This document shows positions 1 to 64,000 of a stretch of 64,000 nucleotides of DNA, piece after piece. The first letter of the stretch is position 1, and each line of letters starts with the position of its first letter. The notes beneath the pieces are model-generated. The model made no database searches and was not told where the DNA came from. It saw only the letters and a program-made list of their open reading frames with translations. Made by a program: the position numbers and the translations under genes. The DNA is taken from positions 1 to 64,000 of the forward strand of contig NZ_FOPV01000011.1 of the NCBI RefSeq assembly GCF_900113575.1. The letters run 5' to 3'. The stretch is from Nitrosospira sp. Nsp14 (lineage in GTDB: Bacteria > Pseudomonadota > Gammaproteobacteria > Burkholderiales > Nitrosomonadaceae).

Positions 1-91
1 CTACGCTCAATCCCTGGTCTTTCACCATGCGCACCACTTCCAATTTGAAGCCGGCGTCAAACTCCCTCCGTGCTCTGCGTGCAACCATCAT
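1..91 (-). CDS. IS3-family-like transposase OrfA, N-terminal part only
   Basis: The minus strand reads MMVARRARREFDAGFK and then LEVVRMVKDQGLSV before running off the left edge, about 30 residues. The pattern R-R-E-F-x-x-G-F-K-x-E-V-V-x-M-V is the start of the helix-turn-helix protein OrfA (transposase_8 type) of IS3-family elements, which binds the transposon ends. A strong ribosome site GGAGGAG lies just upstream of two successive ATG codons. The rest of the element is outside the window, so the exact IS group and whether it is intact cannot be told. Confidence 0.75.
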   Translation of the reverse strand, partial: MMVARRARREFDAGFKLEVVRMVKDQGLSV

Positions 92-150
92 AAACTCCTC
101 CATAAGTGAATAATCCACTTATCAAGGTGTCCGTGCAAATTGAACCACTA
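1..150 (-). mobile_element. End of an IS3-like insertion sequence
   Basis: The OrfA start is preceded on the minus strand by about 60 bases of leader. The sequence TGGTTCAATTTGCACGGACA, ending near 147, looks like the outer terminal inverted repeat. The other end lies left of the window, so the boundary and any target duplication cannot be confirmed. Confidence 0.55.
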
Positions 151-551
151 CATAGAGCCTCTTTTTCAATATAGACAGTTTCAAGAAGACTGCTGTCGGA
201 TTCATCTGTCGCTAAATTGTACAGGCCGGCTCTAAGATCCTTTGAAAGGAGTCGTTCTACAAGCGGATGGCTCCGGCATCGTTCGCGTCGCCATTTCTCA
301 AACTCTTAAGAGCTTTGCCCTTGGCGATGCCTTCAACGTCTAGGATGTGAACGTTATACGCCTTGCCTTTGTCGCGACGCTGTTGGGCGTGAACGGCAGT
401 GAGCTCAAGCAACCGCTTGCCATCGAGCTACTGGCCCTGCTCGAGAGGCTGGAACAGTTGTTACCTATTTTCATAAGTGATACCGGTCCCGTTTCCCCTA
501 CTCCGAGGCGGGCCATCAGCTCCTCGTCGATTTTTTTGGCGACCCCAATGT
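151..551. other. No clear gene; possible decayed reading frame
   Basis: No convincing gene is seen in this stretch next to the insertion sequence. On the minus strand an open frame from 427 to 257 has a protein-like composition (LLELTAVHAQQRRDKGKAYN, then VHILDVEGIAKGKALKSL), but it has no start codon and stops on both sides. It may be the tail of a decayed gene or transposase. I do not recognise the family. Confidence 0.3.
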
Positions 552-1292
552 TCAGTGTCCGGGAGGCGGTGGAACCGGCATATATACTGGGCCGCTACTA
601 GCGTAACCTTCAGTGTACCAAGTCTTGCCACAGTTGTAGTAGGGCACACCGCTGACCTCGATTGGGGCGACGTCGCACGGAGGGGGGACATATGCCGGAG
701 TGGGCGCGGGCGCAGGCTCATTGGTGACGTAGGTTGTGGATGGGTAGTAGGTTGTGGATGGGTAGGTTGGCGTAGTCGCGGCGACCATCGTACCGCCCAC
801 AATTGCGCCTCCTACGAATGCCGCGCCGTTATCCCAATCATCGTCATCATGGTAGTGCTCATGCATATCTGAAGCTGCGGCCTGCCGATCGCTCTGAGCT
901 GCCTGGGCTGCGGCCTGCCGGTCAGCTTGGTTTTGGCTGGCGGTAGCTTGACGCTGACTCTGGTTCTGACTCACGCTCTCCTGCCGCTGCGCCTGCCTAG
1001 CCGCAGCCTCCTCTCCGCGCTGTCCGGCGCTGCGCTCTCCGCCGCTGGGCTGTGCGGCGCTGCGCTGTCCGCCCGCGCGCTGTCCGCCGCCCGAGGAAAA
1101 CCCACCCGCCGATGCGGGCCCGACATTGGAGAAACCGCCACCGCCGTGGCCGCCGCCGCCGCGACCGCCGCCACCCCCTCCGCCGCGACCGCCGCCTCTC
1201 GCATCCGCATCATCGATCTGGCCCACGGTGAATACTGCTGCACACACCGCTGCGGCAGCGACGAAACTCCATGATGTAGTCTTTTTCATCAC
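552..1292 (-). CDS. Secreted glycine-rich protein of unknown function
   Basis: A protein of 246 residues with a Sec signal peptide (residues 1 to about 31, basic MMKK then a hydrophobic run ending ADA-R). After it come a glycine-rich block (about 32-75), a Gln/Ala/Ser/Arg-rich segment with repeated QNQ and RQA units (about 90-140), a His/Asp patch HEHYHDDDD, a short alanine/glycine/valine hydrophobic stretch, a Pro/Thr/Tyr-rich linker, and a C-terminal block with GVPYYNCGKTWY. The YYxCGxTWY ending resembles surface proteins of the DUF6515 type. It is probably exported to the cell surface; the acidic His patch could bind metal (inference). The start overlaps the stop of the DUF2092 gene by 4 bases, so the two are probably translated as a coupled pair. 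Confidence 0.7.
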   Translation of the reverse strand: MMKKTTSWSFVAAAAVCAAVFTVGQIDDADARGGGRGGGGGGGRGGGGHGGGGFSNVGPASAGGFSSGGGQRAGGQRSAAQPSGGERSAGQRGEEAAARQAQRQESVSQNQSQRQATASQNQADRQAAAQAAQSDRQAAASDMHEHYHDDDDWDNGAAFVGGAIVGGTMVAATTPTYPSTTYYPSTTYVTNEPAPAPTPAYVPPPCDVAPIEVSGVPYYNCGKTWYTEGYASSGPVYMPVPPPPGH

Positions 1293-2140
1293 TTGGCTCC
1301 TTTACCCGGTGATGTCTTGCGCGGCGCGGGCGACGTACTTGGAAGTTGCGCCGCAAAGGCAATTTTTCGCAGGCCGTCAACCTGCAGCAAAAAAGTGGAA
1401 TCGTTGATCGCCGGTGCCATATCCCAGTCGGAGAAGTGCGCCCAGAACTGGGGCTGGCCCGCGGCCTTCTTGTAAGTAATCACCACGCGCTGCGGCAACG
1501 GCTTGTCGCCATCGGCCACCCAGACCTGGAAGTCGACCGTGTCGGAACGCGCGGCAAGGTGGTGGCACGGGACACCGTCGATGCTCGTCTTCTCGACGTA
1601 ATCCACCGAACGTACCTGGTCTTCGAACTCTGCGGGCAGTCGGCTTACCAGCATCCGCGCGAGCGGAAAACGAATACCGAGATCCCTTACAAAATGTACG
1701 ACCGTATCGTCCACGCCGCCAGGCTGCGGCGCCGTTGCATAGACGTTGCGGGTGGCATCGACCAAGACGATTTCCTTGCCGTTGAAGACGACCTGCGTCT
1801 TTGTGCCGTCGCTGCGTTCGCCTTCAGCGCGCAATTGGTCGGGTCGGCTCAGAATAACTTTGCGCTTGTCGCCAAACTCAATCTTCTGACCGGATTTCTG
1901 TACAACGTCGTATCCGTCGCGAATGTTGACGCTGAAGCTCTGCGCTCCTCCAAGGAACTGGGCCATGCGCATTAGAATGGCACGGGACTGGGTTTGCAAT
2001 TCCGTAACCTGCGGGGCTGCCAGTGCCTTCTTTGCCGGGTCTACCGGTTGTGCATATGCTTGGCCAGTGACCGCCAGAACAAGTGCCGATACGCTCACCG
2101 CGCTGGCTGTGACGCGCCACACCTCAAGACCTGCTTTCAT
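1289..2140 (-). CDS. DUF2092 family predicted periplasmic protein
   Basis: A protein of 283 residues with an N-terminal signal sequence (cleavage probably after AYA, about residue 30). The body matches the DUF2092 family: QTQSRAILMRMAQFLGGAQS near the start, a beta-rich middle with RKVILSRPDQLRAEGERSDG and FNGKEIVLVDATRNVYA, and the FSDWDM motif near the end. These proteins are thought to have a LolA/LolB-like half-barrel and act in the periplasm; no substrate is established. The ATG is preceded by GGAGG at good spacing. It is the first gene of a two-gene operon with the glycine-rich protein (ATGA overlap). The C-terminal tail is rich in Pro, Ser and Lys and likely disordered. Confidence 0.8.
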   Translation of the reverse strand: MKAGLEVWRVTASAVSVSALVLAVTGQAYAQPVDPAKKALAAPQVTELQTQSRAILMRMAQFLGGAQSFSVNIRDGYDVVQKSGQKIEFGDKRKVILSRPDQLRAEGERSDGTKTQVVFNGKEIVLVDATRNVYATAPQPGGVDDTVVHFVRDLGIRFPLARMLVSRLPAEFEDQVRSVDYVEKTSIDGVPCHHLAARSDTVDFQVWVADGDKPLPQRVVITYKKAAGQPQFWAHFSDWDMAPAINDSTFLLQVDGLRKIAFAAQLPSTSPAPRKTSPGKGAK

Positions 2141-2848
2141 GAATTACCTCCGTTTTCCTGATGTGCTGCAACACGATGTCCGTGGTCTCCATTTGGCCAT
2201 AGTTCACCGCACTTCCGCCCGGCCATGGCGGCCGCACTGCGATTCGATCCTGCCGGAGAGCCATCGTGGTTCTCCAGCATATTGTTCGTCGAGCAGTCTG
2301 TTTTACTCGCGATAAGCGAATACGGGGGCGGCGGCGGTCACGCTGACTGATGTCGTCGGGCCAGTGACGCTGGCGCCATCTTTGGGAGACCGGCTGGCGT
2401 CTCGGTGGAAGGCGCGGGTGAAGGCACTGGTGCTGGTAGGCGAGCATCAGGCCAGTTTGGCGTCGCCGAGACCCCTATTGCCCTTGCGCAGTTGTGGGGC
2501 CATCTCGAATCGAAATTCACTGAGCAGATCGCTATAGGTAAACGACACCCACCTATGATTTATAGGTTAGGCAGAAAACAAGTTCAAGTGAATATTATTA
2601 AATATTAGTAGAATCTTTTATATGCAATCGGAATGCTGCTCATGCGTTATTTATTTGACGGGCGGACGATTGGGATGGATGTCGAGCGCCCACCTTGGCC
2701 GATTGCGGCGTGAGAACGTCCGCAAGGCCTTCCACCGATTTCATCGGAACAGCCTCGACCAATTTATTCCATGTTTGGCAGTGGGCACTGCCCCTGCCAT
2801 TTCAATGGCTGGCCGCCGCATTCAAAGCAGAAATAGGTGGATTTGGAT
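2141..2848. other. Intergenic, no supported gene
   Basis: About 700 bases with only short, low-quality frames. On the minus strand an open frame at 2280-2137 (47 codons from ATG) overlaps the DUF2092 start as TCATGA, and an Arg-rich frame lies at 2447-2124. Neither resembles a known protein, so both may be chance or relics of an upstream operon gene. The A/T-rich segment 2570-2625 could hold a promoter, but no clear boxes stand out. Confidence 0.4.
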
Positions 2849-3421
2849 TTAGCCATCCTCCCCCACTTTACTGGCCTTTATGAAATCGGCGAAGCCATTG
2901 ATAAATTGCTGGAGCTGCGAACGCAGATGCTGATCGACTATCTCTCCCTTCTCATCGAATATATTATTTGCCCGGGACACCATCATTCGCGCGCCAAACC
3001 AGGGGCGAGTGCCCAACGTGCGTAAAACAGGCAGCCAGGCATTTTGTGAAAGGATTGTCCCGAAACCGCCGGGCGAAGCGCCCATCACCGCAACCGGTCG
3101 GCCACCGAAAACCCGGGCAATGTCACTAGGTGGCCTTGAGAGCCAGTCAATACCATTTTTGAATACGCCTGGGATAGAATTGTTGTACTCAGGGGTAACC
3201 AGCAATAATCCGTGGGCATCTGCTATGCGGTCTTTCAATGCCGTCACCACCGGGGGAACGCCGTCAGCGGCTTCGAGGTCCCCGTCATATAGCGGAATGC
3301 CTTTGAGCGTTTCGACCTCCAGCACCGTACCCGCCGGCACAAGCTGAGTATTCGCGCGTAACAGCGCAGTATGGAATGAGCCGCTACGGAGGCTACCCGA
3401 AATCCCGATGATTCTTGTCAT
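2849..3421 (-). CDS. NADPH-dependent FMN reductase (flavodoxin-like)
   Basis: A protein of 190 residues of the NADPH-dependent FMN reductase / chromate reductase / ArsH superfamily, which reduces FMN, quinones or metal oxyanions in the cytoplasm. Seen: the phosphate-binding loop GISGSLRSGSFH at the N terminus, the LLVTPEYNNSIPGVFKNGID segment that contacts the flavin, and GGRPVAVMGASPGGFGT. A start at 3421 is preferred over the upstream ATG at 3433 because GGGAGGT sits 5 bases before it. Length is normal for the family. It stands alone, with unrelated flanks, so the physiological substrate cannot be named. Confidence 0.9.
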   Translation of the reverse strand: MTRIIGISGSLRSGSFHTALLRANTQLVPAGTVLEVETLKGIPLYDGDLEAADGVPPVVTALKDRIADAHGLLLVTPEYNNSIPGVFKNGIDWLSRPPSDIARVFGGRPVAVMGASPGGFGTILSQNAWLPVLRTLGTRPWFGARMMVSRANNIFDEKGEIVDQHLRSQLQQFINGFADFIKASKVGEDG

Positions 3422-3578
3422 AATACCTCCCATTTCTCTCAGATTCTTTGCTGTATCGGATTAAGATCACCGCCTCCTTCGCAGCCTCTACATCAATGGA
3501 AGGGGGAAACGGCCGGACAACGCTGGAACACCGACCTAAGGTAATGGGGGGACGCAAATCCCGTTCTCGTTGGGCTTT

Positions 3579-3713
3579 TTATTTTTTATCTCTACTCTTC
3601 TCCCATTCCAACGCACTCTTTCTTTGCCGAAGATCGGTTCTCTGGCGGCCAAATTTTACCCCGATTAAACCCCCCACCACGAAAGCTAACGCCGCCATTA
3701 GCAACCATTCCAT
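3579..3713 (-). CDS. Small single-pass membrane protein (44 residues)
   Basis: A 44-codon frame with a near-perfect ribosome site (GGAGGA, 3 bases before ATG). It encodes MEWLLMAALAFVVGGLIGVK, then FGRQRTDLRQRKSALEWEKS and a short basic end. Residues 3-19 form one hydrophobic helix with glycines, followed by a charged cytoplasmic tail likely to be helical. This layout (helix, GVKFGR, charged tail) resembles small YtcA/YneF-like or phage-shock-type membrane proteins, but I cannot assign a family. It lies antisense to a longer, poorer open frame that I reject. Confidence 0.6.
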   Translation of the reverse strand: MEWLLMAALAFVVGGLIGVKFGRQRTDLRQRKSALEWEKSRDKK

Positions 3714-3951
3714 AGTTCCTCCAGGGCTGTTGAGTTTTGATCATGGTCGTTGCAAATATCGAATTGCAATCTTTAAATATTTCAAACTGAACCACTATAC
3801 CAGCATCTCAGAAACCGGGGCTGCAGAAAGAATCGGGTTACTCAAGGTCAGTATTGCTACCGACAAGACAGACAAAACTCTTGTTTAATATCCATTTGTC
3901 GCTGTCCCTCTATTTAGCGAACATTGAACATGAGGCACCATGTCCGCTCCA

Positions 3952-4029
3952 TTTGGTCGCTACTCTTAATCGCTACTTTTGGTCGCTACTTTTGGTCGCT
4001 ACTTTTGGTCGCTACTTTTGGTCGCTACT
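3952..4029. repeat. Six tandem copies of a 13-base unit
   Basis: The unit TTTGGTCGCTACT is repeated six times head to tail. Copy 2 (3965-3977) is a variant (CTTAATCGCTACT); the other five are identical. The period is not a multiple of 3, and no gene is supported here. Arrays of this kind change length by slippage. Confidence 0.9.
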
Positions 4030-4230
4030 TCAAATTTCTTCAAATCATCACAGATGAGTGCGGAATCGCACAGAACGGACTATTACTCGATGAGATTATT
4101 GCTCCTCATACAAGCGGTATTTCTTTAATGAGTGGCGAAAGGACGGAAAGTGAGCAAAGCGAATTTGTTAGATATGTTCGGATTAAGCGGTGACCCGGCG
4201 ACCGATGATGAATTAGGTGCGTTGCTTTTT

Positions 4231-4255
4231 AGTTTGGAGTCGGAGACTCCAAACT
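4231..4255. repeat. Perfect 11-base inverted repeat (hairpin)
   Basis: AGTTTGGAGTC, three-base loop GGA, then GACTCCAAACT. The stem is perfect and the loop minimal. It is not followed by a T-run on either strand, so it is not a classic terminator. Confidence 0.75.
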
Positions 4256-4447
4256 TATCCGATAAGGACTCGATAGCAGCCATGTTCCCTTCGATGGCGT
4301 GCTTGTATTTTGACATCTAGGCAGTAAACAAAAAACCACCTTGGCGTCCATAGCAGAAGGAGTTCGTTTTTCGTTATGTCCTTTAGCAAATAGCCCTCAT
4401 CTGGGATTAACACCGAAATCAATCTTAAATTTAATAATACTAAGATC

Positions 4448-4669
4448 GTGCCTACCTCCATCTATTGCTACCACTGCCATAAGCCTCATCCTCGGGAAGA
4501 AATGCGACTGTTCGTGACAAGAAATGGTAAACGATGGCGATGCGCGCTCAGCATCAAGGGAGCGCTAGCGGACAAGGAAACTCGCGACGCCTTCGGGCGT
4601 CAAGCATCAGCGACAAATAAGGCTGAAGCTCAGGCGAGAATAAGAATGGCGGCAAAGACTGAACAGTAA
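4448..4669 (+). CDS. Small putative zinc-ribbon protein
   Basis: A frame of 73 codons with a GTG start and no obvious ribosome site. It opens with a metal-site-like block: IYCYHCHKPHPREEM, then RWRC about 18 residues later, giving CxxC, His and a final Cys that could bind zinc. The C-terminal half is Ala/Lys/Gln-rich and probably helical. Composition looks like a real small protein rather than a shadow, but start and expression are uncertain. I do not recognise the family. Confidence 0.45.
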   Translation: MPTSIYCYHCHKPHPREEMRLFVTRNGKRWRCALSIKGALADKETRDAFGRQASATNKAEAQARIRMAAKTEQ

Positions 4670-4897
4670 CGTCCCGGCGGGCGGAATTCGATGATGACGG
4701 AATCTGCTCGCACCCAATAATCGAGAATTTCCTGCCTCCTGGTAGAACGCTCGACCCTAACCATCGCCATTACGCCGATCGCCCCTCTGGCATTGATTTT
4801 TCTACGAAGATCCCTACAGCCATATTGACATTGCAACTTTTTCCAAACATGAGTAGTCTTATGCAGTGTATAGTTGTTCGTCAACCTGGGAGACATC

Positions 4898-5593
4898 ATG
4901 CAACCTGAACTTCGTTATTCTAGCCCGACTGCGCAAACCGGACTGGCGGTAGCCCGCAACAAGGTCTTGCGCAACACCTACATGATGCTTGGCTTGACCA
5001 TGATTCCGACGGTTATCGGTGCCATGATCGGGATGAGCACCAATTTTGCATTCCTGGCACAAGCGCCAATCATGGGGCCGCTGGTAATGTTCGCCGTCAT
5101 GATGGGTCTCTTATTTGGCGTAAGCGCGACCCGCAACAGCGTGATGGGAATCGTATTGCTGTTTGCATTTACTTTCGTTGCCGGATGGTGGCTGGGTCCG
5201 ATACTACAATACGCGCTTCACTTCAAGAACGGCGGCCAAGTCATCGCGACCGCTGCTGCTGGAACCGGCGCGATATTTTTCACTTTGGCAGGAATCGCAA
5301 CCGTGACGAAGAAGGATTTCGGCTTCATGGGAAATTTCCTGTTCGTGGGACTGATACTGCTAATCATCGCTTCTCTTGCCAATCTGTTCTTCGCCGTGCC
5401 AGCTGCCTCGCTCGCCATCTCGGCAGTGGCGGTGCTGCTGTTCTCCGGTTTCATCTTGTTTGATGTAAGCCGCATCGTAAATGGTGGCGAAACGAATTAC
5501 GTGATGGCGACGATGGGTCTTTATCTCAGCATCTATAACCTCTTCACCAGCCTTCTGCACCTGTTGCTGGCTTTCTCTGGAGAGAAAGACTGA
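4898..5593 (+). CDS. Bax inhibitor-1 / YccA family membrane protein
   Basis: An inner-membrane protein of 231 residues with seven predicted hydrophobic helices and the acidic C-terminal region typical of the BI-1/YccA/YbhL family. Seen: LRNTYMMLGLTMIPTVIGAM in helix 1, FALTFVAGWW-like helix 3, and near the end ILFDVSRIVNGGETNYV with the conserved Asp, followed by YLSIYNLFTSLLHLL. YccA in E. coli interacts with the FtsH protease; others are pH-sensitive calcium leak channels. The start at 4898 is preferred over the upstream codon because GGGAG lies 5 bases before it. A strong terminator follows. Confidence 0.88.
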   Translation: MQPELRYSSPTAQTGLAVARNKVLRNTYMMLGLTMIPTVIGAMIGMSTNFAFLAQAPIMGPLVMFAVMMGLLFGVSATRNSVMGIVLLFAFTFVAGWWLGPILQYALHFKNGGQVIATAAAGTGAIFFTLAGIATVTKKDFGFMGNFLFVGLILLIIASLANLFFAVPAASLAISAVAVLLFSGFILFDVSRIVNGGETNYVMATMGLYLSIYNLFTSLLHLLLAFSGEKD

Positions 5594-5618
5594 CGTAGCA
5601 GTAGCAGGTTTTCAGCGT

Positions 5619-5653
5619 AAAAAAGGGGCAGCTGTTTACAGCTGCCCCTTTTT
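5619..5653. terminator. Bidirectional Rho-independent terminator
   Basis: AAAAGGGGCAGCTG, loop TTTA, CAGCTGCCCCTTTT: a long GC-rich stem flanked by A-run and T-run, placed between the convergent BI-1 gene and rlmD. It should stop transcription from both sides. Confidence 0.9.
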
Positions 5654-5673
5654 ATTTCTGCCGCACTTCTCCT

Positions 5674-6987
5674 TCAATCGTTCGCTCTCTCAAACAGCGC
5701 TATCGACTCCACATGCGTAGTATGGGGAAACATGTTTACCACGCCTGCCGCTCTCAATGAATAGCCGTTACGATGTACCAGCACAGCGGCGTCGCGAGCC
5801 AGCGTAGCCGGGTTGCAGGAAACATAGACAATCCGTCGGGGCAAGGTTTTTGCCTTGCCCAAGGAAGTTGCCACAGCGATTGCACCTTCACGTGGCGGAT
5901 CGATCAGCATTTTGTCGAAGTGACCCTGCTCTTGCAACCACGCCTCATCTACTTCGAACAGGTTGGTCTCGGTAAACTGTGTACGGCTTGCCAGCCGGTT
6001 GCGGTCCGCGTTTTCCTCTGCCCGACGAACCAAGGCTGCGCTTCCCTCGTACCCCACTACATGGGCGCCACAGCGGGCAATGGGCAAAGTGAAATTGCCC
6101 AGTCCGCAAAATAGATCGGCTATGCGTTCTCCCGGCCGGGGATCAAGGAGATTCAGAGCGCGCCGCACCAGCACCCTGTTCATGGAGGGGTTCACCTGCG
6201 TGAATTCGGTCGGATGAAACGGCATGAGGATATCGAATTCCGGGAGGGTGTAATTCAATTCGGGGGCATCCTGCGGGTAGAACCGATAAGCCGTTTTCGG
6301 CCCGCCGGGTTGCAGGAAGAACTGAATGCGATGCTGATCGGCAAAAACCTTGAGCATAGCCTCGTCTTGCGTATTGAGTGGTTCCAGGATGCGCAAAACC
6401 AGCACGTCCACATCCTCGCCAAGCGATACCTCGATCTGGGGCAATCGCTGCCGGATGGACAGCGCGTCGATCAATTTTCGCAGTGGCATGACAAGCGCGG
6501 ACATTCGCGCAGGCATTATTTCGCACGTTTGCATGTCAGCGATAAAACTGCTGCGCTTTTCATGAAAGCCCACCAGCACTGCATCCTTTTTCGCGACATA
6601 CCGCACTGACAAGCGAGCGCGGTATCGATAGCCCCACGCCGCACCATATATAGCAGGCAATATCAGTTCGGGCTCAACCTTGCCGATATGCTTGAGATTA
6701 TCTTCCAAGACACGCTGCTTCGCCGCGACCTGGGCGCGAGCGTCCAGGTGCTGCATGCTGCACCCCCCGCACGTCCCAAAATACTCGCATCGCGGAACTA
6801 CGCGGCCGAAAGCCGGCTTGAGTATCTGGGCAACCTGTGCCAGCTCAAAGTTCTGTTTCTTTCGGTAAGGGCTATAGGTAACCAATTCGCCCGGCAAGGC
6901 GCCTTCGATGAAGATGGCTTTGCCGTCCACGTGGGCAACGCCACGGCCTTCCTGATCAAGGGATTCAATGATAACGGGAGCAATCAT
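5674..6987 (-). CDS. rlmD: 23S rRNA (uracil-C5)-methyltransferase RlmD
   Basis: A protein of 437 residues that makes 5-methyluridine at position 1939 (E. coli numbering) of 23S rRNA. Domains in order: TRAM RNA-binding domain (about 1-60), an iron-sulfur cluster site with Cys 67, 73 and 76 plus a fourth in QTCEIM, a central domain, and a SAM-dependent methyltransferase fold with [16 protein letters not shown] (SAM loop), LIDPPREGA, and the catalytic cysteine in [13 protein letters not shown]. All key residues are present and length is typical. The exonuclease gene lies 55 bases downstream of the rlmD start on the same strand, so the two are co-directional. Confidence 0.96.
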
Positions 6988-7042
6988 TCTTATGCCGGAG
7001 ACATTAACCGGCCCGTCGCAAAGTGCGAGGAAACGAAGAAAT

Positions 7043-7816
7043 CTACGCCCAGTGGGCTGTAAACTCCTGCCAGTGAAGTTCGGAGGACTTGCTCAAGGTG
7101 AGGCGCACCAGTTCACACTCACGCTGATACTGTTCATTGTCCAAAATGCCGCGCATGAGCTGAAAACGCAGGAACACGAGGTAGGTATTGACCACATCGG
7201 TTTCGCAATAGTTGCGTATTGCAACGATCTCGCCTGCCTGGAAGGCACCCCAGACCTGAGAACCATCCATGCCCAGTTTGCCCGGATAGCCCATCAGCTT
7301 CGCCAGGTCGTCCAGCGGGGCATTGGCTCGAGGCTGATACAGCGCGAGGATATCCATCAGATCGAGATGCCGCGTATGGTAGCGGCTAAGGTAATTGTTC
7401 CATTTGAAATCGCGGTCATCCTCACCCATATCCCAGTAGCGACGCGCCACAATGCCGTGAACGAGGCTGCGATAATGCAGGACCGGCAAATCAAAGCCGC
7501 CGCCATTCCACGAGACCAGTTGGGGACTGTATTTCTCTATCCCTTCAAAAAACCGCCGGATAAGTTCCGCTTCGGAATCGGCGGCACTACCGAGAGACCA
7601 GACACGAAAATCTTCCTTGTCACGCAACGCGCACGAAATTGCGACAACTTTCTGCAGATGCAGTTGGAGAAAATCACTGCCTATCGCTTGGCGTCGGGAC
7701 TGAAACGCCATTTCAGCGATATCAGCCGCTGCTAGCTCAGGGCTGAGATTGTGAATTTTGCGCAATCCCTCGGTATCAGGAACAGCCTCGATATCAAAAA
7801 CCAGTACAGGTGCCAC
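7043..7816 (-). CDS. PolB-like 3'-5' exonuclease (DEDDy)
   Basis: A protein of 257 residues matching the bacterial family of predicted 3'-5' exonucleases related to the proofreading domain of DNA polymerase B. All three exonuclease motifs are visible: FDIEAVPD (Asp8, Glu10), [12 protein letters not shown], and [10 protein letters not shown] (Tyr and Asp of the DEDDy class). No polymerase domain is attached. It should digest single-stranded DNA or RNA from the 3' end; the in vivo role is unknown. It lies upstream of rlmD in the same direction, and three 17-base repeats sit just before its start. Confidence 0.88.
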
Positions 7817-7836
7817 GGTCGAGAGATTTAGCCTTT

Positions 7837-7887
7837 AGCTTTGTTTGAGAAGGAGCTTTGTTTGAGAAGGAGCTTTGTTTGAGAAGG
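7837..7887. repeat. Three exact 17-base tandem repeats
   Basis: AGCTTTGTTTGAGAAGG occurs three times without a mismatch, filling most of the space between the ydbL stop and the exonuclease start (20 bases before its ATG). Copy-number change would alter the leader of the exonuclease mRNA. Confidence 0.95.
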
Positions 7888-7896
7888 ATAAAAGCC

Positions 7897-8334
7897 CTAT
7901 TTTCTTACCCAGGAGCCGCTGGCACTCTGGTACCACCACCCCGGCCGGGCCAATTCTATCCAACGCTGGGCAAAGGTCGAACGTATGTCCGCCTCCCACT
8001 CAGGATGACCATTGGCTCGCGCAATTTCGCGGTAAAGGGCATTCCTGTCCTGATTTTCGGCTGCAATCAGTGCATTGACGGACTGCCGCGCGGACAGTGG
8101 CAGCTCGTTAGCATCCCGCATCGCGATCAGCCCGTCGCGCGTTAGGCCTACCGCACCCCTGGCATAGTAGGTATTAAGCTGGTTGTGCCGCTGCTGCATG
8201 CGCTGCTCGAGACTAATAATCGCCGGGGTATCGATTTCGATATTGGCTTGCGTATGACCTGCAAGCGGCATCAATGCTAAAAGCATTAACAGGATATAAC
8301 GGGAGAGCGCTAGCGGGTTAACCATGGTGTCCAC
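7897..8334 (-). CDS. ydbL: YdbL family (DUF1318) periplasmic protein
   Basis: A protein of 145 residues with an N-terminal signal peptide ending near GHTQA, followed by the DUF1318 domain: a helix (SLEQRMQQRHNQLNTYY), then a region with GLTRDGLIAMRDANELPLSA and a VNALIAAENQDRNALYREIA helix, and a Trp-rich end (GWWYQSASGSWV). YdbL is a periplasmic chaperone-like partner of the YdbH-YnbE intermembrane bridge, which moves phospholipids to the outer membrane. It is the last gene of a ydbH-ynbE-ydbL operon; spacing to ynbE is only 2 bases. Confidence 0.88.
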   Translation of the reverse strand: MDTMVNPLALSRYILLMLLALMPLAGHTQANIEIDTPAIISLEQRMQQRHNQLNTYYARGAVGLTRDGLIAMRDANELPLSARQSVNALIAAENQDRNALYREIARANGHPEWEADIRSTFAQRWIELARPGWWYQSASGSWVRK

Positions 8335-8336
8335 AT

Positions 8337-8615
8337 CTACTGTTGAGGTTGCGTTGATTGTTGCGGCGGTGCCACAGGTTGGGTCGTGGGTTCAGGTGTC
8401 GCAGGTCGATCGGAACCCTGCCCTTCTTGCGCTCCCGGTTTTCCTTGCGTCCCCTGTCCTTCTTCTCCCGGTTTTTTTAACTGCCACACTTCTTCGATAA
8501 TCTTGTCCGCCGCTTCCTCGGCTGCAGCCGCAGGAAAATAAATATTGATGGTGACGCATCCCGGCAGAGCTATCCCCGTCAATGCGCACAAGCCCGCGCC
8601 CAAAAGTTTTTTCAT
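8337..8615 (-). CDS. ynbE: YnbE-like lipoprotein
   Basis: A predicted outer-membrane lipoprotein of 92 residues. The signal peptide ends in LPGC (Cys 20; Pro before Gly is unusual for a lipobox). Next comes VTINIYFPAAAAEEAADKI, the segment that in YnbE pairs with the C terminus of YdbH by beta-strand addition. The rest (about 48-92) is an unusually long disordered tail rich in Gly, Gln, Pro and Thr; E. coli YnbE is only about 61 residues and lacks it. It sits between ydbH and ydbL, as in E. coli. Confidence 0.82.
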   Translation of the reverse strand: MKKLLGAGLCALTGIALPGCVTINIYFPAAAAEEAADKIIEEVWQLKKPGEEGQGTQGKPGAQEGQGSDRPATPEPTTQPVAPPQQSTQPQQ

Positions 8616-8622
8616 GTTCTCT

Positions 8623-10677
8623 TTAATGAAAGACGGGTTTAATCTCTCTCGCTTGCGTTATCCGCTGCAAACGGCTCACCAGCTCATCCCAATCCACGTT
8701 GCGATTATAGCCGATCACTGTGATCGCCGGGATTCCACCGCCTTTAACGATAAGATAGCCATGCGGAAGCGATTCAGACTCTATCCCGCCCATGCGGCAG
8801 ATGCCATTGCGCAGTGAACAGCTCCAGCCGATCTCCAGATAGCCAAACTGTTCGAAAAAATGCAGGAAGCTGCGCTGAATTGCGGCAGCCGCTCCAGAAC
8901 CTCCAAGGGACGAAATATTCTGGACTGCGGCCTGGCTGATACGTCGCGGATAATCTCCCTCGCTGCTCCTGAGACTGGCATCGAACTTGACCGGCTTCCA
9001 GTCAAAAAGCTCAAGACCCTTTACGCTCGCATCAATGCGTCCTTGCATGCTGCCGAACGAAAACGTGCCGGTAAGCTGGTTGAGATCCAGATTGCGCATA
9101 TCCAGGTCCGCCATAAGAGAAGGCGCAGCGCCGAGCGGATCAAGCACTTTGAGATTGTCCAGTTTCACCGTGCCGTCGAATACCCGGAAAAGCAGAGCGC
9201 CATCAACCTCAATGGTTGAACCGTTGTAACTCACCCCTGGTATCTCACCCGACAACGTGCCCTGCATCGACTGCGTGCCCAAGGCTTCAGTCAGTTTTTG
9301 CATCGATATTGGCGAAAGCGCGCCGTTGAATTGCCATTGCCAACCCTTGAGCCCCCCTTGCACTTGCGGTGACGCATTGAAATCTTCCAGCGTAAGCTTC
9401 CCGTCGAGTACCGGCACTACCATTCGTGCAATGCTGAAATTCGGTCCGTCAATTTGCAGCGGAACATGAACCTCGCCAATTGGCAGCTTTCCGAACTGGC
9501 CGCTCCGGACACTGATGCTCGCCTGCGTCAACCCCTGAACCTGCCATGGAATGTGGGCGTTAATGCCGCGAAATGCAAAGCTGCCGCGCCCATCGTCGAG
9601 AGCGGCCTCGTGCAGATGCAGATTAATCGACTGATGGGCGCCGTTACGAAATCGCCATTGGATTCCGGCACGTCCTTCGGCCGCAAGCTCCGCAAAAGGT
9701 GTGTTCACCAGAAAAGGTTTCAGCACTTGGCTGAATACACCCGCCAGTTCAAGGTTATCTCCGCTCAAGTCGACGTCATGCAGAGCAGCTGTCGATCGGT
9801 CTATCGCCCCTGCGAAATCCATCTCACCGATATCCTTTAGGGAAAGTTTTCCCTTGTTCACGCGTATGAGGTTGTCGTCCAGATCACCCTCTGTACTAAA
9901 ACGATAGCCCTCGCCGACAACGTAGAGCGGCTGCCAGAAGACTTCGCCCCGCAGCCAGTTTGCGTCGGCCTGCCACTCCCACCGCCTATCCTTTCGTCTA
10001 CCCACCTGCATCGCGTTCGCATTAACCTCGATGCCGATATTCTCGCCCGCGTGCAACCCGCTTGCATCGCTGAATGCCAATTCATTCACCACCACATTCG
10101 CCGTAATTTCCGCCATGCCATCCGCAGTGCCGCTCAGCTTGAACTTGCCATTGACTTTACCTCTGGTAGAAGATGGGACAGCCTCGCCCCCTTTAGTCGG
10201 CAGAAGCCCCTCGAGGTGCCCTAGCTGACCTTCCGCGACCGTCAACTGGCCCTCCCAACCCGCACCCCCCCAGCGCGCTGATAGTCTCCAGCCTGCGCTT
10301 GCCTCATTGGGGGTAGGTTTAATCTGTGCGTCCAGTGTTTTGTCGGTAGCAGAAAATTTGAACGCTACGGGTAGCGGTGTTGAGGCGGATACCGTCAGCG
10401 TGCCCCCCTCACACTGGACCACACCTCCCGCAACCTGAAAATCGCCGCAGGAAAATCGCAGATTGCGCCAGCTTGTTCCCTGTACCACGATTTCTCCCAA
10501 CTTGATCTCCAGCACGGAGGCGCGTGGCCCGGTCAGGCTGACGTGTATGTCTTTCGAATTTAAAGCCGGACTCCCAATACTCTGGAAATCATCGATGGAA
10601 AGCGTAATGCGGGGTTCCGCGTACGCGGAAGAGATCGCGATGAAGAATGAGGGCAATATTTTGACGAGCTTTCTCAT
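8623..10677 (-). CDS. ydbH: YdbH family AsmA-like intermembrane transport protein
   Basis: A protein of 684 residues with an N-terminal signal or anchor (residues 1-20) and a long beta-rich body, as expected for the AsmA-like repeating groove proteins. The C-terminal YdbH domain is clear: ALLFRVFDGTVKLDNLKVLD, MRNLDLNQLTGTFSFGSMQG, and FFEQFGYLEIGWSCSLRNGI. With YnbE it spans the periplasm and carries phospholipid, partly redundant with YhdP and TamB in E. coli. It is shorter than the 879-residue E. coli protein, mainly in the N-terminal part. First gene of the operon, 7 bases before ynbE. Confidence 0.88.
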   Translation of the reverse strand: MRKLVKILPSFFIAISSAYAEPRITLSIDDFQSIGSPALNSKDIHVSLTGPRASVLEIKLGEIVVQGTSWRNLRFSCGDFQVAGGVVQCEGGTLTVSASTPLPVAFKFSATDKTLDAQIKPTPNEASAGWRLSARWGGAGWEGQLTVAEGQLGHLEGLLPTKGGEAVPSSTRGKVNGKFKLSGTADGMAEITANVVVNELAFSDASGLHAGENIGIEVNANAMQVGRRKDRRWEWQADANWLRGEVFWQPLYVVGEGYRFSTEGDLDDNLIRVNKGKLSLKDIGEMDFAGAIDRSTAALHDVDLSGDNLELAGVFSQVLKPFLVNTPFAELAAEGRAGIQWRFRNGAHQSINLHLHEAALDDGRGSFAFRGINAHIPWQVQGLTQASISVRSGQFGKLPIGEVHVPLQIDGPNFSIARMVVPVLDGKLTLEDFNASPQVQGGLKGWQWQFNGALSPISMQKLTEALGTQSMQGTLSGEIPGVSYNGSTIEVDGALLFRVFDGTVKLDNLKVLDPLGAAPSLMADLDMRNLDLNQLTGTFSFGSMQGRIDASVKGLELFDWKPVKFDASLRSSEGDYPRRISQAAVQNISSLGGSGAAAAIQRSFLHFFEQFGYLEIGWSCSLRNGICRMGGIESESLPHGYLIVKGGGIPAITVIGYNRNVDWDELVSRLQRITQAREIKPVFH

Positions 10678-10769
10678 TACGACCAGTCAACCCCTTGCGC
10701 CGCCAGCACGCCAGCACGCCAGCACCCGGGGGCTACAAAACAACGCGAGGAATTAAACGAGGCTCATCA

Positions 10770-11657
10770 CTAAGCCGGGAAAACACCGGTGGAAAGATAA
10801 CGATCGCCTCGGTCGCATACGATCGACACAATGGTAGCGTTTTCTGTCGCGGCGGATATTTTGAGCGCAGCGGCGAGCGCGCCTCCGGACGAAATACCGG
10901 CGAAAATCCCCTCCTCGCGCGCCAATTGCCGGGTCGTTTCCTCCGCCTCGGTCTGGGACACGAGCATGATCTGGTCCACACGCCGGGCATCGTAGATTTT
11001 CGGTAAATAAGCTTCCGGCCATTTGCGGATTCCCGGTATTTGCGCGCCCTCTTCCGGTTGGACCCCAATGATCCTGATTCCGGGATTCCTCTCCTTGAAA
11101 TACCTGGAGCAACCCATGATGGTGCCGGTGGTGCCCATGCTGCTAACCAGATGAGTAATCTTGCCCCCGGTGTCGCGCCAGATCTCGGGAGCCGTGCCCT
11201 CGTAATGCGCGCGCGGGTTATCCGGGCTGGCGAACTGATCCAGTATGATTCCGCGGCCCTCGTCGCACATGCGCTCGGCCACATCCCGTGCTTCCTCCAT
11301 ACCCCCTTCCTTCGACGTAAGGACGATCTCCGCACCATAAGCTTTCATGGACTGGCGCCGCTCTATGCTGAGATGCTCCGGCATCACCAGCAGCATGCGA
11401 TAACCCATCATTGCCGCTGCCATCGCCAGGGCAATGCCGGTATTGCCGCTGGTCGCCTCTATCAACGCATCGCCGGGCTTGATCTCCCCTCGTTCCTGCG
11501 CGCGCGTAAGCATGGACAGTGCCGGACGATCTTTCACTGAACCGGCAGGGTTATTACCCTCGAGCTTGACGAGAACAACATTGCCGGTGTTCCCGGGGAG
11601 GCGCTTGAGTTTCACCAGCGGCGTGGTGCCGACGAAGTTTTCCAGGGTCTTGTACAT
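10770..11657 (-). CDS. cysM: Cysteine synthase B (O-acetylserine sulfhydrylase)
   Basis: A cytosolic PLP enzyme of 295 residues that makes cysteine from O-acetylserine and sulfide or thiosulfate. Seen: PLP-lysine 42 in NNPAGSVKDRPA, the substrate loop EATSGNTGIALAMA, the phosphate loop SSMGTTGTIMG, and near the end IVCDRGDRYLSTGVF. Length and the pattern SVKDRPA (rather than SVKDRIG) favour CysM over CysK. It stands alone between ydbH and the ComEA-like gene, with no CysB site that I can recognise. Confidence 0.93.
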   Translation of the reverse strand: MYKTLENFVGTTPLVKLKRLPGNTGNVVLVKLEGNNPAGSVKDRPALSMLTRAQERGEIKPGDALIEATSGNTGIALAMAAAMMGYRMLLVMPEHLSIERRQSMKAYGAEIVLTSKEGGMEEARDVAERMCDEGRGIILDQFASPDNPRAHYEGTAPEIWRDTGGKITHLVSSMGTTGTIMGCSRYFKERNPGIRIIGVQPEEGAQIPGIRKWPEAYLPKIYDARRVDQIMLVSQTEAEETTRQLAREEGIFAGISSGGALAAALKISAATENATIVSIVCDRGDRYLSTGVFPA

Positions 11658-11801
11658 GAATAGAAATTTGAGAAAGACGATGCCCGATTATGGCATACGC
11701 CCAGCAAAAAGCAGAGTCGAAGACGGGGGGTGGGACTCATCGCCGGACGGGCGAAGGGCAAAGGCGTGCTTGCTTACCTTCCGCCATCCAGCCGATCATT
11801 T

Positions 11802-12095
11802 TTACTTTGCGGAAGCTTTGGCTTCCTTCTTGACCGCAGAGGTCGTCCCGACCGTGACATCCTTGCGTAACCGCTTCATGGTCACGGGACCGATGCCGCT
11901 CACATTCTGCAAATCATCTATCGATTTGAAAGAACCATTCTTCTTGCGGTGATCGACAATCGCCTTGGCTTTGGCAGGCCCGATTCCCTGCAGCGTTTCC
12001 AGTTCCGCTTGGGTAGCAGTATTGATGTTGACTCCCGCGAATGCTGTGCCCATGAGTGCGAATAGCGTGACGATAATCAGAAACAGTTTTTTCAT
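11802..12095 (-). CDS. ComEA-like helix-hairpin-helix DNA-binding protein
   Basis: A protein of 97 residues with a signal peptide (1-20, cleaved after AFA) and two helix-hairpin-helix motifs: NINTATQAELETLQGIGPAK and then SIDDLQNVSGIGPVTMKRL. A basic Lys/Ala tail follows. Exported HhH proteins of this size are periplasmic DNA receptors for natural transformation in many proteobacteria (ComEA). No other competence gene is in the window, so that role is inferred. Confidence 0.85.
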   Translation of the reverse strand: MKKLFLIIVTLFALMGTAFAGVNINTATQAELETLQGIGPAKAKAIVDHRKKNGSFKSIDDLQNVSGIGPVTMKRLRKDVTVGTTSAVKKEAKASAK

Positions 12096-12540
12096 GGACT
12101 TTTCCTCTCATTATTCCTAGGCGGATGGTTACTGGAAGGGTTGGAAGAATTTCTGATGGAACAAGCGTATCTTCTTAAAAGCCAGAACTTCGCAGCACCG
12201 CCTTCAAACAGTAAGGGAGCGGGCAGCTGGCGCGTCATCGTGAGGCACTTATTTTTTTTTGAGACCTGTCTGATTAGATTACGACCGGCCGGAACGAAAA
12301 CTAATAGGGTTGCCTCTGATCGTTATGAATTTTTCTCCATATTTATTTGTGTTCCTTCTACATGAAGTCGGACTTGAACTCATGCATTGAGTTCACCCCC
12401 AGCTTGCGCTAGCCTTGTCAGCGATTATGAATAATTTGATTGTCTGCAAGGTAAAATGCATCCTTTGCAAGAGTGAAGTTCTGTTTGGTATGGCTCTTGA
12501 CCGGAATTAAATAAGTCCCGGCGGGAGCCCATCGAATGAC
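12096..12540. other. Intergenic region before the nuclease/ATPase pair
   Basis: 445 bases between divergent genes. It contains a T9 run near 12250 and A/T-rich DNA from 12420 to 12480, where TTGATT and GTAAAAT could be weak promoter boxes for the downstream pair. No gene is supported. Confidence 0.35.
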
Positions 12541-13770
12541 ATGGTCCCCAATATGACTCGGCCTTTCAAAAATAAGAAGAAACAGGAACAAACGCTTTCC
12601 CCAAATAGCAGTAACGACCTACTGTCGCTACTTACAGATAAGCCTACCGATGAGAAGGCTGGAGTCAACGCCACCCTTGGATTCTCCTATCAACATTGGT
12701 GGGCTACTCTCAAGGCCACGGAGCTTTATGCACAAGGAAACGATTTCGCCATCGGCATGGAGATTAAGGAAGATGTCGCGGTCCTTGACTCGCCGACGGT
12801 GCCAACTACTGTTCAGTTTTATCAGGTAAAGAAACACGAACGAGAGGGGGTCTGGAGTTGGTCAAATCTATTGAGGTCCACCTCGAAAACAGGCACCTGT
12901 GAACTCTCCCCGCTTGCGAAGCTTTATTCACGCCGGCACACGTTCAAGTCCCACCCCACCAAGTTGTGCTTCATCTCCAACCTCGCTTTTAAGGTGCCGC
13001 TTGAGGAAGGGACAAGCCTTCAACATTCAGACGGGTGCGGACTACACGAGTTTATAGCTAGCAAGTCTGAGGAGGTTAAACAGAAGTTAGCCTCGCAACT
13101 TGGAATTTCCTCTGATAAGGTCGACCTGACCGATTTCACGCTTGAGCGGACAAACCTCCCCCTGGGCGAGCAAGATACATTCATTACTGGCAAACTCAGT
13201 ACCCTAAGCGATACAGGGAAACTTCCTTTCGAAATATCTCGACCTCATATATCGGCACGCATGCTCGCGGCAGAGTTCCAGCAGAAAGGGACAAATACGG
13301 ACTACGCGAACACGTTCCACAAGCTTCGGGCTCGATGTCTGTCTCGTGATGAGATTACGCAAGTGTTGCAAAGTATTGAGTCAGCCGGTCCCCCCGTTCA
13401 AGTAGCCTTGGAGGAAGCACTTACGCGCCTTGACCACGAGCAGTATCACTATGGGAAGCGCGATCAAATTCGACGAGAAAAAATCGCGTTGTGCGCCCAC
13501 CTTTCCGACCGGACCAACATACAAGTTGCGCGGTTATATCGCTTGTTCGTTTATACGCGAAACAAGGTCCAAACCGAGTTGGAAGAAATTGCAAAGCTTG
13601 GAGAAATAATGGAGTATCTTGTCGCGGAAGCAACGGAAGAACAGCCCCTCGAAGTGGCGGGACTTCCAAAAGGATATCTTAATGGTCTCGCTCTTTTGGT
13701 GATTAAGAATGCAATCAATGTCCACCTATTCTCTTCTGCGGCTCATCCGAAACCTGAGGAACAAGAATGA
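12541..13770 (+). CDS. DUF4297 (Cap4-type) nuclease-domain protein
   Basis: A protein of 409 residues. The N-terminal third matches the DUF4297 nuclease domain, a PD-(D/E)xK-like fold: GFSYQHWWATLKATEL (47-62), the acidic block GMEIKEDVAVLD (72-83) and FYQVKKHE (93-100) with the Q-x-K pair. This is the double-strand DNA cutting domain found in Cap4 of CBASS and LmuA/DdmA of Lamassu systems. The remaining 300 residues are helical and match nothing I know; there is no SAVED sensor domain. The start could also be Met5 (12553). It overlaps the ATPase gene by 4 bases, so the two are surely co-expressed. Inference: the toxic effector of a two-gene defence module. Codon use looks more A/T-rich than in its neighbours. 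Confidence 0.75.
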   Translation: MVPNMTRPFKNKKKQEQTLSPNSSNDLLSLLTDKPTDEKAGVNATLGFSYQHWWATLKATELYAQGNDFAIGMEIKEDVAVLDSPTVPTTVQFYQVKKHEREGVWSWSNLLRSTSKTGTCELSPLAKLYSRRHTFKSHPTKLCFISNLAFKVPLEEGTSLQHSDGCGLHEFIASKSEEVKQKLASQLGISSDKVDLTDFTLERTNLPLGEQDTFITGKLSTLSDTGKLPFEISRPHISARMLAAEFQQKGTNTDYANTFHKLRARCLSRDEITQVLQSIESAGPPVQVALEEALTRLDHEQYHYGKRDQIRREKIALCAHLSDRTNIQVARLYRLFVYTRNKVQTELEEIAKLGEIMEYLVAEATEEQPLEVAGLPKGYLNGLALLVIKNAINVHLFSSAAHPKPEEQE

Positions 13771-15545
13771 CGCAGCAAGTCACTTTCAAGAGGCTTTGGC
13801 TCGTATCCGAGAGAGACGGAGCGGCGAGAAAAATTTTTCTAGACAGTCAGAAAATTCTGTTGCTGGGAACGAACGGGACGGGGAAATCCCGGGTCAGTAA
13901 GAATATATTTTGGGCTCTAGGGTGTGAGCCTCCGAAAAGGAACGCCGGCGCATGGGACCCGGATGCAATAGCGGCGCTCGAGTTTTCCTTAGGTCAGCGT
14001 ACTCTTGTGGCAATTCGAGCGGGACGAGCACAAGGTTTGTTTGATTCCGAGGGAAGAATGCTCTTTGGTTCTTCCAATCATGCCGCATGGTCAAACTTTG
14101 CGAGCCAGCTTTTTGGATATCGACTAAAACTCCAGCGGCCAAGCGGGACAGCTTACCACTTGGCAGGCCTAGATTATCTAACCGTTCCCTTCTACATTGA
14201 CCAAGATGGGAGTTGGGGAGCATCCTGGGCCACATTTACCAACTTGGGTCAGTTTTCGAGCTGGAAGAACCCTGTGTTCGCATCTTTTACTGGCCAGCGT
14301 CCGAATGCTTATCTTGAGGCAAAGCAGCGCCGTAATGAGGCGATTGGACGCCTTACTACATCTAAGAAAGAATTAGACGCTCAGCGAAAGGCATTTCGCC
14401 GTGTGAGAGAAACGCTGCCAAAAAATCTCCCCTCACTTGATCTGACAACATTTCGAGCTGAACTAGTAAAACTGGCATCCAGTGCAAAAAGAGTTCAACA
14501 GCAACAGGTCAGGGTTAGAGCCGCACTTCTCGCGTTGGTAAACGGACGCCAGCAGGTTCAGGCTGAGCTGAAGTTAGCTGTGGGTTCGCACCAAGAATTA
14601 GAAAAAGACTTAACTTACCTGTCCAATATTCCCGACAGTACGGACATTGAGTGTCCAACTTGTGGAACCTTTCATCGAACCTCATTCCATGCGCGACTTG
14701 CATTAATCACTGATGCGGATTCAATGGCAGCCCTTGTAGCAGAGTTGAATAAGCAACTAGATGGCGCACGCAAGCGCGAAGTAGAAATTCGGCAGGAGCT
14801 CAGAGAAATAGAAAAGGAGGTTCTAAACTTTGAAAAGCTGTCTCAGGAAAAAAAGGCACGATTGAAGCTGGATGAGGTTCTCGCTTCCCATAGCAAGCGA
14901 ACGTTGGACCGGGCGTTTCGTGAGGTTTCTCAAACACTCACTCATAAGGTCGATGAACTCCAAGAGGAGGTCGAGGAACTGAACGAAATTGTGAAAACAT
15001 TTGAAGATAAAACGAGGCTGAAAGAAGTGTCTTACTATTACGCCGCCAAGCTTCGACACCTGTCTGAAGCATTAAAAATTCCAGAAGATGAGAGAGTGGA
15101 CGAAACTAAGCTAGGTTCACGGCCCGCGTCCGGAGGAAGTTCGGGGCCGCGCGCGACGCTAGCTGTTCACCTGGCGTTGCTCGCAACCAACGTCCAATAC
15201 GGCGACTCGGTACGTTTGCCTTTCGTAGTCGATACACCGCAGCAGTCCGGACAAGATGAAAATAACCTAAGGCGAATGATTGATGTTATGCAACAGCACG
15301 CGAGCGAGAATCATCAACTTCTGCTCGCCATTGAGCGCCTGCCTGCGCAAACGGATATATCAAGTTTTCACGTTATCCCTTTTCCAAAGGGTGAACGGCT
15401 ACTTCGGAAAACTGAATTCGGCGATGCGGTTGGTGCTCTTCGGGATATGTTACGGATTCTCAAAGCAAAGGTATTGGAAGTCGACTCCGAAGCGCAAACG
15501 ACAGAGAGTCCAAGCGCTGAGACTGATTCCAGTAGAGAACACTAA
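13767..15545 (+). CDS. Small SMC/Rad50-like ATPase with zinc-hook motif
   Basis: A protein of 592 residues built like a miniature Rad50. Walker A is LLGTNGTGKS (Lys40, Ser41). Two coiled-coil arms (about 185-275 and 305-430) flank a hook, ECPTC at 295-299, in the exact middle. The ABC signature is SGGSSG at 455-460 and Walker B is VVDTPQQSGQ, with Asp489 followed by Thr-Pro instead of the usual Glu. YIDQDGSW in the head is a marked conserved-looking block. Hook proteins dimerise through zinc and sense DNA ends. With the overlapping DUF4297 nuclease it resembles LmuB of Lamassu or the ATPase of ABC three-component systems, but no small third gene (LmuC) lies on either side. Confidence 0.8.
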   Translation: MTQQVTFKRLWLVSERDGAARKIFLDSQKILLLGTNGTGKSRVSKNIFWALGCEPPKRNAGAWDPDAIAALEFSLGQRTLVAIRAGRAQGLFDSEGRMLFGSSNHAAWSNFASQLFGYRLKLQRPSGTAYHLAGLDYLTVPFYIDQDGSWGASWATFTNLGQFSSWKNPVFASFTGQRPNAYLEAKQRRNEAIGRLTTSKKELDAQRKAFRRVRETLPKNLPSLDLTTFRAELVKLASSAKRVQQQQVRVRAALLALVNGRQQVQAELKLAVGSHQELEKDLTYLSNIPDSTDIECPTCGTFHRTSFHARLALITDADSMAALVAELNKQLDGARKREVEIRQELREIEKEVLNFEKLSQEKKARLKLDEVLASHSKRTLDRAFREVSQTLTHKVDELQEEVEELNEIVKTFEDKTRLKEVSYYYAAKLRHLSEALKIPEDERVDETKLGSRPASGGSSGPRATLAVHLALLATNVQYGDSVRLPFVVDTPQQSGQDENNLRRMIDVMQQHASENHQLLLAIERLPAQTDISSFHVIPFPKGERLLRKTEFGDAVGALRDMLRILKAKVLEVDSEAQTTESPSAETDSSREH

Positions 15546-15822
15546 TCCAAGCACTCTTGCTTGCGAGAACGATACGAGACGAATACAGCGCGTGTTAGGC
15601 CGAACAGAAGATGTTCAAAATAGAGCAGCATCACGAAATTGACGACCTAGCGGCCGGAATTCGCCCTCGGACACGTTCACAGGACGTGCCGATCCGCCTC
15701 TTTTACTTTTAAAAAAAAGTCGTCGCTTCCCAAAATATCGCATACGCTCAAAAAGTTGAAATACGAAAAAGGTCTGCAATCTCTCGATTACGGCGGATGT
15801 TTACGAATTAACGAAAGCGCCA

Positions 15823-16281
15823 TTAAAACGGAATATCGTCATCCATATCATCGAAGCCGGTACCGCTCCGCGCCGGCGCCTTGTTACCTGACGGGCTGGG
15901 GGCATAACTACTCTCTTCCCTCTCTCCGCCTTCGTAGCTGCCGCTGCCGGGTTTGCTGCCGAGCATTTTCATGTCGCTGGCAATGACGTCCGTGGTGTAG
16001 CGTTCGACACCTGCCTTGTCAGTCCATTTGCGTGTTTCCAGCCGTCCTTCGACATAGACGGGACGACCCTTCTTGAGGTATTCGCCTGCGATTTCCGCCA
16101 GCTTGCGGTAAAAGGTAACCCGGTGCCACTCGGTTTTTTCCTGCTTTTCGCCGTTTTTATCCTTCCAGGTTTCAGTTGTCGCCAGGGTGATATTGGTCAC
16201 GGCGTCTCCATTCGGCATATAGCGCGTCTCGGGATCTTTGCCGAGATTTCCGATGAGGATGACCTTGTTAACTGATGCCAT
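15823..16281 (-). CDS. ssb: Single-stranded DNA-binding protein
   Basis: A protein of 152 residues: an OB fold (1-110, starting [20 protein letters not shown]), then a disordered Gly/Ser/Pro linker, and the acidic tip DMDDDIPF that docks recombination and repair proteins. It binds single-stranded DNA as a tetramer in replication and repair. Its ATG shares a base with the stop of the upstream transporter gene (TAATG), so translation is probably coupled. It is convergent with the nuclease/ATPase pair. Confidence 0.97.
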
Positions 16282-17666
16282 TATGCTTTTCCCCCTAATA
16301 GTTGTACAACACCTTGTTCGTCGAAGCCTCTCATATCCACTTTAAGGTAAGCCACGCCTTCGCTTGCAAGCACGAGCGCCTCGTGTACGCCCGGTAACGC
16401 GGCCAATTGACGCGACAAGCCGCTCGCTTCGCCTGTATCCATTTCCTGCACGTGGTACATGCGGGTGCGCACCGCGGCGGGCGCCTTCATGGTGGCCGCA
16501 AACATCAGCCATAACGCAAGAAGACTGCCGCAGAATGCAAATAAAGCGGAACTGCCGAAATGCTGATACAGGTAGCCCCCCACCGTGGCACCGATGAAAG
16601 TTCCCAGAAATTGCACGCTGCTATAGACGCCGATAGCAGTGCCTTTCGCTCCGACCGGCGCGATCTTTGAAATGAGCGAAGGCAAAGTCGCCTCCAGCAG
16701 GTTGAAGGCAGCGAAGAACACCAGCAGCGCTACTGCCGTGCCCCACAATGAATTGAATGCGTACGCCAGCAAAACCTGACTTACCAGCAGCAGGGCCACA
16801 GAAATGACGAATACCTGTTTGAGCTTGGCCTTCTTCTCGCCATAAATGATTGCCGGGATAATCATTGCCATGGAGAGGACCAATACCGGGAAATAGACTT
16901 GCCAGTGAGAGTCCGCCGCAAGTCCTGCATTGCGCAGCGACAGTGGCACGACCAGCCAGAGCGCCATCAATACTGCATGCAGCGCGAAAACGCCGAAATC
17001 CAGGCGCAGCAACTCGGGATCATGCAATACATTATTGAAGCGGCCGGGAACTGCCTCAGTATCGGAATGGAAGCGGCTGACGACCGGATCGGGAACGATT
17101 CTGGAAACCACCACCATGGCCAGCAGGGCAAGCACGCCGGTCATGACAAAAATTCCCGGCACCCCAATCAACCGGTTTAACGCCGGTGCAATAATCAGTG
17201 ACAACGCGAAGGTGACGCCAATGGTCATGCCTATGGCAGCCATCGCCTTCGTGCGATGCTCTTCGCGGGTAAGATCGGCGGCCAGCGCCATCACTGCTGC
17301 GGAGATCGCGCCCGAGCCCTGTATGATGCGGCCGAAAATGACCCAGTAAATATCGGTGGCGCTAGCGGCAACAAAACTACCAATGGCGAACAGGATCAAG
17401 CCGACGTAAATAACGGGCTTGCGGCCGAAGCGGTCGGATAACCAGCCAAACGGAACCTGCAGTATTGCCTGGGTCAGCCCGTATGCCCCCAGCGCGATGC
17501 CAATCAACGCATAGTTGTCCCCGCCGGGCAGGTGTTCGGCATAGAACGCAAACACGGGCAGGATGATGAACATGCCCAACATTCGCAACCCGTAGATACT
17601 GGCCAGACCGGCGGTGGCGCGCAACTCTATCGGCGACAATTTCTCGGGAGGTAATGAGGAGGACAT
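16281..17666 (-). CDS. MFS transporter with C-terminal YAM-type domain (YajR-like)
   Basis: An inner-membrane protein of 461 residues with 12 hydrophobic helices. The MFS loop motif A is clear: [16 protein letters not shown] (helices 2-3). After helix 12 an 70-residue soluble tail ([12 protein letters not shown], then [20 protein letters not shown]) forms a ferredoxin-like domain, as in E. coli YajR. The substrate of YajR is unknown; drug efflux is often assumed. It is co-transcribed with ssb, which follows with a one-base overlap. Confidence 0.85.
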
Positions 17667-17853
17667 GAATCAGATTGGGAAAACGCGGAAACTTGCGTAT
17701 ATTAACAGGTTTGCCCCGTACTCAGGTAGGACACCACGTAGTACTTCATAGCCCGGCCCCGGTAAGGAGGATGTATAAAAAATCGCCGGGGAACGCGGAA
17801 AATGAGGACGGTGAGAGGGTCGAGAGCCATGGGGCGCCAAATGGAAGCGGTGA

Positions 17854-20685
17854 ATGGAACTGATTAGAATTCGCGGTGCACGCACACACAATCTTAAAAA
17901 CATCAATCTCGATTTACCCCGAAATAAGCTGGTAGTAATCACGGGCTTGTCGGGATCAGGCAAATCCTCGCTCGCATTCGATACGCTTTATGCCGAAGGC
18001 CAGCGGCGCTACGTGGAATCGCTCTCGGCTTATGCCCGGCAATTCCTGCAACTGATGGAAAAGCCCGATGTTGATCTGATCGAGGGGCTATCCCCCGCCA
18101 TTGCAATCGAGCAAAAAGCCACTTCGCATAATCCGCGCTCGACCGTCGGCACGGTCACCGAAATACACGATTACATGCGTTTGCTGTTTGCGCGTGTGGG
18201 AGATCCCCAATGCCCTGACCACGGCATCACGCTTACAGCACAAAGCGTATCGCAAATGGTCGATCACGTCCTGCAGCTGCCACCGGATACCCGGCTGATG
18301 ATACTCGCGCCGCTCGTGGTGGGCCGCAAAGGCGAGCAGATGGATTTAATTGATGAACTGCGGGCACAGGGATTCGTGCGTCTAAGAATAGACGGTGAAG
18401 TGCATGACATCGATTCGTTGCCGAAACTGCAAAAAAACAAAAAACACACAGTGGAAGTAGTGGTAGACCGCCTCAAAATCTCGCCGGAGTCAAAGCAGCG
18501 GCTGGCGGAATCATTTGAAACCGCGCTGCGCCATGCCGATGGCCGTGCGTTGGCGGTTGAAATGGATTCGGGCCAGGAGCACCTTTTTTCGGCCAAGTTT
18601 AGTTGCCCCGTATGCAGCTATTCGCTACCTGAACTTGAGCCGCGGCTGTTCTCGTTCAACAACCCGATGGGCGCTTGCCCCAAGTGTGACGGGCTCGGGA
18701 AGATTACCTTTTTCGACCCGAAGCGGATCGTCGCCTTCCCGCATCTATCGTTGGCTTCCGGCGCGATCAAGGGCTGGGACCGGCGCAACCAGTTTTATTT
18801 CCAGCTACTTGCAAGCCTTGCCAGCCACTACGATTTTGACCTGGAAATTCCCTTTGAACAGCTTCCCGCGAATACCCAGGATATCATCCTCAACGGGTCT
18901 GGCAGGGAAAAAATCTCATTCGCATACTTGAATGAAAGTGGGGCACGCACTCATCGCAAGCATACGTTCGAGGGCATCATTCCCAATCTCGAGCGCCGGT
19001 ATAAGGAAACCGATTCGGTCGCAGTACGCGAAGAATTGGCTAAATACCTCAATTCACAAATCTGCCCCGAATGCTCAGGTACCCGGCTCCGTCGGGAAGC
19101 GCGCCACGTGCGGGTAGGTGGACAAGCCATTTATGAGATTAATGCATTGCCTCTGAAAGAAGCAAAAACCTTTTTCGACGAGGTAACCTTGACCGGCCAT
19201 AAACACGCCATCGCCGAAAAAATCATCAAGGAGATTTGCAGCCGTATCTTGTTCCTCAACAATGTCGGGCTGGATTACCTTTCGCTGGATCGCTCCGCTG
19301 ACACGCTCTCCGGTGGAGAGTCCCAGCGTATCCGGCTTGCCAGCCAGATTGGATCAGGTCTGACCGGGGTGATGTACGTGCTGGATGAGCCGTCCATTGG
19401 ACTTCACCAACGGGATAACGGCCGCTTGCTGCAAACGCTAAAGAACCTTCGCGATCTGGGAAATAGCGTCATTGTGGTGGAACATGACCAGGACGCTATC
19501 CTGACCGCCGATCATGTGGTGGATATGGGACCGGGGGCAGGCGAGCATGGCGGATCTGTTATTGCGGAGGGAACACCGCAGGCAATTCAAAAGAATGGTG
19601 GCTCCCTGACCGGAAAGTATCTTTCAGGCGAGCTGGCCATTGCTGTGCCCCAAGTCCGCACACAGCCAAATAGCGATCGATGGCTTAAAATCGAAGGCGC
19701 TTCCGGCAATAATCTGAAGAACGTCAACCTCGACCTCCCCGTAGGCCTGTTCGTGTGCGTCACAGGCGTGTCCGGTTCGGGGAAATCCACCCTCATCAAT
19801 GAAACGCTCTACCTGGCTACTGCACGCCATCTCTACGGTAGCGCCGCCGAGCCGGCGCCATACCACAACCTGGATGGATTGGCCTTTTTCGACAAGGTCA
19901 TCAACATGGACCAGAGCCCTATCGGCCGCACGCCGCGTTCGAATCCGGCCACTTATACCGGCTTATTCACACCGATCCGCGAGTTGTTTTCAGGCGTGCC
20001 CCAGGCACGCGAGCGCGGCTACGGACCGGGCCGGTTTTCCTTCAACGTCAAGGGCGGACGCTGCGAGGCTTGTCAAGGAGACGGGGTAATCAAGGTCGAA
20101 ATGCATTTTCTTCCGGATATCTACGTGTCATGCGATGTTTGCCATGGCAAGCGCTATAACCGTGAAACCCTGGAGATCCAGTACAAGGGGAAAAACATCA
20201 ACGAAATTCTCCAGATGACGGTGGAGCAGGCGCATGAATTTTTCAGCGCTGTACCGGTGGTTGCGCGCAAACTCCAGACGCTGCTGGATGTAGGCCTGGG
20301 CTATATCACGCTCGGCCAATCCGCCACTACGCTCTCGGGCGGCGAAGCCCAACGGGTAAAGCTGTCCCTGGAACTATCGAAACGTGATACCGGACGCACG
20401 CTCTATATTCTGGATGAGCCCACTACTGGCCTTCATTTTCAGGATATTGATCTGTTACTGAAAGTGCTGCACCGGTTGCGCGACCACGGAAATACGGTAG
20501 TCGTGATCGAACATAACCTGGATGTGATCAAAACCGCTGACTGGATCATCGACCTTGGTCCGGAAGGTGGCGAAGGCGGCGGCGAAATTATTGCCCAGGG
20601 CACGCCAGAGGAAATAGCGGCCAACGAGAAGAGTTTCACCGGTCATTATCTGCGGGCTACGCTTGATTTCCAGCGAGAACTGTAA
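17854..20685 (+). CDS. uvrA: Excinuclease ABC subunit A
   Basis: A protein of 943 residues, the normal length, which finds helix-distorting damage and loads UvrB in nucleotide excision repair. Seen: two ABC ATPase modules with Walker A motifs [14 protein letters not shown] and [14 protein letters not shown], the signature [12 protein letters not shown] and [11 protein letters not shown], Walker [13 protein letters not shown], and zinc fingers CPVC...CPKC and CEAC...CDVC. The start [15 protein letters not shown] matches the family. It is divergent from the yajR-ssb operon. I looked for a LexA box (CTGT-N8-ACAG) in the 187-base spacer and found none. Confidence 0.98.
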
Positions 20686-20711
20686 CCGCTGCGGCGAGAA
20701 GTATCCGGAAT

Positions 20712-22013
20712 ATGACCCAGTATGACCCCCGCAAGCTTCTCCTCCACAGCTTCGAGGCTGCGGTCGCCGCAGCCGATCCGCTCCGGATCGTTCCCCCTCA
20801 CTTGTCCAGCGTTCTGCCCAGGCCGGCAACCGGCCGCACGCTGGTAGTAGGCGCCGGTAAGGCGGCTGCGGCCATGGCCCTGGCGGTGGAGCGCCACTGG
20901 CCTGCGACGGTGGCGCTGGACGGGCTCGTCCTTACACGTTATGGCCATGGTCTGCCCGTTGAACGCATCAAGGTCATCGAAGCCGGTCATCCATTGCCCG
21001 ATAAGCACGGCGAACAAGGCGCTCGGGCCATTCTGGCGGAAGTAAAAAAACTTGAGGCGGACGATCTGCTCCTATGTCTGCTCAGCGGCGGCGGCTCAAG
21101 CCTGCTGTCGTTGCCAGTGGAAGGCGTAACGTTGAACGACCTTAGCCGCATTACGGCTGCATTGCTCCGCTGCGGCGCGCCGATCCAGGAAATAAATGCC
21201 GTGCGCAAACATCTCTCCGCCATCCAGGGCGGCCGGCTTGCAGCAGCCTGCCGCGCACCTGTTCTGGCGCTGGTCATCTCCGATGTCACCGGGGATGACC
21301 CTACCGATATCGCCTCCGGCCCATGCGCGCCTGATCCCACAACGTATTCTGATGCGATCGCAATTATCGGGCGCTACGATATTGACGCACCCGCAGCCGT
21401 AATGACGACACTGCGGGCAGGGGCGAGAGGAGAACGAGACGAAACCCTCAAACCAGGCAATAAGCTTCTAAAGCACGTCGAAAACCGCGTGATCGCGACT
21501 GCGTACGATGCGCTGCAAGCGGCGGCGGAGTATCTGCGCACCGCAGGAATTAACCCTGTCATCCTGAGTGACTCCATCACTGGGGAGGCGCGCGAGGTCG
21601 CAAAAGTTTTCGCAGCGTTGGTGAAACAGATCCGCCAGTACCAGCATCCCTGGAAAACACCGGTCGCGCTGATCTCGGGCGGCGAAACAACGGTTACAAT
21701 CCATGAATCAAGCCGCGGCGGACGAGGTGGGCGCAACACGGAATTTTTGCTGGCGCTGGCCATAGAACTGGCGGGGAAGGCTAATATCCATGCCCTCGCC
21801 TGCGATACAGATGGCATTGACGGGACTGAAAACAACGCCGGGGCAATTATCGCGCCGCATTCTTTGCAACGCGCAAGCCAACAAGACCTCAACCCGGCAG
21901 CGCTGCTCGCCATTCATGACGCCTATGTTTTCTTCCAGCAACTCGACGATCTGATCGTTACCGGCCCCACCCGCACCAATGTCAATGACTACCGAGTGAT
22001 ACTGGTTTTGTAG
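20712..22013 (+). CDS. Glycerate 2-kinase (MOFRL family)
   Basis: A protein of 433 residues of the DUF4147/MOFRL type, which phosphorylates D-glycerate to 2-phosphoglycerate. Seen: RTLVVGAGKAAAAMA near the start, LLCLLSGGGSSLLSLP, INAVRKHLSAIQGGRLA with the catalytic Lys, LVISDVTGDDPTDIASGP, and in the MOFRL domain VALISGGETTV, RGGRNTEFLLALA and DTDGIDGTENNAGA. Just 26 bases after uvrA, so probably in the same transcript. In an autotroph it would recover glycolate-derived glycerate (inference). A 7-base inverted repeat spans the stop codon. Confidence 0.92.
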   Translation: MTQYDPRKLLLHSFEAAVAAADPLRIVPPHLSSVLPRPATGRTLVVGAGKAAAAMALAVERHWPATVALDGLVLTRYGHGLPVERIKVIEAGHPLPDKHGEQGARAILAEVKKLEADDLLLCLLSGGGSSLLSLPVEGVTLNDLSRITAALLRCGAPIQEINAVRKHLSAIQGGRLAAACRAPVLALVISDVTGDDPTDIASGPCAPDPTTYSDAIAIIGRYDIDAPAAVMTTLRAGARGERDETLKPGNKLLKHVENRVIATAYDALQAAAEYLRTAGINPVILSDSITGEAREVAKVFAALVKQIRQYQHPWKTPVALISGGETTVTIHESSRGGRGGRNTEFLLALAIELAGKANIHALACDTDGIDGTENNAGAIIAPHSLQRASQQDLNPAALLAIHDAYVFFQQLDDLIVTGPTRTNVNDYRVILVL

Positions 22014-22057
22014 AAACCAGGGTTGGAAAAACTGGTCATGCGCCGAATATGCCGTCC

Positions 22058-22075
22058 ATGTCACAAAACGGCAAT
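22058..22075 (+). promoter_or_regulatory. Weak Pho-box-like site upstream of phoB
   Basis: ATGTCAC-AAAA-CGGCAAT fits the 7-4-7 layout of a PhoB box (CTGTCAT repeats). The first half matches 6 of 7 bases with C as the allowed last base; the second matches only 4 of 7. It lies 79 bases before phoB, where autoregulation is expected. Suggestive only. Confidence 0.3.
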
Positions 22076-22153
22076 ATGGTTTAAATATCATGACAATATA
22101 CGAAAAGTTACGCATAATCGAAAAAATTCTTACTGAAGGCAAGGATTGATCTG

Positions 22154-22840
22154 ATGGCAGCAAGAATATTGGTTGTGGAAGATGAACCAGCAATACAGGA
22201 ATTGATTGCATACAGCATGCGGCAGGCGGGACATGCTGTTTCTTCGGCAAGAAGTGCGGAAGAGGCGATGGACATCATCAATGACGCCCTGCCCGATCTG
22301 CTGCTCCTTGACTGGATGCTGCCGGGAATGAGCGGGGTGGATTTCGCCCGCATGCTCCGGCGCGCATCTCGTACCAAAACCATCCCCATCATCATGCTTA
22401 CGGCCCGCGCCGAAGAAAGCGACAAAGTCGCGGGCCTGGAGATTGGGGCTGACGACTACCTCACCAAGCCCTTCTCTCCGCGCGAATTGCTCGCCCGGAT
22501 TAAAGCGGTGCTCCGGCGGCGTTCGCCCGAAGCAGCAGACGATATCGTTGAGATTGGCGGACTACGCCTCGATTCGGCAAGCCATCGGGTGACCGCCAAC
22601 GATAATGAAGTGACGCTTGGGCCTACTGAATTTCGGCTTCTGCATTTTCTGATGACTCACTCCGAAAGGGTGCACAGCCGGACGCAGCTGCTTGACCAGG
22701 TATGGGGAGATCACGTATTCGTCGAAGACCGAACGGTGGATGTGCACATTCGCCGGCTGCGCAAGGCGCTGGAGGCGGTCAGCAAAGATGGATTGGTGCA
22801 AACCGTCAGAGGTTCCGGCTATCGTATGTCGGCAGGATAG
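22154..22840 (+). CDS. phoB: Phosphate regulon response regulator PhoB
   Basis: A protein of 228 residues: receiver domain with acidic pocket Glu9/Asp10, phosphorylated Asp53 ([13 protein letters not shown]), Thr in IIMLTARAE and Lys in [10 protein letters not shown], then a winged-helix DNA-binding domain of the OmpR type ending [11 protein letters not shown]. Closest to PhoB by its sequence and by the phoR gene 50 bases downstream. It switches on phosphate uptake and scavenging genes when phosphate is low. Confidence 0.95.
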
Positions 22841-22890
22841 CCGACAACATAGGTGAGCAATGATCCAGTTTTACTCTTCCCACTAACTCC

Positions 22891-24219
22891 GTGGCCGGCT
22901 TCTGGGAGCATGTAGCGAACGTTGTCCTGATTTCTGTTGTAACAGGAATGCTCCTCGCGACGCTGGGCACTACCGTCACACTGGCAATCTACGTCGCGGC
23001 GCTGCTCGTGCTGCTCGCTCGAGACCGGCGTTATCTTACTATCCTGGACCAGTGGCTTCGGACCGAGGGATCTATATTACCGAATGCTTCGGGTAAATGG
23101 GGAGACGTATTCGCGCGTCAGATGCGCCTCGTGCGCGAGCAAAGCCGCAGCTACCAGCACATCAGTTCAGCACTTGAGCGCCTGCAGCGCGCCACCTCCG
23201 CCATGCCGGAGGGTGTGGTCATTCTGGATGAGATGGACCACATCGAATGGTGCAATCCCATAGCGGAAAAGCATCTTGGGATAAGCTCCAGCACCGATAC
23301 AGGGCAGCATATCACCCATCTGGTGCGCCACACTCAATTCGCCGAATATCTCGCGGCCCAGAATTACGCCGAGCCTGTGGTCGTAAAGCAACCTCGACAT
23401 CAGGGGCTGATCCTTTCCCTGCAATTCGTCCCTTATGGCGATAAGCAGAAACTGCTGCTCAGCCGTGACGTCACACAATTGGAAAGAGTGCAAACCATGC
23501 GCCAGGATTTTGTCGCCAACGTTTCGCACGAACTTCGCACCCCCCTGACCGTGATCGGCGGATTTCTGGAAACCCTGGAGGATCAGGGCCAATCCGATCC
23601 GGAAACATTCAAGTGGGCACTGGGTCTCATGACAGACCAGACCAAGCGCATGCAGAATCTGGTGCAGGATTTGTTAACGCTCTCGAGGCTGGAGGATACG
23701 CAAAACCTTATTCGCGGTGAGCGGGTGGATGTTCCCGCCATGCTTCGCAAACTCTATGATGAAGCGCGCTCCCTTAGCTCGGGTCGGCACCGCATCAGCC
23801 TGAGTCTCGATACCGGCACCCAACTGCTCGGCAGCACGGATGAGCTAAGGAGCGCTTTCACCAACCTCATCAGTAACGCGATACGCTATACGCCGGAAAA
23901 CGGCAATATAAATTTGAACTGGACCATTCGCGATGGACAGGCTGTCTTCTCCGTACAGGACAACGGCATAGGGGTCGAACCCGAACATATCTCGCGTCTC
24001 ACAGAACGATTTTATCGGGTGGACCGGGGGCGGTCGCGTGAAACCGGCGGCACCGGTCTGGGACTGGCCATCGTCAAGCACGTGCTGAGTTGCCACCAGG
24101 CAAAGCTCGAGATCGCCAGCGAGCCCGGCAAGGGAAGCTGCTTCAGCGCCTTGTTTCCCGCCATCCGGCTCGTCACGCCTGAAGGCGATCATGCGTGTAC
24201 AATATTGACGAATCTTTGA
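22891..24219 (+). CDS. phoR: Phosphate regulon sensor kinase PhoR
   Basis: A membrane histidine kinase of 442 residues: two hydrophobic helices near the N terminus (about 8-45), a PAS domain (MPEGVVILDEMDHIEWCNP), the H box FVANVSHELRTPLTVIGGF with His213, N box LISNAIRYTPENGN, and the G boxes VQDNGIGV and RSRETGGTGLGLAIV. It phosphorylates PhoB. The only possible in-frame start is GTG at 22891; an in-frame stop lies a little upstream, and there is no clear ribosome site. Same operon as phoB. Confidence 0.94.
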   Translation: MAGFWEHVANVVLISVVTGMLLATLGTTVTLAIYVAALLVLLARDRRYLTILDQWLRTEGSILPNASGKWGDVFARQMRLVREQSRSYQHISSALERLQRATSAMPEGVVILDEMDHIEWCNPIAEKHLGISSSTDTGQHITHLVRHTQFAEYLAAQNYAEPVVVKQPRHQGLILSLQFVPYGDKQKLLLSRDVTQLERVQTMRQDFVANVSHELRTPLTVIGGFLETLEDQGQSDPETFKWALGLMTDQTKRMQNLVQDLLTLSRLEDTQNLIRGERVDVPAMLRKLYDEARSLSSGRHRISLSLDTGTQLLGSTDELRSAFTNLISNAIRYTPENGNINLNWTIRDGQAVFSVQDNGIGVEPEHISRLTERFYRVDRGRSRETGGTGLGLAIVKHVLSCHQAKLEIASEPGKGSCFSALFPAIRLVTPEGDHACTILTNL

Positions 24220-24285
24220 GCAGTCTCTGAGGCGGGGACGTGTTCACCCACATGCGCATCCCTGTAAACCATCGGGACCATCTTA

Positions 24286-24843
24286 ATGCCCAAGCACTCG
24301 CTAGACCTCACCGAAACCACTGTCAGCAGCCGCAACGTATATGACGGCGAGCTTCTGCACGTGCGTGCGGACCGTGCCCGTCTACCCGACGGCAAGGTAG
24401 CGGTGCGTGAATACATCACGCATCCCGGGGCAGTAGTGATCATACCATTGCTCGACAATGGCGAACTTGTGCTGGAGCGGCAACACCGCTATCCCCTGCA
24501 TCGGGATTTTTATGAACTGCCGGCGGGGAAAATTGATCGCGGAGAAGATCCGTTGCAGTGCGCGCAACGCGAGTTGCTGGAAGAAACCGGCTATATCGCG
24601 AAAAAGTGGCGTTACGTCACAACCCTGCACCCGTGCATCGGTTATTCAGATGAAAAATTGATATATTACCTGGCGGAAGAGCTTACCTTTACGACTGCCA
24701 GCCTGGATGACGGCGAGCATCTCGAGGTATTTACCTTGACGTTGGCAGCGGCACTGGATTGGGTAAAGACCGGGAAGATTACGGACAATAAAACGGTTTC
24801 GGGTCTATTCTGGGCGGATAAAGTGCTGGGCGGCGAGTGGTAA
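24286..24843 (+). CDS. Nudix hydrolase, ADP-ribose pyrophosphatase type
   Basis: A protein of 185 residues of the NudF/ADP-sugar pyrophosphatase group. The Nudix box is complete: GKIDRGEDPLQCAQRELLEE followed by TGY. Before it is VVIIPLLDNGELVLERQHRY and ELPAG, as in ADP-ribose hydrolases; after it comes HPCIGYSDEKLIYYLAEEL. It removes ADP-ribose and related nucleotide sugars in the cytosol. It follows phoR in the same direction, but 66 bases away, so co-transcription is possible, not shown. Confidence 0.88.
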   Translation: MPKHSLDLTETTVSSRNVYDGELLHVRADRARLPDGKVAVREYITHPGAVVIIPLLDNGELVLERQHRYPLHRDFYELPAGKIDRGEDPLQCAQRELLEETGYIAKKWRYVTTLHPCIGYSDEKLIYYLAEELTFTTASLDDGEHLEVFTLTLAAALDWVKTGKITDNKTVSGLFWADKVLGGEW

Positions 24844-24987
24844 TACATCGGTATTGAAAGGGCCGCCGTGTCGTGCCCAGCGCCCGCTCTCGCGGTACTT
24901 TATGCCAGGCATTGTCCCAGCCCGCCTATTCTGACAGATTGCATACGGTCGACTGCGGATAGGATGAGTCCCCCTCCGTCGAAAAAG

Positions 24988-26091
24988 TTATTCGGCAAAA
25001 AATTCCCGCACTTTATCCATCCATGACTTCGCACGCGGATTGTGCCGTGAGCGGTCTTCCTGGTTAAGCGCTTCCAGTTCCTGCAACAAGTCTTTTTGAC
25101 GCGACGTAAGTTTGACCGGGGTCTCGACTACCACGTGGCATAAGAGGTCGCCTGGAGCGGTACTCCGTACGCCTTTAATTCCCTTGCCGCGCAATCGAAA
25201 AATTTTCCCGCTTTGGGTTTCAGCGGGAATTCTGATTTTGGCATGACCTTCAAGGGTAGGTATCTCGATTTCGCCACCCAGCGCGGCGGTAGTAAAACTG
25301 ATGGGCATTTCACAGTGCAGGTCATTGTGATCCCGCTGAAAGACTTGGTGGGGCGCGAGCTGAATAACCACATAGAGATCTCCCGGCGGACCATTGTTGA
25401 CTCCCGCCTCCCCTTCTCCAGTCAAACGGATACGGTCTCCCTCATCCACGCCGGCCGGGATCTTCACAGACAGCGTTTTGTGATGCTTGACGCGCCCGGT
25501 TCCCCCACAGGTATGGCAAGGACTGGAAATGAACTTGCCACTACCGTGGCATTTGGGGCAAGTTTGCTGAATCGAGAAAAAGCCCTGCTGCATTCTTACC
25601 TGGCCATGCCCGTTACAGGTAGGGCAGGTGATGGGTGAAGTCCCAGCCTTGGCACCGTTGCCATGGCACGTGCCGCATACATCCATGGTCGGAATCCGAA
25701 TCTTGGTCTCGGTTCCCCTTGCGGCGTGTTCCAGCGAAATTTCGAGGTTATAGCGTAAATCTGCCCCGCGATACACATTGCCGTGCCCGCGCCCCCCGAA
25801 AAGGTCGCCAAATATATCGCCGAAGGCGTCGGCAAATCCCTGGGCGTTCGCTCCCCCCATGCTTGCATCTACGCCCGCATGTCCGTGCTGGTCGTATGCA
25901 GCTCGCTTTTTGGGCTCTGACAGTATCTCGTAAGCTTCCTTGGCCTCCTTGAAGTGTTCTTCCGCTTTAGGATTATCCGGATTACGGTCAGGATGAAACT
26001 TCATTGCCAGCTTGCGATAGGCCTTTTTGATCTCATCTTCGCTGCTGTCGCGGTTAACGCCCAGCACATCATAGTAATCGCGTTTACTCAT
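24988..26091 (-). CDS. dnaJ: Chaperone DnaJ (Hsp40)
   Basis: A protein of 367 residues: J domain with the HPD tripeptide (KFHPDRNP), a Gly/Phe region, four zinc-binding repeats ([32 protein letters not shown]), and the substrate domain. It delivers unfolded proteins to DnaK and stimulates its ATPase. The start at 26091 ([12 protein letters not shown]) is chosen over an in-frame upstream ATG because it matches the family. It follows dnaK by 182 bases, with an inverted repeat in the gap and no sigma-32 box there, so it probably shares the dnaK promoter. Confidence 0.97.
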
Positions 26092-26185
26092 ATCGTTTTC
26101 TTGTATTCGGCAGGCGCAGCGCAACCTCCGCGCTGACTGCTCCGGGGATTCCAATAAATATCGAAATGCAGGAAGCGGACACGGT

Positions 26186-26225
26186 GAAACCTCTAAAAAG
26201 TCCGGGAAAACTGACCAGAGGTTTC
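26186..26225. repeat. 9-base inverted repeat between dnaK and dnaJ
   Basis: GAAACCTCT ... AGAGGTTTC, perfect arms with a 22-base loop. It has no T-run, so it is not an ordinary terminator. It could adjust the ratio of dnaJ to dnaK mRNA by pausing or processing (inference). Confidence 0.5.
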
Positions 26226-26273
26226 GCTATCGTTTCCGCATCTCTGCACCTCGATGTCTGACGCTTGTTTCTC

Positions 26274-28220
26274 TTATTTCTTGTTTTTTACTTCCTCAAA
26301 CTCGGCATCCACGACTTCGCCTTCAACCGGTTTCTCGCCACCGCCGTGAGGGGCGGATTCCGCCCCGGGCTGGCCGTGTGCCTGCTGAGCCTGCTGGGGC
26401 TGCTCTTGCGAATACATCTTCTCAGCCAGCTTATGCGAGGCCTCGGCCAGTGCCTGAGTCTTGGCCTCGATGGTATCCTTGTCGCCTGACTTCAGCGCTT
26501 CTTCCGCGTCTTTCAGCGCGGCTTCTATCTTGGCTTTTTCATCGCCATCCAGTTTGTCGCCGTGTTCTTTCAATGTTTTTTGAACCGAATGTATCATGGC
26601 ATCACATTGGTTGCGGGCGGTGACCAGCTCCATCGCCTTGTGATCCTCCTCGGCGTGTGCCTCGGCATCCTTGACCATGCGCTGCACCTCTTCCTCGGAC
26701 AAACCAGAGCTTGCCTGGATTTTGATCTTGTTCTCCTTACCCGTCGCCTTGTCCTTGGCAGAGACATGCAATATGCCGTTCGAATCTATATCAAATGTAA
26801 CCTCGATTTGCGGCATGCCACGCGGAGCCGGCGGGATATCGCTCAAATTGAACTGCCCCAGACTCTTGTTGCCCGATGCCATTTCGCGCTCCCCTTGCAG
26901 CACATGGATGGTGACGGCGGTCTGGCTGTCGTCGGCGGTGGAAAACACCTGCTGCGCCTTTGTCGGGATGGTGGTGTTTTTCTGAATCAACTTGGTCATG
27001 ACTCCGCCAAGGGTTTCGATACCCAGAGACAATGGCGTCACATCCAATAACAGCACGTCCTTCACCGCGCCCTGCAATACGCCGCCCTGAATGGCAGCGC
27101 CGACCGCCACCGCTTCGTCCGGATTGACATCCCTGCGGGCGTCTTTGCCAAAAATTTCCCTGACTTTATCCAGCACCTTGGGCATGCGCGTCTGGCCACC
27201 GACCAGAATGACATCGTCAATATCGGAAATCTTGATCCCGGCATCCTTGATCGCAATGCGGCATGGCTCCGCGGTACGCTCGATCAAATTCTCCACCAGG
27301 CTTTCAAGCTTGGCGCGGGTGATTCTCACGGCGAGGTGTTTGGGGCCCGAGGCATCAGCGGTAATATACGGCAGGTTGACTTCGGTCTGCTGGCTTGAGG
27401 AAAGCTCGATCTTGGCTTTTTCCGCCGCATCTTTTAGACGTTGGAGCGCGAGCATGTCTTTTTTAAGATCGATGCTGGTTTCCTTTTTGAATTCATCCAC
27501 AAGATATTCGATGACGCGCGCATCGAAGTCCTCGCCCCCGAGGAATGTGTCCCCATTGGTAGCCAAAACTTCGAACTGGTGTTCGCCTTCGACTTCAGCG
27601 ATTTCGATAATGGAAATATCGAAGGTGCCGCCACCAAGATCGTATACTGCGATTTTGCGGTCGCCCTCTTTCTTATCCATGCCAAAAGCCAAAGCCGCGG
27701 CGGTGGGCTCGTTGATGATACGCTTGACCTCCAGCCCGGCGATGCGTCCCGCATCCTTCGTCGCCTGGCGCTGCGAATCATTGAAATAGGCTGGAACGGT
27801 AATAACAGCTTCGGTTACCGTCTCACCCAGGTAATCCTCCGCCGTTTTTTTCATTTTAATGAGCACCTGCGCGGAAACTTCCGGGGGGGCGATTTTCTTA
27901 CCGCGGACTTCTACCCAGGCATCGTTATTGTCGGCCCGGACGATATTGTAGGGCACCATTTTGATGTCCTTTTGCACCATCTCCTCATCAAAGCGGCGCC
28001 CAATCAGGCGCTTTATCGCGAACAGCGTGTTCTTGGGGTTGGTTACAGCCTGGCGTTTGGCGGCGGCGCCGACCAGTATCTCACCATCTTCCGTGTAGGC
28101 GACAATGGAAGGGGTTGTACGCGCTCCCTCGGAGTTTTCTATTACCTTGGGCTTGCCATTCTCCATGACAGCCACACAAGAGTTTGTGGTGCCAAGGTCA
28201 ATACCGATAATTTTTGCCAT
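26274..28220 (-). CDS. dnaK: Chaperone DnaK (Hsp70)
   Basis: A protein of 648 residues, normal for the family. Seen: [20 protein letters not shown] at the start, the phosphate motifs [16 protein letters not shown] (with the autophosphorylated Thr) and [15 protein letters not shown], the linker [20 protein letters not shown], and a disordered Gln/Gly-rich tail ending [11 protein letters not shown]. It folds and rescues proteins in the cytosol using ATP. A near-perfect sigma-32 promoter lies 64-91 bases upstream. Confidence 0.98.
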
Positions 28221-28283
28221 GATTTATCCTTGTGTAATTAAGTCTGAATATCCGTGTGCGCGAGGTATGTCTGTTGAACAAAG

Positions 28284-28311
28284 AAATGGGGATCGAGCTC
28301 TGAATTTCAAG
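28284..28311 (-). promoter_or_regulatory. Sigma-32 heat-shock promoter of dnaK
   Basis: On the minus strand: CTTGAAA, 13 bases, CCCCATTT. Both boxes match the heat-shock consensus (CTTGAAA / CCCCATNT) exactly at optimal spacing. The TGA of the -35 box is the stop codon of grpE, so the promoter starts inside the gene end. Transcription would begin about 50 bases before dnaK. Confidence 0.88.
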
Positions 28312-28891
28312 CTTCTTTAGCCTTCGAAACTGACACCATCGCCGGTCGGATAACGCGGTCGTTCAAAATGTAGCCTTTCTGCATCACCTGGACCACGGTA
28401 TTGGGGGGAAGATCAGAGTCTACTGTGCACATGGCCTGATGCAGATGCGGGTCGAATTTGGCCCCTAGGGGAGGATTGATCTGCTTGAGATTGAACTTTT
28501 CGAAAGCTGAGATGAGTTGCCTAAGCGTGAGATCCATGCCGCTTTTGAAGCTCTCCACGGATGCATTCTCCACGGCCAAGGCCGCTTCCAGACTATCCAT
28601 GACCGAGAGCAGCTCGGTAGAGAACTTCTCGATAGCATATTTATGGGCGTTTGCGATATCGATCTGGGCGCGTTTCCGGATATTCTCCGCATCTGCTTTT
28701 GCGCGCAGCCATGCATCGTGATGCTCTTCCGCGTCGAGCTCGGCTTTTTTCAGCATTTGTTCGAGACTCGGTACTGTTTCCACCGCCTGTTCCCCGGGTT
28801 TATTCTCGCTGGCGTTTGCTTCCGGCGCGGCGCCCCCACTCGGGGTTGAGGTCAGTTCGGGTCGATCTGGTTGCGGCTCTTCGTTTGTCAT
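28307..28891 (-). CDS. grpE: Nucleotide exchange factor GrpE
   Basis: A protein of 194 residues: an acidic disordered N-terminal region, a long helix ([20 protein letters not shown] to [20 protein letters not shown]) and a compact C-terminal beta domain with [17 protein letters not shown] and [18 protein letters not shown]. It drives ADP release from DnaK and acts as a thermosensor. The start at 28891 is chosen because GGAGG lies just before it; the upstream Met lacks one. Order grpE-dnaK-dnaJ is the usual heat-shock set. Confidence 0.95.
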
Positions 28892-29078
28892 GGTTTTCCT
28901 CCTGATTTCTGGTTCCTGCGGAATCTCTGAACAACGTGCTTTCGGGGACATGTGCTGGGGACGACCTTTAGCCCTGATATCAAAATTTAGAGGCGCACGA
29001 CGTTTGCACGGTGCGCCAGCAAAGCGCGGATCCCCAGGGTGGCGAACTTACCCGTAGACATATTCAGCGATCCGTGCC

Positions 29079-29106
29079 ATATCGGGACGGTTCTTCGGAT
29101 TTCAAG
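29079..29106 (-). promoter_or_regulatory. Sigma-32 heat-shock promoter of grpE
   Basis: On the minus strand: CTTGAAA, 13 bases, CCCGATAT. The -35 is perfect and the -10 matches CCCCATNT at all but one informative base. It lies about 190 bases upstream of grpE, in the purB-grpE gap. The spacing is identical to that of the dnaK promoter. Confidence 0.75.
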
Positions 29107-29151
29107 ACTAAAAAATCGCCGGCGCGGAAAACCCTCGCGCAGGTTATGAAA

Positions 29152-30630
<1,479 letters not shown>

Positions 30631-30812
30631 TTACCATAGCTGCTGGATGCGACGCCTCAACTGAGCCCCTGGAGCAGCGGGGGGCGAGGAAAAGTGTTTG
30701 CCAGCGATACATACGCGAGACTTATCCGGATATTCCCGGAAACCGCCGTACTATGCACTGGCATAGGGAAAGCCGATATAATGCCGCCTGACAATTTCTT
30801 CAAAGGCTGGCC

Positions 30813-31421
30813 ATGAAGCTTATCGGATCGCTCACGAGCCCTTACGTGCGCAAGGCGCGCATTGTTCTGGCTGAAAAGCATATTGGTTACAATTTTGAAC
30901 TGGAAATGCCCTGGAACACGGATACGAACGTGCCAGACTACAATCCGCTCGGCAAGGTCCCGGTACTGGTGATGGATGACGGTACCAGTCTGTTCGATTC
31001 GAGGGTCATCGTCGAATACCTGGACAATATCAACCCGGTGTCCCGCCTCATTCCCGAATCCAACCGGCGCCGGATCATGGTAAAGCGCTGGGAGGCCTTG
31101 TCCGATGGCATCTGCGACGCCGCTGCCGCCATATTCCTTGAACGCAGGCGCCCTGAAACGCAGCAAAGCGAGGAGTGGATTTCGCGCCAGCAAAGTAAAG
31201 TGACGGGGGGCCTGGAAGCCGCTGCCCACGAATTGGCTGACAAAAAATGGTGCGACGGGAATGTCTATACGTTGGCTGACATTGCGCTGGGCTGCGCGCT
31301 TGGCTACCTGGCCTTTCGATTTCCTGAGATTGAATGGCGCACGAATTTCCCGAATCTTGCCGACCTCTCCGACAGACTGGAAAAACGAACGCCCTTTCTA
31401 GAAACCGCTCCCCGAGCCTAA
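30813..31421 (+). CDS. Glutathione S-transferase family protein (YibF-like)
   Basis: A protein of 202 residues: thioredoxin-like N-terminal domain (SLTSPYVRKARIVLAEKHI, with Ser/Pro where other classes have Cys or Tyr), the cis-Pro segment NPLGKVPVLVMDDG and the glutathione-binding LFDSRVIVEYLD, then an all-helical C-terminal domain with NVYTLADIALGCALGYL. It matches the YibF-type bacterial GSTs. The cytosolic substrate is unknown. Divergent from purB. Confidence 0.9.
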   Translation: MKLIGSLTSPYVRKARIVLAEKHIGYNFELEMPWNTDTNVPDYNPLGKVPVLVMDDGTSLFDSRVIVEYLDNINPVSRLIPESNRRRIMVKRWEALSDGICDAAAAIFLERRRPETQQSEEWISRQQSKVTGGLEAAAHELADKKWCDGNVYTLADIALGCALGYLAFRFPEIEWRTNFPNLADLSDRLEKRTPFLETAPRA

Positions 31422-31487
31422 GAACAATAATAGCCAGTTATTAGACGCCGAGTCCGATCACTGAAACAGCTCACCGAGGCAGGGGCG

Positions 31488-31575
31488 AGCCCATCGATCG
31501 CTGGCGAACGAACGTGAACTTGCCGCAGCCCATCGATCGCTGGCGAACGAACGTGAACTTGCCGCAGCCCATCGA
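31488..31575. repeat. 39-base tandem duplication
   Basis: The unit at 31488-31526 (begins AGCCCATCGATCGCTGGCGA, ends ACTTGCCGC) is repeated without mismatch at 31527-31565, followed by the first 10 bases of a third copy. It lies just outside the convergent stop of mnmA. The identity of both copies implies a recent duplication or ongoing slippage. Confidence 0.95.
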
Positions 31576-31580
31576 ATGCG

Positions 31581-32666
31581 CTAATACTCATCGTTAATCA
31601 CTCCCCCTCCAAGACACACCTTGCTCTCATAAACCACTACGGATTGCCCCGGCGCCACAGCCCACTGCGGCTGGGCGAATTCGATCCTGCATTTGCTTTG
31701 GTCGAGTTGCGTAATGGCGCAAGGTGCATCAGCTTGGCGATAACGAATCTTGGCGGCATAGACCCAGTTGCGATGAGGCGGGCGCCCACTGATCCATGTG
31801 ATGTCGTTGGCGGTAAGCGAGGGCTTGAATAGATCGGGATGGTCGTGACCCTGTACCACGATCAGTATATTCTGCGCCACATCCTTATCTGTTACGTACC
31901 AGGGCTCACCGTCTCCCTCCCTCGTCCCGCCGATGCCCAACCCCTGCCGCTGGCCAATCGTGTAGTACATCAGACCGGCGTGCTTGCCCACCACATTGCC
32001 GGCAGGGGTGCGGATGTCCCCTGGCTCATTCGGCAGATAACGGCCGAGAAATTCCCGGAAAGGCCGCTCCCCGATGAAACAGATTCCAGTGCTGTCCTTC
32101 TTCGAAAAGTTTGGCAAGCCGTAATCTTTTGCTATCTTGCGAACGTCGCGCTTGTAGAGATGCCCGATGGGAAACAAGGTTCTGGACAGTTGGGTCTGAC
32201 TCAAACGGTAGAGGAAGTAGCTCTGATCCTTGTTGCCATCCTCGCCCTTCAATAATTCAAAGAGGCCGTTTCTCTGACGCACCTGGGCATAATGTCCGGT
32301 GGCGATGTGGTCGGCGCCCAGCCCAGCTGCGTGCTGGAGAAACGCCTTGAACTTGATTTCCGCGTTACAAAGCACATCCGGGTTTGGCGTCCGCCCGGCT
32401 TTGTATTCAGAGAGAAACTGGCTGAATACACGCTCCTTGTACTCCGACGAGAAATTCACGGCTTCCAGGGGAATACCAATAATATCCGCCACCGATGCAG
32501 CATCGATCAAATCCTGTCGGGATGAGCAATATTCGTCGGTATCGTCATCTTCCCAATTTTTCATGAAAAGACCGACGATATCGTAACCTTCTTGCTTTAA
32601 CAGCAACGCCGCAACGGATGAATCGACGCCGCCCGACATGCCGACCACCACGCGTCCCTTGCTCAT
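31581..32666 (-). CDS. mnmA: tRNA-specific 2-thiouridylase MnmA
   Basis: A protein of 361 residues that puts sulfur on wobble uridine 34 of tRNA Lys, Glu and Gln. Seen: the PP-loop [20 protein letters not shown], the first catalytic Cys100 in [12 protein letters not shown], and the persulfide Cys196 in [10 protein letters not shown], plus GHYAQV. All needed residues are there. The next gene upstream, nudJ, is the same neighbour as in E. coli. Confidence 0.97.
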
Positions 32667-32755
32667 TGGTCAGCTAAAAGATTGTGGTAATTCATGTTGC
32701 CCTGATGAAGATGCACGCCGCAACAGGTGGAAAACGAGCCCGGCGCCAGTACTTT

Positions 32756-33202
32756 TCAATTGTAATGAACCAAAATGTCGAGAGAACAGCGCTTACCGGC
32801 TAGATAATCGTCGATACATCTCATCACGAGAGGGCTCCGATGGCAATAAGCCATCTCGCGGATTTCGTCCACGCCGAACCATCCCGTGCGCAATATTCCT
32901 ATGTCAAGCGGGCGGCCCGGATCATGATCCGTGACTGAACCGGCAAACGCAAATCGGAGAAACGTCGTATTGTCAGCGGCAGAATGCCAGCGATAAATGC
33001 CAAGCAGCCATTGCGGGGCGAAAGTGTAACCTGTTTCCTCAAGCGTTTCCCGAACCGCGGCGTCGATGATTGATTCATCCGGCTCCAGATGGCCCGCCGG
33101 CTGGTTGAACAGTATGCCGTTGCAGGTTTGTTCCTCGACCAGCAAGTATTTCCCCTCCTGTTCTATCACGGCCGCAACGGTGACGTTGGGTTTCCAAATC
33201 AT
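32756..33202 (-). CDS. nudJ: Nudix phosphatase NudJ
   Basis: A protein of 148 residues of the NudJ type, which hydrolyses HMP-pyrophosphate and nucleoside di- and triphosphates. The Nudix box is complete: GHLEPDESIIDAAVRETLEE and TGY. It starts MIWKPNVTVAAVIEQEGKYL, close to E. coli NudJ. The nudJ-mnmA order is conserved. Confidence 0.88.
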   Translation of the reverse strand: MIWKPNVTVAAVIEQEGKYLLVEEQTCNGILFNQPAGHLEPDESIIDAAVRETLEETGYTFAPQWLLGIYRWHSAADNTTFLRFAFAGSVTDHDPGRPLDIGILRTGWFGVDEIREMAYCHRSPLVMRCIDDYLAGKRCSLDILVHYN

Positions 33203-33528
33203 GTTAACTTCAAGTACTCCTCAATTTAGGGTAAGCACACAGAAAGCTCGTCGTGCGCCGCGTTTTCATCGGCCAGCGCAAGCGCCCGCAGCGCCCTTCG
33301 GAGTCTGCGGAACGCGCACCGTTCCTGCAAACGCCCGTTAGCGAGCGTCGAATTTTACTTGAAAACCAGCAGGAACATGTGATGAGGGAAGTGCTCGGTT
33401 AGTCACGGAATAAGGATGAGCTAGGGACGAGCTGGGTTATTCGCATGGCAACCCTCGTTGAGGAACTCGTGGCTTGCTCATCCTGGCCCTGAAGAAAGGT
33501 CAGCATGAGCAGGCACACTATGCATGGC
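33203..33528. other. Intergenic, nothing recognised
   Basis: 326 bases between convergent-facing neighbours on the same strand, GC-rich in part. No gene, tRNA or clear terminator seen. Confidence 0.5.
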
Positions 33529-34968
33529 TCATGCAATCACGTCCAGCGCGATGCTGAAGGGTGCGGCGCCGACCAACGCTACTTGAAGATCCCCTCCGCC
33601 AATTACATCGGCGGTTAATATGCCGCCAGCAAACGTCAGCTGGGCTGCGCCAAAAGCCTGATTACCGATCAGGAACGCATTTGCATCGATGGTAGAAAGA
33701 TCGATCTTGTCACCGTCCCCTCCGGCTCCGCTGAAGCCAGTAACAATGTCTCTGAACGCACCAAGGGGGCTCTCGGTAACCAGGTTAAAGTCAATCCTGT
33801 CGGCACCATTGCCGCCTTCCATGACATCCATGCCTAAACCCCCGGTGAGCACATCATTGCCATCGTCGCCAAAGATGATATCAGCCCCCGAACCACCGTT
33901 GAGCGAGTCCGCGCCATTCCCTCCGATTATGATATCGTTTCCATCTCCGCCGCTTAGGCCGTCGTTTCCGTTTCCGCCATTGAGCGTATCGTTGCCGGCA
34001 AGACCACTAACCGTGTCGTTACCATCCCGGCCGGAGAGTATGTTGTTGCCACTGTTGCCAGTGATGACATTGTTGAGGGTGTTGCCAGTCCCGTTTATTG
34101 GACTTCCGCCCGTCAGAGTAAGGTTCTCGATGGTCGCGCCGAGCGCATAGCTGATGCTGCTCTGCACCGTGTCGATCCCCCCGCTGAGAAGAACAAGATT
34201 GGGATCGTTAACGACATCGCCCACGTCGTCCACTATATACGTGTCGTTGCCTAAGCCGCCATTCATTGTATCCGCGCCGGGGCCGCCATTTAACGTGTCG
34301 TTGCCATTTCCACCATTAAGGACATCGTTACCCGCGGAGCCATTGAGAACGTCATTACCGTCCCCACCGTTGAGTGTGTCGTTGCCGAGCCCGCCATTGA
34401 GGGTGTCGTTTCCACCCAGACCGGAGAGTACGTTATTGCTGCCGTTGCCATTGATGATATTGTTGAGCGCATTTCCAGTTCCGTTGATGGCGCCGAAACC
34501 TGTTAAGGTGAGGTTTTCGATGGTCGAGCCCAGGATATAGCTGATGCTACTTTCCACGGTATCGATCCCACCGCTGATGGGAGGCAGGGGAAACGGCTGC
34601 AAAATGTTGGGATCGTTGACGACGTCCGCAGCACTATTGACGACGTATGTATCGTTACCGAGCCCGCCATTCATTGTATCGGACCCAAGACCGCCGTTGA
34701 GCCGATCGTTGCCAGTTCCACCATTTAGGGTATCGTTTCCACCATTCCCATTGAGAATGTCGTCTCCCGCGCCTCCATTGAGGGTGTCATTCGTGCCGAG
34801 GGCGTTGAGGATATCGTTACCGGCGAGGCCGTTAATTGTATCCGGTTGATCCAGAAAAGGAAAAAAGGGAGAGGGATCTACAACACCTGACAAGGCAGGG
34901 CGAAACACGAAGGGGACCCCATTTACCGTATTGTTGTCATTAAAATTGGTGCCATTGATGATAGCCAT
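33529..34968 (-). CDS. RTX calcium-binding repeat protein, secreted
   Basis: A protein of 479 residues made of nonapeptide repeats of the hemolysin type (GGxGxDxLx), such as [20 protein letters not shown] and [18 protein letters not shown], which fold into calcium-stabilised parallel beta rolls. Two longer inserts of the form [18 protein letters not shown] with [12 protein letters not shown] separate the blocks. Asn replaces Ala/Gly in many positions (NGG). There is no signal peptide; the C-terminal 60 residues would be the type I secretion signal. No secretion genes are adjacent, so any ABC/MFP/OMF exporter is elsewhere. GGAGA precedes the start. Possibly a surface or biofilm protein. Confidence 0.88.
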
Positions 34969-35573
34969 GATTTAATTCTCCTTAATGGATTGTTTGAGCA
35001 TAACAAGGGTGAGACGCCAGCTCTTTTTTATTGCCGCTGTCGGACCAGCAAGTCCATCTGCCCCTACATCCCCCTCCGTGGGGCCCGCGGCAAACTTCTT
35101 TTTCTATTTTTATGTATAGACGGGTTCGCGTTAAAATCAAGACCATAAAATCGAAATGGTTATAGTAAGAGAAGGATCTTCAAAAGGCTTCTGCGGAGTA
35201 TGGGTAAGAAAAGCACCTGCACGGCCAGAAAGGACGCAAAGCAAGCCGGCAGACTGCTGCGTAGGCTCATATAGCGTTTATTGAATGGAAGTTCGAACTC
35301 GGTGTCTGCAGAGTCTTCAACCGGCAAACGTGAGTATTGGGTGTTGTCCCGCGATAAAGAGTTGGGTGATCTTAAAGAAGAAAGCTCACGCGCCTCAAGC
35401 GCCTCAAGGCCGCAAGCTCGATGGCAAATCAACGCTACTAACGCTTCGTATCAAAACACGGATAAAATAAGGGGTTTTGAAACCGCCTTCGCTTATTAAG
35501 AAACGGCTGCACTCAATCCTGCCGCTGCATCGTATACGGCGCTCCCGGCACTACCATAATCCTTGGAGACATC
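34969..35573. other. Intergenic between RTX gene and icd
   Basis: 605 bases with no supported gene. Short frames occur at 35281-35499 (plus) and 35432-35160 (minus); neither has a ribosome site or known similarity. Promoters of both divergent genes should lie here. A palindromic stretch CCCCCTCCGTGGGG is at about 35067. Confidence 0.4.
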
Positions 35574-36821
35574 ATGTATCAGCACATTAGCCCGCCATCG
35601 GTAGGCACGAAGATTCGTGTAAACGCAGATTTTTCTTTGAGCGTGCCGGATAACCCCGTTATTCCATACATCGAGGGTGACGGAATCGGCGTGGACATCA
35701 CTCCGGTGATGACACGCGTTGTTGATGCAGCGATTAGTCGAGCCTATCGAGGAAAGCGCAAGATTTCCTGGATGGAAATATACGCAGGCGAGAAGTCCAC
35801 CCAGATTTACGGTCAAGATGTATGGCTACCGGATGAGACTCTGCAAGCCGCCAGAGAGTATGTCGTCTCGATCAAGGGTCCACTCACCACGCCGGTGGGT
35901 GGCGGTATTCGCTCTATTAACGTTGCGCTGCGGCAGGAACTGGACTTATACGTGTGCCTGCGTCCTGTTCGGTATTTCCAAGGGGTTCCCAGTCCGGTAA
36001 AAAACCCTGAGAAAACAAATATGGTAATTTTCCGGGAGAACTCGGAGGACATCTATGCAGGCATTGAGTGGGAAGCCGGGTCCGAGAATGTGAGAAAGGT
36101 CATCAATTTTTTAATGACCGACATGGGTGTCACCAAGATTCGCTTCCCGCAAACATCGGGGATAGGAATCAAGCCCGTCTCCCGGGAGGGCACGGAACGC
36201 CTGGTGCGCAAGGCGATACAGTACGCTATCGATAATGGTCGCCGTTCCGTAACACTGGTGCACAAAGGCAATATCATGAAATTTACCGAGGGCGCCTTCA
36301 AAAACTGGGGGTATGAACTTGCCGCGAGAGAATTCGGCGCCACCCCCCTTGATGGAGGGCCATGGATGAAGTTGCCCGGCGACAAGGGAGGGATAATTAT
36401 CAAGGACGTGATTGCTGACGCCTTCCTGCAACAGATTTTGTTGCGGCCGGAAGAATATGATGTAATCGCCACACTGAATCTGAACGGTGACTACATTTCA
36501 GATGCGTTGGCAGCGCAGGTGGGCGGAATAGGCATTGCCCCCGGAGCAAACTTGAGCGATTCCGTCGCCATGTTCGAGGCCACCCATGGCACAGCGCCTA
36601 AATACGCAGGCAAAGATCAGGTCAATCCGGGCTCCATCATTCTCTCCGCCGAGATGATGTTGCGTCACATAGGCTGGACTGAAGCAGCAGATCTGGTTAT
36701 TGCGGCGATGGAAAAAACAATTCAGGATAAGATTGTTACCTACGATTTCGCGCGCCAAATGGCGGACGCGCGGAAAGTCTCTTGTTCTGCGTTCGGGCAG
36801 GCGCTGATCGAGCGGATGTAA
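35574..36821 (+). CDS. icd: Isocitrate dehydrogenase (NADP-dependent)
   Basis: A protein of 415 residues of the dimeric bacterial type, which oxidises isocitrate to 2-oxoglutarate in the TCA cycle. Seen: [19 protein letters not shown] near the start, [14 protein letters not shown] with the Ser phosphorylated by AceK in E. coli, [17 protein letters not shown], and [21 protein letters not shown] good ribosome site GGAG precedes ATG. In an obligate autotroph it mainly makes 2-oxoglutarate for nitrogen assimilation (inference). Confidence 0.96.
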
Positions 36822-37182
36822 CCTTTGCACAAGGCTTCATATTCAGGCCAGAGGGTCAATGGCAAGACCGCGACGGAGGTGTTGCTATCGACCAAGATTT
36901 AACATCTGACGCGCGCAACGCGGGGGGAGAATCAGGAGAGATTAAAAAAAAGCGGGCGCGGCGGGGATGCAGATAAATCCCCGCGAGAGTTCGAATGATG
37001 CGGATCGTTCTACCTTACAGAAGCACTGGTTCTAGAAGCGCTGGTTCTGCGGAAAACTTGCTTATGAGCTGCTACGATCCGTGGGTGAAAAACCCCCTGC
37101 CGGACTGACCGGCAAGGAGTCTCGCATTATTCTGTGATTGATTACAAACCGGTTGCGGCTTTGCCACACCAGCATGAAACCA
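36822..37182. other. Intergenic with hairpins
   Basis: 361 bases without a gene. A perfect 8-base stem GCGGGGAT ... ATCCCCGC (36961-36984) may stop icd transcripts. The terminator of the cold-shock gene lies at 37088-37117. Confidence 0.45.
37088..37117 (-). terminator. Rho-independent terminator of the cold-shock gene
   Basis: On the minus strand CCTTGCCGG, loop TCAGT, CCGGCAGGG, then GGTTTTT. One mismatch in the 9-base stem. It lies 66 bases after the csp stop codon. Confidence 0.75.
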
Positions 37183-37386
37183 TTAAGCAGACTGAATATT
37201 TGATGCTTGTTTACCCTTCGGTCCCTGCGTCACTTCAAAGGAAACTTTTTGACCTTCCTTGAGCGTTTTGAACCCGGACATATTGATTGCGGAGAAGTGA
37301 GCGAACAGATCTTCGCTGCCATCATCCGGAGTGATAAAACCGAAACCCTTTGAGTCGTTGAACCATTTTACTGTACCAGTTGCCAT
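37183..37386 (-). CDS. Cold-shock protein (CspA family)
   Basis: A protein of 67 residues, a single five-stranded cold-shock OB fold. RNP1 is KGFGFITP and RNP2 is DLFAHFSAI; both are intact. It binds single-stranded RNA and opens mRNA structure. It is close to the constitutive beta-proteobacterial CspA/CspD type; whether it responds to cold cannot be told. It is divergent from clpS. Confidence 0.95.
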
Positions 37387-37692
37387 TTTTGCTTCCTATA
37401 AAAAAACGGGCCGGAAACCCGAACACTGTTTGAGTTTCAAGACCGCAAACGGCTGTAACCGGTACTGCAGAGAACTTGAAGCCAAACGCCAAGAGTTGTT
37501 TTACGCAAAACCGATGTTCAAGTCAAGTACTCGTTGCACTTTTTTTACGCAACTACGACAGAATAGAATAATTTTCTCAAGGTACTTGAATATTTCGCCG
37601 CAATCATCAAATATTAGAAACATACACCAGTAGAGCGCGATTTGTTCCGTTATATTTTCTCACTCGAACTGATGCTTTTTGAGACTAGAAGC
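37387..37692. other. Divergent regulatory region csp / clpS
   Basis: 306 bases without a gene. The DNA turns A/T-rich from 37540 to 37640, where the promoters are likely. The csp 5' leader could be long and structured, as in cspA of E. coli, but no boxes are conclusive. Confidence 0.4.
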
Positions 37693-38001
37693 ATGGCAAC
37701 CGGAAATCAAGGAGATGTTGTACTGGAGGCGGAAAAGAGTAAACTCAAGCCGCCACCAATGTTTAAGGTAATATTGCTGAACGATGATTACACGCCGATG
37801 GATTTCGTGGTGGCTGTGTTGCAAAACTTTTTTTCTAAGAATCGCGAACAGGCAACGCAAATCATGCTCAAAGTCCATATGGATGGGGCGGGGGTGTGTG
37901 GAGTATATCCCAACGATGTGGCGTCTACGAAAGTTGCACAAGTGGTCACATTTGCGAGACAGCATCAACATCCGCTAAGGTGCGTGATGGAGGAGACCTG
38001 A
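37693..38001 (+). CDS. clpS: ATP-dependent Clp protease adaptor ClpS
   Basis: A protein of 102 residues that brings N-end-rule substrates to ClpAP. Seen: [20 protein letters not shown] (with the Asp residues that bind the substrate amino terminus), [20 protein letters not shown] and the ClpA-contacting end [10 protein letters not shown] start at 37693 (MATGNQ) gives the normal length; an in-frame Met upstream would add 17 unlike residues. clpA starts 2 bases after the stop. Confidence 0.94.
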
Positions 38002-38003
38002 AA

Positions 38004-40262
38004 ATGATTGCGCAAGAATTAGAAGTCAGCTTACATATGGCGTTCGTAGAATCGCGGCAGAAACGCCACGAATTCATAACGGTAGAGCATCTGTTGCTGG
38101 CAATGCTCGACAATCCCACCGCTGCTGAGGTACTTCGCGCCTGCTCCGTAGATATAGAAGATTTACGCCGACTGCTGACCGAACATGTTACCGAGAATAC
38201 CCCGACCGTGGGCGGCACTGGAGAAGTCGATACCCAGCCCACGTTGGGATTTCAGCGTGTCATTCAGCGTGCGATTCTGCATGTTCAATCTTCCGGTAAG
38301 AAAGAGGTTACCGGCGCCAATGTACTGGTTGCCATATTCGGAGAAAAAGATTCCCACGCGGTTTATTTTCTTCATCAGAAGGGCGTAACCCGGCTGGATG
38401 TGGTTAATTATATTTCGCACGGCATCAGCAAAGTGCCTCAAGGCAGTACGTCGAAATCGGAAAGCGAGGGCGATACCGAGCAGGAGCTTGGCACGGGTGG
38501 CGCGCTGGAAAGTTACGCGGTAAACCTCAATTCGCTGGCAATCGCGGGCAAGATAGACCCGCTGATTGGGCGTGAAAAGGAATTGGAGCGCCTGATACAG
38601 ACGCTTTGCCGGCGGCGGAAGAATAATCCCCTCCTGGTCGGTGAGGCGGGAGTAGGCAAAACTGCGATAGCCGAAGGGTTGGCACGGCGAATAATTGAAA
38701 ACGACGTTCCCGATGTTCTCGCGCGCCACCAAGTATACGCCCTCGATATGGGCGCGCTGCTGGCGGGAACGAAATACCGGGGTGATTTCGAGCAACGCCT
38801 GAAAGCAGTGCTGAAGCAGCTGCTCGACAGTTCCAACGCAATCCTTTTCATTGATGAGATTCACACCCTCATTGGTGCCGGCGCGGCTTCGGGGGGTACG
38901 CTGGATGCATCCAATTTGCTGAAACCAATACTTAATACCGGCCAGCTCAAATGCATCGGCGCAACCACCTATAGCGAATACCGCGGTATCTTTGAAAAGG
39001 ACCATGCATTATCGCGGCGTTTTCAGAAAATCGATGTGCTTGAGCCAAGTGTAGATGAAACCGTGGCTATATTGCGTGGCCTGAAGGGGCGCTACGAGGC
39101 CCATCATGGCGTCAAATATACTGCGATTGCACTTACCACCGCAGCGGAGCTATCGGCACGCTTCATTAATGACCGGCATTTGCCAGACAAGGCGATAGAT
39201 GTGATCGACGAAGCTGGCGCCGCACAGCGTGTTCTGCCCAAATCAAAGCAGCGCAAGGTCATCAGCAAGCATGAGATCGAGGGCATCATCGCCAAGATCG
39301 CGCGCATCCCCGCACAAAATGTCTCCAGTGATGACCGGAATACGTTGAAAACGCTGGACCGTGACTTGAAAGCCGTGGTGTTTGGTCAGGATAAGGCCAT
39401 CAACGCGCTGACAGCGGCGATCAAGATGGCGCGGAGTGGGTTGGGCAATCCGCAGAAACCCGTCGGGTCGTTCCTTTTCTCGGGCCCCACCGGCGTAGGG
39501 AAAACGGAGGTGGCGCGGCAGCTTGCTTATGCATTAGGCATCCATCTCCACCGCTTCGACATGTCCGAATACATGGAGCGGCATGCGGTTTCACGTCTGA
39601 TTGGCGCCCCGCCGGGATATGTCGGTTTTGACCAGGGCGGCCTGCTCACAGAAGCCATCATAAAACAACCCTATTCGGTGCTGCTGCTGGATGAAATCGA
39701 GAAGGCTCATCCTGATATTTACAATATCCTTTTGCAGGTGATGGATCACGGCACATTGACGGACAACAATGGCCGCAAGGCCGACTTCCGCAACGTTGTA
39801 ATCATCATGACTACCAATGCGGGCGCCGAATCGCTTTCAAAGGCCACCATCGGATTCACGACCTCGGCGCAGGCGGGAGACGAGATGGCCGAAATCAAGC
39901 GGATGTTCACCCCCGAATTCAGGAATCGGCTGGACGCGATCATCTCGTTCGCACCCCTGAATACGGACGTGATCCTGCGAGTTGTGGACAAGTTCCTGAT
40001 GCAACTCGAAGCGCAGTTGCATGACAAGAAAGTGGAGGCGGCCTTTACCGATGCGCTGAGGGAATACCTCGCCCGCAATGGCGTCGATCCTCTCATGGGC
40101 GCTCGCCCCATGGCCAGACTCATTCAGGATACCATTCGTAGCGCGCTGGCGGATGAACTGCTGTTTGGCCGTCTCGCCAATGGCGGCAGGGTGACCGTCG
40201 ACATCGACGCGGAAAACAAAGTCAAGCTTCAGTTTGAAGAAGAGGCGGAGGCTGCTGTATAG
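38004..40262 (+). CDS. clpA: ATP-dependent Clp protease ATPase subunit ClpA
   Basis: An AAA+ unfoldase of 752 residues that feeds substrates into ClpP. Domains: N domain (MIAQELEVSLHMAFVESRQK), AAA1 with Walker A GEAGVGKTA and Walker B ILFIDEIHTL, AAA2 with GPTGVGKTE and VLLLDEIEKAHPDI, the IGAPPGYVGFD pore loop. No middle domain, so ClpA, not ClpB. The start at 38004 follows AGGAGACC; the longer upstream frame runs through clpS and is rejected. Operon with clpS. Confidence 0.97.
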   Translation: MIAQELEVSLHMAFVESRQKRHEFITVEHLLLAMLDNPTAAEVLRACSVDIEDLRRLLTEHVTENTPTVGGTGEVDTQPTLGFQRVIQRAILHVQSSGKKEVTGANVLVAIFGEKDSHAVYFLHQKGVTRLDVVNYISHGISKVPQGSTSKSESEGDTEQELGTGGALESYAVNLNSLAIAGKIDPLIGREKELERLIQTLCRRRKNNPLLVGEAGVGKTAIAEGLARRIIENDVPDVLARHQVYALDMGALLAGTKYRGDFEQRLKAVLKQLLDSSNAILFIDEIHTLIGAGAASGGTLDASNLLKPILNTGQLKCIGATTYSEYRGIFEKDHALSRRFQKIDVLEPSVDETVAILRGLKGRYEAHHGVKYTAIALTTAAELSARFINDRHLPDKAIDVIDEAGAAQRVLPKSKQRKVISKHEIEGIIAKIARIPAQNVSSDDRNTLKTLDRDLKAVVFGQDKAINALTAAIKMARSGLGNPQKPVGSFLFSGPTGVGKTEVARQLAYALGIHLHRFDMSEYMERHAVSRLIGAPPGYVGFDQGGLLTEAIIKQPYSVLLLDEIEKAHPDIYNILLQVMDHGTLTDNNGRKADFRNVVIIMTTNAGAESLSKATIGFTTSAQAGDEMAEIKRMFTPEFRNRLDAIISFAPLNTDVILRVVDKFLMQLEAQLHDKKVEAAFTDALREYLARNGVDPLMGARPMARLIQDTIRSALADELLFGRLANGGRVTVDIDAENKVKLQFEEEAEAAV

Positions 40263-40290
40263 CAAGTGTTTGATGACCCAACAAGGTCAG

Positions 40291-40332
40291 GGGCAAGAAA
40301 AAAGGGCGCTATCTGCGCCTTTTTTCTTGCCC
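40291..40332. terminator. Terminator between clpA and dodecin
   Basis: GGGCAAGAAAAAAGGGCGC, loop TATCT, GCGCCTTTTTTCTTGCCC: a long near-perfect stem with A- and T-runs built in, suited to both convergent genes. Confidence 0.88.
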
Positions 40333-40356
40333 AGCCATCCCTATTCCTGATTCTAC

Positions 40357-40578
40357 TTACCGATCCTTGGCTTCGTACTTGAACGACAGGTTAACCCTGG
40401 CGCGGTATGCCGCCACCTCGCCATCTTCAATTACCATATCCAGTTTTACTATTTCCGCAACCCGCAGGTCCCTTAGCGTCTCGGATGCCGTTTCGACAGC
40501 ATTCTTGGCCGCATCTTCCCAGGATGTCTTGCTGGTTCCGATTATTTCCGTAACTCGATAAACGCTATCTCCGGCCAT
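40357..40578 (-). CDS. Dodecin family flavin-binding protein
   Basis: A protein of 73 residues (start at 40578, GGAGGA just upstream; an in-frame Met 7 codons earlier lacks it). It has the dodecin pattern: VYRVTEIIGTSKTSWEDAAK, a helix with AVETASETLRDL and VAEIVKLDMVIEDGEVAAYR, ending VNLSFKYE. Dodecins assemble as 12-mers that store FMN, riboflavin or lumichrome and keep it from light damage. Confidence 0.9.
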   Translation of the reverse strand: MAGDSVYRVTEIIGTSKTSWEDAAKNAVETASETLRDLRVAEIVKLDMVIEDGEVAAYRARVNLSFKYEAKDR

Positions 40579-40807
40579 AACTTTCCTCCTTATTCTCAAA
40601 TAACGAGCATGTCAAAATAAGTAGTCAGCGAGCAATCCGGCTCGTCCCTTAATCCGCCGCCTCTCAGTTTATGGCTAGCTCCGGCAAATTGCAATTATGC
40701 GAGAGAATAGGCAGCGATCCCCTGGCTTCGTTCGGGTCAACCGAAGTGCGTGGGAAGCTCCAAAGAGTGATACGGACAAAGACGTTCATAATCGGACGCC
40801 CGTAGGA

Positions 40808-43378
40808 TCAGCCCGCGGTTACCCTCTGACGGATATAGCCAAGCGCTGCCTCGACCTGATCGATGAGAATAAGACACAACTCCCCGGCTTTTAAGTTAGC
40901 GAAAGCAGCATCGATAGCGACAAACTCACCCCGGATTTCCTTGACGTCGCGCGCTCGTTTGGCCTTTTCCAGGCCCTGCCGCAGCAGGCCAAGCACTTCC
41001 CCATCTGCGCGGCCACGCTGGCATTTATCCTGATAAAGCACTACCTCGTCGAAAGCATCGCCAAGGATTTCAGTTTGCTGACGGATGTCCTCGTCGCGAC
41101 GGTCGCCGGCGCCACTGATCACCACCGAACGCCGCTTCGCCGGTATGCTATCGATGGCGTGAACCAGCGCTCGGATCGCATCCACGTTGTGACCATAGTC
41201 GGCAATCAATGTCGCGCCACGATGACTGAAGAGATTGAAGCGTCCCGGTGCGGTTTGCGTATCGCTGACAAAATTCGCCAATCCGGCACGGATAGTTTCC
41301 CAATCCAAGCCAAGCCCCCACCCGGCGCCCACTGCCGCCATGGCGTTTTCGATCTGGAATGCTATGGTCCCATTTTGCGTAAGCGGAATGGCTGCGACCG
41401 GCACGCGATGTTCAACCCCGTCTTCTGCAGCCACAATCCACTCGCCCTCCAGGTAGATCACGCGCTTGCGTTGCGCGCGATGTTTCATGATCACTGGATT
41501 ATTGGGATCGCGAGCGAAGAAAGTGACCGAGCCCCGGCAATGTGAGGCCATACCCACTACCAGCGGGTCAGCGGCGTTGAGCACGACGACGCCGACGCCG
41601 GGCGTCACATTCTGCACTACAATGCGTTTCACTGCAGTCAGATCTTCTACCGTATTGATGTTCGAAAGACCGAGGTGATCCCCCCTGCCGATATTAGTCA
41701 CCACGGCGACATGGCAACGGTCGAAACCCAGCCCTTCGCGCAACAGTCCGCCCCGCGCCGTCTCAAACACCGCGGCATCGACATCGGGGTGAAGAAGAAC
41801 CTTTTTTGCGCTCTTGGGACCGCTGCAATCGCCGATGTCGATGCGCTTGCCCTCGATATAAACACCGTCGGTACTCGTCATGCCGACACGCAACCCCTGG
41901 TAGTTGAGGATACTGGCGATAAGGCGAACCGTAGTCGTCTTGCCATTGGTTCCGGTGACCGCCACGACCGGGATTCGACCGTCATCACCGGGTTTGAACA
42001 CGTTCGAAATAATTGCCTCCCCCACCCCGCGACCTTGCCCGAACGAAGGCTGCAAGTGCATGCGAAGGCCGGGAGCCGCATTAATCTCGATGATGGCCCC
42101 GTGCCCCTCGAGTGGGCTCGATACGCTATCGCAGACCACGTCCACGCCGCATATGTCCAGGCCAACGAGTTGCGCAGCCATTTCGACACGGGCGGCCAGC
42201 TCGGGATGAACATCATCCGTAACGTCCGTGGCTGTACCACCGGTTGAAAGGTTGGCATTATTACGCAGGGAAACGCGTGCTCCTTTCGCCGGAACGCACT
42301 CTGCCGTCAGCCCGTGTGCGGCCAGATGGGAAAGAGCAATCTCGTCGAAGTGCACTTTCGTCAACGCGTGGGAATGTCCCTCTCCGCGCCTGGGATCGCC
42401 ATTGAGCTGCGCCACCAATTCCCGGATACTGTGCAGGCCGTCGCCAATCACCGTCGGCGGATCGCGTCGCGCAGCGGCAACCAGTTTATTGCCAACTACC
42501 AGCATGCGGTAGTCGCCTCCCGGGATATATCGCTCAACCAAAACTTCGCCACTGATCTCCGCCGCCACAGAGTATGCAGCCTCAATTTGTGCACGGCCGG
42601 CAAGATTCACGCCCACTCCCCGGCCCTGGTTGCCATCACGCGGCTTCACAACTACCGTCCCGCCTATCTCGCAGGCGGCAGCCCACGCGTCCGCCGCATT
42701 TGCCACCGGTCTGCCGGTAGCGACGGGGATACCCGCAGCGCTCAAGAGAGACCTGGTCAACTCCTTGTCCTGCGCAATTGATTCCGCGATAGCGCCGGTA
42801 AAGCTGGTTTCGGCGGCCTGGATGCGGCGCTGTTTGCTTCCCCAGCCGAACTGAACCATGCTGCCATCGGTAAGTCGGCGGAATGGAATGCCGCGAACGA
42901 CGGCAGCATTCACAATCGCGCGCGTACTCGGCCCCAGGCGTATTTCTTCGTTCAGTTCGCGTAACTGTTTCACTGCATCGGCAAGGTCGAAAGGAGTGTC
43001 TACTGCTGCCGCATGGCACAGCGCCTGCGCGAATTCAAGGGCAAGCCGACCCACCGCTTCTTCACTATACTCTACAACCACCTGATAGGTGCCGGGCTCC
43101 AGCGTCTGGGTCGTCTTACTGAATTCCACCAGGCACCCAGCCTGTATTTGTAAGCCCAGCGTGACGCGCTCCAGCGCGTGCGCCATAGTTACGCGCCCAT
43201 ACTGACCAGCAGCGTGGAACGGATCCAGATCAGGAAAGCGGGTACGCAACCGTATTGCAAAATCGGGAATTTCGCTGGTGAGATACTCCGCATCATTGCA
43301 GGATACCATCGCTTCGATCGCCGTCTTGCGACTCCATAAATTGGGGCCGCGCAGTGCGCGAATACGGGATACTTTCAT
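40808..43378 (-). CDS. cphA: Cyanophycin synthetase (full-length)
   Basis: An enzyme of 856 residues that adds Asp to the backbone and Arg to the side chain of cyanophycin using ATP. Domains: N-terminal domain (LRGPNLWSRKTAIEA at the start), ATP-grasp domain with VVKPRDGNQGRGVGVNL and IIEINAAPGLRMHL, and a Mur-ligase domain with the intact P-loop VTGTNGKTTTVRL and complete C-terminal lobe (ISGAGDRRDEDIRQQTEIL). Start 43378 is preferred: AAGGAGA lies before it. It is the third step of an operon-like run: ABC transporter, DUF1854, short synthetase, this gene. Confidence 0.95.
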   Translation of the reverse strand: MKVSRIRALRGPNLWSRKTAIEAMVSCNDAEYLTSEIPDFAIRLRTRFPDLDPFHAAGQYGRVTMAHALERVTLGLQIQAGCLVEFSKTTQTLEPGTYQVVVEYSEEAVGRLALEFAQALCHAAAVDTPFDLADAVKQLRELNEEIRLGPSTRAIVNAAVVRGIPFRRLTDGSMVQFGWGSKQRRIQAAETSFTGAIAESIAQDKELTRSLLSAAGIPVATGRPVANAADAWAAACEIGGTVVVKPRDGNQGRGVGVNLAGRAQIEAAYSVAAEISGEVLVERYIPGGDYRMLVVGNKLVAAARRDPPTVIGDGLHSIRELVAQLNGDPRRGEGHSHALTKVHFDEIALSHLAAHGLTAECVPAKGARVSLRNNANLSTGGTATDVTDDVHPELAARVEMAAQLVGLDICGVDVVCDSVSSPLEGHGAIIEINAAPGLRMHLQPSFGQGRGVGEAIISNVFKPGDDGRIPVVAVTGTNGKTTTVRLIASILNYQGLRVGMTSTDGVYIEGKRIDIGDCSGPKSAKKVLLHPDVDAAVFETARGGLLREGLGFDRCHVAVVTNIGRGDHLGLSNINTVEDLTAVKRIVVQNVTPGVGVVVLNAADPLVVGMASHCRGSVTFFARDPNNPVIMKHRAQRKRVIYLEGEWIVAAEDGVEHRVPVAAIPLTQNGTIAFQIENAMAAVGAGWGLGLDWETIRAGLANFVSDTQTAPGRFNLFSHRGATLIADYGHNVDAIRALVHAIDSIPAKRRSVVISGAGDRRDEDIRQQTEILGDAFDEVVLYQDKCQRGRADGEVLGLLRQGLEKAKRARDVKEIRGEFVAIDAAFANLKAGELCLILIDQVEAALGYIRQRVTAG

Positions 43379-43401
43379 CAATAGTTCTCCTTGTTTCTGG
43401 T

Positions 43402-45705
43402 TCAGCACGGAAGCTCCAGTGCCGGATTTCGCTCATCGGTTTCATCCGCGTCAGCAGCAGCAGGGGCATGTGCGCGGGGCCTATGAAAGTTTTTGATTCC
43501 GTCACGGATGAGATCAGGCGCGATGTCAAGCGCCCACGCAGCAGCCACTCCCGCAAGAATATTTTCCACTTGCCTAATCTCATCTCCGCAGTTGGGCAGG
43601 GCGATCTCCGCCAGCGTCGCAAGCGCCCTCTCGTTCAAACCGTTGACAAGGAGAATTTCACCGGAGCGAACGATCACCGCCCGTTTCCCGCGCATGGACC
43701 CCATGCCACTCGTGCCATGCTCACGGTGCTCCCTGATGACTTGGCCTTCGGAATCCGCACTGAAGTAAATGACTTCGCCATTGCACAAACCCGCCATTTC
43801 CACCAGCATCGGTTCATCAGCGTTAAGGACCGCCGCGCCCGTCGGCAAGATAACGTCCACCTGTGTGCGCAGCACATCGAAAACTTGTTCGGGCGTTTGG
43901 ATATCGTATTTGCCGTAGTGCCGTTCCAGCTCAACATTGGTAACGACGCCAACCTGGCAACCGTCGTAGGCCAGCCCTTCGCACAGAATGCTATCGCTTC
44001 CATTTTCCATAACCGCGGCTTCAATCGAGCGATTTGTCAGCAGGTTGCTGGCGGATTTCCATTTGGCATGGTCGCCGCTGAAGACCTGCCTATGGTCGAG
44101 GAAAAATCCATCGCTGCAGGCGAGTCCCGTATGCCTTCCCGAAAGCGCGAGCAGATGAGCGACAATGTGCGCTACCATCGTTTTACCGTAAGTCCCGGTA
44201 ACGCCCACCAGCGGGATGCGTCCATCATCTTGGGTCGGGAAGAGATGCGCGGCAATCGCGGCACCAACGGGCCGGGGGGTGCCGACAGCGGGTTTGATGT
44301 GCATCAGCAAACTTGGCCCCGCGTTGACTTCAACGATCGCGCCGCCCTGTTCAGCAAGCGGGCGTGATATATCCTTCGCAACGAGATCGATACCGGCAAT
44401 ATCCAATCCGATAACGCGGGCAGCAAGCGAGGCAGCAGCGGCGATGCTGGGATGCACTTCGTCGGTAACGTCGAAAGCGTGGTTGCCGTTCCGTTGAATC
44501 AGAACTTCGAGGCCTGCTGGTGGCACCGAATCAACGCTAAAGCCCTGACGGGCGATCTCCATCCTTGTTACCCCATCCATGCTGATCGGGTTAAGGGGAT
44601 GATCTTCCGTCTCGCCGCGCCGCGGATCGGAATTGATCTGCTCTCGAATCAGCTCCCGAAAGGTGGACCTTCCATCTCCGGTAACCGACACCGAGTCACC
44701 CCTGTTTGCCGCTACCAGGCGGCCACCAACCACCAGCAGGCGGTGCTCCGTACCGGGGACATAGCCTTCCACCAACACGCCGGTGCCCTCTTTCAGCGCC
44801 ACTTGATAGGCTGACTCAACCTCTTCTCTCTTGTTCAACTCTATGAAGACGCCGCGGCCATGATTGCCATCGCAGGGCTTGATGACGACGGGAAGGCCTA
44901 TATCTTGGGCAGCTTCCCAGGCATCCTTGGGGCTCAGGACCACGCGGCCCTCGGGAACCGGAACGCCACAGGACCTGAGCAGTTCTTTCGTCAAATCCTT
45001 GTCGCGCGATATGCTTTCGGCGATTGCTGGCGTCCGGTCCGTTTCGGCGGTCCAGATACGCTGACTGCGCACTCCATAGCCGAGTTGCACGAGGTTACCT
45101 TTGGCCAGCAGGCGAATGGAGGGAATTCCGCGGTTTGTGGCAGCCTCGACAATACATGCGGTGGAGGGGCCCAGCCACAACGAGTCAACCATATCGCGCA
45201 GCCGTTCAATGGCAGCCGTTACGTCATACGCATCGCTGCCCTGCTGGCAGCCCATTGCCGAGAGCACCAGTTCCCGCGCCGCCAATAGAGCGCTGCGCGC
45301 AATATCCTCATGCCAAGCGCTGACAACCACCTTGTAGACGCCGCGCTGCGAGGTTTCGCGGGCTCTGCCGAAGCCGCCCGGCATTCCTGCCAGGTTCTGC
45401 AGTTCAAGCGCAACGTGTTCAAGAATGTGACCCGGCCATGTCCCTTCCTCCAGTCGTCGGAGAAAGCCGCCCCGCTCTCCGTAGCTGCAGCGGTGCTCGA
45501 TCAGGGAAGGGAGCCACGAAGAAAGGCGTTCGTAAAAACCGGGAATGGTATTGGAAGGGAAATCCTCGAGATCACCTATGTCAACCACTGCCTCCAGCAC
45601 CGGACGAAGCGTCCAGAGGTTGGGACCGTTCAGATGGCGGATTTCGAGAAACTTGATATCTTTTTTGTCGACGTGCTCGGTATTCGTATTCGCATAGGCC
45701 AGCAT
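43402..45705 (-). CDS. Short cyanophycin synthetase paralogue (CphA'-like)
   Basis: A protein of 767 residues, homologous to the next gene over its full length but 90 residues shorter, ending before the C-terminal Mur-ligase lobe. The N domain begins at LEIRHLNGPNLWTLRPVLEA. The ATP-grasp site is intact (VVIKPCDGNHGRGVFIELNK, AIVEVNAGPSLLMHIKP). The Mur-ligase P-loop reads VTGTYGKTMVAHI, not GTNGKTT, so Asn to Tyr and the second Thr to Met; ATP binding there is doubtful. Paired long and short synthetases (CphA and CphA') occur in Cupriavidus and relatives. The gene overlaps an in-frame upstream extension of cphA but its stop is 24 bases before the likely cphA start. Confidence 0.88.
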   Translation of the reverse strand: MLAYANTNTEHVDKKDIKFLEIRHLNGPNLWTLRPVLEAVVDIGDLEDFPSNTIPGFYERLSSWLPSLIEHRCSYGERGGFLRRLEEGTWPGHILEHVALELQNLAGMPGGFGRARETSQRGVYKVVVSAWHEDIARSALLAARELVLSAMGCQQGSDAYDVTAAIERLRDMVDSLWLGPSTACIVEAATNRGIPSIRLLAKGNLVQLGYGVRSQRIWTAETDRTPAIAESISRDKDLTKELLRSCGVPVPEGRVVLSPKDAWEAAQDIGLPVVIKPCDGNHGRGVFIELNKREEVESAYQVALKEGTGVLVEGYVPGTEHRLLVVGGRLVAANRGDSVSVTGDGRSTFRELIREQINSDPRRGETEDHPLNPISMDGVTRMEIARQGFSVDSVPPAGLEVLIQRNGNHAFDVTDEVHPSIAAAASLAARVIGLDIAGIDLVAKDISRPLAEQGGAIVEVNAGPSLLMHIKPAVGTPRPVGAAIAAHLFPTQDDGRIPLVGVTGTYGKTMVAHIVAHLLALSGRHTGLACSDGFFLDHRQVFSGDHAKWKSASNLLTNRSIEAAVMENGSDSILCEGLAYDGCQVGVVTNVELERHYGKYDIQTPEQVFDVLRTQVDVILPTGAAVLNADEPMLVEMAGLCNGEVIYFSADSEGQVIREHREHGTSGMGSMRGKRAVIVRSGEILLVNGLNERALATLAEIALPNCGDEIRQVENILAGVAAAWALDIAPDLIRDGIKNFHRPRAHAPAAADADETDERNPALELPC

Positions 45706-46133
45706 AGAGTTTTACAGGGAGTGGATCGAAGATAAACTAACGCAATGCGCCGAAAACGGTTTACAGCTGTGCATGATTAAAATTTTTTTGAAGAACGTTG
45801 GGGAGAGCGGAATAAGGCATATCGGCAAAGAAGAAAGCACGAGTCGTGCCAACTCTTGTTTACTAGCCGGATCAACCGTTTAATGTCTTACACTGGCAGC
45901 AAACACAAGCCGATATGTCGCTGTTTCTGTACAAACATTTGTGAAATTGATGTGAAGCCGTTGACGCGTAATGAATATTTCTGTCGCCACGCAACGACAG
46001 GGCGTGCAGAAAGCCAATTCTTGCCCCTCCCTCGAGTGTCGGTGAGTGAGCATAGTCCCGATGGGTCGTTCGGCAGCGTTAGGCTCGAAGGATCAACCCT
46101 CTTCCTCGCAGAGCCCAGCCTCGCTAGTTGTAT
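45706..46133. other. Upstream region of the cyanophycin synthetases
   Basis: 428 bases between the DUF1854 gene and the short synthetase, with no gene. It is A/T-rich around 45775-45910 and contains a sigma-54-like site at 45836-45851. So the two synthetases may have their own promoter. Confidence 0.5.
45836..45851 (-). promoter_or_regulatory. Candidate sigma-54 promoter for the cyanophycin synthetases
   Basis: On the minus strand TGGCACG-ACTC-GTGCT against the consensus TGGCACG-N4-TTGCW: 11 of 12 specified positions match, and the GG and GC pairs have the exact spacing. It is 131 bases upstream of the start codon. The site is also a 6-base inverted repeat (GCACGA/TCGTGC), so it may instead be an operator. 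Confidence 0.4.
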
Positions 46134-46607
46134 TTATAGAAAGCGGTCCAGAATCTTTCGGCTGTGATGATCGAGGGAAAAACGATCACGAATCAGAAAC
46201 TGGACGCCCTGACTGTCGGCAATGAGCAGAGATGGCGAAGCAAGGCGCCGGATATCTTCTTCGCCCTTGAGGATGAAAGACGTATCGCCGCGGTTGGTTT
46301 CCACCTGCCAGGCGCTGGGCGTAACAAAGCTCGAAACATCACGGATGCGCCGGATTTCAGGAATAAACTCGCGCGTAGCAAGCTCCGCTGCGACAATTGC
46401 ACGTAACTCGTCTGGAAGATCGCTCAGCTGTTCGATCCAGGCCAGTTCGTGACCCTGCTGGTCGATAAGGGCAATGGCGCGGTCCGGCGCAGTAATGGGA
46501 AACGCACGTACCGGGATTACGCCTTCGTGAACCGGACCGTTCGCCTCCGAAAATACAACGCGCCCGAATGCGTTGCGGCTCAATCTGTAAGTTGCCTGAT
46601 CACTCAT
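46134..46607 (-). CDS. Cyanophycin-associated DUF1854 protein
   Basis: A protein of 157 residues of the DUF1854 family: FGRVVFSEANGPVHEGVIPV, then ITAPDRAIALIDQQGHELAW, RREFIPEIRRI-like core (EFIPEIRRIRDVSSFVTPSA) and LIADSQGVQFLIRDRFSLDH. These proteins are found beside cyanophycin synthetases and an ABC transporter in beta-proteobacteria. The molecular role is unknown. It overlaps the end of the ABC gene by 8 bases. Confidence 0.88.
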   Translation of the reverse strand: MSDQATYRLSRNAFGRVVFSEANGPVHEGVIPVRAFPITAPDRAIALIDQQGHELAWIEQLSDLPDELRAIVAAELATREFIPEIRRIRDVSSFVTPSAWQVETNRGDTSFILKGEEDIRRLASPSLLIADSQGVQFLIRDRFSLDHHSRKILDRFL

Positions 46608-48945
46608 TTACGATTGTCCTGGGCTTGGGATCAACACTGTGTCTGCGCAAATTATCCTCGGTGTCGACGTTGCGTGCCTGCGCCTGATAAAGACGGTAGT
46701 AATGGCCCTCCCGTACCATCAGCGTATCATGATTGCCGATCTCGACCACGCTGCCGCGGTCGAGCACGACCAGCCGATCCGCATGCTGTAGCGTGGACAG
46801 ACGATGGGCGATAGCGATCGTCGTACGCCCGCGCACCAGGTTTTCAAGCGCCTTCTGGATTTCCTTCTCCGTGGTTGTATCGACTGACGAGGTAGCCTCG
46901 TCCAAAATCAGGATGCGCGGATCGATCAGCAGGGCGCGCGCAATGGAAATGCGTTGGCGCTCTCCACCTGAAAGGGCCTGGCCCCGCTCGCCAACCAGGG
47001 AATCGTAGCCGTGAGGCAGGCGCAGGATGAATTCATGGGCATGCGCTGCACGGGCAGCGGTAACGATCTCCTCCCGGCTCGCGTGAGGTTTGCCGTAGGC
47101 AATGTTTTCAGCGATGGTTCCGAAAAATAGGAAGGGTTCCTGAAGCACGAGACCGATATGTTTCCGGTATTCCGCTACCTGGAGCGCGCGGATGTCCACC
47201 CCATCCAGCAAGATCGCCCCTTCCGTCACATCGTAAAACCGGCAAATGAGATTTACCAGCGTACTTTTTCCTGAGCCACTATGCCCGACGAGGCCGACCA
47301 TTTCCCCCGGCTCGATGATTAGACTAATGTTCCGGGTCACGCTACGGGTGCCATAACGGAAGCCGACATCGCGCAACTCGATACGACCCGCGACGGCGGG
47401 AAGGTGCACGGGCTGCGCGGGCTCGGGAACGCTGGAAACGTGATCGAGAATTTCAAAGATGCGTTTGGTGCCGGCTGCCGCTTTCTGGGTGAAGGAGACA
47501 ATACGGCTCATTGAATCCAGCCGAAGATAGAACCGGCTGATATAGGTGAGAAAAGCAGTCAGCACCCCCACCGTGATTTCATCCTTCGATACCTGCCAGA
47601 TGCCAAATATCCATACCACCAGCAGTCCGATCTCAGTGAGCAGTGTAACGGTGGGCGTGAACAACGACCAGACCTTGTTGACCCGGTCGTTGACTTCCAG
47701 GTTGCGGTCGTTTGCCGCGCGGAAACGTGTTGCCTCGCGCTTTTCCTGCGCGAATGCCTTGACTACACGTACCCCTGGAATAGTATCGGCCAGCACGCTC
47801 GTCACCTCGGCCCAAGCCCGGTCGACCTTTTCGAATCCAGTGCGCAATCTGTCGCGTACTAAATGGATCAGCCATGCAATGATCGGCAGCGGGGCCAGAG
47901 TGACCAGTGCGAGCAAAGGATTGATCGAAACCAGGATGATTACCGTCATGCCGATCATCAAAACGTCGGTTGCGAAGTCCAGCAGGTGCAGCGACAGGAA
48001 AACGTTGAGGCGATCGGTCTCGGAACCGATACGCGCCATAAGGTCGCCGGTGCGTTTTCCGCCGAAATATGCGTGCGAGAGTTTGAGGAGATGTTCGTAG
48101 GTGGCCGTACGCAGGTCGGCTCCAATCCGCTCGGATACGCGTGCCAGCATATAGGTCCGGGTACAGCCCAGCAACCATGCCAATACAGCGGCCCCAAGCA
48201 AACCGGTCAGGTAAAATGTGACCAGATCTACATCGATCGGCTTACCGTTCTGATAGGGGATCAGCACATTATCCATTAGCGGCATGGTCATGTAGGGCGG
48301 GACCAGCGCGGCCGCTGTGCTGCCTAGAGTGAGCAGAAAACCCGTGAGCAGCCGCCACTTGTACGGCTTTGCAAACCGCCATAGGCGGAACAGCGTCCAC
48401 GTCGAAGGTGGCGTGGCGCTCTCGCCCCGGCACGTTGCGCATTCCACCTGACCCGGTGGCAATGGGGCATCGAGCACCGCTCCGCAGCGGGGACACATTG
48501 CCTCAGTCTCAGTATTTAGCTGGCGCGCCTCCCCAGTGAGCTGGAAATCGAGTTGGTGGTTAAAATGGTCAGCCAGGCGTCTGGCGGCGGTATCGCTTCC
48601 TAGAGTGTAGCGCCAACGCACAAGCAGCGAATTCTCATCAAGAAGCTCGAGACTGCCCACACCCGAATGATCGTGGCGCGCCAGCCGCAATGTCGGGCGG
48701 TATGCCCAGTCCTGCCAATTAACATCGCTCCCTGTCTTGCCCAATAATCGTTTATTGGTAACCACCACCAGCCCGGACGAGAAATATAACTGGGCATCCA
48801 GATTGGTTTCCAGCCAAGCGAGTACCCTCTCTTCATCCAAAAGCTGTGACTCAACCTGGGCAGTCCACGTCAATGGCAAAACCGGGGATGAGATCTCAGA
48901 AGAGACACCAGTCGGTAAAGTCACGGATAGATCGGGATCGGTCAT
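46600..48945 (-). CDS. Cyanophycin-associated ABC transporter (fused permease-ATPase)
   Basis: An inner-membrane protein of 781 residues. An N-terminal soluble domain (about 1-165) carries a zinc-ribbon, CPRCGAVL ... CATC; then six transmembrane helices of the exporter type (ABC_membrane), then the ATPase with [36 protein letters not shown] and ILILDEATSSVD. The zinc-ribbon is not usual for MsbA-like exporters. Its partner DUF1854 gene follows directly. Substrate unknown; a link to cyanophycin or its dipeptides is only suggested by position. Confidence 0.9.
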   Translation of the reverse strand: MTDPDLSVTLPTGVSSEISSPVLPLTWTAQVESQLLDEERVLAWLETNLDAQLYFSSGLVVVTNKRLLGKTGSDVNWQDWAYRPTLRLARHDHSGVGSLELLDENSLLVRWRYTLGSDTAARRLADHFNHQLDFQLTGEARQLNTETEAMCPRCGAVLDAPLPPGQVECATCRGESATPPSTWTLFRLWRFAKPYKWRLLTGFLLTLGSTAAALVPPYMTMPLMDNVLIPYQNGKPIDVDLVTFYLTGLLGAAVLAWLLGCTRTYMLARVSERIGADLRTATYEHLLKLSHAYFGGKRTGDLMARIGSETDRLNVFLSLHLLDFATDVLMIGMTVIILVSINPLLALVTLAPLPIIAWLIHLVRDRLRTGFEKVDRAWAEVTSVLADTIPGVRVVKAFAQEKREATRFRAANDRNLEVNDRVNKVWSLFTPTVTLLTEIGLLVVWIFGIWQVSKDEITVGVLTAFLTYISRFYLRLDSMSRIVSFTQKAAAGTKRIFEILDHVSSVPEPAQPVHLPAVAGRIELRDVGFRYGTRSVTRNISLIIEPGEMVGLVGHSGSGKSTLVNLICRFYDVTEGAILLDGVDIRALQVAEYRKHIGLVLQEPFLFFGTIAENIAYGKPHASREEIVTAARAAHAHEFILRLPHGYDSLVGERGQALSGGERQRISIARALLIDPRILILDEATSSVDTTTEKEIQKALENLVRGRTTIAIAHRLSTLQHADRLVVLDRGSVVEIGNHDTLMVREGHYYRLYQAQARNVDTEDNLRRHSVDPKPRTIVNE

Positions 48946-49038
48946 TTTGAGCGTGTATATAGAACTGGAACCATCGTGATTGGAAATGGCGCAAGAGCTC
49001 AGGCAGGGGCATTATCGCTTCGCTCAGCGCGGGTTATG

Positions 49039-49943
49039 TTACTTGCACGCATGCGCCGATGGAAGGGGGCCTCCCTGCCGGGCGCCGAGCACGGCGCCCG
49101 CGGTTACTGCCGCCAAACCTGCCAACGTAGTGGCCGACAACGGCTCATCCAGGAGCGGCACGGCGGCAAGCGCGGAAAATACCGGCACAAAAGCCATCAG
49201 CAGCGCCACTGTTTGGGTTCCGAGGCGGCGCACGCGAACGTATAGAGCAGCATGGCGACGAATACCACCAGCACACCTTGATATAATGCTTGAGTGAGGA
49301 TTTCGCTTACAGGGGCCTGATCAAATGCACTCGGCAGGAACAACCACCATATCGGCAGGTAAGCCACCGCACTACCCAAAGTGGTCGCCACCGTTGCGGC
49401 AAGGAGGGTTACTGCATAACGGCCTAGTAGCAGCGAAAAAACCGCCCACGACAATGAGCCATATAGGAAAAGCAGATCGCCAAAAATCTGCCTGCCGGTG
49501 AGTTGGGGCCCGCGGGAAAAAGAGTCGGCGGCAGTCAGAATGATCCCCACCAGGACAACAACCAGCGCCGCCCGGCGGGATGGGGCCGGCTTATGGCCGA
49601 GCCACAGCCAGGCAATGATCATCGTCAAAAATGGCAACGCGCCGGGCAGCAGTACAGCCGCATGCGCGGCCGGCGTCATTCGGAAAGCCGCATATACCGC
49701 AATTGCATAGCCGATGCCGCCGGAGAGGGAAAACAGCGCGACCACCCGGAGTAATGGCAGCGAGACTCGCGGCAGGAAAAAGACGGCAATTACGGCACCC
49801 ACGCCAAAACGCAGCGACGCAATGTCCCAACTGGTAAGCGTACCTGTTCCGCCATGACGGGAAACAAGAATGAAGCCCGTCCAGATGCATATGGTAAAAA
49901 AAACCGCAATCCAGCCGCTACGGGAATTTGTTGTCGCGCTCAT
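49039..49943 (-). pseudogene. EamA/DMT transporter, broken by a frameshift
   Basis: Two frames in series encode one EamA (DMT) permease. The first, 49943-49197, gives eight hydrophobic helices (WIAVFFTICIWTGFILVSRH at the start). It leaves frame after LLYTFA, near 49235. The second, 49233-49039, resumes with RRLGTQTVALLMAFVPVFSA and the last helices. One missing base explains the break. Either a recent pseudogene or a sequencing error. It is 44 bases downstream of the ovoB gene on the same strand, so it could have been an ovothiol or amino-acid exporter. Confidence 0.82.
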
Positions 49944-49987
49944 GACGTCGAGGAACCCGTATACAGATCTGTCGTGGAGTGGGAGAC

Positions 49988-51223
49988 CTATATGGAGGTT
50001 TCTCTATCGGGAGCCGATCCATGATTTGTCCTATGGCGTGCTTTCCTGATGTTCTCCAGTGCGTTCTTGATGACGCGACGCGGAGCACCGATATTCATGC
50101 GCATGAAACCACTGCCCTCATCGCCAAATAGGGTGCCAGGACTCATGCCCACGCCCGCTTCCTCTACAAAGAAGCGCCTGAGCTGTGTGTCATCATCGAT
50201 TCCCAGCTCGATTTTAAGCAGCCGACAATCCAGCCAGAGCAAATAAGTGCCCTCCGGTTCCACAAGCCGGATCTCCGGCAGATTGGCCGCCAAGTAACCG
50301 GCAACGAAATCGCGCGTTTCCTGTATATAAATCAGTAACGCACTCAGCCATGCGTCGCCTTCCTGGTACGCTGCCTCGAAGGCGGCGATACTGAAGGGAT
50401 TGGATGCGCTGACGTGCATCGTGTCAAAAACACGGGCGAGCGCTTCCCGGCATGCCATATCGGGCACGATAAGCGCGGAAAGATTCAACCCGGGAATATT
50501 GAACGTCTTGCTGGGGGCAACAGCGGTTACGATCCGCGTCGAAACTTGTGCCAGATCCGCAACCATGTGGTGCCTGCTACCGTGGTAAACCAGATCGGCA
50601 TGGATCTCATCCGAAAAAATGACTAAATCGTGTTTTTCGGCAATCTGCAGGATACGCTTCAGTTCGGATTCGCTCCATACCCTACCGACCGGATTATGCG
50701 GGGAGCACAGCAACAACAGGCGCGCCGTGGCGGCACATCTTTCCAGTCCATCAAAATCCATCTCATAGCGACCGTTGCTGCGGCGCAAGGGGTTGAGCAC
50801 CAGCTGCCTGCCGGTATTCGTGACAGCAGAGAAAAAAGGGAAATATACCGGGGGCTGCACGATGACCTGTTCGCCTGGCTCGGCAAACGCCATGATAGCC
50901 GCATGTACCGACGGCACCACGCCGGGACACATCATGATCCAGTCACGCCGCACTTCCCAGCCATGACGACGCCATAGCCATTCTACCAGGGATTGATACA
51001 GGCTATCCGGATAAAGCGTGTAGCCATAAACAGGGTGGGCGGCGCGCTGCGAGAGTGCGCGACTCACGGCTGGGGGCGCTGCGAAATCCATGTCCGCGAC
51101 CCATAGGGGGATGACATCCTCCCTGCCGAATATGTTTTGGCGTCCGTCGTATTTCAGGCTGGCCGTGCCGCGGCGATCGATCCCGCTATCGAAGTCATAG
51201 CCCGAAACACTTTCCAGGCTCAA
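49988..51223 (-). CDS. ovoB: OvoB-type PLP C-S lyase (MalY/PatB family)
   Basis: A PLP enzyme of 411 residues of the MalY/PatB class. Seen: IPLWVADMDFAAPPAVSRAL, YGYTLYPDSLYQSLVEWLWR, LLLLCSPHNPVGRVWSESEL, VIFSDEIHADLVYHG, and the PLP-lysine in SKTFNIPGLNLSAL. MalY/PatB enzymes cleave C-S bonds of cystathionine-like substrates. It overlaps ovoA by 4 bases, which makes OvoB the best fit: the lyase that turns 5-histidylcysteine sulfoxide into 5-thiohistidine in ovothiol synthesis. The family alone would not prove it; the operon does most of the work. Confidence 0.85.
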   Translation of the reverse strand: MSLESVSGYDFDSGIDRRGTASLKYDGRQNIFGREDVIPLWVADMDFAAPPAVSRALSQRAAHPVYGYTLYPDSLYQSLVEWLWRRHGWEVRRDWIMMCPGVVPSVHAAIMAFAEPGEQVIVQPPVYFPFFSAVTNTGRQLVLNPLRRSNGRYEMDFDGLERCAATARLLLLCSPHNPVGRVWSESELKRILQIAEKHDLVIFSDEIHADLVYHGSRHHMVADLAQVSTRIVTAVAPSKTFNIPGLNLSALIVPDMACREALARVFDTMHVSASNPFSIAAFEAAYQEGDAWLSALLIYIQETRDFVAGYLAANLPEIRLVEPEGTYLLWLDCRLLKIELGIDDDTQLRRFFVEEAGVGMSPGTLFGDEGSGFMRMNIGAPRRVIKNALENIRKARHRTNHGSAPDRETSI

Positions 51224-53430
51224 GCAGTCCGCTCCCAGATCGTGGCTTCTGAGAGTGTATGCTGGAACTTGCGCCGGGTCTCGCGAATCACGAATGGAAC
51301 TTCCTGGGGCCCTTGAATCAGCTTGAAATGTGCCCCCAGCATCTCTTTCAACCCGTCAAGGGTGCCGAAGCTTTCGCCATCCCGCTTAAACCCGCCAATC
51401 CATGCATCCCGCTTGGTATGCTCCTCCAGCCAGGTATAGGGAGAGGCGATCAGCAATAGCCCACCAAGATTAAGACGCGTGTGTATCGTTCTAAGAAGCT
51501 TGGCTGGGTCATAGAGCCGGTCGATCAGATTAGCTGCAAGGATGAGGTCGTACCCGCTGAACAGGGGCTTGAGATTGCAGGCGTCACCCTGATAAAAGGC
51601 GACCCGATTCTTGACCTCCTCCAGGCCAAGTCCGGTGAGGGTGCGCTCGCGGTAAAAAACCAGATCGCCCTCATCCGCCAGGGTATAGCGCAGCGCGCCC
51701 TGCTGGGCAAGCTGGACACCCTGGCCGATGAAACGGGCGGAGAAATCGATCCCGGTTACGTCCTCAAAATGCCGCGCCAGTTCGAACGTAGCGCGCCCGG
51801 ATGCACAGCCAAGATCCAGCGCTCTGTGCGCCGGCTTATCTTTCATTGCGGCTATAGCCAGTTCAGCCAACGCTTTGGGGAAATTCGGCACATCAAAATA
51901 CGTATCACCGTAGTGGAACTCGGCGTATTCGGACAGAAGCTTGTCGGTTTCGTAGTGCGATCCCTGCTGAACAGCAGGCGCAGCTGCAACGATGTAGCGA
52001 AACCCCGCATGCTGGAAAAAATGTCGGCGGAATGCATAGCGGGCGCTCTTCAAAGACTCATTTCCACATGAAATCCATGATCCGCCTTTGATCAGATTAT
52101 GCCGGCCATCGAAGGTTGGCGTCGTGAAATCATCGTAGTGGGGATGAATATCGAAACCCTCGAAGGGATAGATCGGTGTTTCCGTCCACTGCCATACGTT
52201 CCCGACTACATCGTAGAACTCACCGTGGGCAAATTCGTTTACCGGACAGCTGGAGGCCCAATGGTCGAGATGGATATTGGCGGGAGCCGATTCCATATGC
52301 GGGAGTTCCGAAAGCCCGGCCACATCATATAACCGGTACCACTCGTCTTCAGTGGGCAATCTGTACGGTTGGCCGCTGAGGGCCGCTTTCCAGTTGCAGA
52401 ACGCCTTAGCTTCGTGGTAGTTGACTTCCACCGGCCAATCCCAGGGCATGGGAATTTCCATGGTCATCAGGCGCAAATACCAGTCGGACCCTTTTCGAGT
52501 CCAGAAGACGGGATAGTCAGTGCGGGTGTAACATCGCCAGGCACGGCCCTCCTCTTCCCAGAAGCTTTCATTTCCGTAACCACCCGCCTGAACAAAAGCG
52601 AGAAATTCGCCATTGCTCACCAGGTACTTTGCTGCCTGGAAAGCAGCAACTTGCGCTACGCGTTTGCCAAACTCATTGTCCCATCCGTATGTCGGGTCTG
52701 TTTTCGTTTTGCCGAGCTGCACGACACCTTCCGGAACATCGATCAACTGATTTTCGAGCGCCTCCCCGGAGCCTTTATATGGCTCCCAGGCGGGATGGGG
52801 GCGCACGTATTCGAGTGCATGCTGGCGGATCAGCACCGAGGATGTCTCAAGATGGATGCGTTCATGTTCAATACCCATCATAATGGTCCACCAAGGGCTA
52901 TCCCAGCCGATCGGCAAGGTCAGCGGCATGTCGGTGATAAGCTTGTCAACAATAAGGCGCACCTTTGCCCGGTAGGCGCGGACCTCCTCGACCGAGGGCC
53001 AGTCGTAATGAGTCGTATCCAGATCGTCCCAGCTCATCTCATCGACGCCTACGGCAAACATCGATTCCAGTCTCGGATTGATACGCTCCGTTATCAGTCC
53101 TGCAAGCACCAGCTTATTGGTGAAAAAAGTCGAAGTGTGACCGAGGTAGAAGATCAACGGGTGGCGCAACGAAATGGGTTTTTTTAAATACGCCTCATCG
53201 TCCTGTAACGTCTGGAAGAGTTGCTCGTAGCAATCGAGCGTGGCATGGAAGTATCGACGTATCTCCTCACGCTTCGCGGCGGCATCGCTGCCGGCGAGGG
53301 TAGGGGTTCTTGGGAAAAGCTGTCCCGGCGTGGACCCGAAACTCTGGTTCGCGGCATTTGCCGAGTTTGCCGGCTGAACTGACTCAGGGGGCACCATAAC
53401 TTTTCGTGCGTCATTCAAATTCATTTTCAA
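51220..53430 (-). CDS. ovoA: Ovothiol synthase OvoA (sulfoxide synthase and methyltransferase)
   Basis: A protein of 736 residues. Order: DinB-like helical domain with the iron ligands His98 (YLGHTSTF), His189 and His193 (IEHERIHLE), then an FGE-sulfatase domain (GNVWQWTETPIYPFEGFDIH and LIKGGSWISCGNESLKSAR), then a SAM methyltransferase with LDLGCASGRATFELARHF. The first two join Cys to His C5 with oxygen; the last methylates the thiohistidine N atom. The spacing of the three His agrees with characterised OvoA. It is the first gene of the ovoA-ovoB-(EamA) run. Ovothiol is a redox buffer against peroxide. Confidence 0.95.
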   Translation of the reverse strand: MKMNLNDARKVMVPPESVQPANSANAANQSFGSTPGQLFPRTPTLAGSDAAAKREEIRRYFHATLDCYEQLFQTLQDDEAYLKKPISLRHPLIFYLGHTSTFFTNKLVLAGLITERINPRLESMFAVGVDEMSWDDLDTTHYDWPSVEEVRAYRAKVRLIVDKLITDMPLTLPIGWDSPWWTIMMGIEHERIHLETSSVLIRQHALEYVRPHPAWEPYKGSGEALENQLIDVPEGVVQLGKTKTDPTYGWDNEFGKRVAQVAAFQAAKYLVSNGEFLAFVQAGGYGNESFWEEEGRAWRCYTRTDYPVFWTRKGSDWYLRLMTMEIPMPWDWPVEVNYHEAKAFCNWKAALSGQPYRLPTEDEWYRLYDVAGLSELPHMESAPANIHLDHWASSCPVNEFAHGEFYDVVGNVWQWTETPIYPFEGFDIHPHYDDFTTPTFDGRHNLIKGGSWISCGNESLKSARYAFRRHFFQHAGFRYIVAAAPAVQQGSHYETDKLLSEYAEFHYGDTYFDVPNFPKALAELAIAAMKDKPAHRALDLGCASGRATFELARHFEDVTGIDFSARFIGQGVQLAQQGALRYTLADEGDLVFYRERTLTGLGLEEVKNRVAFYQGDACNLKPLFSGYDLILAANLIDRLYDPAKLLRTIHTRLNLGGLLLIASPYTWLEEHTKRDAWIGGFKRDGESFGTLDGLKEMLGAHFKLIQGPQEVPFVIRETRRKFQHTLSEATIWERTA

Positions 53431-54564
53431 CCTCGGATTCGAGTTGTTAAATAAGATTAAACGAGAAGTTTAACACCTGATACGCTACCTCAACATCGCC
53501 GTTGATTGCCGAGATGATGAAATGTTGAACACTGCCTTAGCAAGGCAAGATCGAAGAGCTCGTATAGAGAACAAAATAGAAATCAGTTGAGCCAATGCGA
53601 GATTCATTCGTCTGGTTCCAGGACGCACCATCAGTAAGAGAGGCTTGGTAGGAGATCAGAGCGTCGAGCGAGCATCACGAGGATGAAGCAACCTTCCCTG
53701 GTCTTCGATTGTAATGATGAAAGTGAGTTCCGCAATTTCGTTCTCGCCTTTACTTCGCACTACTATAACCGGCCTTGGCGGTAACATCCCGGTACGCCCG
53801 CATTACGGATGGGTGAAGCGCGGATGCAGCATATATTCGACCGCGAGGTGAATCTGCGCCCCATGCGCGTGGGCTCGCGGCTTAGCGCCGGTTAAGGGGC
53901 CGGGAGACGATGCTGTTTCCTGTCATGCCGATAATCCCCCTGGACGCAGCAAAAGATGGCAGGGAACCGGAGGAAGTTGCAGAATACGATGAGCGATGAA
54001 CGATGAACTACAGATGGATTTCCACGGAGCCACGGCTGCTGGAGACCCCTGCCAGTCTAATCCCGCAATGCCTGAACGTCAACCTGGGCCTCCTTTCGCT
54101 GCGCCAGTAAGATCATGCCCGGCAAGACAGATAACGACATACCGCAGTTGCCTTGGGCGAGTATTTTTTTGTTTCACACCTCTCCCATCGCTATTCCGGG
54201 CCCGGTAATGCGGTGCCGCGAGCGCTCGCGCAGCGTGCGTTTTAGTCTTTCCTCCTCGACGTGAGCGACGTGAGAGGAGAGTACCGACACGCCCTCTAGC
54301 GCATCCATAATTAAGCTGTGTCGGCCCCTGTAGAAATGCCGGATTTCTCCCCGCCAAGCCTGGGGTCTAGAATCAGTTAACAAAAAATATCGCCAAAAGT
54401 CGGTTACCGCACATATCTCGAACATCGCGGAAATATATATTCCTCGTCGTACTCCTCGCAGGCGCCTCATAGCGCCTGTATTTACCCGGGTGGACGCGCC
54501 GCTGGCGTTTCCCTTTGATAACCAGCGTGTATGTTTGACAGACTCTTTCTCAACAGGAATTACG
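53431..54564. other. Long non-coding stretch with short ORF remnants
   Basis: About 1.1 kb without a supported gene. At 53683-53784 (plus) is a 33-codon frame, MKQPSLVFDCNDESEFRNFV then LAFTSHYYNRPWR; the HYYNRPWR end resembles the C terminus of some transposases, so it may be a relic. A frame at 53996-54205 is low quality. A minus-strand frame from 54785 to 54174 is antisense to the small gene at 54565 and looks spurious. Confidence 0.4.
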
Positions 54565-54762
54565 ATGAAGAAACTCAGGAATATTGATCTATCGGGGTAT
54601 GAGGCAGAAGAATTTGATAAGTTGCTTGACGAAAGCACGAATAAAATTGCGAAACGCCCGCCTAAAACGAAGCGCGCTTGGGAAGCGGATGTGCCAGCTT
54701 CGCTGAAGGCTTCCAGACACGGCTCGAGCAGATCGTGCCACCCTCGGCAGCGCAGTATGTGA
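54565..54762 (+). CDS. Small hypothetical protein
   Basis: A frame of 65 codons starting MKKLRNIDLSGYEAEEFDKL with AGGA nearby upstream. The first 45 residues have a natural mix of acidic and basic residues (LLDESTNKIAKRPPKTKRAW) as in toxin-antitoxin antitoxins, but the last 15 (SRSCHPRQRSM) look frameshifted or chance. No family recognised. It may be a truncated gene. Confidence 0.4.
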   Translation: MKKLRNIDLSGYEAEEFDKLLDESTNKIAKRPPKTKRAWEADVPASLKASRHGSSRSCHPRQRSM

Positions 54763-55340
54763 CGATAAAATGACGTGTTCCACATGCATTGCTAAGACCA
54801 TGGTAGATCGTATATGCTCGTTTGCAATTGCCGAGCGAACATCTTGCATGTGAACCACCCACTTCGCGACCTGCTGTAAACCAGGTTTGTACTTTTTCGG
54901 GTTCGCGGTTGGTTTATCGGTGCGGTTGACGCCTCATAGGGCGCCAAACCAATGCTGGCTCCGGTCCTCTTTGCCCAGAAGACCTTTGATTCCGGCCATC
55001 CCATGGGAGACTCCTCATGTTGATCCGGAGCTAAAGTACCGGAGCAGTGAAAACATAGCGTATTCTTTGCGCTCGATCGTGCCCGCTTCAGTTCGGGTAT
55101 AAAGAAGGTACGCCGTCATCGTTGCTCCATTCAGTTATTAAACTCCCCGTCTTCTTATACTAATGATTTGATACAAAAGTAGCGTACGAATATTTTTCAG
55201 CGATTCACTACCTCGTGCCATTGAAATCGTCACGCAGCGGCTTTTAGTTTATAACGCCCCGGTGGAGGGTTTTGAGATAGACAAATCCGCAGCCGTTGAC
55301 GGAACTGGCAGCGGGGAAAGGCAAATGCGAGAGTAATGCA
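54763..55340. other. Intergenic, nothing recognised
   Basis: 578 bases with only short, overlapping frames on both strands. The A/T-rich part 55140-55205 may hold the promoter of the hydrolase gene that follows. Confidence 0.4.
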
Positions 55341-56219
55341 GTGAAAGAAGCAGCGCTTCGTCACCAACGCATCGCGGCAGACGGCATCCATTTGCATGTC
55401 GTGGCGGCTGGGAAAGGTCCGCCGGTTATCCTGCTCCATGGCTTCCCCGAAAACTGGCACTCATGGCGAAAGCAAATCCCCGTTTTGGCGGCGGCTGGCT
55501 TTTCGGTGCTTGCACCTGACCTGAGGGGATATAACCTCTCGGATCGCCCCGCAGACCAGAGCGCCTACCGATTGGAACATCTCGTAAGGGACGTTGCGGC
55601 TCTGGTGCGTGCAACCGGTCATCCCCGTTCGCACATCATTGGGCACGACTGGGGCGGGGTCATCGCATGGGCGTTCGCGGGCCAATATCCGCAACTGGTG
55701 GACAAACTTGTCGTACTCAATGCACCCCATCTGAAAATTTACTTTAAAAAGGTGCGATACCCAAGACAGATGCTCCGAAGTTGGTATGTCCTCTTCTTTT
55801 TAATACCGCGCTTACCCGAATTCGTTCTGTCTGCAAAAAACTATCGGGCGGTAAGGGAGATGTTTAGGCGGAGCCCCGCGTCCAAAAAGGCTTTCAGCGA
55901 TGAAGATACCGAACAATATATCCAGGCTCTAGCTTCTCCCGGCGCCCTCACCGCGGCATTGAACTACTACCGCGCAAACATACGCCCGGCAGACATGCGA
56001 AGGTTTGTGGATACCATGCCCATCAAAGCCGAGACTCTTGTGATTTGGGGGGAGCTTGATCCTGCGCTTGGAATTGAACTCCTGGAGGGGCTCGACGAGG
56101 TGGCTCCACATGTTTGTATTCATCGTGTAGCGCAGTCGAGCCACTGGGTGCAAAATGAGGCGCCTGCTGAAGTTAACCGCATGCTTGTCAATTTTCTCAA
56201 GCACCGGAAACGCATTTGA
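55341..56219 (+). CDS. Alpha/beta hydrolase, epoxide hydrolase / dehalogenase-like
   Basis: A protein of 292 residues with a GTG start at 55341 (GAGAG just upstream; a TTG at 55296 is the alternative). Seen: oxyanion motif HGFPENWHSW, nucleophile elbow GHDWGGVIAWAF with Asp as nucleophile (so haloalkane dehalogenase or epoxide hydrolase, not esterase), acid Asp in IWGELDPALG, and His in SSHWVQNEAP. A cap domain lies in the middle (IYFKKVRYPRQMLRSWYVLF). Substrate unknown. Confidence 0.87.
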   Translation: MKEAALRHQRIAADGIHLHVVAAGKGPPVILLHGFPENWHSWRKQIPVLAAAGFSVLAPDLRGYNLSDRPADQSAYRLEHLVRDVAALVRATGHPRSHIIGHDWGGVIAWAFAGQYPQLVDKLVVLNAPHLKIYFKKVRYPRQMLRSWYVLFFLIPRLPEFVLSAKNYRAVREMFRRSPASKKAFSDEDTEQYIQALASPGALTAALNYYRANIRPADMRRFVDTMPIKAETLVIWGELDPALGIELLEGLDEVAPHVCIHRVAQSSHWVQNEAPAEVNRMLVNFLKHRKRI

Positions 56220-56369
56220 ACGCAGCCTCTCCGTTAAACTCGTCCCGGAATCATCATTCCAGGTAACTGTCTAATAGTTCGCACTATTCATTCAGTTTCA
56301 ACTATTCTTATAAAGAAGAGGCTGACAACAAAGCCGGGGCACGTATCTTCTAAATCAAAGGGGACGAAC

Positions 56370-56918
56370 ATGAGACTGCATGTATTGCCACTATGTGTAT
56401 TCCTGAGCGCCTGTGCCGGCCTGCCCTCGGCAGTGAGGGATGTGCCGGTGACGAACCTCTCTTATGTCCAGGCAAGTGGCGACCCAAACAGTTATAAAGA
56501 TACTTCCGTCCGATGGGGCGGAGTGGTAATCGATGTCGAGAATGAACAAAACTATACGCTGGTTCAAGTGTTGTCCTATCCCCTCGGCTACGGTGGCCGC
56601 CCGCAATTGACAAAACCAAGCGAAGGGCGTTTTGTCATAAAAAGCGCCGAGTTTCTCGACCCCGCCGTTTACGCCAAGGACCGGGAAATTACCGTTGCCG
56701 GTGTACTGCAAGGCGATATTGAACGCACGATAGGAAAAAAGAATGTCCGGCTGCCACTACTGTCCGCCACCGCGATTTATTTATGGCCGCTCTATCAGGC
56801 CGACCCATATGGCTATGGCTATAGAGGCTATGGCGGATGGGGTTACAGCCCATATTACGGTTACGGCTATTATGGAAGCCCATATTACTGGGGCGGATAT
56901 TACCGGCCATACTGGTAA
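56370..56918 (+). CDS. Slp family outer-membrane lipoprotein
   Basis: A protein of 182 residues with a lipobox LSAC (Cys15) and the Slp domain: SYVQASGDPNSYKDTSVRWG, VVIDVENEQNYTLVQVLSYP and EGRFVIKSAEFLDPAVYAKD. The last 40 residues are almost only Gly, Tyr and Trp (YGYGYRGYGGWGYSPYYGYG), a low-complexity tail not found in E. coli Slp. Slp is a starvation-induced lipoprotein of the outer membrane. GGGGACG precedes the ATG. Confidence 0.88.
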   Translation: MRLHVLPLCVFLSACAGLPSAVRDVPVTNLSYVQASGDPNSYKDTSVRWGGVVIDVENEQNYTLVQVLSYPLGYGGRPQLTKPSEGRFVIKSAEFLDPAVYAKDREITVAGVLQGDIERTIGKKNVRLPLLSATAIYLWPLYQADPYGYGYRGYGGWGYSPYYGYGYYGSPYYWGGYYRPYW

Positions 56919-56937
56919 AATGGCATCAATGACGCAG

Positions 56938-57343
56938 GCCGGGTGACTGGGTATACCTCTACGGTCGGAGGCTCTAACCACGCTTTCTCCACGGGTTCCA
57001 ACGGGGCGGGCATGATGGATCTCGGAATACTAGGTGGCGGCGAAAGCTACGCTCATGGCATCAACGATACGTGGCAGGTGGTGGGGCTTTCAACGTGGCT
57101 AAAGACCCTCAGCACGCTTTCGTAACCGGTCCCAATGGCGGGGACATGAACCGTCCCCCAACTCTTTAGCCTTCCAGCCAGCGTCGTTTTGACGGTGCTA
57201 CCGGCATCAATAACCATGGGCAGGTCGTCGTCAATGCCATGTTTGTTCCCGAATCCGAAACTTATGCCATGCTGCTAGCAGGGCTGGGCCTCGTGGGCTA
57301 TACGGCGCGTATTCGTCAAGCTGCTGAGGACAACTACCGCTGA
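56938..57343 (+). pseudogene. Decayed PEP-CTERM / HAF-repeat exoprotein gene
   Basis: Fragments of one surface protein in shifted frames. HAF-type repeats: NHAFSTGSNGAGMMDLGILG followed by GESYAHGIND (frame 1), then HAFVTGPNGGDM (frame 2), then GINNHGQVVVNAM, and at the end the PEP-CTERM sorting signal FVPESETYAMLLAGLGLVGY and TARIRQ. At least one frameshift and one stop break it, and no start is left. Relic of an exosortase substrate. It agrees with the EpsA-like regulator nearby. Confidence 0.8.
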
Positions 57344-57537
57344 TCTCCAAAAATATGCGGAGGATGATGAACATTTTTTAAAAAGATCGCAAACGGCGCT
57401 AACCCCTCCAGTTGCCCATCACCGTGAGCACGGCTGGAGAGCTAGTCTCTAATTTATCGCTGCATAGCGGTCCGAACATTTGCGCTGACAGTTTGATTTA
57501 TCCACATCCGCTATCAGGCAAAAACAAACGAGATTGC

Positions 57538-58797
57538 ATGCGAAAACTTTCCCTCCTGATCCTCGGCCTGCTGACTGCTGCACCTCTCGCGCTAATGGCT
57601 ACCCTGTGGCTAATGGTCGAGGATCGACCTCGTATAGACCGCAAGGTGATTCTCACGCCCGAGCATGTCGGCCGGGCGAAAGACATCATCGATAGACATC
57701 GTCATTCAGTAAGGCCGGGAATGCTCGCGGTCGCACGAGTTATATCGGCAGATGCCGATTTGGCGGCGAATTACCTCGCAAGCCGCTTCGGGAATGGCAG
57801 CGCCCAATTAACTGTCGCAGACCGCAGCGCGGTCATTCGCCTGACCCTGCCGATGACCGCAACTGGCCTACCTGCTATGAGCGGCTATCTGAACCTTGAG
57901 GGAACCCTTGTTCAGACAGATGGGCTTCCGACACTACGGTCGGTGCGCATCGGGAGACTGCCACTTCCCAACGCACTCGCCGAGGTAATCGCGCTTCGGT
58001 TCGAGGATTGGCTGCGCCGTAGCCCCGAATATCGCAGCGGGTTCGAGGCCCTTCGGCAGATTAAAATGTCGCGCAACGAATTGACAGTTGTTTATCGTTG
58101 GCTCGACAATTTCCCAAATGAAATGAGGGCGTCGATTATTGACGAGCATGAACGTGCTCGGCTACTTCGCTATCACTCTATGTTGGCGGCAAGCAGCGCC
58201 GAACACGGCGGGACTATATCCCTGGGAACCACCTTGTCACTGTTAGTGCGCGCTACGCACCCTGCCCAGTCGTTGGAAGATGCCATAGCAGACAATCGCG
58301 CGATTATTTTAGTCACAACTTTCCATGTGCTGGGAATTACACTCGAAAAACTGCTACCTGAGGCAGCAAATTGGCCTCGTTCCCGACCTCAGAACGTCAC
58401 GCTCGACGGACGTGAAGATTTCGCAAAGCACTTCATCGTGTCTGCGGCTATTGCCGCCTTTGCGGATACTGCCCTCGCCGATGCAATCGGCCTGTACAAG
58501 GAAATTGATGACGCTAGGTATGGTAGCGGATTCTCGTTCAACGATATTGCCGCCGACCGCGCAGGTACAAAATTCGGTGAGAAGGCTGTGTCGAACGAAG
58601 ATTCGGCGGTGGATATGCGACGCCGGATTGCGTCAGGACTTGAAGATCGTGATTTGATGCCGAAGTGGGATGATCTTCCCGAATACTTGTCCGAGGCCGA
58701 ATTCAAGCGCCGGTTCACTGATATTGATTCGCCAGCCTATCGTGGAACGATGGAGAAGATCGAGCAACGCGTTGCGGGCTTACGCGTATTGCATTAG
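57538..58797 (+). CDS. Membrane-anchored protein of unknown function
   Basis: A protein of 419 residues. Residues 1-25 form one hydrophobic helix (RKLSLLILGLLTAAPLALMA); the rest should be periplasmic. The C-terminal part holds HFIVSAAIAAFADTALADAI, GLYKEIDDARYGSGFSFNDI and ADRAGTKFGE, a pattern that recalls YfiM/DUF2279 proteins (conserved His, KE, SGFSxxDxxAD). Function unknown. The start at 57538 is chosen as the Met that opens the hydrophobic helix; the upstream 42 codons are polar and unlikely. Confidence 0.7.
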   Translation: MRKLSLLILGLLTAAPLALMATLWLMVEDRPRIDRKVILTPEHVGRAKDIIDRHRHSVRPGMLAVARVISADADLAANYLASRFGNGSAQLTVADRSAVIRLTLPMTATGLPAMSGYLNLEGTLVQTDGLPTLRSVRIGRLPLPNALAEVIALRFEDWLRRSPEYRSGFEALRQIKMSRNELTVVYRWLDNFPNEMRASIIDEHERARLLRYHSMLAASSAEHGGTISLGTTLSLLVRATHPAQSLEDAIADNRAIILVTTFHVLGITLEKLLPEAANWPRSRPQNVTLDGREDFAKHFIVSAAIAAFADTALADAIGLYKEIDDARYGSGFSFNDIAADRAGTKFGEKAVSNEDSAVDMRRRIASGLEDRDLMPKWDDLPEYLSEAEFKRRFTDIDSPAYRGTMEKIEQRVAGLRVLH

Positions 58798-59015
58798 GGT
58801 GCTGCCGCGACAATCTTTGGCGCGTGCTGGATGGGACCTGAAAAGCCACCTAGCATCCGAGAGATTTTGACGCAGGATTGGGAAATGGAATGACGGAAGC
58901 AATGCCGACCTCGGCAGGAGCACGTAACCTGCCGAGAAAATACATCAAACGATACTTTACTTGTTGTTCACGCTGCTGATTGGTCATGTCTCTCTGCCAG
59001 CGATAGTTATTGCCC

Positions 59016-59402
59016 TCACAACCTTTTTAAGAATGCCGAAATAGTGGAGGCAGTCCAGGCGTCGATCTCGCGCTGACCCACGGGGTCAGGCAGTTTGGAA
59101 GGTAGTTTTTCACTGTCACCGTGGATGAGCAGGACGGGCATCTTGCCTTCATAAGCGCACTTTAGCTCCCAGAGCTGACCATCCGCTCGTACGATGTTTT
59201 TGGTCACGAGGCCAATCACGCCATCACAGTCGGTAACCTTTTCCCGGCACTCTTCCTTCCATGCCGGCTCCCACGACTGCTTGACGGGCATGTCCACAAA
59301 CGTAAAACCTGTCTGCTCCTTGTTCAATTGTTCAAGAAGCTGATCGCGCAGTTTTATATCCCGGAGTGCAAAGCTGATAAAGACTTTGTTGGTTGAAGCC
59401 AT
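59016..59402 (-). CDS. Stand-alone TIR-domain protein (DUF1863/ThsB-like)
   Basis: A protein of 128 residues, a single TIR fold: KVFISFALRDIKLRDQLLEQ (strand A and helix 1), SWEPAWKEECREKVTDCDGV and GLVTKNIVRADGQLWELKCA with Glu79, the likely catalytic residue, and MPVLLIHGDSEKLP. It is close to the DUF1863 type found in Thoeris ThsB, which makes a cyclic ADP-ribose signal upon phage infection. No ThsA partner (NADase/SLOG protein) is adjacent. It may be an orphan immune or signalling protein. Confidence 0.78.
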   Translation of the reverse strand: MASTNKVFISFALRDIKLRDQLLEQLNKEQTGFTFVDMPVKQSWEPAWKEECREKVTDCDGVIGLVTKNIVRADGQLWELKCAYEGKMPVLLIHGDSEKLPSKLPDPVGQREIDAWTASTISAFLKRL

Positions 59403-59526
59403 TAAGTTCGTTCCTCCTTCCGTTTATTATATTGCAAGCACCCAAACGGGAACTCTGCTTGCTTTTCTGATTCAATTAAATAAAACTTGCCATATATGTC
59501 GCTTAGGCATTAGGGTTAATATCAGC

Positions 59527-59916
59527 TCAGGCGCTTGGGGCACGATGAGCCGTAACCTGGATTTCGACACGCATGCGTGGATCGGAAAGTCCAGCTGAAA
59601 TCATCATCGCCGCGGGCCGGGTGTCCCCCAGATATTTTCGAAGAATCGGCCAGCATTTGGGGAAATCCCCTGCAACGGGCAACACGTAAGTAACCCGAAC
59701 AACATCGCGTAAACTTGCCCCCGCTTCATTTAAGGCTGCCTGAATGTTTTTGAAGCATTGCTCGGCTTGTTCCAACAGGTCATCCGATATGGTCATTGTG
59801 CTGTAGTCAAATCCGGTCGTGCCGGACACGAAAATCCAGTCACCCTCGACAACGGCTCTTGAATACCCGATCTCCTGCTCGAATGTCGAGCCTGAACTAA
59901 TCAATTGACGCGGCAT
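59527..59916 (-). CDS. RidA family protein
   Basis: A protein of 129 residues of the YjgF/YER057c/UK114 family. Seen: YSRAVVEGDWIFVSGTTGFD, EQAEQCFKNIQAALNEAGAS, VVRVTYVLPV and the active-site Arg in DPRMRVEIQVTA. RidA proteins hydrolyse reactive enamines and imines made by PLP enzymes; this is a longer-loop subgroup (RutC/Rid-like). The start at 59916 is preceded by GGGAAG; the Met 4 codons upstream would remove it. Confidence 0.85.
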   Translation of the reverse strand: MPRQLISSGSTFEQEIGYSRAVVEGDWIFVSGTTGFDYSTMTISDDLLEQAEQCFKNIQAALNEAGASLRDVVRVTYVLPVAGDFPKCWPILRKYLGDTRPAAMMISAGLSDPRMRVEIQVTAHRAPSA

Positions 59917-60028
59917 GTAACTTCCCATTTTTTTAGATTAAGACAAGCCATTACCCTGCAACGCCTGATCGCCAGCGAGACCGGTGATACCGCTGGCGTT
60001 GAGCCTAACGCGCACGAATGCTGATAAT

Positions 60029-60466
60029 TTAGTGAGAGAAACACTGACTCTTATCTGGCACTACCGTACAGGCGTATCGCAGCTCCTGGACACCTCCCGC
60101 ACGGTTGAATACGTACTCTGCTCTCATGGCTTTGAATTGTGCATCAGTAAAAGAAATAGAGTCGGGGACATAACGGGCTTCGTTCCAGAACCTGACGCGG
60201 CAGAAGTCAGGCTGTGACCGGCACAACTTGCTAAGTGCGGCGCCATAAACCGCCTTGTCCATGTCTCGTTTGGCGTCAATCAGAACCATATGAATATAAT
60301 TACCGGAATTTCCCAGCTGAACCGATCTGACGAGCTGCCAGCCATCACCCTGAGCTAGCGGTTGTGATTGTTGCTGCGGTTGTGATTGTTGCTGTGGTTG
60401 CGATGAGGCTGAAACTGACCATGAGAGAACGAATATGAATGCGATACCGATAATACTTTTGTTCAC
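60029..60466 (-). CDS. Secreted hypothetical protein
   Basis: A protein of 145 residues with a signal peptide (1-21, MNKSIIGIAFIFVLSWSVSA), a short QPQQQSQPQQQSQP repeat, then a globular part with DGWQLVRSVQLGNSGNYIHM and KLCRSQPDFCRVRFWNEARY and a final pair of Cys. The four Cys suggest disulfides in the periplasm. Function unknown; not recognised. Confidence 0.65.
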   Translation of the reverse strand: MNKSIIGIAFIFVLSWSVSASSQPQQQSQPQQQSQPLAQGDGWQLVRSVQLGNSGNYIHMVLIDAKRDMDKAVYGAALSKLCRSQPDFCRVRFWNEARYVPDSISFTDAQFKAMRAEYVFNRAGGVQELRYACTVVPDKSQCFSH

Positions 60467-61122
60467 AAATACTCCTTGGCGGAATCTTTTCCGCCCCTAG
60501 AGACCATTAATGTCACGCTGCATAGAATACCGTCGTAGGAGATATAAGGGGGCGCTAGCGACGGGTTTACGGAATTGCTTACATTAAGACCCGGAAGCTG
60601 TACGGGGCTGTACCAATACCGCAACCTTAAGCTCGATCTATAGATGTTCTGATGCCATGCGCCGAGCGCCCATGCTCCCTCTGTACGCATGGAAGACATA
60701 ACACCGCGGAGCCACCCAAAAATAGAGTTTATTTTATCAACAATAAAACGCGCCAACAAGGAAATCCCGTGCCCTGCTCGGCCTGACTCTCCACAGCTGC
60801 CATTGCGAAGCCAGCCGCAAAAATCGGGACGACATCTAGCCTCCGGTCGAGGTGACTGCGTGCGAATTTCCTTCATGCCTATCCACCCACCCATGTATGG
60901 CCAGGCACGTGCGTTGTAGCGATTAACTTGCCCCGGAGTTTTTTATGTCGAATTTTACTTCGTCGGCTTTCTTTACATGGTAGGTATCGAAACCTTTTTT
61001 ACTGTTAAAAATCCTCGTATTAAAATTCGGCACAGATCTTGCTCATATCTTTTTAACCAAATATAAATAAAAACGAGAGTCGGCAACAGGCAAAAAAGCC
61101 GGCCATTTTCCCTTCAAGCAAA
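60467..61122. other. Intergenic with one doubtful frame
   Basis: 656 bases. A minus-strand frame from 60894 (143 codons) overlaps the secreted protein start as TGA/ATG but is Arg/Trp-rich and unlike any protein I know; I do not call it. From 60960 to 61080 the DNA is strongly A/T-rich, a likely promoter zone for the LuxR regulator. Confidence 0.4.
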
Positions 61123-61890
61123 ATGTCAGATATGGGTTTGTCCTTTTCACTCTCTGCCGAACAGGTAGAACGGTACGCCAGAATTATTCGCGAATGGATG
61201 GCCGTGCGGCGGCATTACGATCTTTTCTTATGGCTCCAGGGCGAAATACAGCACTATCTGCCACACGAAATCATGCTTGCCGCCTGGGGCGATTTCCATT
61301 CAAATCTCATCCACCACGATATTGTGTCCGCCTTGATAGGGGTCAGGACGGAACATTCGGACGTAACCAGCCTGTCGCCGTTGCTGCAGGGACTCTTCAA
61401 CCGTTGGCTCGAGTTGGGTAGGAGGCCGTATGAACTTGGCGTGGGTGAAACTGGTTTCTTGCTTGAAGAGCGTGCCCTTCAGTGTCCGTTGGGCATCGCG
61501 TCGCAAGGGATGCAATCCATACTTATCCACGGAATAAGCGACAAACGCGGGCAGCATGATTGTCTTTACGTAATTTTTGGCTCAGGGAAAAAATTCGGCA
61601 CTTCCTCGTTCAATGCCTTCAATATTCTCCTTCCTTATCTTGATAGCGCGCTGGGGCAGATTGATCCTCTTCCCTCCCACGACCCGCTCGGTCGAGCGCA
61701 TATAAGCCGGGAAGACTACCGACTGACGCGCCGCGAAACCGAAATCATGAATTGGACCAAGGAGGGTAAGACCACCTCCGAAATAGCTGCTATCCTGGGG
61801 ATCAGCACATTTACCGTCAAAAACCATTTGCGAAGTATCTTTAAAAAACTGGGGCCTTATAAATTGTACCCGGAAGGCGTGCGAAACTAG
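61123..61890 (+). CDS. LuxR-family regulator, EpsA (XrtB/PEP-CTERM-associated) type
   Basis: A protein of 255 residues. The N domain (1-190) matches the EpsA regulators linked to exosortase B gene clusters: LSAEQVERYARIIREWMAVR, FLWLQGEIQHYLPHEIMLAA and RRPYELGVGETGFL. The C-terminal LuxR helix-turn-helix is RLTRRETEIMNWTKEGKTTS, EIAAILGISTFTVKNHLRSI, but the last 14 residues (GPYKLYPEGVRN) differ from the usual KLDVxNRAQAV ending, perhaps after a frameshift. No exosortase gene is adjacent. It should control exopolysaccharide or PEP-CTERM genes. Confidence 0.82.
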   Translation: MSDMGLSFSLSAEQVERYARIIREWMAVRRHYDLFLWLQGEIQHYLPHEIMLAAWGDFHSNLIHHDIVSALIGVRTEHSDVTSLSPLLQGLFNRWLELGRRPYELGVGETGFLLEERALQCPLGIASQGMQSILIHGISDKRGQHDCLYVIFGSGKKFGTSSFNAFNILLPYLDSALGQIDPLPSHDPLGRAHISREDYRLTRRETEIMNWTKEGKTTSEIAAILGISTFTVKNHLRSIFKKLGPYKLYPEGVRN

Positions 61891-61965
61891 GACGGCGCGG
61901 TACATATACGACACGGCGCAACTGTTGCCGATCCGTCGCTTCCTGCCAGCCTGCACGCGCAGACC

Positions 61966-64000
61966 TCATTCATGGAAAAGCGATCCCTGGGCCATTGGCC
62001 GAAACTGCAAATGGTAGAACATATTGAGATAACGCATGGTTTCTTCATGCTCTAGATTGCTCACGAACTTCCAGAAACCGTAAATGCGCGACAGCGTCAT
62101 CATCCGTTCCGCATAAAGACGCCACGTGTAGCGCGATTCCACCCGTTTCAGGGCCATTGCGGAGATCTTGTTCCATAACATCGGGTCAACCGCCGAACGT
62201 TCGAAAAAATCTGCCATGGCAGCGGCCGCCGCCGAACCATGATTAGGGTCGAAGTGATAACCCGAAACGCCATGCTGGATGATCTCGCGAGGACCGCCAT
62301 AACAAGTGGCGAATACCGGCAGGCCTGAGGCCATCGCCTCGATGATGGTCAGCCCAAATGCCTCGAATCGAGCGGGCTGAACAAAAATACCCCGCCGGTC
62401 GGCCACGTGCCGATACAATTCGCCGGCGAGATTCTTCTCGAGGCGTATGCCCAACCAACGCATGCTGCCGTCCAGCCCATATTCGTTCATTATGGAATGC
62501 ATGTGTTCGATTTCGGCTCGCTCCTCGCCATCTGACGACAATGCCGGATCGATGTGACCGCCGATCACGAGTAAATTTGCGACTGCCGGAAGCGCAGGAG
62601 ATTGCCCGAATAACGCCGCCAACCCCGTCAGATTTTTAACCGTATCCAGACGCGCCATAGTAAAAATCAGAGGCTTTGAAGGATCCGTGAAATGTCCCCG
62701 CGAGGGGACGCCTGGCTCCTGCCCATACAGCAGGCGTTCGATTTCCGGTAATAGCGACTGCAGACGGCGTTCGTGGTCGAGATAAGAGAAATACACCTCC
62801 GCGTCCGCTCCGGGCGAGACAATGTTGAACTTCGGGTCGAAGAGGTCGATGCCGTTTACCACTCGATATAGCCCGGGCATGGTGAAATGCCGATAAGTCT
62901 CATATTGACCCACCGTATGCGCGGTTCCCGCGATTTCCTGGTACGTACTGGTAATAATAAAATCGGCGCTGTTCATCGCGATGAGATCAGCCGTATACTG
63001 GCAATTGAAGTGGTACTGTGTTTGGCTCTCCCGCCAGTGCAAGGCGGAGTGCAGGTATTTGCTCTGTTCCAGGGCGTGCGCGATATTGCACTGGGTTACC
63101 CCGATTCGCTGGGAGATCAACGAAGCGACAAGATTTCCGTCTGAATAATTACCTATTATGAGATCGGGACGTCCGCTTAACTGCGCGAGGGCCTCCCTTT
63201 CCACGTCATGGGCGAAGTTCTCCAGGTACGGCCATATCTCAAAGCGCGATATCCAATGCCTGACAATTTCACCATTGGGCTTGCGGAACGGTACGCGCAC
63301 GATCCATGCGTTCTGTGTCCCGTGAATTTTTTCGAGCGGCTGATTGCATAGTGTCTCGCCTGCATCAGGAATGAGGCGAGTCGCAATCATGATCTTGGGC
63401 CGCACTTCTATTCCCTGCAGTAACAGACGCTCGCTCATGTCCCGCTCCAGCGCCCTCACCTGATCCAGGATATACACCACTTGACCGCCGGTATCCGGCA
63501 ATCCCAGCACATGGTCCTGGCCGAAAAAGCCATGGGGGGAAAGGATCAGTAATTTTGAGACCATCGGGATACGCGCCAGGAAGTTCTCAAGTATCAAGGG
63601 AGAGGGCGCTTCGAGAATATCGACCAGAAGGCTCATGGTATCGGTTACCCGCGCGGCATTGTCCCCCCAGCCAGGAGCGAAGCCGAGCCCGCTGAGTGGC
63701 TCCGCAAATTGCTGCCACGGTGTCTCCACGGGGTATTTGTCGAGCAACGCAAGCGCACGGCGCAAACCGGCGCGTAGGGCAGCAACATCCGCAAAGTTAC
63801 CGCTAAGCATCAGTTGCCGCCCCTCCATGCTATGGACGGTCAAAAAATGCAACAGCTTTCCTGCGCCTGCTCCCGATTGCGTAAAAAGTGTGCCTGCCAA
63901 CTGCCTGTTCAGGAAGATTACTCCCTGCCCGATCGATCGAACTTCTTTGAGTCTCGGAAAGCCACGATTGAATGGAGCGAAATCCAGCTCCAATACTGGC
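61966..64000 (-). CDS. Sucrose synthase, N-terminus cut by window edge
   Basis: 678 residues of a GT-B glycosyltransferase of the sucrose synthase family (about 800 residues), open at the right edge. Seen: [20 protein letters not shown] (the UDP-sugar and fructose contact region), [60 protein letters not shown], and the E-x7-E motif in [20 protein letters not shown]. It interconverts sucrose plus NDP with NDP-glucose plus fructose. In Nitrosospira and Nitrosomonas such enzymes occur with sucrose-phosphate synthase. The end of the gene is complete. Confidence 0.93.

Follow-up and report, generated by a model that had tools for sequence, protein, structure and literature searches.

A probable Lamassu type I gene pair in a variable comEA-ssb segment of a Nitrosospira genome

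In a 64,000-nucleotide stretch of the genome of Nitrosospira sp. Nsp14 (the window), we found two adjacent genes that very probably form a complete Lamassu type I module, directed against phages and plasmids and, by prediction, probably active. The pair is a new case of a known system and is in itself ordinary: it is one more type I Lamassu, mainly useful as a distant, well-conserved homologue. The less expected part of the result, and the one that holds most of its interest, is the site in which the pair resides, between comEA-like and ssb genes; this junction resembles a small defence hotspot, and no integrase was recognised in it.

The nuclease and ATPase genes

The genes and the motifs of their products are located as follows.

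12541..13770, + strand: lmuA, Cap4/DUF4297-type PD-(D/E)XK nuclease effector, 409 aa (ORF, PF14130, PADLOC LmuA, predicted fold)
12655..13206, + strand: Cap4 nuclease domain, LmuA residues 39-222 (Pfam)
12823..12831, + strand: Q95-V-K97, the catalytic Q-x-K; Q95 and K97 do not vary across 17 sequences, nor do E38 and D78
13767..15545, + strand: lmuB, Rad50/SMC-like ATPase and putative sensor with a short coiled coil and zinc hook, 592 aa
13866..13889, + strand: Walker A, LmuB residues 34-41, with Lys40 in 14/14 sequences
14193..14216, + strand: YIDQDGSW block, LmuB residues 143-150; Y143, D145, Q146 and W150 invariant in 14 sequences
14652..14663, + strand: CPTC zinc-hook motif, LmuB residues 296-299; Cys296 and Cys299 both present in 13/14 sequences
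15129..15146, + strand: ABC signature-like SGGSSG, LmuB residues 455-460 in the window protein
15231..15239, + strand: end of Walker B, D489-T490-P491, without the catalytic Glu

The lmuA stop and the lmuB start overlap by 4 bases (13767-13770), as the earlier note on this DNA had stated, and a GAGG motif lies 7 bases upstream of the lmuB ATG; together these features fit the expectation for translational coupling. The overlap leaves no room for a third gene between lmuA and lmuB. No sigma-70-like promoter was found upstream of the pair in a promoter scan, and the combined promoter and terminator scan returned fewer sites than it did in shuffled sequences. The impression that the pair is A/T-richer was correct: GC content is 0.495 in lmuA and 0.494 in lmuB, whereas the window with the comEA-ssb segment set aside has 0.546 (0.543 in the window as a whole; sliding-window GC was also computed).

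LmuA matched the Cap4/DUF4297 nuclease family in Pfam (PF14130, E = 6.6e-22, residues 39-222) and LmuA in PADLOC (3.8e-55, residues 27-324; the second-best model covers 25-368). A failure to match DUF4297 had been named as an argument against a defence role, and both Pfam and PADLOC gave the match. Seven residues (E38, G41, D78, Q95, K97, K127, and G217) are invariant in all 17 aligned LmuA sequences, and each has either E or D at position 74. The acidic block that had been noticed at residues 72-83 and the Q-x-K at 95-97 are both present. Because E38, D78, Q95, and K97 are kept in every sequence, the nuclease is predicted to be active. The rest of the Pfam output for LmuA was one chance-level match, and neither an ABC-3C C-terminal domain nor a SAVED domain was detected. 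The AlphaFold model of LmuA is of moderate quality (pLDDT 71.7, from a small alignment of 8 sequences); in it the C-terminal part is mostly helical, as had been suggested, but this part comprises about 230 residues (168-399) and not 300.

LmuB matched PADLOC LmuB at 9.7e-126, with residues 3-566 aligned to model positions 2-562 of 565. This coverage, together with that of LmuA, marks the matches as more than chance. NCBIfam and PHROGs gave no assignment more specific than those of Pfam and PADLOC, and no ABC-family domain in LmuB scored above the Pfam curated cut-off. Each of the LmuB motifs that had been picked out by eye (Lys40, CPTC, SGGSSG, and Asp-Thr-Pro) is present. The YIDQDGSW block, which had been put forward as a family marker, is real, but it is found more widely in LmuB and is not confined to the window clade: the solved LmuB chain 9ux7_A has PFYIDQDDSW at the aligned position.

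The end of a Walker B motif is usually D-E-P. In all 14 LmuB sequences the pattern is D-[STA]-P-x-Q, with the D and P invariant and the middle residue S, T, or A, and the usual catalytic Glu is therefore missing; from its sequence, LmuB should bind ATP but hydrolyze it slowly. One review describes a Glu-to-Gln change at Walker B as a general feature of Lamassu, from which it infers that hydrolysis is low or absent (PMC10586767). Judged by its residues, the window clade has the same loss of the catalytic Glu as other Lamassu, by way of other residues. The difference from the general Glu-to-Gln change could be taken as the mark of a new two-gene defence type separate from Lamassu, but we give that reading next to no credence, as both proteins match many PADLOC LmuA and LmuB models strongly and 9ux7_A has Asp-Ser-Phe where the window LmuB has Asp-Thr-Pro, which indicates that Walker B varies within the family.

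The predicted folds agree with assignment to Lamassu. The top Foldseek match of both models was 9ux7, "CryoEM Structure of LmuAB-DNA complex" (2.4e-05 for LmuA and 7.8e-19 for LmuB), and the three-subunit LmuACB structures ranked behind it. The relation to LmuA and LmuB that had been proposed from the letters is supported by both PADLOC and the predicted folds. TM-scores to 9ux7 were modest (0.35-0.45 for LmuA and 0.47-0.50 for LmuB); the alignments behind the models are small (7 sequences for LmuB, whose model has a pLDDT of 80.8), and the coiled coil is flexible. The profile built from 14 LmuB sequences matched nearly the whole of 9ux7_A (4.2e-42). The corresponding profile of 17 LmuA sequences matched the solved LmuA, 9ux7_C, marginally (0.031) and scored Hachiman 8zue_A better (1.6e-5); it also matched an unrelated spider-silk chain by chance (0.016, better than 9ux7_C). 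Lamassu chains in the PDB were reached with profiles and folds only, as phmmer searches with the single proteins found none.

Homologous loci and the question of a third gene

We compared 17 loci encoding LmuB relatives: eight from the homologue search, one from the search of congeners and relatives, and 8 of 11 plasmid hits (H2, H10, and H11 were left out). A nuclease gene lies directly 5' of the ATPase gene in 16 of the 17, with spacing between the extremes of a 4-base overlap and a gap of 113 bp. In the remaining locus, L008, LmuB is shortened and no LmuA was found on the contig, which is 7.4 kb long; L009, L051, and L053 also have a split or short LmuB.

According to PMC12409362, a two-gene LmuA-LmuB system is Lamassu type I, the first-described form, and three-gene systems are type II; the type II split also appears in PMC8565338, where PADLOC's authors report LmuC for about 10.2% of the systems they detected as Lamassu. 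The earlier proposal that the pair had lost a third subunit or was a distinct two-gene type is therefore unsupported, as two genes make up the original type I. It has the features of that type (LmuA with an effector domain, LmuB as an SMC/Rad50-like ATPase, an adjacent two-gene operon, and a sporadic distribution) and, in the ORFs scanned with PADLOC and in the Pfam matches, lacks those of type II and ABC-3C systems (a third small gene in the operon and an ABC-3C C-terminal domain in the effector).

We nevertheless considered that the pair might be the decayed remnant of a type II Lamassu or an ABC-three-component system, now without its LmuC/MC gene and either inactive or dependent on LmuC borrowed from elsewhere in the genome. 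A review in which three components are usual, LmuC being "lacking in some systems" (PMC10586767), speaks for this explanation, as does the scope of our third-gene search, which was confined to ORFs in or beside the pair and to neighbours of plasmid pairs. We consider it very unlikely, because type I does without LmuC (PMC12409362), the spacing in the 16 loci leaves no space for an intervening gene, the fold of LmuB matches the LmuAB complex best, with LmuACB behind it, and Pfam found no ABC-3C domain in LmuA. Moreover, with PADLOC run without a positive control for the LmuC model, none of the five small ORFs that lie within or next to the pair matched LmuC; the survey of neighbours that had been recommended likewise revealed no LmuC among six neighbours of plasmid-borne homologous pairs (L039, L049, L050, L052, and L054), again without a positive control. 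In L050 and L054 a same-strand gene closely follows LmuB on its 3' side, and a downstream partner is possible there. Two weak matches among the small ORFs were treated as chance: PDC-S05 models (0.0013-0.014) were matched by an out-of-frame ORF of 63 aa that spans the gene junction, and another match was to HEC-06 (0.02). On this evidence, no gene is missing from the pair.

The pair is distributed sporadically. The genome that contains the window has one copy of LmuB, and a single-sequence search found none in the 22 other congeners (one of which, G001, is 80% complete). The LmuB profile gave weak, short matches in 10 of these 22 (2.2e-5 to 8.3e-4, covering at most 116 of 567 positions), which we read as coiled-coil or P-loop noise. 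Among the remaining 38 relatives searched, one, G040, carries a pair, with an LmuB that is 33% identical. In a class-wide draw of 369 genomes, the window's own genome was the sole LmuB match among the matches listed (at most three candidates were scored per genome). Homologous pairs also occur on plasmids, where defence-like neighbours include a GajA-like ATPase (L052) and an annotated AbiH-family gene (L049), and no plasmid DNA related to the insert itself was found. A scan of viral contigs that is sensitive to close relatives only returned no LmuB relatives; 13 phage records matched LmuB, each over about 39% of the protein at its N-terminal end.

Fixation of the genes on the chromosomes of all relatives had been named, beside a failed DUF4297 match, as evidence against defence. 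The pair is not fixed in its relatives, and its nuclease matches DUF4297/Cap4; both checks favour defence. The Rad50-like head, hook, and coiled coil of LmuB might be expected of a housekeeping DNA repair pair resembling Rad50/Mre11, but such a role is extremely unlikely: occurrence is patchy, with no LmuB found by single sequence in the 22 congeners, the nuclease is of Cap4 type and not an Mre11 phosphoesterase, homologues are carried on plasmids, and some relatives have other genes of defence type in the segment where the pair lies.

The pair was identified from its family membership, its intact motifs, the arrangement of its genes, predicted folds that best match the solved LmuAB-DNA complex, and its sporadic occurrence.

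The segment between comEA and ssb

The pair occupies a variable segment between two conserved flanking genes.

11802..12095, - strand: comEA-like (HHH_3) gene, conserved flank (Pfam)
12096..15822, no strand: variable segment holding the pair, 3727 bp between comEA and ssb
15823..16281, - strand: ssb, the other conserved flank (Pfam)

Pfam matches to HHH_3 and SSB confirm the location that had been given for the pair. On one side the ComEA-like helix-hairpin-helix gene lies beside a PALP gene, and on the other ssb is accompanied by an MFS gene and uvrA (Pfam); we take the HHH_3 and PALP genes to be comEA and cysM, names that are our own reading of the Pfam matches.

Of the 22 other congeners, 21 have the two flanking genes side by side; the exception is G017, in which no comEA was found adjacent to ssb. 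The gap between them is 15-268 bp in 14 of the 22, 749 bp in G016, and 2.0-6.0 kb in six. When the cargo of these six was scanned with PADLOC and Pfam, it proved to differ in each: five match defence families and one only an ORC/CDC6-like ATPase.

G022: dCTP deaminase (6.1e-166)
G015: SIR2-PNTD (1.8e-206) and short pAgo (9.3e-210), along with an SH3 protein
G007: UG5 reverse transcriptase-nitrilase (1.8e-220), with a stop codon breaking the reading frame
G006: CARF6 (4.6e-142), PRTase-CE (2.5e-65), a methylase, and an ORC-CDC6-like protein matched by Pfam alone (3.4e-132)
G005: GmrSD_N/NsnA-like (8.9e-62), together with a methylase and a HEPN protein matched by Pfam alone (3e-11)
G004: ATPase whose match to ORC-CDC6-like is short (1.9e-9), the weakest of the six

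Counting the window's own genome, 7 of 23 genomes thus have an insert between these flanks, the G004 cargo being weakly matched. Even the two relatives closest at ssb, G022 and G015 (90% DNA identity), carry cargo that differs between them and from that of the window. We compared the junction with 14 neighbouring ones in the same 22 genomes, leaving out the window's own genome because the site had been chosen for its insert. Gaps of at least 1.5 kb occur in 6 of 21 cases at comEA-ssb and in 1 of 263 at the neighbouring junctions (G020, 1535 bp); at a threshold of 600 bp, the counts are 7 of 21 and 2 of 263. The Fisher p value at 1.5 kb is 5.2e-7, which is optimistic because the genomes are related and their kinship was uncorrected.

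No integrase or transposase was matched by Pfam among 14 cargo proteins drawn from ORFs of at least 90 aa (at least 80 aa for G004), and the repeats at the insert ends were short and chance-like. In other genera of the family, the mfs-ssb order is present in all 20 genomes compared (of 56 non-congeners with an ssb match), and in the 9 kb downstream of ssb (about 6 kb in L122, whose contig ends there) none of the 20 has comEA or cysM as a neighbour of ssb; as far as these genomes show, the site is specific to the genus. The titles and abstract beginnings of the open-licence literature matches listed contain no prior description of a comEA-ssb hotspot. We put at about even the chances that the interval is a genus-specific hotspot in which single compact systems, lacking an integrase of their own, are swapped whole by recombination through the ssb and comEA-cysM flanks, with natural transformation as the likeliest route and Lamassu type I as the current occupant.

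The comEA-ssb junction offers an easily recognised address for apparent defence-gene swapping in a genus of presumed ammonia oxidisers; the genome that contains the window encodes an ammonia monooxygenase subunit (PF02461, 5.7e-125). Two of the occupants, the ORC/CDC6-like ATPase alone and the set of CARF, PRTase-CE, ORC/CDC6-like, and methylase genes, are candidate new systems, as the scans matched them to no characterised system.

Proposed mechanism and comparison with known systems

Two published studies indicate that Lamassu senses DNA ends or hairpins (PMC12904381) and, in an addendum, that LmuA is released into an active tetramer (PMC12409362); by analogy, we infer a like mechanism for the window pair. 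An LmuB dimer, joined through the zinc hook and ATP-bound heads, would clamp foreign DNA, probably at ends or hairpins. In the resting state LmuB would keep LmuA inactive, and in the two-gene form LmuA probably docks straight onto LmuB, without LmuC. DNA binding would free LmuA to oligomerise; the resulting active Cap4 nuclease, which is tetrameric in the systems studied, would cut DNA indiscriminately and bring about cell death or arrest before the phage could spread. If LmuB binds ATP and hydrolyzes it slowly, activation may be nearly one-way.

The closest solved counterpart, 9ux7 (Lamassu type I), shares with the window pair a Cap4-type nuclease and a Rad50-like ATPase of similar length (592 aa in the window and 562 aa in the solved chain), the YIDQD-SW block, and a Cys-x-x-Cys at the hook, and its entry title names no LmuC. 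It differs in being distant in sequence, with no phmmer match, in its shorter LmuA (a 315-aa chain as against 409 aa), and in its Walker B (Asp-Ser-Phe as against Asp-Thr-Pro). The closest of the loci examined, a Pseudomonas caspiana pair (L002; 39% identical in LmuA and 47% in LmuB), has the same 4-base overlap and no intervening gene but a different chromosomal setting. Lamassu type II (LmuACB/DdmABC; 9hqx, 9hqu, 9uxh, and 9nyg) has the ATPase fold in common with the window pair, although the nuclease matches are weaker, and it includes LmuC, whereas the window pair has none. The nuclease domain is also related to that of Hachiman HamA (8zue), where the sequence match is confined to the N-terminal domain and the partner is a helicase rather than an SMC-like ATPase. 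CBASS Cap4 belongs to the same nuclease domain family; unlike it, the window LmuA has no SAVED domain by Pfam and is flanked by genes for ComEA-like and SSB proteins instead of a cyclase.

Occupants of the comEA-ssb junction

Cargo lies between the ComEA-like gene and ssb in 7 of 23 genomes; it is different in each and mostly of defence type. The junction (12096-15822 in the window, where it holds the lmuA-lmuB pair; loci L041-L046 in congeners) is variable within the genus. Three congeners carry the following cargo there:

L046:12677-14245, genome G004: lone P-loop ATPase with a short ORC/CDC6-like match
L045:8799-14142, genome G006: four-gene set (CARF6 protein, ORC-CDC6-like ATPase, PRTase-CE and methylase)
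L044:920-3964, genome G007: UG5 reverse transcriptase-nitrilase

No characterised system was assigned to the four-gene set by our scans. A stop interrupts the frame of the UG5 gene, which is probably inactive in G007. Known families match the lone ATPase weakly, and we regard it as a candidate defence gene of unknown kind.

LmuB homologues and their neighbours

LmuB homologues are split between two frames or shortened at three loci (L009, L051, and L053), which suggests that some Lamassu copies are decaying. Transposase genes lie near the L053 homologue. Two plasmid-borne LmuA-LmuB pairs directly adjoin defence-like genes:

L054:4710-7194: RT_UG35-like fragment, then an annotated reverse transcriptase
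L052:4991-6781: GajA-like ATPase, then a helicase

The Walker B motif of LmuB

The Walker B motif (15231-15245 in the window) reads D-[S/T/A]-P-x-Q in 14/14 aligned LmuB proteins, and in all 14 the catalytic Glu is lost through residues other than Gln.
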